A DNA stretch of 35,030 nt from Alcaligenaceae bacterium. GTDB lineage: Bacteria; Pseudomonadota; Gammaproteobacteria; Burkholderiales; Burkholderiaceae_B. The stretch's first letter is position 1. The number at the start of each line of letters is the position of its first letter. The position numbers and the translations under genes were made by a program. Below the pieces are notes generated by a model. It was not told where the DNA came from, ran no database searches, and saw only the letters and a program-made list of their open reading frames with translations. Positions 1 through 35,030 of this stretch are shown here, piece by piece. The DNA is taken from the NCBI GenBank assembly GCA_029268595.1, contig JAJUGB010000011.1, positions 1-35,030 on the forward strand. Direction: 5' to 3'.

Positions 1-483
1 GGCGCAACCCAGCACATAACGAAAACCAACCTGTTGAACCAGCGCCGCAATCCCGGACCATAACAGCATGATCACCGAGCCATTCCGGTAGTCGGGATGT
101 ATGCAGGAGCGGCCGACTTCGGCCATGTTCTCTCGCAGCCCGTCCAAGGCGGAGATGTCGAACTCCGATTCGGAATAGTAGCCACCGGCTTTGACGGCAT
201 TGGCGGGAGTCAGTAAGCGATAAGTACCGACTACTCTTCCGGTGCCGGCCTCCTTGACCATGAAATGCTCACACCAGGGGTCGAAGCGGTCGCTGTCGAG
301 GCCGTCGACCGCCTCGGGGAACACGGCGTTCATTTCCTTGGTGAAAATGTTGTAGCGCAGACGCTGGATGGCTTCCAGTTCTTCGTTGGTGCGGGCCAGC
401 CCCAGCACAAGGCCTCCAGTCGCCTCAGAGGCCCATGCCGTGCCAAGATCGACGCGGGGTTGCACGCGCGCAAGTTCTAACAT
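1..483 (-). CDS. olsB: OlsB-type GNAT N-acyltransferase, N-terminal part (cut by window edge)
   Basis: The frame opens at an ATG (481-483, read on the minus strand) after a GGAG-type ribosome site and runs through base 1 without a stop, giving the first 161 residues. Visible blocks are RLRYNIF (41-47), DPWCEHF (68-74), VVGTYRLL (84-91) and AEVGRSCIHPDYR (121-133). This is the pattern of the acyltransferases that include OlsB, which moves a 3-hydroxyacyl chain from acyl carrier protein to ornithine in ornithine-lipid synthesis; members are often mislabelled 'hemolysin'. The catalytic region is mostly present and the C-terminal third lies outside. It follows glmM on the same strand after 65 bp, so it may be the last gene of that operon. 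The family is clear; the ornithine substrate is inferred. Confidence 0.7.
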   Translation of the reverse strand, partial: MLELARVQPRVDLGTAWASEATGGLVLGLARTNEELEAIQRLRYNIFTKEMNAVFPEAVDGLDSDRFDPWCEHFMVKEAGTGRVVGTYRLLTPANAVKAGGYYSESEFDISALDGLRENMAEVGRSCIHPDYRNGSVIMLLWSGIAALVQQVGFRYVLGCA

Positions 484-548
484 AGATATCGCTCCAAAAA
501 CATTCCGCAAGTATGCCGGGCAAATGTTTCAAGTCTTGGACGTCTACG

Positions 549-1901
549 TTACTGCTTTGTTAAATCCACCGCAACCAATTCCCGCACGCCTTCTTCGGCC
601 AATACGGCTTCTTCGGCCTCGACCATCAATCGCAATTTGGGCTCTGTTCCGGAAGCGCGAATCAGCACGCGCCCTCGGTCACCCAACTGCTCCTCGACTC
701 GCGTGCGGGCAGCCAATAGCCCGGAGTGGTCCTGCCATTGCAATCCCGCGGGCAGAGGCACGTTGATCATTTTCTGAGGGAACATTTTGAGATCGCGGAC
801 CAAGTCGGACAGACCACGCTCACTGCGCACCAGGGCAGTCAACACCTGCAAGGCGGCAATGATGCCGTCGCCGGTGGAGTGATAATCGAGGCAAATCAAG
901 TGGCCGGAACTTTCGCCGCCAAACTTCCAGCCCCTCTGGAGCATGGCTTCGAGCACATAGCGGTCGCCCACTTTGGCGCGTTCGAACGGTATGCCCAGCT
1001 CGGCCATTTTCCGTTCAAAGCCAAAATTCGTCATTAGCGTTCCGACTACGCCATCCACCCGTCCGCCTTGCGCGAGGCGACCCGCAACAATGGCATAAAG
1101 CAGCTCATCACCGTTGTACAGACGCCCTGCCCCATCCACCATCTGCAGCCGGTCGGCATCACCGTCCAGGGCGATCCCCAGATCGGCCTTGCGCCCCTTG
1201 ACCTCTTCAATGAGCGCCTCGGGATGCAAGGCTCCCACGCCTTCATTGATGTTGAAGCCGTCTGGCTGGCACCCAATAGCGAAAACCTCGGCGCCCAGTT
1301 CGCGGAATACGTGCGGAGCAATGTGGTAGGCAGCGCCATGGGCTGCATCTACGACAATACGGAAGCCCGATAAATCGAGCTCGTTGGGAAATGAGCTTTT
1401 GCAAAACTCGATGTATCGGCCGGCAGCGTCTTCTATGCGACGAGCACGCCCCAAATCGCCAGAGCCGACGCAACCCAAGGGACGATCGATGGCCGCTTCG
1501 ATTTGCTCTTCTACCTCGTCCGGTAGCTTCATGCCATCGGCCGAGAAAAACTTGATGCCGTTATCTTGATGCGGGTTGTGCGAGGCACTGATGACTATGC
1601 CTGCCACCAGCCGCAAGGCCCGGGTCAGATAGGCGACCGCCGGTGTGGGCACGGGCCCGGCCAATAGCACATCGATGCCTGCGGCAGACAGGCCCGCCTC
1701 CAGAGCCGACTCGAGCATATAGCCCGATATGCGTGTGTCCTTACCAATGACTACAGTAGGACGTCCACGCGCCGGATTGTGATGCTGGGCCAGCACCTGA
1801 CCTGCTGCATAGCCCAGCCGTAGGGCGAACTCCGGATTGATTGTGGGGCTTCCGACCTCGCCCCGGATACCGTCGGTGCCGAAATATTTGCGCTGACTCA
1901 T
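549..1901 (-). CDS. glmM: Phosphoglucosamine mutase
   Basis: GlmM converts glucosamine-6-phosphate to glucosamine-1-phosphate, feeding UDP-GlcNAc for peptidoglycan and lipopolysaccharide. The 450-residue protein begins [14 protein letters not shown]. It has the phosphoserine loop ISASHNP with the catalytic Ser at 107, the magnesium loop DGDADR (246-251) and the phosphate-binding RASGTEP (415-421). The ATG at 1901 is preferred to a start 10 codons upstream because it begins at the conserved N-terminus, has GGAG before it, and overlaps the folP stop as ATGA. That 4-bp overlap implies translational coupling. The length is normal for the family and nothing in it is unusual. Confidence 0.96.
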
Positions 1902-2740
1902 TCTGAAACTCCGTTTTGCACCGCCTGCCAAACCCTGATGGCGTCCACCGTTTGCGCCACATCATGGACGCGAACCATGGCGGCGCCTCGTGCCACACCG
2001 GCCAGAGCGCCGGCCAAACTTCCGCCCAACCGCTGGGCCGGTTCTTTACCTGTTACATGCCCAATCATGGTTTTGCGCGATAAGGCGACAAGCCATGGAT
2101 ACTCGTCAAACTGCAGTTTGTCTAATTGGCGCAGCAGTTCGTAATTATGCCGCGCAGTCTTGCCAAATCCGAAGCCCGGATCAAGGAGGATACGACTGGG
2201 TTCAACGCCGGATTGACGCAGTACTGCCACGCGTTCTGACAAGAACTCTTTGACCTCGGCCACCACATCTCGGTAGGCCGGCGCCGTTTGCATTGTGCGT
2301 GGCTCGCCCTGCATGTGCATTACGCACAAGCCACAAGACCGGCGAGCAACCGCTTCGATGGCCCCCGGCTGTCGAAAGCCGTAGATATCGTTAATCATGT
2401 CTGCACCGGCGTCCAGGACGCGGCACATGGTGGCCGGCTTGAATGTGTCGACAGATAAGGGAACGCCCGCATCGCGCAACCCCTCGATGACGGGCAGCAA
2501 CCGGTCCAGTTCTTCGTTGGGGGTTACGGTCTGCGCGCCCGGGCGAGTGGACTCAGCGCCGATGTCGATAATGTCTGCCCCGTCGGAGACCATTTGAAGG
2601 CCATGTGCAATAGCCGCATCGGTGTGCAGATGCTTGGACCCGTCCGAGAACGAATCCGGGGTGACATTGAGTATGCCCATTACTAACGGGCGTTCGAGCT
2701 TGAGCTCGAAACGCCCGCAAGTCAGCTTTGCTGCTGTCAT
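1898..2740 (-). CDS. folP: Dihydropteroate synthase
   Basis: FolP joins 6-hydroxymethyl-dihydropterin pyrophosphate to p-aminobenzoate to give dihydropteroate, and is the sulfonamide target. The 280-residue protein shows the signature [13 protein letters not shown] (22-34), then [27 protein letters not shown] and the substrate-binding SRKTMIG, all in family order. It lies between ftsH and glmM, starting 15 bp after the ftsH stop. The site before its ATG is weak, so translation may depend on coupling to ftsH. The enzyme that makes its pterin substrate, FolK, is encoded at the other end of this window, where the gene is interrupted. Confidence 0.96.
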
Positions 2741-2755
2741 GAACCGAGAAAGGAT

Positions 2756-4660
2756 TTATACCGGCGTAGCAGCCGTATTGCCCTTTTCTCCGCCCACAGA
2801 GGACAGGCCGGTGGAAGGCGGCGTGTTGTCTGAAGCGTCAGGCGACTCGAAATCTTTGGGAGGACGGGGAGGACGGCCTTCCATGATGTCGTTGATCTGG
2901 TCGGTGTCGATGGTTTCCCACTCGAGCAACGCCGCCGCCATCGCTTCCATCTTGTCGCGATTGCCTTCAATGATGTCACGCGCCACCTTGTACTGCTCAT
3001 CGATGATGCGGCGGATTTCCTGATCCACCTTCTGCATGGTCGATTCAGACATATGGGTGGTTTTGGTTACGCTACGACCAAGGAAGACCTCGCCTTCATT
3101 CTCGGCGTACACCATGGGGCCCAGAGAGTCTGTCATGCCGTACCGCGTGACAATGTCGCGCGCAATGGCGGTAGCTCGCTCGAAGTCGTTAGAGGCGCCG
3201 GTGGTCATCTGATTCATGAAGACCTCTTCGGCAATACGACCACCGAACAGCACGGCAATCATATTGAGCAGGCGCTCTTTATCCATGCTGTAGCGGTCGG
3301 ACTCCGGCAACTGCATGGTGACGCCCAAAGCACGTCCGCGAGGAATAATGGTGACCTTGTGAACCGGATCGGTCTTGGGCAGGCTACGAGCCACCAAAGC
3401 GTGACCCGACTCGTGGTACGCGGTGTTGCGGCGCTCTTCCTCGGGCATGACCAAGGCGCGGCGTTCGGCACCCATAATGATTTTGTCTTTAGCCTTTTCG
3501 AAGTCCTGCATATCGACCGTGCGGCCATTACGCCGTGCCGCAAACAAGGCCGCTTCGTTAACCAGGTTAGCCAGGTCGGCCCCGGAAAAGCCGGGGGTCC
3601 CACGAGCCAGAACAAGCGGATCTACGTTGGGGGCCAACGGCACTTTGCGCATGTGCACTTTAAGGATTTGCTCGCGCCCGCGGATATCTGGCAAGGACAC
3701 AACCACTTGCCGGTCGAAGCGACCCGGCCGCAATAAGGCTGGGTCGAGCACGTCGGGCCGGTTCGTGGCGGCGATAACAAGCACGCCCTGTCCAGTCTCG
3801 AAACCATCCATCTCAACCAGCAGCTGGTTAAGGGTTTGCTCGCGCTCGTCGTTGCCGCCGCCCAGGCCGGCCCCGCGCTGACGTCCGACGGCGTCGATCT
3901 CGTCAATAAAGATGATGCAAGGCGCTTGCTTCTTTGCATTCTCGAACATGTCGCGCACACGCGCTGCGCCCACACCCACGAACATCTCGACGAAATCGGA
4001 GCCGGAGATGCTGAAGAAGGGAACCTTTGCCTCGCCGGCGATTGCCTTGGCAAGCAAGGTCTTACCCGTACCGGGTGAACCCACCAGCAGGACGCCGCGG
4101 GGAATGCGGCCGCCCAAGCGCTGGAACTTGGTGGGATCGCGCAAGAAATCGACGAGTTCCTTGACATCTTCTTTGGCTTCGTCGCATCCGGCGACATCAG
4201 CGAAGGTGATGTTGTTGGTGTTCTCGTCCATCATGCGAGCGCGCGATTTGCCGAAGCTGAACGCCCCACCCTTGCCGCCGCCCTGCATTTGGCGCATGAA
4301 GAAAATCCATACGCCAATCAGCAGCAGCATGGGGAACCAGGAGATGAACAAGCTGGTAAGGAAGGACGGTTCTTCGCGCGCCTTGCCCGATACCTCGACA
4401 CCCGCCTTGACCAACTCGGGCACCATCCACAAGTCGCCCGGCGAAGTCAGGCTATATGGCCGACCGCTATCGGGCGTCACGTAAATGGTGTCGCCTTGGA
4501 TGTCCACTTTATTGACGCGGCCGGAGCGCGCATCATTCATGAACTGCGTATACGTCACCGTATCGGTGGACGCCACCCGGCCGTCAAACTGCTTGAATAC
4601 AGTGAACAGAACCAGGGCGATGACCATCCATATGGCAACCTTGGAAAAAGAGTTGTTCAA
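2756..4660 (-). CDS. ftsH: ATP-dependent zinc metalloprotease FtsH
   Basis: FtsH is the membrane-anchored AAA+ protease that degrades regulatory proteins and damaged membrane proteins. With the start chosen here it has 634 residues: TM segments at about 8-24 and 101-121 around a periplasmic domain, Walker A GSPGTGKT (194-201), Walker B IIFIDE (249-254), the AAA second region of homology, and the zinc site HESGH (416-420). The start is a TTG at 4658-4660, giving an N-terminus [11 protein letters not shown]. Another TTG six bases upstream sits only one base from the ribosome site, whereas this one is 7 nt away. The C-terminal tail is Pro/Ser-rich. It follows rlmE after 76 bp, the conserved rlmE-ftsH pairing, and precedes folP. 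Confidence 0.95.
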
Positions 4661-4667
4661 AGCCAAT

Positions 4668-4672
4668 CTCCT
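4668..4672 (-). promoter_or_regulatory. Ribosome binding site that fixes the ftsH start
   Basis: AGGAG reads on the minus strand 7 nt upstream of the TTG at 4660. The competing TTG at 4666 is one base away from it, too close to be used. There is no ATG nearby in frame, so ftsH almost certainly starts with TTG. Confidence 0.75.
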
Positions 4673-4736
4673 GAACGTAACCTTGTCTTGGCCGCGCCGC
4701 CCCGCATGGCAGCTATGCTCAAGAATGTCAATAGTG

Positions 4737-5411
4737 TCATTCTAACCTGTCAACACGGTCAGTGTTGCGCGAACGGTTAGCTTTAAGACCTTGCGCCACT
4801 AAAAATGTTTCAGCGGATTTAGGCCGCGAAGCCTTCGGTTTGCGCTCGACTACGCGCGTGAAATCCGTCTTGAGGGACTGGACGATTTGCGAGAAGCCGC
4901 TGCCATGGAACGCCTTTACAATGAGCGCCCCCTTGGGCGACAGGTGATCGAGGGCGAATTCTTGCGCCAATTCGCACACGTGTTGAATGCGGGCCGAATC
5001 GGCCGAGCTTACACCAGATAAGTTGGGGGCCATGTCGGAAATCACAAGATCCACCGACTGATCCCCGACAATCTGTTTCAATTTTTGCAGCACGGCATCT
5101 TCGCGAAAATCGCCTTGAATAAATTCCACACCCGCGATGGGCTCCATGGGCAGCAAGTCCAAGGCGATGATACGTCCGTCGATCACCCCTCCGGGACCGA
5201 CCAGCCGCTCGCGCGCCACTTGAGACCAACTGCCCGGCGCGGCTCCCAGGTCAACCACCGTATCGCCCGGGCGCAAAAGCTTTTCGGCATCGAGAATTTC
5301 AAGCAGTTTGAAAGCCGCCCGAGCTCGGTACCCCTTCTGTTGCGCCATTTTGACGTAGGGGTCGTTAATATGCTGGTTGACCCAGTCTTTCGAGAATTTT
5401 TTCTTGGCCAT
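4737..5411 (-). CDS. rlmE: 23S rRNA (uridine-2'-O) methyltransferase RlmE (FtsJ/RrmJ)
   Basis: RlmE 2'-O-methylates U2552 (E. coli numbering) of the peptidyl-transferase A loop during late 50S assembly. The protein has 224 residues, an SAM-binding [13 protein letters not shown] (52-64) and the catalytic K-D-K-E set at about K35, D126 (in SDMAPN), K166 (in IVKAF) and E201. It heads the rlmE-ftsH-folP-glmM cluster. Its ATG is only 17 bp from the divergent yhbY ATG, so its promoter must lie inside the yhbY coding region. A GGGA lies immediately before the ATG, too close to be a good ribosome site. Confidence 0.95.
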
Positions 5412-5416
5412 TCCCG

Positions 5417-5422
5417 TACAAT
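5417..5422 (+). promoter_or_regulatory. yhbY: Possible -10 element for yhbY (leaderless transcript)
   Basis: TACAAT matches the sigma-70 -10 box at five of six positions and ends 6 nt before the yhbY ATG, so transcription would begin at or next to the A of the start codon. No Shine-Dalgarno sequence precedes the ATG. No good -35 box is visible at 16-18 bp upstream, which keeps confidence low. Confidence 0.35.
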
Positions 5423-5428
5423 CTCTGT

Positions 5429-5986
5429 ATGCCCAAATTAGAACTGACTTCTCACGAGCGCAGTGCGCTGCGTGCTTCGGCCCACTCTTTGCGCCCCGTT
5501 GTCCTTATCGGCGACCGAGGCCTGACCGACGCCGTCCTTAAGGAAATCGACCTCAATCTGAAGGTTCACGAACTCATCAAAGTGCGTGCCGGCACGCAAG
5601 AACGTGACGACCGTGAAGTCATGCTTAACACTATCTGCGACACCTTGTCCTGTGCGCCGGTACATCATTTGGGTAAGACGCTAATTCTTTATCGCCCCAA
5701 ACCTCAGCCCGAATTGACGACACGGGCAGTGCGCAAACCCAACCAGCCCTATACGCCGAAAAAGCAGGCGGCCCTCGACGGAGAGCGCTCACGTCAGAAA
5801 CGGAGCGCAAGCAAAGTCAGTGCGACTCCCACAGCAAAAACAAGCAAGCCTTTTGAGCCTCCAAAGGCTCGCCCGGCTGGTCCACGTCAGGTGGGGCCGG
5901 CCACTGCCCGTCGTTCCGGCAGTGCGCTGTCTCTTCGAGCGGGCATTCGGCGCAACCTTGGCCCACGCTCTAGCGGACGCGGCTAA
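5429..5986 (+). CDS. yhbY: YhbY-type CRM-domain RNA-binding protein with long basic tail
   Basis: YhbY proteins carry a single CRM domain and associate with pre-50S ribosomal particles. Residues 1 to about 97 form that domain ([16 protein letters not shown], then the GDRG loop, [17 protein letters not shown], and a closing TLILYRPK). Residues from about 98 to 185 are an extra tail rich in Lys, Arg, Pro, Ser and Ala; E. coli YhbY is only about 97 residues long. The tail has no recognisable fold and is probably disordered and RNA-binding. It is divergent from rlmE, another 50S maturation gene, which fits a shared role. The gene ends just before a strong bidirectional terminator. Confidence 0.9.
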
Positions 5987-5994
5987 AAAATATA

Positions 5995-6023
5995 AAAGCC
6001 CGACACCTTCTGTGTTGGGCTTT
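5995..6023. terminator. Bidirectional rho-independent terminator between yhbY and greA
   Basis: Arms 5995-6006 and 6012-6023 pair over 12 bp with one G-T wobble around a 5-nt loop. A T-rich run follows on the plus strand (6024-6030) and a complementary A-rich run precedes it (5985-5994), so it can stop yhbY transcripts and also greA transcripts coming the other way. Confidence 0.85.
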
Positions 6024-6075
6024 ATTTTTTGGGCAACCAGCGTTTCACAAAACTAAGCTGCGCCCATTTTACACG

Positions 6076-6091
6076 CCCCTGCTTTCAGGGG
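6076..6091. terminator. Short GC hairpin after greA
   Basis: CCCCTG (6076-6081) and CAGGGG (6086-6091) form a perfect 6-bp stem with a 4-nt loop. The T run (6095-6099) is on the plus-strand side, so it looks like a second plus-strand terminator, although greA, whose stop is 21 bp away, is the nearer gene. On the minus strand only a poor T-tract follows. Confidence 0.5.
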
Positions 6092-6112
6092 TGATTTTTC
6101 TTTACCTGGTCG

Positions 6113-6589
6113 TCAGACATAGCTGACGCCGCGCACCTCGTACTCGCGCACGCCGGCGGGAGCCTGCACTTCAATGACGTCTCCCTGGCTTTTGCCGATA
6201 AGGGCGCGAGCCACAGGGCTGGAAACCGAAATGCGGTTGGAGCGGATATCGGCCTCGGCATCGCCCACGATCTGATAAGTGAGCACTTCGCCGGATTCCA
6301 GATCTTCGATCTCGACAGTAGCGCCGAATACGGCCTGGCCGTTAACGTCCAGGGCTGTCGGGTCAATGATTTGCGCGTTGGACAAGGTGCTTTCGAGCTC
6401 TTGTATGCGTCCTTCGATGAAAGCCTGACGCTCGCGCGCGGCATCGTATTCAGCGTTCTCGGAGAGGTCACCTTGCGCGCGAGCCTCGGCAATCGCGTTG
6501 ATCACCTCGGGGCGCTCGACGGTTTTGAGCCGATGAAGTTCTTGCTGCAAGCGTTCGGCGCCGCTTGCTGTCAATGGTATGGCAGCCAT
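6113..6589 (-). CDS. greA: Transcript cleavage factor GreA
   Basis: GreA enters the RNA polymerase secondary channel and stimulates cleavage of backtracked RNA. The protein has the usual 158 residues: an N-terminal coiled coil whose tip carries the acidic pair D41 and E44 in [11 protein letters not shown], then a C-terminal FKBP-like domain with the conserved [14 protein letters not shown]. The ATG follows an AGGAA site at a spacing of 6 nt. It lies downstream of carAB and the permease but is separated from them by several hairpins and a possible promoter of its own, so it is likely transcribed independently. Confidence 0.96.
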
Positions 6590-6611
6590 GATGTTCCTGA
6601 ATGAAAGTAAA

Positions 6612-6636
6612 AGACGCTCCGCAAATAGGAGCGTCT
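6612..6636 (-). terminator. Hairpin in the greA leader (attenuator-like)
   Basis: AGACGCTCC (6612-6620) pairs perfectly with GGAGCGTCT (6628-6636) around a 7-nt loop. In the greA direction it is followed at once by TTTTACTTT, a moderate terminator tract, about 20 bp before the greA start. On the plus strand GTTTTT follows, but no gene approaches from that side. Confidence 0.6.
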
Positions 6637-6694
6637 GTTTTTAGGCGTTGACGGCCGGACGCCGTCTTAGAAGGGAACTAACCGAAGCGTGATT

Positions 6695-6725
6695 GTTATA
6701 AATTAGCCAACGATGCTTAGTTCAA
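6695..6725 (-). promoter_or_regulatory. greA: Possible greA promoter
   Basis: On the minus strand, TTGAAC (6720-6725) and TATAAC (6695-6700) are separated by 19 bp. The -10 match is good; the -35 is partial and the spacing is long. It would give greA a leader of about 100 nt containing the hairpin at 6612-6636. Confidence 0.3.
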
Positions 6726-6732
6726 AGGAAAG

Positions 6733-6754
6733 CCCCGGCCTGCTAGAGCCGGGG
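6733..6754 (-). terminator. Terminator downstream of the permease gene
   Basis: CCCCGGC (6733-6739) and GCCGGGG (6748-6754) form a 7-bp GC stem with an 8-nt loop. On the minus strand it is followed by CTTTCCTTT. It sits 69 bp after the permease stop. Confidence 0.6.
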
Positions 6755-6823
6755 GCATGGCCTTATTGTCGGCAAACTTCATTGAAATTGCAAGTGCCCA
6801 AACGGCGTAGGACAGAGGGTCGA

Positions 6824-8143
6824 CTACCGGACGGCTGGACCTTGTCGCCCGCGGAGCAAGGCATACAAAAGGATGGCTCCAAAAGTGGCTGTCCCAATGC
6901 CGTCTAAACGAAAGACACCAAATTGAATCGAGAAGTTTCCGGCCCCCAGAACGAGGGTGACCGCGGCCACAATCAGGTTGCGGTTGTCGGAAAAATCCAC
7001 CTGGTTAACCACCCATATGCGAGCACCGGCGATGGCGATAAGGCCAAAAACCACTATGGACATCCCGCCGAGCACGGGACCGGGGATCGTCTGTATCAAT
7101 GCACCGAACTTGGGCGAGAACCCGAGCAATATGGCGATAATGGCGGCCACTACAAACACAAGAGTGGAGTAGATGCGGGTTACCGTCATCACACCTATGT
7201 TCTCTGCATACGTGGTCACACCGGTTCCGCCGACTGCCCCTGACACCATGGTGGCCACCCCGTCACCGACAAAAGCAGGCCCCAGATATCGATCGAGGTT
7301 CTTTCCCGTCATGGCGCTGACAGCCTTGATATGCCCCAGGTTCTCGGCGACCAGAATGATGGCCACAGGAATAATCACGCTCATGGCATGTGCTTCAAAT
7401 ACCGGAGCCTCAAAGCGCGGCAGCCCCACCCAGGAAGCAGCAGCCACGGCCGAGAAATCAATGGGCGCCCCGAGCCCTAAAACATTGGTCAAGAGGCCGT
7501 ATATGACGCAGGCTAGCACCAAGCCAATAAGGATGAGCAGGCGCTGCATGGTGCCACGCGTATAAACAGCAATACCGCCCACACACAAGACCGTCAACAG
7601 CGACATAAGCGCGTCGAACGTCGAACCTCCCATCGCACCTTTGGCAGCGATGGGGGCCAGATTCAGCCCGATGACGGCCACGATTGCGCCGGTGACGACA
7701 GGGGGCATCAGCTTATCTATCCACGCCCCGCCATCACCCGACCTTGCATTGAACCACCATACAAGCAGGCCGATAGCGCTATACACGGCCCCACACGCAA
7801 TAATGGCGCCAAGCGCCACCCCAATATTGGCGTTATGCCCGGCGCCCGCATACCCTGTAACCGCGATAACCCCACCAATAAACGCAAAGCTTGATCCCAG
7901 GTAGCTCGGCACACGCCCCCGTACAAACAGGAAGAAAATCAGCGTGCCAAACCCCGACATCAGGATAGCGACGTTGGGGTCGAAACCCATAAGCAAGGGA
8001 GCGAGGATGGTCGAGCCGAACATGGCGACCACGTGTTGCGCTCCCATGGCGATATTCTGCGGCCAGGAAAGCATTTCGTCTGGCTGCACAACGACCTGAC
8101 CGCTCTGCACGCGGCGCCACCGGGGGAAAAAACTGTCTGACAT
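6824..8143 (-). CDS. uraA: Uracil/xanthine permease, NCS2 (UraA) family
   Basis: This 439-residue inner-membrane protein is a nucleobase:proton symporter of the NCS2 family. Many hydrophobic spans are visible. The family's substrate-site blocks are present: AENLGHIKAVSAMTG with the conserved Glu after Ala, and GGTGVTTYAENIGVM with a second Glu, matching the two Glu residues that hold uracil in E. coli UraA. Lying directly after carAB, the first step of pyrimidine synthesis, it most likely imports uracil; xanthine or another base cannot be excluded. The ATG follows AGAGG at 6 nt. A hairpin at 8167-8199 separates it from carB, so its expression may be partly independent. Confidence 0.85.
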   Translation of the reverse strand: MSDSFFPRWRRVQSGQVVVQPDEMLSWPQNIAMGAQHVVAMFGSTILAPLLMGFDPNVAILMSGFGTLIFFLFVRGRVPSYLGSSFAFIGGVIAVTGYAGAGHNANIGVALGAIIACGAVYSAIGLLVWWFNARSGDGGAWIDKLMPPVVTGAIVAVIGLNLAPIAAKGAMGGSTFDALMSLLTVLCVGGIAVYTRGTMQRLLILIGLVLACVIYGLLTNVLGLGAPIDFSAVAAASWVGLPRFEAPVFEAHAMSVIIPVAIILVAENLGHIKAVSAMTGKNLDRYLGPAFVGDGVATMVSGAVGGTGVTTYAENIGVMTVTRIYSTLVFVVAAIIAILLGFSPKFGALIQTIPGPVLGGMSIVVFGLIAIAGARIWVVNQVDFSDNRNLIVAAVTLVLGAGNFSIQFGVFRLDGIGTATFGAILLYALLRGRQGPAVR

Positions 8144-8166
8144 TATTGCCTCTTATTATTCGAAAA

Positions 8167-8199
8167 GAAGCGAGCACGACCAGGGCCGTAGCTCGCTTC
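8167..8199 (-). terminator. Hairpin between carB and the permease gene
   Basis: GAAGCGAGC (8167-8175) pairs perfectly with GCTCGCTTC (8191-8199), and the stem can extend inward by ACG/CGT. On the minus strand it is followed by TTTTCG. It lies 25 bp after the carB stop and could end carAB transcripts fully or partly before the permease. Confidence 0.6.
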
Positions 8200-8224
8200 A
8201 AAAAAGCCGCCTAGAGTGGAAGGG

Positions 8225-11200
8225 TTACTGCGGCAGTAAAGCGTGAAGCTCTTGCAAGGGGTAGACCTTCAGGCCTTCTCCGTGCAGCAAATACTGCAAG
8301 CCCTCAACGGCTGCGCGCGCACCAGCTATGGTGGTGAAGAAGGTAACGCGACCGGCCAAAGAATGAATCCGTATGGTCCGTGAGTCGGCTATGGCGTTAC
8401 GCCGCTCTTCGACCGTGTTGATGACAAGGTCGATTTCGCCGCTTTTAATCATGTCCACAATGTGCGGGCGGCCTTCGGTCACTTTGTTTACCAATTGCAC
8501 CGGCAAGCCCGCAGCCTGGATGGCCGACGCCGTACCGCGGGTGGCAATGATGCGGAACCCCAGTTGGGTCAGTCCACGAGCCACTTCCACAGCCTTGGGT
8601 TTGTCCTGGTCCCGCACGCTGATGAAAGCCGTGCCCGACTCGGGTAGCTGAGCGCCAGCTGCCATCTGCGACTTCACGAAGGCTTCACCAAAGCTCTCGC
8701 CGACACCCATGACTTCGCCGGTGGATTTCATCTCGGGGCCGAGAATCGTGTCCACACCCGGGAACTTCACAAAGGGGAATACCGCTTCCTTGACCGAGAA
8801 ATACGGAGGAACGATTTCGTCCGTGACTCCCTGCTCGGCGAGGGACATGCCGGACATGACGCGAGCCGCAATTTTCGCCAGAGGCAGACCGGTGGCCTTG
8901 GAAACAAACGGCACAGTACGCGAGGCTCGCGGGTTCACTTCCAGGACATAAACTTCGTTATCCTGGATGGCGAACTGGACGTTCATCAATCCCTTCACGT
9001 TAAGAGCCCGGGCCATCAGCAAGGTCTGACGCTTGATCTCATCGATCATGTCTTGGGACAAGGAGTACGGGGGCAGACTGCAGGCGGAATCGCCCGAGTG
9101 CACACCCGCTTGCTCGATGTGCTCCATGACACCACCTACAAACACCTGTTCGCCGTCTGCAATGCAGTCAACATCCACCTCGGTGGCGTTGTTTAGGAAG
9201 TGATCGAGCAGCACGGGGGAATCGTTGCTGACCTTGACCGCCTCGCGCATGTACCGCTCGAGCTCTTGTTGCTCGTGCACGATTTCCATGGCGCGCCCGC
9301 CCAATACATAACTAGGACGCACCACCAGGGGATAACCGATTTCCGCTGCCAAAGCCAAGGCCTCGCCTTCCGTACGAGCCGTGCGGTTGGCCGGCTGGCG
9401 CAGTCCCAATTTGGTAAGCAGCTTCTGGAAACGCTCGCGGTCTTCAGCGATATCGATAGATTCGGGGCTGGTGCCGATGATGGGCACCCCGTTGGCTTCC
9501 AGCGCGCGGGCCAATTTCAGAGGCGTCTGGCCGCCATACTGCACAACTGTACCGACAGGCTTCTCGATATGGACGATTTCGAGCACATCTTCCAAGGTCA
9601 GAGGCTCGAAATAGAGGCGGTCGGAGGTGTCGTAATCTGTGGACACGGTTTCGGGGTTGCAGTTGACCATAATGGTCTCGAACCCGTCTTCCCGCAGCGC
9701 CATGGCCGCATGCACGCAGCAATAGTCGAACTCGATGCCTTGGCCGATACGGTTTGGCCCACCGCCCAGGACAATGATCTTCTTGCGATCACTAGGCAGC
9801 GATTCGCATTCGTCCTCGTAGGTGGAGTACATATACGCGGTGTTTGTGGGAAACTCCGCCGCGCAGGTATCCACCCGCTTGTATACGGGGCGAACGCCAA
9901 ACTGATGACGCACCTTGCGCACTTCGGATTCGGACGTATCCAGCAGGAAAGCCAGACGACGGTCTGAAAAGCCCCGGCGCTTGAGCTGCCATACCGTGTC
10001 GCGGTCCAGGTCCGCCAAAGTTTTTTGCTCGAGCGCCAACTCGATGTCGACGATCTCTTTGATCTGGGCCAAGAACCAGGGGTCGATATGAGTCAGGTTA
10101 TGCACTTCGTCAAGAGTGAAACCCTGAGCAAAGGCGTCGCCGACATACCAGATGCGCTCCGGTCCAGGCTCGCCCAATTCCACCTGGAGCTTTTCGCGAT
10201 CGGTGGTCTTTTGGTTAAGGCCGTCGACGCCCACTTCCAGGCCTCGCAAGGCCTTTTGAAAAGATTCCTGGAAGGTACGGCCAATGGCCATCACTTCACC
10301 CACCGACTTCATCTGCGTGGTCAGACGCGAATCGGCTTGGGGGAATTTTTCAAAGGCAAAACGTGGCACCTTCGTGACCACGTAATCGATAGTGGGCTCG
10401 AAGGACGCTGGGGTGGCGCCTCCGGTGATTTCGTTCTTCAGTTCGTCAAGGGTGTAACCCACGGCCAAGCGGGCTGCCACTTTGGCGATGGGGAAACCGG
10501 TAGCCTTGGAAGCCAGAGCTGAGGACCGCGACACGCGCGGGTTCATCTCGATGACGATCATGCGACCGTTGTCGGGATTAACCGCAAACTGCACGTTGGA
10601 ACCGCCGGTGTCGACACCAATTTCACGCAGAACCGCGATCGAGGCGTTTCGCATGACCTGGTATTCTTTGTCGGTCAAGGTCTGGGCCGGCGCCACGGTA
10701 ATGGAGTCGCCCGTGTGCACGCCCATGGGGTCGAGGTTTTCGATGGAGCACACGATAATGCAGTTATCTGCCTTGTCGCGCACGACCTCCATCTCGAATT
10801 CTTTCCATCCCAGCAACGACTCTTCGATAAGCAGTTCATTGGTAGGCGAGGCCTCAAGGCCGCGGCGACAGATGGTTTCGAATTCTTCCGGGTTGTAGGC
10901 AATGCCGCCACCCGAACCGCCCAAGGTGAAGCTGGGCCGAATCACGACGGGAAAGCCGGCCGTGCCGACCTGTTCGGCAATATGGCGCTGGACTTCCCAG
11001 GCTTCTTCCATGGAGTGGGCCACGCCCGACTTGGCCGACTCCAGGCCGATGTTGTCCATGGCCTGCTTGAACTTCTGTCGGTCCTCGGCCTTGTCAATGG
11101 CTTTGGCGTTGGCGCCTATCATTTCGACGCCGTATTTTGCCAATACCCCATGCCGCTCGAGATCCAAGGCGCAGTTGAGCGCGGTCTGGCCTCCCATAGT

Positions 11201-11464
11201 AGGCAAGAGTGCGTCGGGCCTTTCACGCTCGATGATCTTCTCGACCGCCTGCCAGGTGATGGGCTCGATATAGGTGACATCGGCCGTTTCGGGGTCGGTC
11301 ATGATGGTGGCCGGATTGCTATTTACCAAAATGGTTCGATAGCCTTCCGCCTTGAGGGCCTTACACGCCTGTGCGCCCGAGTAATCGAACTCGCAGGCCT
11401 GTCCAATGACAATGGGGCCTGCGCCAATAATAAGAATGCTTTGGAGATCTGTACGCTTGGGCAT
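8225..11464 (-). CDS. carB: Carbamoyl-phosphate synthase large subunit
   Basis: CarB makes carbamoyl phosphate from bicarbonate, ammonia delivered by CarA, and two ATP, for pyrimidine and arginine synthesis. The 1079 residues contain two homologous ATP-grasp halves, starting around [19 protein letters not shown] near the N-terminus and [19 protein letters not shown] in the second half, with an oligomerisation segment between. A C-terminal MGS-like allosteric domain ([21 protein letters not shown] and following) is where UMP and ornithine act in E. coli CarB. The gene starts 8 bp after the carA stop, without a clear ribosome site, which suggests coupling. Length and motifs are ordinary. Long frames on the opposite strand are shadows. 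Confidence 0.98.
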
Positions 11465-11472
11465 AATGCAGC

Positions 11473-12627
11473 TTATTTTTGTCCGGCCATAAGGCTGACG
11501 AATTTGTCGAAAAGCACGACGATGTCGTGAGGGCCGGGACTTGCTTCAGGGTGTCCCTGGAAGCAGAACGCAGGACCGTCAGTCAGTTCGAATCCCTGCA
11601 ACGTGCCGTCGAACAGCGACACATGAGTGACACGGGCGTTGGCCGGAAGGGAATCGGCATCGACGTTGAACCCGTGATTTTGGCTGGTGATGAATACACG
11701 CCCCGTGTCCAGCTCTTGAACCGGATGGTTGGCGCCGTGGTGGCCGGTCTTCATCTTGACCGTACGACCGCCGACTGCCAGACCAATGATTTGCTGGCCA
11801 AGGCAAATGCCGAACAAGGGAATTTTGCGCTCGATGGCCGCTTTAGCTGTCTGAACCGCGTATTCGCAAGGTTCTGGATCGCCCGGGCCGTTGGATAGAA
11901 AAATACCGTCGGGCTTCAGTTCAAGCACTTCCTCGACCGAGGTTTGAGCCGGCACCACGGTAACGCGACAGCCGCGGTCCGTCAGCAGACGCAAAATATT
12001 CGACTTGACGCCAAAATCGTAGGCAACCACATGATGCCCGCCTTCGCCGATCTGGGCATAGCCTTTACCCAGCTTCCAGCTGCCCTCGCTCCATTGCTTG
12101 CGGCTGCTGATGGAAACCGTGCGTGCCAGATCCTGGCCCGCCATGCCCGTGAACGTTTTTGCCAACTCAAGGGCCTTCTCGGCGTCATCACCCACAAGGA
12201 TGCAGCCGCCCATGGCGCCCGAATCGCGCAGAATTCGTGTCAGCTTGCGTGTATCGATTCCCGAAATGGCGACAATGCCGTTTTGCTTCAGATACTCGGG
12301 CAAAGACATGGTGGCCCGGAAACTGGACACCCGGAGTGAGCAATCGCGCACCACCAGACCCGCGGCATATACTCGGGAAGATTCAATGTCCTCAGTATTA
12401 ACGCCGGTGTTTCCGATATGCGGATAGGTTAAAGTGACTATTTGGCCGCTATAACTGGGGTCGGTCAGGATTTCCTGATAACCCGTCATGGACGTATTGA
12501 AGACAACCTCGGCGACGGCATGTCCATCGGCGCCGATAGAGACACCCTTGAAGATGGTACCGTCCGCCAAAGCCAAAATTGCAGGAGGCGTCCCGTTGGA
12601 CCCCTCGGGAAAAGATGACGGCAGCAC
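11473..12627 (-). CDS. carA: Carbamoyl-phosphate synthase small subunit (glutaminase)
   Basis: CarA hydrolyses glutamine and channels the ammonia to CarB. Of its 384 residues, the N-terminal half is the CPSase small-chain domain ([15 protein letters not shown] onward) and the C-terminal half is a class I glutamine amidotransferase with nucleophile Cys275 in GICLGQQ, the SNGPGDP loop, and His359/Glu361 in GHPEA. The start is a GTG at 12625-12627 with only a weak GGGG upstream; no better in-frame start precedes the conserved region. It heads the carA-carB unit and is divergent from tal. A clear -10 element lies about 40 bp upstream. Confidence 0.96.
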
Positions 12628-12668
12628 TAGTAGACCCCGGTTTTTAAATTCAGTAAGTAAACTTTCAG

Positions 12669-12674
12669 ATTATA
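12669..12674 (-). promoter_or_regulatory. carA: -10 element of the carA promoter
   Basis: A perfect TATAAT reads on the minus strand and ends 41 bp before the carA GTG. No convincing -35 hexamer stands at the usual distance, so an activator or extended contacts may be needed. No attenuator-type leader is visible between it and carA. Confidence 0.5.
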
Positions 12675-12741
12675 CCTTGATACGCATCCGGACTTCCTGG
12701 CGCCCCGCGCGTTTTTTTCTATAACGACAGTCGTAGCCGCA

Positions 12742-13716
12742 ATGAATCAACTTGAATCCTTACGCCAGTTCACTACCGTTGTCGCCGACACGGGCGATTT
12801 CGAAATCATGCGCGAGCACCGGCCTACCGATGCCACGACCAACCCTTCGCTTATCTTTAAGGCGGTGCAAAAAGATGCCTATCGTCCTTTGCTGGAACGC
12901 ACGGTACGCGACCATGCCCATGCTTCTACCGATGAGCTGGTCGATAGGCTCCTGGTCGCATTTGGTCGCCAAATTCTGGAAATAGTTCCGGGCCGCGTGT
13001 CGACCGAAGTAGATGCGCGACATTCCTTCGACACCAAGGCCACTATCGAGCGGGCACGACGCCTGGTGCAGCTGTACGAGCAAGCAGGCGTGGCGCGCGA
13101 GCGCGTTCTAATTAAAATTGCCTCCACCTGGGAAGGCATTCAAGCTGCTGCTCAGTTGCAGGCCGAAGGCATACGTTGCAACCTCACGCTGCTTTTCTCG
13201 TTGACGCAAGCCATTGCTTGTGCCGAAGCTAAAGTGCAATTGATTTCGCCTTTTGTGGGCCGAATTTACGACTGGTACAAGAAAGCCGCGGGCCCGCAAT
13301 GGGATGAGTCGGCCAACTCTGGCCCCAATGATCCGGGCGTGAAATCCGTAAGCCAGATCTATGCGTATTTCAAGACTCACGGAATCGCCACTGAAGTGAT
13401 GGGCGCAAGTTTCCGTAATATCGGACAGATCCAGGCCCTGGCCGGGTGCGATCTACTCACCATTAGTCCAGAGCTGCTCGAAGAACTATCTGCGTGCACC
13501 GATACCTTGCAGCGACAGCTGTCGCCCGACACAGCGCGAGCGCAGGCCCCGGCCTTGCAAAGCGTGAACGAAGTGGCTTTCCGCACCCAGTTGAATGAAG
13601 ACGCCATGGCAACAGAGAAACTGGCCGAAGGCATACGGACGTTTACAAATGACGCCCTGAAGCTCGACGCGCTTATCGAACAAGCTCGCCAGAATCAAAT
13701 GGTAGGCGCCAATTAA
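12742..13716 (+). CDS. tal: Transaldolase (TalB type)
   Basis: Transaldolase moves a dihydroxyacetone unit between sedoheptulose-7-phosphate and glyceraldehyde-3-phosphate in the non-oxidative pentose phosphate pathway. The 324-residue length is that of the TalB subfamily. The Schiff-base lysine is K125 in RVLIKIAST, with supporting D16 (VVADTGD), N34 (DATTNPS) and E89 (VSTEVDAR). It stands alone on the plus strand, divergent from carA with 114 bp between them and convergent with recR. A TATAAC at 12720-12725 could be its -10 and would leave a leader of only about 10 nt. No strong ribosome site precedes the ATG. Confidence 0.96.
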
Positions 13717-13793
13717 ACTTTTTTGGGCGGCGGGCTTACCCTCGCCCGGCCTTGCCCGTCCGGTGGGCCAGCATTCAGGCGTGGGTCAAGCCT

Positions 13794-14402
13794 TCAGGTC
13801 GAGCGTCGTTCCATCAAGGCCCAGGCAATGGTGCCGGCGTCGACGTATTCAAGTTCGCTGCCCGCCGGCACGCCGCGGGCCAGCCTGCTAACAGACAACC
13901 CGCGCTCTCGAAACAATTCCGACAAGTAGTGGGCCGTGGTTTCGCCTTCGGCCGTGAAGTTGGTGGCTAGAATGACCTCTTGCACCTGACCATCCAAGGC
14001 GCGGTTCACCAGACGCTCGAACTGCAGCTGCATAGGGCCTATACCTTCCAAAGGGGCCAACCGGCCCATCAGGACGTAATACAGCCCTTTATATTCGTGG
14101 CTGGATTCAATCATGTTTTGGTCGGCCGGAGTTTCGACTACACAAAGCAGCGATGAATCGCGTTTTGGATTGGCGCATACGGCGCACACTTCGGACTCGG
14201 TAAAGCTATTGCAGCGGGTACAGTGACGTAACCGGGAAGCGGCGTCGGCCAAGGCCCGGGACAGCTGCGTCGCGCCCGATACATCGTGCTGCAGTAGATG
14301 GTATGCCATGCGCCGCGCCGAACGCACACCGACGCCCGGCAGACGACGCAACGCGTCGATAAGCGCCTTTAGTGGCTCGGGTTCGGGCAGGGGCGCTTCC
14401 AT
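13794..14402 (-). CDS. recR: Recombination mediator RecR
   Basis: RecR works with RecF and RecO to load RecA on gapped DNA. The 202-residue protein has an N-terminal helix-hairpin-helix ([19 protein letters not shown]), a four-cysteine zinc motif ([16 protein letters not shown]), then a Toprim domain beginning [11 protein letters not shown]. Its start is 4 bp from the ybaB stop, so the two are translated together. It is the last gene of the conserved dnaX-ybaB-recR operon. The 77 bp between its stop and tal contains GC-rich inverted fragments but no terminator I would call. Confidence 0.96.
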
Positions 14403-14406
14403 GAGC

Positions 14407-14733
14407 TTAGAAGGGAAGTTTCATTCCTGGCGGCAAGGGCATGCCAGCAGTCACGGATGCCATCTTCTCTTGTGAGGCGGCTTCGGCCTTGCGCAAGGCG
14501 TCGTTAAACGCGGCAGCGACGAGGTCTTCGAGCATGTCCTTGTCTTCATCCAAAAGGCTGGGATCAATGCTCACACGTTTCACGTCATTGCGGCAGTTCA
14601 TCGAAACCTTTACCAAGCCGCCGCCGGAAGCCCCTTCGACAATAATGTCGGCCAGCTCTTCTTGCGCCTTTTTCATGTTCTCTTGCATCTGCTGCGCCTG
14701 GCGCATCAGGCCGGCAATCTGTCCTTTCATCAT
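14407..14733 (-). CDS. ybaB: YbaB/EbfC family nucleoid-associated protein
   Basis: YbaB proteins are small dimeric DNA-binding proteins found between dnaX and recR in many bacteria. The 108 residues have the Met/Gln-rich N-terminal helix ([20 protein letters not shown]), the [15 protein letters not shown] strand region and the C-terminal [15 protein letters not shown] helix. Two adjacent ATG codons are possible; the first is preferred because AGGA lies 7 nt before it. It is 49 bp after dnaX and 4 bp before recR on the same strand. Confidence 0.93.
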
Positions 14734-14782
14734 AATGGTGTCCTGCTTGAGTCCGTGAGTTAAGTCGTCATTGCCGCACGCA

Positions 14783-17425
14783 TTACGCGTGACGGGCGGT
14801 CATTATGGCTTTGATGGAGCCCGGTATGAGCCGGCCGCCAAAGTTTTCGATCAATTCTTTGACAAACGGATCGTCCTGCGCGGCCTCTTCCGCTTCTCGC
14901 TGCCGCTGAGCACGATACGCTTGCTCCATGGCGTGGGCCGTTTCGTCTCCGGTGGCGCCGTATTCTACGTCTAGCTGTACCGACACACCGAAATGCTCTG
15001 AAAGCAGTGTACACAACCGGGATTTACCGGGACTTTCAGCCAGCGTCCGCACGGCAACACGTAAGGTAATGGTATTACCTTGAGCTTTGACCCACTCGCT
15101 TTGCCGTGCCAATTCTGAGGCCACCCCAGTCAGTGGCAAGCTGGCAGCAAACGACGGCCAGCTAGAGGGAGTCATGTCGCGCAGTTTGGGAGAGGCCGCC
15201 TGTTGGGCGCCGCCAGACTGCCCTGTCTGCGCCTTGAGCGCTGGTACTGCCAAGTCATCCAGCATGGCCAGGTCTGGCGGCATATCGATGCCCTCGGCCA
15301 CGTACTCATCACCTGAGTACGCCTCCGAGTCGGCAGGTGGCGCCATGGACTCGAAGTCGTCATACGACACGGGGATCTCTTCCCACGCAGGTACGTCGCC
15401 GTAATCGTCCTCGACCGGGCTTGAACTGTGTATTGCCTCGGGTGTCTGCGGCGTCGGCTCCGGCCTTTCCACCGATCGGGCAGTGGCGGGCGATATAGCG
15501 GCCAGAGGTGCAGATGAAGAGTCAGTTGCCTGAACGCTTTCAGCGGGATATGCCCTCGGTCGTCCCGTGGAGGCATGCTGGGCAAACTCAAGGTTCTGCG
15601 TATCGACGTGCTGCATGTCCCTCGTGTGTTGAACCCGGGACAAACCTGCGGAATCGTCGGAAAGTTGCTGAAGAGCTGGCGATTCCGAGGAAACGTTGGA
15701 CTGGTCTTCCGTGTGTGAGGAGCGCACTGCCGCTTCTTCATAACCTGAGGAGACAACTGACGCGTCTTCTGACTCTGAGGGAACGACTGGCGATTCTTCT
15801 GACACTGAGTCTGAGGGAACGACTGGCGATTCTTCTGACGCCGGGTCCAAGGGAACGACAGGCGATTCTTCTGACACTGAAGGGACAACTGACGCGCCTT
15901 CTGGGTCTGAGGCGAGCACAGGCCCACCTTGCGAGTCTTGCGAGGCGACTGACTGGCCCCCAGACTCCGGTGAGCCCGCTGCATCTTGGCGTTGCAGGCC
16001 GTGTTCGGGGGCCCGACCAGTCGAGGGGTTTAGTACGTGTTCAGTATCGGGTGTGCGCTGATTGACACGAGAGGTCTCGGTCTTCTTCGGACTTGCGCCC
16101 TCTTGAACAGTTTCTTTGCGCCCACCATGCTGACTGACCACTTGGGCATCTGTGCGCCCCGGAAGTGCAGACCCGGCCACTACCGGCGGCTTACCGAGAG
16201 ACGACGATGCCGGGCCGCCCGTCTGGACCGATGCTGATACGGTGTTCGACATTGTTCGAGGGTCGGCCGTACTGGTATTGTTAGTACGCGATTCCGTCGA
16301 CCCCACGTCTTGCGAACCTGGTCCGCCTGCTTCCAATGCCCCCTCGGGGGCCAAAGCCAACATCCGCAAGCAGGCCATGACGAAGCCCGCGTGCTCGTCC
16401 GGCGCCAAAGTCAGTTCGCCGCGACTGTGTATGGCCACGGAATAAAAGAGCTGCACCAGATCTGGATGCAGCTGGGCCGCCAGCTTTTGCAGGTCTGGAA
16501 CGAGTGGATCGTCTTCGGGCAGGGCTCCGGGGACGCGCTGCGCGATAGCAATGCGCGACAGCAATACCGCCAGATCGCCCAAAGCACCTGAGTACGACAA
16601 GCCACGCATGGCAAGCTCGTCGGCCACGCGCACTACTTCACGTGCATCGCCCTCAGCCAAGGCGTTGAGAAGCTGGACAAGGTAGGTTTGGTCGATGGTC
16701 CCCAGCATGCCTTGCACAGCATCAAGGGACAGATCGCCGGCGCTGTAGGCGATGGCCTGGTCCGTCAAGGACAGGGCATCACGCATGGAACCAGAGGCTG
16801 CCTGTGCCAATAGGCGCAATGCAGGCACCTCGAAGGGCAAGCCCTCTTCCTGTAGCACCTGCTGCAAATGCCCTACTATGGCTTCCGCTGTCATCTGCTT
16901 GAGATTGAACTGCAGGCAGCGCGACAGTACCGTCACCGGAATTTTCTGGGGATCGGTGGTAGCCAGTATGAACTTGACGTGAGCAGGGGGCTCTTCAAGC
17001 GTCTTGAGCATGGCATTGAAGGCATGACCGGTCAGCATATGCACTTCGTCGATCATGTAAACCTTGAACCGTGCTGCACTGGGCGCGTACACCGCCTGTT
17101 CGAGCAGCTGGGTCATCTCGTCGACACCACGATTGGACGCGGCGTCCAACTCTACGTAGTCAACGAACCGGCCTGCATCGATTTCCGTGCAAGCCCGGCA
17201 TTGTCCGCAAGGCGTGGAAGTGATGCCATTCTCGCAGTTTAGCGATTTAGCCAATATACGAGACAGCGTGGTCTTGCCCACACCACGCGTACCGGTAAAC
17301 AACCATGCGTGATGCAGTCGTTGCGTCGAAAGCGCGTGACTGAGTGCTCGGACCACATGATCCTGGCCGACGAGGGTCTCGAATGAACGTGGCCGCCATT
17401 TGCGCGCCAACACCAGATATGTCAT
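14783..17425 (-). CDS. dnaX: DNA polymerase III subunit gamma/tau with enlarged linker
   Basis: DnaX is the motor of the clamp loader and, as tau, ties polymerase cores to the helicase. Residues 1 to about 360 are the AAA+ part: Walker A GTRGVGKT (45-52), zinc cysteines C64, C73, C76 and C79, and DEVH at 126-129. About 380 residues of low-complexity Ser/Glu/Pro/Gln linker follow, then a C-terminal tau domain of about 130 residues from [13 protein letters not shown]. At 880 residues it is far longer than E. coli tau (643), the excess being in the linker, which holds a 36-bp tandem repeat. The ATG at 17425 is chosen over an upstream TTG because it begins at the conserved [13 protein letters not shown] saw no frameshift slippery site for a separate gamma form. 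Confidence 0.95.
15775..15880 (-). repeat. 36-bp tandem repeat inside dnaX (12-residue protein repeat)
   Basis: Three consecutive units (15775-15810, 15811-15846 and 15847 to about 15880, the last one diverging) share a 36-bp period, with degenerate copies on both sides from about 15735 to 15915. In the DnaX frame they encode repeats around [12 protein letters not shown], at about residues 516-551, in the middle of the linker. The unit is a multiple of three, so copy-number change would keep the frame. Confidence 0.85.
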
Positions 17426-17452
17426 GGGGGAGCGAGTATCTTGAAACAAGAA

Positions 17453-17547
17453 GGCGAGCCTGACTTCGGCACTAATTCTTAGCGACTATGGCTGCTTCGT
17501 TCCCGACCTGACCAGTTTCACCGCCGAACCATGCGAAGGGGCCCGCC
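17453..17547 (-). ncRNA. ffs: 4.5S signal recognition particle RNA
   Basis: On the minus strand the core GGTCAGGTCGGGAACGAAGC followed by AGCC is the conserved Ffh-binding hairpin of bacterial SRP RNA (symmetric and asymmetric internal loops). The ends, GGCGGGCC and GGCTCGCC, pair over 8 positions with one G-U, closing a single rod of about 95 nt, the size of the small bacterial type. It pairs with Ffh to target nascent membrane proteins to FtsY. It lies 9 bp after the addA stop and 27 bp before the dnaX start. Exact ends are inferred from the pairing. Confidence 0.93.
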
Positions 17548-17556
17548 GATATAAGT

Positions 17557-20500
17557 TTAACAGGAGTTTTCGATCCAGATATCAGCCCTTGGAAAATACA
17601 GGGCACTGCGGGCAGCGCGCCCATCCAGGGCATGGACGTGCTCCCGGTATCGGGATAATTGAGGGCCGTACCGCCGTTTCATGCGCTCTATGAAGCGTTC
17701 CCGGCTTTCATCCGGTCTTGGCAACCCTGTCTTGTAATCGACAACCAGCCACCCCTCCTCTTGGGAAATGGCTAGATCAATGACCGACACCCTTCCTGAT
17801 AAGTCGAGCAAGGACCATTCGCGATACGCGCCAGCAGCTTCCAGTAGCCATCTGCCCCGATCGCTATTCAAAGTGGCGAAGATGGTTTCAAACACCGCAC
17901 ATTCGCCGGCCTGGAGGCTTTCCCCCGCCAGTCCGGCCCGGCTTAGCTGCCGGCGCAAGATCTCGCGGCTTTGCTCGAGTCGGGAAATGGGCCATGCGGC
18001 TAACCCTTCTTTTCCGATTCGCTCGAGCCAGGCGTGGGCCACCGAACCCATGATGGCGTCTTCACCATGTTCGGTGGACCATTGCCAGGCGCCGCCCGCC
18101 GAGGCGGATGACAAGGTAAAGGACTCCGGAGGGATGGACTCCTCTTTTATGCGCAAGAGACAACGGCTGTCCGGACCTGCAACACGGGTCGAGCCCGCAA
18201 GATCAAGCTCTGACTCGGAAGGAGCTGCCGGTTGCGTCATGTGCGGCCAAAGCCGACCCAGCAGACTGGATTCCGACGGCGGCTTAATCGCCCCCGATTG
18301 ATCTAGATTGATCTCGCCGACTAGATGCAATTGCTGCCTTGCCCGAGTGGCGGCCACATAAAGCAGTCGATCTGTTTCGAACTCTGCACGCCTCTTCTCT
18401 CGCCTGGCCAAATAGTGCGACACCGGGTCTTGCACATCGGCGACGCGTCGCTTGATGGGCCCCAGCAGCAAACTGCCTTCGGTTTGCTCGATGCGTATCA
18501 AAGGCGGCCGATCTGGCGTTGACGGATGATGCAGCCCTAACACAATGACCGTGTCGAATTGCAGACCCTTGGATTTGTGTATGGTCATCACCTCTACGGC
18601 ATGTCCCGCCGCCTCGGGCTCGGCGTACAACTGTTTGATCCGCTCATCCAGCTCCGCCGTATCCAGTGCGCCATACGGTGCGATTTTTTCAATCAGGCGA
18701 AACACGCTTTCTGCATCGGCGCCATCGGCAGGCGCTGGGTATACCTGCGGCCCACCTAACCGGGTCCAGCATTGCTGCAGCCAGCTCGCGAATGGAATGG
18801 AGCCGGACGAATTACTGTCATCCAGCAACACGGAGGCGGCGTGTTGCAGACGAATCAGCTCGCTTCGATTGAGCTCGGCTCGGGTTGCGGGGTCTTGCAA
18901 AGCACGTAGTATTAGCGCCGGTATGGTTTGTTGATGGTCTGCGCCGAACAATCTGTGCAAAGTGTCGAGCCTCAAACCGCAAACGGGTGATCGCAAGATG
19001 GCGAGCCAGGCCAGGCGGTCTGCAGAATGGCTCAGAGCGCGAGCCAACTGCACGATGTCGTCCACAATTTGGCGGGTTCTTAACGACACCAGCTCTACCG
19101 CCCGGCAAGGTATGCCTTCACGGGTCAATCTACGCACCACTTCTTTCAAGTGGCTGCGTGCGCGGACAAGAATGGCGACTGGATGAGCGCTATCCGCATG
19201 ACGGTCCAGCGCCTCGCGAACCAGCTCGAGCGTAATAAACTCGGCCGCCTGAACAGCGTGGTGGGCGTCTTGAGTATGAGGACACCATATGGGATGCACT
19301 TTCACACCGGGCATATCGGGATCAGCCGGGTTGAAGGCGACCGAGTCCGTATAGGGAATGGCTCCCATGGCAGGGTCGGGCTGAGCCGGAAACAAGGGTT
19401 TGAAAACCCGGTTGACCCACTCGACAAGTGACGCCTGAGACCGAAAGTTGTCGGTCAGACGCAAGGCGGTGACAGGCAGCTCGCCCAATCCCGACTGCTG
19501 CACCTTCAGAAACCAGCCCACCTCGGCTTTCCGGAAACGGTAGATGGACTGCATGGGATCGCCCACGAGAAACAGTGTGCGCCCATCCCCCGGCTGCCAC
19601 CCCGCGGTCAGTCGGCAGAAAAGATCGATTTGGGATTGACTGGTGTCCTGGAATTCGTCGACAAGCAAGTGTTGAATAGAAGCATCAAGCGAGAGCAGGA
19701 GGTCGCTGGGGTCGTCTATTTGACCCAGGGCCTGGAGCGCGCGCTGGGATACTTCAATGAAGTCCACTTCGCGTGCCTCGGCAAACCTGAGGCTGAGCTG
19801 CGCGGCCGCAAGCCACAACACCCGGACAAAGTTTCCGAGGACAGCCAATTGATCGGGCTGATATCCCTCCACGGGCGCGTAACGCAGTTCAGCCAAGGCA
19901 GCCACCCATGCCTCGTTCCCCTCCCAGGCAGCAAGCCATTGGGCAAAGGCGTCCTTGTGGGGGGTACCCTTATCGAACCCTTGCCGTTTATCTAAACGTC
20001 GTCTAAGGGTACCGGTCGAGGTCAGTACTGCGCAGGCCAGGGCTCGCCAATGCGGGACGTCTTCAAAACTGGTGCCCAGTCGCTGCCCCTTCCAGTCTGC
20101 CAACGCAGCAAAATCACAAGGTTCTCCTCGACTGAGCAACACATTGGCCGCGGCGGATAGGGGGGCAGCAAGTGCGGACGCCCACCCGGGCGGCATCAAA
20201 GCTGCAGCGCGGGCTAAATCCGCCTCGACCGCCCGCCGCAAATTATCAAACAATTGTCCTGCGTCGCTGCCCTCGCCCAATACCGGCAGCCATTGGTCAC
20301 GGCTTGCCAGCATCTGTGCAATGAGTTCGCAAGCTTGTCGAGTGTCCACATCGAGGTGGGCGACCAGCTGGGCCACGGCCGGTTCACTATCTGCCATGGC
20401 CAAGGTCGCCTTGGCCGCCTCGTAATAATGATGGGAGGCGTTCTCGGTGACGGCCGGTAATCCCCCGAGGGCACTAAGCCAGGGCATGCTTCGAACCAGC

Positions 20501-20877
20501 CACGCGCATAGCGAATCAATGGTGCGTATACTGAGTCGAGCAGGATAATCGAGCAAATTCCAGCCTTTTTCGGCATCTCGCTCGAGCACATTTCGAGCCA
20601 GTTGCCAGCTTTGCTTCTTATGCGCTTCCTGAGGCTCCGGACCCCTGCCAGCAGCCAGCTTACTCATGACCCTGGCGTGCATCTCAGAGGCGGCCTTGCG
20701 GGTGAAGGTGATTGCCACGATTTCTTCGGGGCGATTTACCGTGGCTAGCAAGGCCAAAAGGCGGTCGGTAAGTAGTTCGGTCTTTCCAGACCCGGCTGGC
20801 GCCTGAATAAGAAAAGACCTTTGCGGGTCCAGTGCCATGCGCCGCACCGCGGCGTCGCTGGGCGCTCTAAGCGTCAT
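17557..20877 (-). CDS. addA: AddA/RecB-like UvrD-family helicase-nuclease
   Basis: The predicted role is end resection of double-strand breaks together with the upstream AddB-like protein. The 1106 residues show Walker A APAGSGKT (26-33), ITFTRKAASEM (motif Ia), VDEFQDTSQSQ (Walker B), GDPMQSIYRFR, VMTIHKSKGLQFD and YVAATRARQQLHL, all hallmarks of active UvrD/Rep helicases. A C-terminal PD-(D/E)XK nuclease follows, with D1034, D1047 and K1049 in IDLAIS and VVDYKTG and an upstream His in GSVAHAWLERI. The ATG at 20877 is chosen over a frame opening 29 codons upstream because a perfect AGGAGG lies 6 nt before it. The start overlaps the upstream gene by 11 bp, implying coupled synthesis. Confidence 0.88.
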   Translation of the reverse strand: MTLRAPSDAAVRRMALDPQRSFLIQAPAGSGKTELLTDRLLALLATVNRPEEIVAITFTRKAASEMHARVMSKLAAGRGPEPQEAHKKQSWQLARNVLERDAEKGWNLLDYPARLSIRTIDSLCAWLVRSMPWLSALGGLPAVTENASHHYYEAAKATLAMADSEPAVAQLVAHLDVDTRQACELIAQMLASRDQWLPVLGEGSDAGQLFDNLRRAVEADLARAAALMPPGWASALAAPLSAAANVLLSRGEPCDFAALADWKGQRLGTSFEDVPHWRALACAVLTSTGTLRRRLDKRQGFDKGTPHKDAFAQWLAAWEGNEAWVAALAELRYAPVEGYQPDQLAVLGNFVRVLWLAAAQLSLRFAEAREVDFIEVSQRALQALGQIDDPSDLLLSLDASIQHLLVDEFQDTSQSQIDLFCRLTAGWQPGDGRTLFLVGDPMQSIYRFRKAEVGWFLKVQQSGLGELPVTALRLTDNFRSQASLVEWVNRVFKPLFPAQPDPAMGAIPYTDSVAFNPADPDMPGVKVHPIWCPHTQDAHHAVQAAEFITLELVREALDRHADSAHPVAILVRARSHLKEVVRRLTREGIPCRAVELVSLRTRQIVDDIVQLARALSHSADRLAWLAILRSPVCGLRLDTLHRLFGADHQQTIPALILRALQDPATRAELNRSELIRLQHAASVLLDDSNSSGSIPFASWLQQCWTRLGGPQVYPAPADGADAESVFRLIEKIAPYGALDTAELDERIKQLYAEPEAAGHAVEVMTIHKSKGLQFDTVIVLGLHHPSTPDRPPLIRIEQTEGSLLLGPIKRRVADVQDPVSHYLARREKRRAEFETDRLLYVAATRARQQLHLVGEINLDQSGAIKPPSESSLLGRLWPHMTQPAAPSESELDLAGSTRVAGPDSRCLLRIKEESIPPESFTLSSASAGGAWQWSTEHGEDAIMGSVAHAWLERIGKEGLAAWPISRLEQSREILRRQLSRAGLAGESLQAGECAVFETIFATLNSDRGRWLLEAAGAYREWSLLDLSGRVSVIDLAISQEEGWLVVDYKTGLPRPDESRERFIERMKRRYGPQLSRYREHVHALDGRAARSALYFPRADIWIENSC

Positions 20878-23521
20878 GTACCGCCTCCTCGTTAAGTCTG
20901 AGAAATGGCAACACATCGCAGTAGTCCAGATCGGCTTCGTCGGCGCTAACGTTGACGGCGACACCTTGCTCGAAGTCGGCGGCCAATTGCTGGATAACCC
21001 CGCGCCATCGACTCATGAGCTCGGCCCAGCTGCTGACGTCGAGAGTGGGCCAATCGCTAACCGTGGGCAACCCCAGAAAGGCGTCGTCCCCTTCGGCCAA
21101 ACCTTTTACCTCGACGCCTTGGGCGTGCAGACGGGCTAGAACCAAAGCGCTGACCGGTGCAGTATCTTGAGCCAGCACAGCCGCATAGAAAGGGAGTTGT
21201 AGTGCGACCGGTCGTGCGCGCGCCCAGTCTTTACTTGGGTTGGCGATATTGCCCGTCTTGAAATCGATGACTGCCAGGCTTCCGTCCTGGAGCCGGTCGA
21301 TGCGATCGACCCGCAACTTCAAGGACAGTGCGCCATGCGTCCATTGAAAGTCTTGCTCAAGACCGACAATGGCAAAACCGGGCCTCTCACACTCGAACTC
21401 GAGCCACCGAGCCAGTAGGCCGCGAGCTCGTTCGCATTCGAGTTCGCGAAGCACAGGCGGATAATCGTTAAGGCATTCGTTGCTGGCCATGACGACAGAC
21501 TCGTCTATGCACTGTTGCACTGTGCCTTGTTCGTGCAGCAGGATAAGCGCCTCTTGATCTGCAAACTGCTTGCCGAGCAATTCCATACAGCGGTGCAAAA
21601 AAATTCCACGGGCGTTCTGGTCGCCGAGCTCGGCGTATCCGGGCAGGTGGCGAGCACCTAAGCGATAACGGGCAAAGGCCCACAATGGATTGCGCGACTG
21701 CGTGTCCAGTACCGCGATTCCCCCGCGCACCACTGCCCCAGGCGTTAAGACCGGCCCGCGATCGTCAGTGACACTTTCCAGCTTGGCTGGCGCTACCGCA
21801 GGCACAGTCGGCCTTTGTAGAACAGCGGGGTAATCTGCGATGCAGGGACTGCAATTTAGCTCGCGTTCACCCTCGCGCTCGGCGCTACTGAGCATGACAC
21901 TTGGAGCGCAGCACAGCATGGCCCCAAACATAGTCTGGGCCCATTGCAGCTCTCGCTCGGGCGTGGCCCGAGGTGCATCTGCTGCGCGCAGGGACGCCAA
22001 AGGTATGAAGGGGTTTGGACGAGGAGCGGCCGGCAATACTTCGTCCGTTAGCCCAAGCACCCAGACACCGTCCCATCGCCCCCCTTCCGCTTCGAGGAAG
22101 CCCAGCACATCGAGGCGGGCGGCGGGGTCGCGCTGAGGCTGAAAAAGCGTCTGACCAGCCATGGCCTCCAGAGCGCTTACCGCTCCATTCACTGTCAAAG
22201 GACCCAACACCAACGCTTGCCCGGCAAAAGCATGAAGTAGCCGGTCGAAAGCTTCCACTGTTTGGAAGGCGTGGCTGTCCAGTGTGGCTTCGCCTGGAAA
22301 ACCAAGAGCTGAAAGCCAATCACGAAAGCGCACCGCCCATACGGCAGACGACGCCGTGCCCCGACCTTTAAGGGCGGCGTCGATGCATTTTTTCCAGGCT
22401 TGAGCCAGGACCGGTGCGCGCTCGGAGAGACGTTGCGCCAATTCGGACGAGTCCAGGGACAACTTGGCCCCATGCCGCCATAAAGCATCGATTCCCGCTC
22501 GGCCGCCAGATTCGGACGTGGCGCCCGCGCAGTGACCAGCAAGCAAGGCGGCACCGGCCTCATTAGGAGTACAGCGGCCTTCACGCAAGATGACGGAGGT
22601 CAGCTTTAGCCAGGCAATGGCAGCCCGAACCGTCGGCCACTCTGAGAGGGGCCGGCCCACCGCGATGTTGTAGCCGTAGCGCTGCTGGCCAGGTGTGGTG
22701 GAAAGCGCCTCGCGCAGCACGCGGTGCGCCAATACGGCAGCGCTTTCAAGACTGGCGGCCACGATGGCATAGCGCCCCTGGGGGAACCGTTCCAACTGAT
22801 GGCGGGCCCACTGTGCTGCCAGCCGCCACTCGCTGACAGGATCGGGCGCGATCACTCGATTGACCTCGGCGGCCAGCTGCTGTTCTGCACGTAAAGTGAC
22901 CACGCTCACGCCTTGCTTCTGCAGAGCCGCCATGATGGCCGCAAGACGCGGTGACAGCTCGTTGAATCCGGCCAGAACCACCGTTGTAGCCGCCATTGCA
23001 AGCTGCTGGTCGGCAATGGCCTCATGCACATTCTCGAAGGCCACCGTTGAGTCTTCGGCGTCCAACTCTTGCAAACGCTGACGGTATCTTTCGCGCCAAT
23101 ATTTGAAGCGTTGATATTCACCGGTTTCCTGGTGAGGTGAAATGACAGGCTGCCAGTCCGATACCAGCTTGTCGGCTTCCATGGCCAAGCGTGCGGCCTG
23201 GGTGACATCCAACAAAGGATTGGCCGATTCGCACTCGCTTATCACCTGGCGCCACAATGTGAGGGCGCCATAGTTATCCAGAACATGGGACGACAGCCGT
23301 GCGCCCGGCAAAAAAGAGAGTTCGTCTGCCATTTGCCGCATCCAGGCGCCCAGCGGAAGGATGTCGGGCAAGGCCATGACACGTTGTTGGTCGTTTAGGC
23401 TAGCGGAGAACTCGGCCACCAGGCGGCGAGCATGGCGGTTGTTGACGGTAAGGACAAGCGTTGTCTGGCTGTCCAGGCTCGTAACGTCTTGGAGCGAGAT
23501 GGATGGCATATGAGCGATCAT
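20867..23521 (-). CDS. AddB-like DNA repair nuclease (PD-(D/E)XK), helicase-dead
   Basis: This 884-residue protein resembles the 'probable DNA repair protein' family of beta- and gammaproteobacteria, a distant AddB homologue next to an AddA/RecB-like gene. The N-terminus (TLVLTVNNRHARRL) aligns with a helicase start but has no Walker A, so it should not hydrolyse ATP. The C-terminal nuclease motifs are present: H643 in GIFLHRCMELL, D739 in RVDRIDR, D753 and K755 in VIDFKTG. The cysteines that bind an iron-sulfur cluster in classical AddB look mostly replaced (N611, single C868). Starts at 23521 or 23509 are equally possible; neither has a ribosome site. It is divergent from xerD by 77 bp and overlaps addA. 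Confidence 0.82.
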   Translation of the reverse strand: MIAHMPSISLQDVTSLDSQTTLVLTVNNRHARRLVAEFSASLNDQQRVMALPDILPLGAWMRQMADELSFLPGARLSSHVLDNYGALTLWRQVISECESANPLLDVTQAARLAMEADKLVSDWQPVISPHQETGEYQRFKYWRERYRQRLQELDAEDSTVAFENVHEAIADQQLAMAATTVVLAGFNELSPRLAAIMAALQKQGVSVVTLRAEQQLAAEVNRVIAPDPVSEWRLAAQWARHQLERFPQGRYAIVAASLESAAVLAHRVLREALSTTPGQQRYGYNIAVGRPLSEWPTVRAAIAWLKLTSVILREGRCTPNEAGAALLAGHCAGATSESGGRAGIDALWRHGAKLSLDSSELAQRLSERAPVLAQAWKKCIDAALKGRGTASSAVWAVRFRDWLSALGFPGEATLDSHAFQTVEAFDRLLHAFAGQALVLGPLTVNGAVSALEAMAGQTLFQPQRDPAARLDVLGFLEAEGGRWDGVWVLGLTDEVLPAAPRPNPFIPLASLRAADAPRATPERELQWAQTMFGAMLCCAPSVMLSSAEREGERELNCSPCIADYPAVLQRPTVPAVAPAKLESVTDDRGPVLTPGAVVRGGIAVLDTQSRNPLWAFARYRLGARHLPGYAELGDQNARGIFLHRCMELLGKQFADQEALILLHEQGTVQQCIDESVVMASNECLNDYPPVLRELECERARGLLARWLEFECERPGFAIVGLEQDFQWTHGALSLKLRVDRIDRLQDGSLAVIDFKTGNIANPSKDWARARPVALQLPFYAAVLAQDTAPVSALVLARLHAQGVEVKGLAEGDDAFLGLPTVSDWPTLDVSSWAELMSRWRGVIQQLAADFEQGVAVNVSADEADLDYCDVLPFLRLNEEAVHDA
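20884..20889 (-). promoter_or_regulatory. addA: Ribosome binding site that fixes the addA start
   Basis: A full AGGAGG on the minus strand lies 6 nt before the ATG at 20877 and inside the 3' end of the preceding gene. It is the strongest such site I noticed in the window and argues against the longer frame. Confidence 0.85.
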
Positions 23522-23598
23522 GCGGCGAGTTTACCGTAGGCGGCAATCGGTACAGTACACTTCCAGACAGTTTTGCCCATCCGTAAAAGGCGGCCTTT

Positions 23599-24495
23599 TT
23601 GGAACTGTCACCTTCCGCTTCCATCGACGCATTCATCAGTGCCCTCTGGCTCGAAGACGGCCTGGCCGACAACACGCTGGCAGCCTATCGGCGAGACATG
23701 GAAGCATTTTCAGAATGGCTGCAAGCCTGCGGCAAGCATCTGGACGAAGCACAGGCGACAGACATTCAAAGCTGGTTTGCGGCTCGACATGCCGAAACCC
23801 GAGCGTCGACCGCGAACCGCCGGCTTGCGACACTGAAGCGCTATTACTTATGGGCGCGCCGCAATGGTCGAGTGCAACATGACCCCTGCCTCAGCCTGCG
23901 ACCTGCCAAGCAGCCTTCGCGATTTCCCCGGACACTATCCGAGCAGCAGGTCGAGGCGCTGCTGGCCGCCCCGGACGCCCGTCAGGCCCTGGGATTGCGC
24001 GACCGGGCCATGCTCGAAACCTTGTACGCGACCGGCCTTCGGGTAAGCGAACTGGTCGGATTGGATATGCTCGACGTTTCTTTGAATGAAGGCGTCGTGC
24101 GTGTAAACCTCGGAAAAGGTGGAAAAGACCGGCTCGTCCCTCTGGGGCAAGAGGCGGCTCATTGGGTGCAGCGCTACTTGAACGAAGCTCGGCCCTCGCT
24201 GATGGGCAAGCGACGTAGCGATGCCTTGTTCATCACTTCCAGGGCTACCGCCATGACGCGCCAATCGTTTTGGCTCATTGTCAAAAAATATGCGGTTCGC
24301 GCCGGCATCAACGCCCCCTTGTCGCCTCACGTTCTGCGCCACGCCTTTGCCACCCATCTGCTTAACCACGGCGCCGACCTTCGGGTTGTGCAAATGCTGC
24401 TCGGCCATGCCGATATTTCCACCACGCAGATCTACACTCACGTTGCCCGCGAACGGTTGAAAAACCTCCATGCCCAACACCATCCTCGGGCTTAG
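23599..24495 (+). CDS. xerD: Site-specific tyrosine recombinase XerD
   Basis: XerD with XerC resolves chromosome dimers at dif under FtsK control. The 298 residues have the N-terminal SAM-like core-binding domain (FISALWLEDGLADNTLAAYR) and the catalytic domain with R148, K173, H244, R247, H270 and nucleophile Y279, nearly the same numbering as E. coli XerD. N-terminal features fit XerD rather than XerC. The start is TTG (23599-23601), with AAGG 8 nt upstream and no ATG nearby. It is followed 12 bp later by ybaK. No integron or phage features surround it, so this is the chromosomal copy. Confidence 0.95.
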   Translation: MELSPSASIDAFISALWLEDGLADNTLAAYRRDMEAFSEWLQACGKHLDEAQATDIQSWFAARHAETRASTANRRLATLKRYYLWARRNGRVQHDPCLSLRPAKQPSRFPRTLSEQQVEALLAAPDARQALGLRDRAMLETLYATGLRVSELVGLDMLDVSLNEGVVRVNLGKGGKDRLVPLGQEAAHWVQRYLNEARPSLMGKRRSDALFITSRATAMTRQSFWLIVKKYAVRAGINAPLSPHVLRHAFATHLLNHGADLRVVQMLLGHADISTTQIYTHVARERLKNLHAQHHPRA

Positions 24496-24507
24496 ATAGA
24501 AGTCTTC

Positions 24508-25008
24508 ATGGCAAAAGAAAAGCACATATCCGAAACTCCGGCCACGCTGATGTTGAAGCGGTTGGGCATTGCATTTGGCGAGCACATCTACGACTACGTG
24601 GAGCACGGTGGGGCGCGAGAGTCGTCACGTCAGTTGGGCGTGGATGCTCATCAAGTTGCCAAGACCTTGATCATGGAAGATGAAAACAGCCGACCGCTGA
24701 TCATTCTCATGCATGGCGACTGCGAAGTATCGACCAAGAACCTGGCTCGGCAGATCGGGGCCAAGAGAGTCGCCCCATGTGCTCCTGAGGTGGCTCAGAA
24801 GCATTCCGGCTATTTGGTGGGCGGCACGTCGCCCTTTGCCACCCGCAAGACTATGCCGGTGTGGATTCAAGCGGGCTTGCTTGAGTACCCGGTGATCTAC
24901 ATAAATGGGGGTCGGCGGGGGTTTCTGATCAGCGTTGCGCCCGGTGCCATTGTGGAAGTACTGGGCGCCAAGCCGGTAAATGCGGCGCTACCTCATGGTG
25001 GCGCTTGA
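24508..25008 (+). CDS. ybaK: Cys-tRNA(Pro)/Cys-tRNA(Cys) deacylase YbaK
   Basis: YbaK hydrolyses Cys-tRNA(Pro) formed by misacylation, acting in trans with prolyl-tRNA synthetase. The 166-residue protein has the family blocks QVAKTLIM with the conserved Lys at 52, GGTSPFATRKTMPVW and the glycine-rich YINGGRRGFLISVAPG. It starts 12 bp after xerD, probably on the same transcript. A tRNA gene lies just downstream on the other strand. No terminator is visible for it before that tRNA. Confidence 0.93.
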   Translation: MAKEKHISETPATLMLKRLGIAFGEHIYDYVEHGGARESSRQLGVDAHQVAKTLIMEDENSRPLIILMHGDCEVSTKNLARQIGAKRVAPCAPEVAQKHSGYLVGGTSPFATRKTMPVWIQAGLLEYPVIYINGGRRGFLISVAPGAIVEVLGAKPVNAALPHGGA

Positions 25009-25020
25009 AAGATGAGCCGA

Positions 25021-25095
25021 TGGCGTCTCCGGCAGGAATCGAACCTGCAATCTTCCCTTAGGAGGGGAAAGTTATATCCATTTAACTACGGAGAC
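25021..25095 (-). tRNA. tRNA-Arg (anticodon CCT)
   Basis: The minus strand folds into a full cloverleaf: acceptor GTCTCCG/CGGAGAC, D arm GTTA/TAAC, anticodon stem TTCCC/GGGAA with loop CTCCTAA (anticodon CCT at 25060-25062), T arm GCAGG/CCTGC with loop TTCGATT, and an encoded CCA end. It reads AGG codons. Such tRNA genes are common integration sites, but no integrase or direct repeat of its 3' end is visible here. Confidence 0.96.
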
Positions 25096-25105
25096 GTCGG
25101 TGCGC

Positions 25106-25111
25106 AGTATA
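25106..25111 (-). promoter_or_regulatory. Probable -10 element of the tRNA-Arg promoter
   Basis: TATACT on the minus strand lies 10 bp before the mature tRNA 5' end, so the transcript would begin a few nucleotides upstream of it. A TTAAAT 17 bp further up (25129-25134) is a weak -35. Confidence 0.45.
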
Positions 25112-25332
25112 GCAAGACGAAGTCAGCGATTTAATGGTTATCATTGACAGAAGTGTTGTTTCTTGCACAGCAAATCAGGCGCATTTTTGCCCGCTGCGCC
25201 AAAGCTGTAAAACCTTGTAAGCGCTAGACCGCCAATCTTTTTACTCAGTATAGATCTCCCGCCCACTGCTTTATATACACGCCGATTCCCTCCAGCATCG
25301 CTTTCGGTCCACGCCATGCGCGTCTGCTCGTA

Positions 25333-25890
25333 ATGAATACCCCTCTCAGTTTGCATGAAATTGCCTGCTATTTACCGGATGAAGCGGCCACAGAACAATT
25401 GGCGCGTTCCCTTGCGTCGACTATCGGTTTAAGTCAATCGGGCGCCCCCCTGCGCGTCACCAACGTCCGAATTCATCTTCGAGGAGACCTCGGAAGCGGC
25501 AAGACAGCCTTCACCCGAGCCTTTCTTCGGGCATGTGGTGTAACGGGACGTATCAAGAGCCCAAGCTACGCCCTCCTTGAAAGCTATAAAGTTTCTAACT
25601 TATACTTCTATCACCTTGATTTTTATAGATTTAGCAATTCTCAGGAATGGGAGGATGCCGGGTTCCGAGAAATTCTGCACCAGGACGACGCCGTTGTTCT
25701 CATCGAGTGGCCCGAGCAAGCTGGCACCGCACTGCCGCCTCCCGATATCGAGATTAGTCTTACCTACGCAGAACCAGGACGCCAGGCATGCCTGAACGCC
25801 TATAGCAACAAAGGACAAACATGGCTGACTTCACTGGTGATTCCCCCGCAGGAACCTCCTCCCGGGGCTACACACGGCGACAGTTTGTAG
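25333..25890 (+). CDS. tsaE: tRNA threonylcarbamoyladenosine biosynthesis ATPase TsaE
   Basis: TsaE is the ATPase that, with TsaB and TsaD, makes t6A37 in tRNAs reading ANN codons. The 185 residues include the P-loop GDLGSGKT (51-58), SPSYALLESY, YHLDFYR and VVLIEWPEQ, the ordered TsaE pattern. There is no good ribosome site before the ATG. The last 70 bp overlap the next gene in another frame. The 237 bp between the tRNA gene and this start hold no credible gene: only a small hairpin (25178-25200) and AT-rich promoter-like fragments. Confidence 0.92.
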   Translation: MNTPLSLHEIACYLPDEAATEQLARSLASTIGLSQSGAPLRVTNVRIHLRGDLGSGKTAFTRAFLRACGVTGRIKSPSYALLESYKVSNLYFYHLDFYRFSNSQEWEDAGFREILHQDDAVVLIEWPEQAGTALPPPDIEISLTYAEPGRQACLNAYSNKGQTWLTSLVIPPQEPPPGATHGDSL

Positions 25891-27185
25891 CCTCGGCAAC
25901 CACCCTTCTCCTTTTGCCGGTTATTCCGCGGCTGGCTCGCGCCGGCACTATTGTGGCCGTTCGAACATGGCCTGCCGACGAGTACACTCGCGTCACGCTT
26001 GAAATGGACGCCGAGTTGAAGGCCGAGCACTTCACCCTCGAGAACCCGAATCGATTAGTCGTCGACATCAACGGCTTGACGATGAACTCGACAATCGAGC
26101 AACTGGTATCCAAGGTTCGTCCTAACGATCCCTACATCGAGTCGGTGCGCGTCGGGCAGAATCGGCCGGACGTCATTCGACTTGTACTGGATCTGAAGCA
26201 AGCAGTCGCTCCGCAGGTCTTCACCTTGAAGCCCGTCGGGGAGTACCAGTATCGACTGGTACTCGACCTGTATCCCAAGGTTGCACAGGACCCTCTCCTC
26301 GCCATTGCCAACAACGCGTTAGACGCCGATCCGCTGGCTGAAGTCCTGGAAAACCTCGCCCAAGCCGATAGTGGTGCTGCTCCTATTCCCTCCGTAGAAG
26401 GGCAACAGCTACCCGCTCCTGCTGTGGTCAAGAAGCCCGGCGCCACCCCGCCGCCCGTGCGCTCTGCTCCTCCCAGTGTCGACCGACCGTTGCTTGTGGC
26501 TCTGGATCCCGGCCACGGAGGCGAAGACCCGGGCGCGATAGGCCGCGGCGGCACGCGTGAAAAAGACGTCGTGCTGAGCATTGCGCGCAGGCTCAAGAAA
26601 CTTATCGATGCGCAGCCCAATATGCAGGCTTACCTCACGCGCGATAATGATTATTTTGTGCCGCTTCAGGTCCGCGTTCAAAAGGCCAGACGAGTCAAAG
26701 CCGACCTGTTTATTTCCATCCACGCCGACGCCTGGGTCAAACCCACTGCCCGCGGCTCGTCGGTGTATGCCCTGTCACAAAACGGCGCAACAAGTTCTGC
26801 CGCTCGATGGATGGCCAAGCGAGAGAACGACGCCGACCTCATTGGCGGCATCAACCTGGGTTCGCATAATCAACAAGTGGCTAAGGTGCTCCTTGATCTA
26901 TCCACCGCTGCTCAGATCAACGACGCGGTGCGAGTGGGTTCAAAAGTGCTCCGGGAAATTGGCAAAATAAACCGCCTGCACAAGAAAAATGTAGAGCGAG
27001 CGGGGTTTGCCGTGCTGAAGGCGCCTGACATTCCTTCCATACTTGTCGAGACCGCCTTCATCAGCAACCCTCACGAAGAAAGGCTGCTGAAGTCGCCCTC
27101 CTACCAGGACCAGATAGCACAAGCGATGCTGGTGGGTATCAACGAGTATTTCGCCGCGAGCCCGGGGCTGGCACGCCGCGCCTGA
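25821..27185 (+). CDS. amiC: N-acetylmuramoyl-L-alanine amidase AmiC (Tat-exported)
   Basis: This periplasmic amidase splits septal peptidoglycan during cell separation. Residues 17-41 form a Tat signal (YTRRQFVA, then a hydrophobic stretch, ARA before the likely cut at 41/42). An AMIN domain follows (about 45-150), which places AmiC at the septum, then a Pro-rich linker and the Amidase_3 domain, with zinc and catalytic residues in DPGHGGEDPG, TREKDVVLS, ISIHADA and VETAFISN. The Tat signal and AMIN domain favour AmiC over AmiA or AmiB. The ATG has AAAGGA 5 nt upstream and lies inside the tsaE 3' end. tsaE-amidase-mutL-miaA is a widespread gene order. Confidence 0.93.
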   Translation: MADFTGDSPAGTSSRGYTRRQFVASATTLLLLPVIPRLARAGTIVAVRTWPADEYTRVTLEMDAELKAEHFTLENPNRLVVDINGLTMNSTIEQLVSKVRPNDPYIESVRVGQNRPDVIRLVLDLKQAVAPQVFTLKPVGEYQYRLVLDLYPKVAQDPLLAIANNALDADPLAEVLENLAQADSGAAPIPSVEGQQLPAPAVVKKPGATPPPVRSAPPSVDRPLLVALDPGHGGEDPGAIGRGGTREKDVVLSIARRLKKLIDAQPNMQAYLTRDNDYFVPLQVRVQKARRVKADLFISIHADAWVKPTARGSSVYALSQNGATSSAARWMAKRENDADLIGGINLGSHNQQVAKVLLDLSTAAQINDAVRVGSKVLREIGKINRLHKKNVERAGFAVLKAPDIPSILVETAFISNPHEERLLKSPSYQDQIAQAMLVGINEYFAASPGLARRA

Positions 27186-27235
27186 GGGCAACCAGTCCAG
27201 AGCTGACTGCGCTTGTCTTGCCCGACATGGGCGCA

Positions 27236-27299
27236 GCAAGGTGGACGCCGTATCCGGTGCCTCGGTGGCGCGCAAGGTGGACGCCGTATCCGGTGCCTC
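27236..27299 (+). repeat. Two direct copies of a 28-bp sequence before mutL
   Basis: 27236-27263 and 27272-27299 are identical over 28 bp and separated by 8 bp (period 36). They lie between the amiC stop and the mutL start, upstream of a TACAAT (27355-27360) that might serve mutL. In one plus-strand frame each copy reads KVDAVSGAS, but no convincing start or ribosome site makes this a gene. Confidence 0.9.
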
Positions 27300-27404
27300 C
27301 GTGTTCTATACGCCCGGGGCCGGAACGGCTCTTAGCGCGCGTTCGACCCGACGCTACAATCATTACCGTGTTTGCCAAAAAGCGATACAGGTAATCCTCC
27401 GTCC

Positions 27405-29303
27405 ATGTCCTTACGTCGTCCCATCACCCGGCTTCCCGACCTGCTGGTTAGCCAGATAGCTGCCGGTGAAGTCATTGAACGCCCTGCTTCAGTGCTTAAA
27501 GAAGTGCTGGAGAACGCTGTGGATGCTCAGGCTCGCACCATAGAGATCAGGCTTGAGGGAGGCGGCATACGTCGAATCGCTGTCACCGACGATGGCATAG
27601 GCATTCCTCGTGAGGAGCTTCCCCTGGCCTTGACGCGTCACGCCACAAGCAAAATCAGCTCCCTTGGCGAACTTGAATCAGTGGTTTCCATGGGCTTTCG
27701 CGGTGAAGCCCTGGCTTCGATTGCTTCTGTGGCGCAATTGACGATCACCTCTCGTACCCTCCAAGCGCCGCATGCATGGCAGCTCGGCCCAACGGACACT
27801 GAACCTCAGGCGGCGTCTGGGCGGCAGGGTACGACCATAGACATACGTCAGTTATTTCTTGATGTCCCGGCTCGACGCAAGTTCTTGCGGTCTGAGGCAA
27901 CCGAATATGGGCATTGCGTTACGGCGTTTGAGCGCTTGGCCCTTGCACACCCCCAGATAAGCTTCCGCTTGTTTCACAACGACAAGCCGCAACGACAATG
28001 GCGCGCCGCCGACGTGTCGCAGCGCATACTCGACGTATTGGGGTTGGAGTTTCACCAGAACTGCCTGCCGCTCGAAGCGGGACAAGGCCTGATTTCCTTG
28101 CGCGGCATGGTGACAAAGCCAACCATGGCACGCCATAGGGCCGATCGGCAATACCTGTACGTCAATGGACGATATGTGCGGGACAGGGTCATCGCGCACG
28201 CTATTCGCCAGGCTTTTGCCGACGTCCTGCATGGCGACCGACAGCCCGCCTATGTCCTTTTTCTGGACATCGATCCGGGCATGGTCGACGTCAACGTGCA
28301 TCCAGCGAAACACGAGGTGCGTTTTCGAGATAGCGGCGCGGTTCATCGCTTCGTCGCACAAGCCCTCGAGGGGGCATTGGCAGGCGTCGGTGGCGGTTCT
28401 ATGGCGCAGGCCGACACGCCTTCTGTTGAACCCAGGGCGGGCTGGACGCTTACGGACACGCCGTCCGATGGGCAACTAGCCGTGGCGCCTGGGCTGGGCA
28501 TGACGGCACCAGCCGAGGCCGACGCTCCTTTCCAGCAAGCGCCCCTACGGCGTGGCGGGTACACCAGCTGGCAGATACAACGCCCACTGGGCTTACGCGA
28601 CGGAGCCGACTCAAACGCAGCGTGGCAAACCTTATATCAACCGTTGGCAACGGACACGCAAAACGAGTCTGAGTCCGACGCGCGCAAGACCTCGGCCGCA
28701 GATACCGCCGGCCAAGAAGAATTCCCCCTGGGCATGGCTCTGGGTCAGTTGCATGGCGTGTACATACTATCCCAGACACGCGATGGCCTGATACTTGTGG
28801 ACATGCATGCCGCCCACGAGCGCGTGGTGTACGAACAATTGAAAAAGGCGCTCAACGCTCGCGAGCTTCCATGCCAGGAGCTCCTGGTGCCTGTCGTATT
28901 CAAGGCCACGGAGCAAGAAATCGGTTTGGCCGAAGAGCACGAATCCGCCCTGGCCGAGCTCGGCCTGCAGCTTCGGCCCGCGGGGCCGCAGACCCTTATG
29001 GTGCGTGCGGTGCCGGCCTTACTGGCGCAAGGCGATATTGAAACGCTGGCTCGTAACGTTCTGCGCGACCTGGCTCAGGTGGGCAGTTCGGGCCACCTTA
29101 CCGAGCAACGCAACGAATTGCTTGCCACCATGGCCTGCCATGGGTCTGTCCGCGCCAATCGCCGCCTTACGCTGGACGAAATGAATAGCCTGTTGCGACA
29201 GATGGAACGGACCGAAAGGGCTGACCAGTGCAACCACGGACGTCCCACCTGGGTGCGGTGGAGTTTATCCGAGCTGGACAAGCTGTTCCTGCGCGGCCAG
29301 TGA
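27405..29303 (+). CDS. mutL: DNA mismatch repair protein MutL (endonuclease type)
   Basis: MutL couples mismatch recognition by MutS to strand removal. The 632-residue protein has the GHKL ATPase motifs ([34 protein letters not shown]), a long variable linker (about 330-440) and the C-terminal dimerisation domain. That domain carries [12 protein letters not shown] (466-477), matching the metal-dependent nicking motif DxHAx2Ex4E, with supporting ACHGS (C578) and CNHGRP (C609). This is the form found where MutH is absent. The ATG at 27405 is chosen over a TTG 11 codons upstream because it begins at the conserved N-terminus. Its stop overlaps the miaA start. Confidence 0.95.
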
Positions 29304-30265
29304 TGTACGACATGAAACTTCCCATAGTTTGCTTGGCGGGCCCCACGGCGTCAGGGAAAAGCGCGTCTACTATCGCACTGGCGCAGCGTTGGCCCATCGA
29401 AATCATCGTGGTGGATTCGGCCACCATTTACCGCGACATGGACATCGGCACAGCCAAACCTTCGCGAGAAGAGCGCCGACAGATCCCACATCACCTCCTG
29501 GATATCCGTGACCCGGCCGAAACCTATTCAGCGGCACAATTCACAGAGGATGCGCGACAGCTAATCAACCAGATTCTGGCGCGCCAACGTATTCCTGTTC
29601 TGGCTGGGGGCACCATGCTGTATTACAAGGCGCTCCGAGAAGGGCTGAACGACCTGCCGGCGGCCGATCCAGCCGTACGAGCAGCGATCGACGCCGAGGC
29701 CCACGTAAAAGGGTGGCCGGCTTTGCATGCTGAACTGCAAGCCTACGACCCGGAGACGGCCAAACGTCTCGCGCCCAACGACAGCCAGCGACTGCAACGG
29801 GCCATCGAGATTTACCGGCTGACTGGCGAACCCATGTCCTCGTTGCTGGCAAAGAGCCGGCGAAGCGGCGCCCAGCCCTACGATTACGTGACTATCAGCC
29901 TTGAGCCGTCCGACCGCTCCGCGCTGCATCAACGCATCGCAGATCGCTACAGGGTCATGATGCAAGCCGGGTTGCTGGAAGAAGTGCAGCGGCTGCACCG
30001 ACGGCCGGACCTTCACACTGGCCTGCCCTCGATACGTTGCGTAGGGTATCGGCAGCTTTGGGACTACCTGGACGGCCAGGGCGACTTGGACGATGCTGTG
30101 GAACGAGCCATAGCCGCCACACGACAACTTGCCAAGAGGCAACTCACTTGGTTGCGCGCGCAACCTGATCGAACGATTATTGATTGTCTGGCGCCGGATG
30201 CTTCCGATCAGGTCGTGGACGCAGCCGCCGCCGTGTGGCGAACATCGCTAATTAGACAACCGTGA
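29303..30265 (+). CDS. miaA: tRNA dimethylallyltransferase MiaA
   Basis: MiaA adds a dimethylallyl group to A37 of tRNAs reading UNN codons, the first step of ms2i6A. The 320-residue protein has the P-loop GPTASGKS (13-20), the substrate block [28 protein letters not shown] and the C-terminal [13 protein letters not shown]. The ATG at 29303 shares a base with the mutL stop (TGATG), which implies coupling; a second ATG at 29312 is possible. The last 14 bp overlap the 3' end of the convergent purM. hfq, which follows miaA in E. coli, is not here. Confidence 0.95.
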
Positions 30266-31301
30266 CTTGCGCGGCCTCCGGCTCGCACTCGACGATGTCC
30301 CCGAGACGGAAGACCTGTTCACCGGAAGCGGTAAGGCTATGGGCAATGGAATCAGCCTCGGCTGCCGGCACGACTACCACCATACCTATCCCGCAATTGA
30401 AAACGCGGTACATTTCCTCGTCGGCGACGTTGCCATTTTGCTGTAGCCAACGGAAAAGCTCCGGCATGGCCCAGGCATCGCGCTGCAGCCGGGCACCCAG
30501 GCCGGATTGCAATATGCGAGGCACATTATCCAGCAGACCTCCGCCGGTAATATGCGCCAGGCCTTTGATAGATCGGCCGTGTTGCTGCAACGCCGACAAT
30601 ATGGACTTGACGTAAATACGGGTGGGCTCCATGACCACATCCCCCAAGGGGCGACCCGCCAGATCGTCCGTGGGTTTGGCGTTGGCGTGGGTCAGGATTT
30701 TGCGCAGTAAAGAAAAACCGTTCGAATGCGCCCCGCTGGACGCCAGCCCCAGGATGGCATCCCCGGGTTCGATGGATTTGCCATCAATGATTTTCGACTT
30801 TTCAACAACACCCACCGCAAAACCAGCCAGGTCGTACTCGCCTTCGGGATACATGCCGGGCATCTCGGCTGTTTCCCCACCGATTAGCGCACATCCCGAG
30901 AGTTCGCATCCGCGGGCGATGCCGCCCACAACGCTGGCCGCGGTTTCGACCGAAAGCTTTCCGCAAGCAAAATAATCCAGGAAAAACAGCGGCTCGGCTC
31001 CCTGCACGAGAATGTCATTGACACTCATGGCCACCAAATCGATGCCTACTGTATCGTGGCGGCGCCACTCGAAGGCCAGGCGCAACTTCGTGCCCACTCC
31101 GTCCGTTCCCGATACCAGCACAGGCTCTTTAAGCCCCTGCGGCATCTCGAACAACGCGCCAAACCCACCGATACCCGCCATGACGCCCGCCCGCATGGTG
31201 CGAGCGGCCAACGGCTTGATCCGGTCAACCAGCGCCTCGCCCGCATCAATATCGACGCCTGCATCGCGGTAGGTAAGGGATGATGTGGGTTTGATCGTCA
31301 T
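30252..31301 (-). CDS. purM: Phosphoribosylformylglycinamidine cyclo-ligase
   Basis: PurM (AIR synthetase) closes the imidazole ring in step five of purine synthesis. The 349-residue protein begins [18 protein letters not shown] and carries GTDGVGTK (65-72), [29 protein letters not shown] and [13 protein letters not shown] in family order. The ATG at 31301 is chosen over a longer frame because that extension is not conserved-looking; no ribosome site helps decide. A TAAAAT on the minus strand upstream could be its -10. It is divergent from hda, a common arrangement in this group, and its stop lies within miaA. Confidence 0.95.
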
Positions 31302-31378
31302 GAGAAAAGCCGTGAGATGTGCAAGAATTGCGTGTTGATGAAATGACAAGGCGCATTTTACGCCTTTATTCACTTGTG

Positions 31379-32095
31379 ATGCCCCAGCAACTGATCCTCG
31401 AATTACAGCCGCCGCCCGCGCCCAGTCTGGACAATTTCATAGGGGGACGCAATACCGCCGCCGTCCAGGCGTTGCATGAATGCGGTCCGGGCAAGGCGGT
31501 ATATCTATGGGGCCCACCCGGGGTCGGACGCAGTCATTTGCTACGTGCCATCGCTCTTGATCGTAACGGCCTTTACGTTGACGCGAGGGTGAGTGCAGCC
31601 GCACTTGCACCGATTGTGCAGGACGACACCATTGCCCACGCACTTATAGCCATCGACAACGTTCAGACGCTCACCGACTCCGGACAAGCGGCCTTGTTTG
31701 CCCTGTACAATCGCTGGCGCGAATCGTCCGCGAGCACGCGAGGCTTCTGTCTGGTCCTTGCTGGCGACCAGGCGCCCGTTGTCATGCCAGTGCGCGAAGA
31801 CCTGCGCACACGCCTTGGTTGGGATCTCGTTTTTCGGCTAGAGCCCTTATCGGACGAAGAACGCGTGCAAGCACTACAAAATCAAGCCTCCGCACGTGGA
31901 CTCGACCTGAGCCAGGAAGTCATTGCCTGGGTGCTGACGCATTACTCACGGGACATGAGTCATCTCAGTGCGCTGCTTGATGCCCTGGATCGCTATTCCA
32001 TTGAAAAACACCGGGCCATTACCGTGCCCTTATTGAAGGATTTGTTGGCGAAGCAGTCCTCGCCTGACGCCAACCGCTCGTATGACCGCAGCTAA
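31379..32095 (+). CDS. hda: DnaA regulatory inactivator Hda
   Basis: Hda binds the DNA-loaded sliding clamp and triggers ATP hydrolysis by DnaA, resetting initiation. The 238-residue protein carries the clamp-binding QLILEL at 4-9, a P-loop-like GPPGVGRSH (Lys to Arg, as in E. coli Hda), IDNVQTL (Walker B region) and the sensor segments [13 protein letters not shown] and [12 protein letters not shown]. The ATG at 31379 is used because it puts the clamp motif at the N-terminus; a longer frame exists but is not supported. It heads the hda-HAD-pcnB-folK cluster and overlaps the next gene by 14 bp. Confidence 0.92.
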
Positions 32096-32783
32096 AAGAA
32101 TTGCTCTTTTCGATCTCGACCACACTCTGTTGCCGCTGGATAGCGATTACCAATGGGCCGACTTTCTGGCCCGCACCGGTCGAGCCGGGGATCCCGCGGA
32201 GGCCCAGCGCCGCAACGAAGAATTGATGGATCGCTACAACGCGGGCAACCTGACGGCTGAACAGGCGGCGGAGTTCATGTTGGGCCTGCTTGCTGCCGCA
32301 GAGCCGGACGAATTGGCCGCCTGGCATGAAGAGTTCATGGAAAGCGTCATACTGCCGAGCATCCGTCCGGCTGCACAAGAACTGGTTCAACAGCATCTGG
32401 ATAGAGGCGACCTTACCGCCATTGTCACGGCCACAAACGAGTTCGTCACCGCCCCTATTGCGCGACTATTCAATATTCCGCACCTGATCGCCACCGTGCC
32501 AGCGCAACGTGACGGCCGTTATACGGGCGCAATTCAAGGCGTGCCAAGCTTTCAGCAGGGGAAAGTCACACGCGTCAACGACTGGCTGGCCGGCATGGGT
32601 AAAACCTTGGCCGACTTCGAAACTTCGTATTTCTACAGTGACTCGGTCAACGACCTGCCCTTGCTTGAGGCCGTCACCCACCCTATTGCCACCAATCCCA
32701 GCCCGACCTTGCGCGACATCGCGGTTTCCCGCGGATGGGAAATCCTCCACCTATTCAAGGACATGCAGGACGCAAAGTCCTAA
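32082..32783 (+). CDS. HAD-IB family phosphatase (SerB-like)
   Basis: This is a 233-residue haloacid-dehalogenase hydrolase of subfamily IB. Motif I is FDLDHTLLP with nucleophile D11 and acid D13. Motif II is in VTATNEFVT, motif III includes the Lys of QQGKVTRVN, and motif IV is YSDSVNDLPLLE. It resembles phosphoserine phosphatase-like proteins (the TIGR01490-type group), but the helical cap (about 20-95) does not let me name the substrate; serine synthesis is possible but not shown. It overlaps hda by 14 bp and is followed 9 bp later by pcnB, so it is co-expressed with both. Confidence 0.85.
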   Translation: MTAAKRIALFDLDHTLLPLDSDYQWADFLARTGRAGDPAEAQRRNEELMDRYNAGNLTAEQAAEFMLGLLAAAEPDELAAWHEEFMESVILPSIRPAAQELVQQHLDRGDLTAIVTATNEFVTAPIARLFNIPHLIATVPAQRDGRYTGAIQGVPSFQQGKVTRVNDWLAGMGKTLADFETSYFYSDSVNDLPLLEAVTHPIATNPSPTLRDIAVSRGWEILHLFKDMQDAKS

Positions 32784-32792
32784 AATACGCGC

Positions 32793-34154
32793 ATGCTCAC
32801 AGACACAATCAAAAACTTTGTGGGGCGTTTGTTCGCCCCCATATCCCGCGGGCCGGAACGGTTGGGCCCCGAGCGGCATGGCATCGACCGCCGCGCAGTA
32901 TCCCGACATGCCATCAAAGTCTGCGAAGTTTTAAATCAACACGGGTTCTCTGCATACATCGTCGGCGGTGCGGTACGTGATCTTATCGCAGGCTTGCAGC
33001 CCAAGGACTTCGACGTAGCCACCAACGCCACACCCGATCAGATACGTCCCCTATTTCGACGGGCACGCATCATTGGCCGACGTTTTCAATTGGTGCATGT
33101 GGTTTTCGGCCAGGAAATCATCGAAACCTCTACATTCCGGGCGCCTGCAAACGGTGAGGAAGACACGGACGATCACGGCCGCATCCTGCGCGACAATCTA
33201 TTTGGCACGCATGAAGAGGACGCCGCCCGGCGAGACTTCACGCTAAACGCCCTGTATTACGACCCGCTCAAGGAAGAAGTGATCGACTTCCATCGAGGCG
33301 TAACTGATCTCAAGAAGCGCACCGTACGCATGATTGGCGATCCGGCAACCCGTTACCGCGAAGATCCGGTCCGCATGTTACGGGCGCTTCGCTTTGCCGC
33401 CAAACTGGACGGCACCGTAGCCCCGGCCACTCTGGCCCCCATCAAAGAACTTGCGCCCCTGGTTTCCAACGTCCCTTCGTCACGCTTGTTCGACGAGTTG
33501 CTCAAGCTGCTTACCTGTGGCCGGGCCATGGAGTGCTTGCGACAGCTGCGAGAGGTGGGCCTGCACAAGGGGCTCATTCCACTCATCGACGCCATATTCG
33601 AGTTGGAAGGCGGTGAAGAGTTCGTTGAACTTGCTTTGGCCCGGACAGATGCACGAATCCGAGCCGGAAAAACCGTCAGCCCCAGCTTCCTGTTTGCCGC
33701 CCTGCTCTGGAAGCTCGTCTACCAGCGTTGGCAAGAGCTTATGCAGCAAGGCGAGCACCCGATCCAAGCATTGGTGATCGCTTCAGATGACGTCCTGGAC
33801 CGGCAGACTCGAAGCCTACCTATACAGCGCCGCTTCCAGGCCGACGTACGAGAAATCTGGTTTATGCAGGCCAGGTTTGACCGAGTAACGCCCAAGGGAA
33901 TCTGGCGCATGCTCGAGCACCCGCGCTTCCGTGCCGCAGTGGACTTCCTGCAATTGCGTGCGGAAGCCAAAGAAGTAGACAGCGTCGACGCTCAGTGGTG
34001 GATGGACCTGGCTAACGCCGACCATGCCAAGCGCACCGATATGATAGAAGCCCTGCAGCAACAACGCCGCAGCTCCGGCTCCGGCCAGCGCTCCCGCCGC
34101 AGACGGCGATCCCGGTCCAAGTCAGCCGGCACCCCCGCGCCCAATGCGGCCTAG
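32793..34154 (+). CDS. pcnB: Poly(A) polymerase I
   Basis: PcnB adds short poly(A) tails that speed RNA decay. The 453-residue protein has the nucleotidyltransferase head YIVGGAVRDLIAG with the metal aspartates D72 and D74 in KDFDVAT, then RRDFTLNALYYD and YREDPVRMLRALRFAAKL typical of the poly(A)/CCA class II family. The C-terminal end, from about 425, is a Arg/Ser/Lys-rich tail like that of E. coli PAP I; the N-terminal length and this tail favour PcnB over a CCA-adding enzyme. It starts 9 bp after the HAD gene and ends 19 bp before folK. Confidence 0.93.
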   Translation: MLTDTIKNFVGRLFAPISRGPERLGPERHGIDRRAVSRHAIKVCEVLNQHGFSAYIVGGAVRDLIAGLQPKDFDVATNATPDQIRPLFRRARIIGRRFQLVHVVFGQEIIETSTFRAPANGEEDTDDHGRILRDNLFGTHEEDAARRDFTLNALYYDPLKEEVIDFHRGVTDLKKRTVRMIGDPATRYREDPVRMLRALRFAAKLDGTVAPATLAPIKELAPLVSNVPSSRLFDELLKLLTCGRAMECLRQLREVGLHKGLIPLIDAIFELEGGEEFVELALARTDARIRAGKTVSPSFLFAALLWKLVYQRWQELMQQGEHPIQALVIASDDVLDRQTRSLPIQRRFQADVREIWFMQARFDRVTPKGIWRMLEHPRFRAAVDFLQLRAEAKEVDSVDAQWWMDLANADHAKRTDMIEALQQQRRSSGSGQRSRRRRRSRSKSAGTPAPNAA

Positions 34155-34173
34155 ACCCCCTGCCTAGCCATCC

Positions 34174-34653
34174 ATGACAACCACTTATGTCGGCATGGGC
34201 GCCAATCTGGGCGACGCTGGGCAAGCGCTATAGGACGCGGCTACTGCTCTGACCAAATGTGAGGGCATTCAAGCCGTCGAGTTGTCACCTTTGTACTCCA
34301 CGGCCCCTATCGATTCCACCGGGCCGGACTACACCAACGCCGTCGCCCGGGTGCTTACCACTCTCACCGCCACGGCTTTGCTGACCCAACTGCAAGCGAT
34401 AGAACTGCGCTTCGGCCGCACCCGCCCCTACCGCAACGCCCCGCGCACCCTAGATCTGGATCTGCTGCTGTTCGGCGACGAGACCATCAATCTACCCGAA
34501 CTGACAGTTCCCCACCCACGCATGCACGAGCGCGCCTTTGTCCTACGGCCACTGGCCGACCTCGCACCCGACCTCGTGTTACCGCAAGGCCCCATCCTGG
34601 ACCTGCTGGCCGCTTGTTCTGATCAACCCATACAGCGTTTGGCATCCAGGTAA
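34174..34653 (+). pseudogene. folK: folK (HPPK) interrupted by an in-frame TAG at codon 20
   Basis: FolK pyrophosphorylates 6-hydroxymethyl-dihydropterin, giving the FolP substrate. From the ATG at 34174 the frame reads MTTTYVGMGANLGDAGQAL and then TAG at 34231-34233. After it the same frame stays open to the TAA at 34651-34653 and carries the rest of a normal protein: SPLYSTAP, GPDYTNAVA, the catalytic RTLDLDLLLFGDE and VPHPRMHERAFVLRPL. Full length would be about 159 residues, normal for HPPK. A single C-to-T change in CAG would create this stop. There is no frameshift and the downstream part looks undecayed, so it is a recent mutation, a base-call error, or read through. The only later in-frame start near the break is a TTG at 34282, which would lose the pterin-binding N-terminus. 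Confidence 0.8.
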
Positions 34654-34685
34654 GCCCGCAATGGGTTTTCAAGAACAGCGCGCAA

Positions 34686-34769
34686 ACGACAGGTCTGAAA
34701 CCACAAGTGTGAAACAACACGTCTGAAACGACACGTCTGAAACGACACGGCTCATACGACACGTCTTTC
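34686..34769 (+). repeat. Six tandem copies of a 14-bp unit downstream of folK
   Basis: Units start at 34686, 34700, 34714, 34728, 34742 and 34756, with consensus ACGACACGTCTGAA; units 3 and 4 differ at one base and the others at two to four. A decayed seventh begins at 34770. The period is not a multiple of three, so it is unlikely to be coding. A weak hairpin with a T run (34652-34668) between folK and the repeat may be a terminator. No gene is visible from 34654 to the window end. Confidence 0.9.
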
Positions 34770-34798
34770 ACAACCGTCAATCCACCTCAACGTCCAGG

Positions 34799-35030
34799 TG
34801 CTGGGCCGGGCCTCGTGTCCGGGCCTTTCGCGTGCGCCGCCCGATTCCGTGATTCGGGGACAAAAGGTCGCGGCTGCTTGAGCGCCAAGTTTTCGGGAGC
34901 ACTGCTCCCGAGGCGCGAGGTTCCGCGACCGCCCCGAATCGCGGAATCGGGCGGGAAGCCCGGAGGGGAACCCATAGGGGACCCCATAGGGCCGCTAAGC
35001 GCAGGCCCGGACACGAGGCCCGGCCCAGCA
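34799..35030. repeat. Large nested inverted repeat at the window end
   Basis: Outer arms 34799-34825 and 35004-35030 are perfect 27-bp inverted copies. Inside them, in nested order, lie 34839-34859 with 34932-34952 (21 bp, one mismatch), GGTCGCGG 34866-34873 with 34923-34930 (8 bp), an imperfect pair 34877-34886 with 34912-34920, and a central hairpin 34893-34900 with 34904-34911 (8 bp, 3-nt loop). The right side carries about 50 nt (34953-35003) against 13 nt on the left, including CCCATAGGG twice, 12 bp apart. No transposase or credible frame lies in it. It ends exactly at the last base, so what follows is unknown. Confidence 0.9.

Follow-up and report, generated by a model that had tools for sequence, protein, structure and literature searches.

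The question raised by this locus was whether the long inverted repeat at the right edge of the analysed stretch (35,030 nt; hereafter the window) is a genuine genetic element and, if so, of what kind. The window is the entire contig C11 of a 3.14-Mb draft genome of an Alcaligenaceae bacterium in 267 contigs. An earlier note, made from the sequence alone, had described perfect arms, the capacity to fold into a single long rod, and a doubled sequence on the right side. The outer arms were indeed perfectly complementary, but 28 nt long rather than 27 (Table 1). The predicted fold of 34780–35030 was one rod with a minimum free energy of −193.6 kcal/mol, far below that of shuffled controls (mean −116.9, sd 4.9; z = −15.8; 0 of 200 shuffles as good). 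The doubled sequence, CCCATAGGG, was found at 34971–34979 and 34983–34991; the extra right-hand stretch carrying it belongs to the side arm at a three-way junction and varied in length among copies. The outer edge GTCCAGG is predicted to form imperfect pairs with the CCGGG found at the start of contig C179.

Table 1. Features of the element at the right edge of the window and of the gene upstream of it.
Feature	Position	Strand	Basis or remark
folK-like (HPPK) frame	34174..34653	+	upstream; runs towards the element
Outer edge GTCCAGG	34792..34798	+	resembles the 5' edge of this genome's other copies (alignment of 8 copies)
P1, outer stem, 5' arm	34799..34826	+	28 nt, 100% complementary to 35003–35030
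Three-way junction strand, TTCGCGTGCG in the window copy	34827..34836	+	fold and alignment of copies
P2, inner stem, 5' arm, ends CGGGG	34837..34859	+	23 nt, 96% complementary to 34932–34954
P3, 5' side, GGTCGCGG	34866..34873	+	folds and core alignment
Conserved internal loop, 5' strand, CTGCTTGAG (family CTGTYTGAG)	34874..34882	+	nearly invariant in 51 aligned cores
P4 and apical hairpin, TCGGGAGC-ACT-GCTCCCGA	34882..34916	+	pairing kept; sequence and length vary
Conserved internal loop, 3' strand, CGAGGTT (family CGAGTT)	34916..34922	+	core alignments
P3, 3' side, CCGCGACC	34923..34930	+	folds
P2, 3' arm	34932..34954	+	complementarity to 34837–34859
Side arm P5 and junction, with doubled CCCATAGGG	34955..35002	+	fold and alignment; shorter in some copies
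P1, 3' arm, truncated where the contig ends	35003..35030	+	probably continues on C179 as CCGGGTTAAGAACC

The sequence stops at 35030 because contig C11 stops there, inside the right arm of the element, which answered a check proposed in the earlier note. Contig C179 opens with the identical 28 bases followed by CCGGGTTAAGAACC, much like the right ends of other copies. Since C179 shares both the arm and a family-type right end, the break was most likely an assembly break at the repeated arm. The suggestion that assembly had stopped because of the palindrome therefore held for the window edge only. That the element itself is an artefact of the contig end could be argued from the position of the break within the right arm and from the occurrence of that arm on C179; however, further copies sit within contigs of this genome as well as within genomes assembled as a single contig, so the element is real, and this explanation is hardly tenable for anything beyond the join of C11 and C179, which is itself a likely reconstruction. 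No intrinsic terminator (a short G+C stem followed by a T run) was found in window positions 34500–35030, which lie on the C11 side of this join.

The folK-like frame upstream had a Pfam HPPK match (3.7e-29) for 34282–34653. It contains an in-frame TAG at 34231–34233, so that the listed open reading frame (ORF) begins late, at 34282; the TAG could represent a sequencing error, a pseudogene or a real truncation. The first gene of C179 (93–1619, minus strand) encodes a fumarase (PF05681, 2.1e-97; PF05683, 3.7e-85) and also points at the element. With both genes running towards it, the window element is probably flanked by folK and fumarase in converging orientation across the putative join. Positions 34671–34768, between folK and the element, consist of tandem direct repeats of the AACGACACGTCTGA type with a 14-bp period, and tandem repeats likewise occurred outside the element tails at two loci of Parapusillimonas granuli (L063 and L067).

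A DNA search revealed eight dispersed copies in this genome at 76–100% identity, and a broader model added three more (C79:11536–11612, C148:14–89 and C194:5244–5320). Aligned in one orientation, the eight copies shared a common architecture and the same kind of rod fold, with unrelated flanks. A covariance model of the core built from 17 sequences (R1) matched 23 of 61 genomes, the own genome included; in a search across the family it matched 71 of 250, spread over 24 of the 43 sampled genera. The highest copy numbers were at least 49 (G024) and at least 46 (G032); because only the best candidates are scored in searches of large genomes, these numbers are lower bounds, as illustrated by G024, with at least 49 copies in the 61-genome search and at least 17 in the 250-genome search. 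In all, 8–11 copies were found here and up to at least 49 in relatives, bearing out the suggestion of a multi-copy intergenic hairpin family. A strict pattern scan retrieved nine named stretches, all from Alcaligenaceae or from organisms with a genus label of that family, including P. granuli, Neopusillimonas maritima and Paralcaligenes ureilyticus; G032 appears to be the last of these.

Homologues extended across the Burkholderiales and to other gammaproteobacteria. R1 matched 21 of 349 genomes in a sample of the order, and the core was kept in the 13 out-of-family matches that were folded (12 loci: L053, L054, L055 twice, L202 and L204–L211). A broader model from 51 cores (R2; E up to 1e-4), with an imperfect consensus structure of 19 pairs, matched 58 of 300 genomes in the order and, at class level, 19 of 274 sampled genomes, the own genome being counted in each; all five class-level loci inspected (L212–L216) kept the core. 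Eight of the loci outside the family (L055, L202, L205–L207 and L209–L211) carried a second, A/T-rich hairpin of the TTTGGTTACTTTCTTT...AAAGAAAGTAAC type after the element. An A/T-rich hairpin of the GGTTACTTTCTTT...AAAGAAAGTAAC type following out-of-family homologues was also seen in L212, L214 and L216, and looks like a conserved companion.

Like Rfam families, the element combines a covarying structure with a conserved loop, yet the window stretch and 12 loci reached no gathering score in Rfam 15 (MIR820, 22.8 bits vs. 196; mir-2756, 40.6 vs. 61). The literature search returned no description of the element family among the matches listed, and this family of folded elements of approximately 230 bases is apparently undescribed. 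A plasmid or phage origin was rejected, as neither the plasmid collections (three queries) nor the phage collection (one query) gave a match.

The core had the architecture P3-CUGUYUGAG-P4-CGAGUU-P3', in which the strands TGTYTGAG and CGAGTT were nearly invariant in 51 cores while the stems differed. In the 17-sequence core, 95.5% of cells were paired, with a covariation score of 0.427 (0.140 when shuffled, at most 0.106 when slid). Doubly changed cells numbered 76 against a mean of 22 in shuffles, which are not a strict test given the relatedness of the core sequences, and sliding the partners destroyed the signal. Comparison of orthologous elements (n = 45; at least 85% identity, without N) pointed the same way: 303 of 540 changed stem-pair cells were compensatory, and double changes led to a Watson-Crick pair in 303 cells and otherwise in 2, with 7299 cells unchanged and 13 gapped. 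These cells are not independent, being counted in both directions among three genomes.

If DNA symmetry alone maintained the palindrome, one would expect G·T and A·C mismatches to occur with equal frequency along a given strand. When 84 distinct elements were folded without G·U pairs, the single mismatches comprised 113 G·U, 21 A·C and 111 others; G·U was in excess in 49 elements, A·C in 6, and 29 were tied. The bias extended to the outer arms, which lie outside the search model (86 G·U, 17 A·C and 67 others), and single changes of a Watson-Crick pair in the 45 ortholog comparisons gave 114 G·U, 45 A·C and 76 other mismatches. This preponderance of G·U over A·C marks the strand carrying TGTTTGAG as the one with the protected fold. 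In its simplest reading the folded molecule is RNA, with single-stranded DNA as the alternative. Of the structured RNA proposed in the earlier note, the covariation on a defined strand, the strand-specific tolerance of G·U and the nearly invariant internal loop were thus found; its transcription is a prediction.

A one-direction count gave 151 compensatory changes, 87 of which cannot pass through a G·U intermediate and 91 of which were isolated. At locus L168 of P. ureilyticus, the right junction and side arm had been replaced by the complement of the opposite (left) arm, likely a template-switch event. These compensatory changes and L168 fit template switching between arms, a process described for RNA genes in PMC8794818. 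As such switching can itself yield paired changes, covariation carries less weight than it ordinarily would, and it is the strand bias on which the argument depends. Taken to its limit, the same process could have produced all covariation as a by-product in a DNA palindrome without any selection on the fold. This is very unlikely: it accounts for the changes that bypass G·U, for the isolated ones and for the arm replacement at L168, but predicts neither the strand-specific surplus of G·U relative to A·C, nor the nearly invariant loop, nor the scarcity of insertions and deletions.

The latter was apparent at orthologous sites. In 56 ortholog comparisons, 47 elements were gap-free and 9 had gaps. 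Median identity was 0.935 for the elements, 0.79 for the adjacent 70 bp and 0.909 for the 1-kb flanks, where counting only sites with an R1 match in both genomes raised the identity and favoured conserved elements; seven of the 56 fell below 0.8 and may include wrong partners. Most element sites examined were common to three species of one genus with single-contig genomes (G190, G159 and G120), indicating that movement is rare or old there. An apparent absence of the element at L160 was discarded, as it coincided with an N run.

Copies were frequently paired. Six single-contig genomes together contained 149 copies; 33 neighbours lay less than 2 kb apart, and 32 of these were oriented tail-out (−,+), with orthologous doublets counted per genome; copies and orthologues are not independent events. 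In two clear cases, whole doublets had been copied to unrelated sites. In G002, doublets L074 and L075 aligned along 710 bp (90.6% identity), and their flanks did not match. Doublets L076 and L078 matched in two pieces of 454 and 257 bp, separated by approximately 720 bp in L076 vs. approximately 46 bp in L078; the additional stretch in L076 carries genes for a ParE-like toxin and a PaaA2-like antitoxin, a pair lacking in its homologue L078. Loci L063 and L067 shared 1.03 kb including the tandem tail repeats, a weaker case than these two, and L072/L073 was dropped as evidence for mobility of the unit, as 1.66 kb to the left matched as well.

Spacers measured about 60–1474 bp in 31 of the 32 doublets and less in one. 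Among the 31 usable spacers, 27 were 60–561 bp long and genes with Pfam matches occurred only in the four longest, so a conserved cargo gene was rejected as a rule. Apart from the toxin-antitoxin pair, facing elements enclosed two GNAT genes (L080), a nitroreductase (L082) and an antitoxin-like gene (L085); since a cargo-free homologue was found for L076 alone, the genes in these three could be ordinary genes between two single elements. Ten ORFs of 61–90 aa, taken from nine other spacers after setting aside smaller ORFs and those coded by repeats in L137, gave no Pfam match; the spacer of the L137 doublet (4193–4660) contained long simple repeats, which yield homopolymer stretches when read in several frames. 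In G214, the same doublet recurred on contig C1 at 3023266, 3068516 and 3113766, a spacing of exactly 45,250 bp, which suggests either that a large segment was triplicated in tandem or that the pattern stems from the assembly.

Losses of one half were also observed. At L134 and L192 the left half was cut at its tip, while the doublet was intact in L156; an interpretation of L134/L192 as an empty site was rejected, as the loss of the left half was a deletion inside that half. L123 lacked the right half present in L200, a less clear second case. Singles are thus, at least in part, remnants of doublets, which is clear at one site and suggested at a second.

Whichever strand of a tail-out doublet is read, its 3'-terminal hairpin has the folding sense, which fits a role at transcript ends and recognition of 3' ends in single-stranded DNA alike. 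Folded hairpins beside small cargo (toxin-antitoxin and GNAT genes) recall the attC sites of integrons. Those sites occur in one orientation, one per cassette, unlike the close neighbours found here, 32 of 33 of which were tail-out. The doublet might be a class of small mobile gene cassette in which two RNA-like hairpins of approximately 230 nt, tail-out, end a cargo-capable unit and a mobilising enzyme recognises the CUGUYUGAG/CGAGUU fold at the 3' end of each strand; we consider this a tentative and rather doubtful extension of the data.

Dispersal was evident in P. ureilyticus (G032), where 20 of the 46 copies were compared: 179 of the 190 pairs matched (medians 314 bp and 81.6%), and these 20 copies had no other match longer than 150 bp in pieces of 2.6–2.7 kb. 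Dispersed occurrence at unrelated sites, inverted ends and a lack of coding capacity in the element are shared with miniature (MITE) and other transposons with terminal inverted repeats. In contrast to MITEs, single elements are palindromic almost throughout, with a strand-specific fold and a nearly invariant loop. Inspection by eye of the ends of L074/L075 and L076/L078 showed no target-site duplication, and no clean empty site was found. The non-autonomous mobile element proposed in the earlier note was therefore upheld as regards dispersal and duplication of whole doublets, whereas target-site duplications and a mobilising enzyme were not found.

None of the enzyme families tested explained the spread. 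The Y1 transposase (PF01797) occurred in 5 of 23 element-bearing genomes and was absent from the element-rich G001, G017, G024, G027, G032 and G034 as well as from G000. Eight of the 61 genomes encoded the Y2 transposase (PF04986); three of these were among the 23 with the element, and none was among the same seven. RAYT/Y1 and Y2 (IS91-type) transposases were rejected as partners, as neither tracked the element. Reverse transcriptases (PF00078) showed a weak association (13 of 23 element-bearing vs. 12 of 38 other genomes; Fisher 0.066) and were absent from G024 (49 copies), G027 (29) and G002 (22). If the doublets are mobile, an enzyme recognising a large folded end awaits discovery.

Such an enzyme is central to the possibility, which we place on the unlikely side, that the doublet is purely selfish and non-autonomous, moves via single-stranded DNA as an enzyme-recognised hairpin, and sits where insertions are tolerated. 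The dispersal to unrelated sites with duplication of whole doublets, the many similar copies in P. ureilyticus and the rarity of elements between diverging genes, where promoters lie (4 of 63 sites), agree with this, and G·T pairs are tolerated in single-stranded DNA too. The distribution of the Y1 and Y2 transposases described above is at odds with it, as are the sites held in common by three species of one genus, with few indels and an identity above that of the adjacent spacer.

Genes were called to the left and right of 63 element sites; 29 of these gene pairs were converging, 30 tandem and 4 diverging, vs. 66 converging among all 371 adjacent gene pairs at the same loci. The Fisher value of 5.5e-9 for the converging excess, obtained after removing the 63 sites, is an approximation. 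Gene contexts came from a simple home-made caller that was not always consistent between orthologues (L140 converging, L147 tandem), and orthologous sites were counted per genome. Doublets lay between converging genes in 12 of 16 cases. In tandem settings, 14 single elements had the orientation of the genes and 13 the opposite one, so that a simple rule of a 3' UTR read in sense fails there. In this genome, the window site and those on C115, C79, C3 and C42 were converging and that on C15 tandem (C34 and C118 gave no clear assignment).

Our preferred reading, with a probability of roughly 0.5, is a REPIN-like selfish doublet of unusually long structured hairpins, kept behind genes by a folded RNA at transcript 3' ends; its transcription, 3'-end role and mobilisation are postulated from the comparative analysis. 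On one strand each element folds into a rod. A variable outer stem leads to a three-way junction, from which a side hairpin branches, and then to an inner stem that also varies, the nearly invariant internal loop and a variable tip. The basic unit appears to be the tail-out doublet element(−)-spacer-element(+), and singles arise, at least partly, through loss of one half. Selection on one strand keeps the fold, as the G·U excess and the few indels indicate, probably assisted by template switching between the arms, of which one likely event was seen. The selfish doublet could then survive between genes, converging ones above all, because the folded RNA would close or shield transcript 3' ends.

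Alternatively, the element could primarily be a functional non-coding RNA or a protein-binding RNA site, e.g., a platform at the CUGUYUGAG/CGAGUU loop, with dispersal as a secondary matter. A loop that is nearly invariant over 51 cores with variable stems, the G·U bias and conservation above the adjacent spacer would all be expected. However, copy numbers ranging from 0 to 49 among related genomes fit a tolerated repeat better than an essential RNA, and no sigma-70-like promoter was found in the window stretch 34500–35030; we regard a primary RNA function as unlikely.

The REPIN component of the preferred reading is a working likeness. With REP, BIME and REPIN sequences the element shares dispersed palindromes, inverted doublets, many remnant singles and a proposed RNA role. 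A REP survey (PMC3733652) reports doublets in inverted orientation, single copies that are remnants, and locations behind genes as well as between converging ones, all of which have counterparts here. It describes REPs as simple hairpins of 20–40 bp with a GTAG or CGTC tag and doublet spacers of mostly 20–100 bp, and CGTC REPs as lacking a dedicated transposase. Membership fails on size, tag and transposase. The window element spans at least 34799–35030, and 40 of the 84 distinct elements were bounded by folding at 205–245 nt, the rest not being cleanly bounded. Among these 40, GTAG was absent and CGTC stood on the 5' side of five, the window copy included, while 18 had an AGAA-containing tail (4.0 expected from shuffling). 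The length of approximately 230 nt, the three-way junction, the nearly invariant internal loop, the wider spacer range and the lack of a Y1 transposase in the most element-rich genomes further set the element apart from REPs.

ERIC/IRU sequences are intergenic imperfect palindromes present in many copies in Enterobacteriaceae and relatives, with an ERIC consensus of 127 bp. The present elements resemble them as multi-copy imperfect palindromes between genes and are distinguished, by this general description, through the shorter length of ERIC/IRU.

The family provides a natural test case for the persistence of long hairpins, in which selection on the fold and copying between arms can be compared side by side at orthologous sites. 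The elements also break assemblies, and one rearrangement breakpoint sat at an element: between G190 and G159, the two sides of L127 were found at two element loci, L148 and L182. In the right element of L129 and L160, the apical hairpin differed as a block (TATGGTTTGTCC vs. GTACTTGGTCC type), and the GTACTTGGTCC type was also present in L134, as if swapped between copies.
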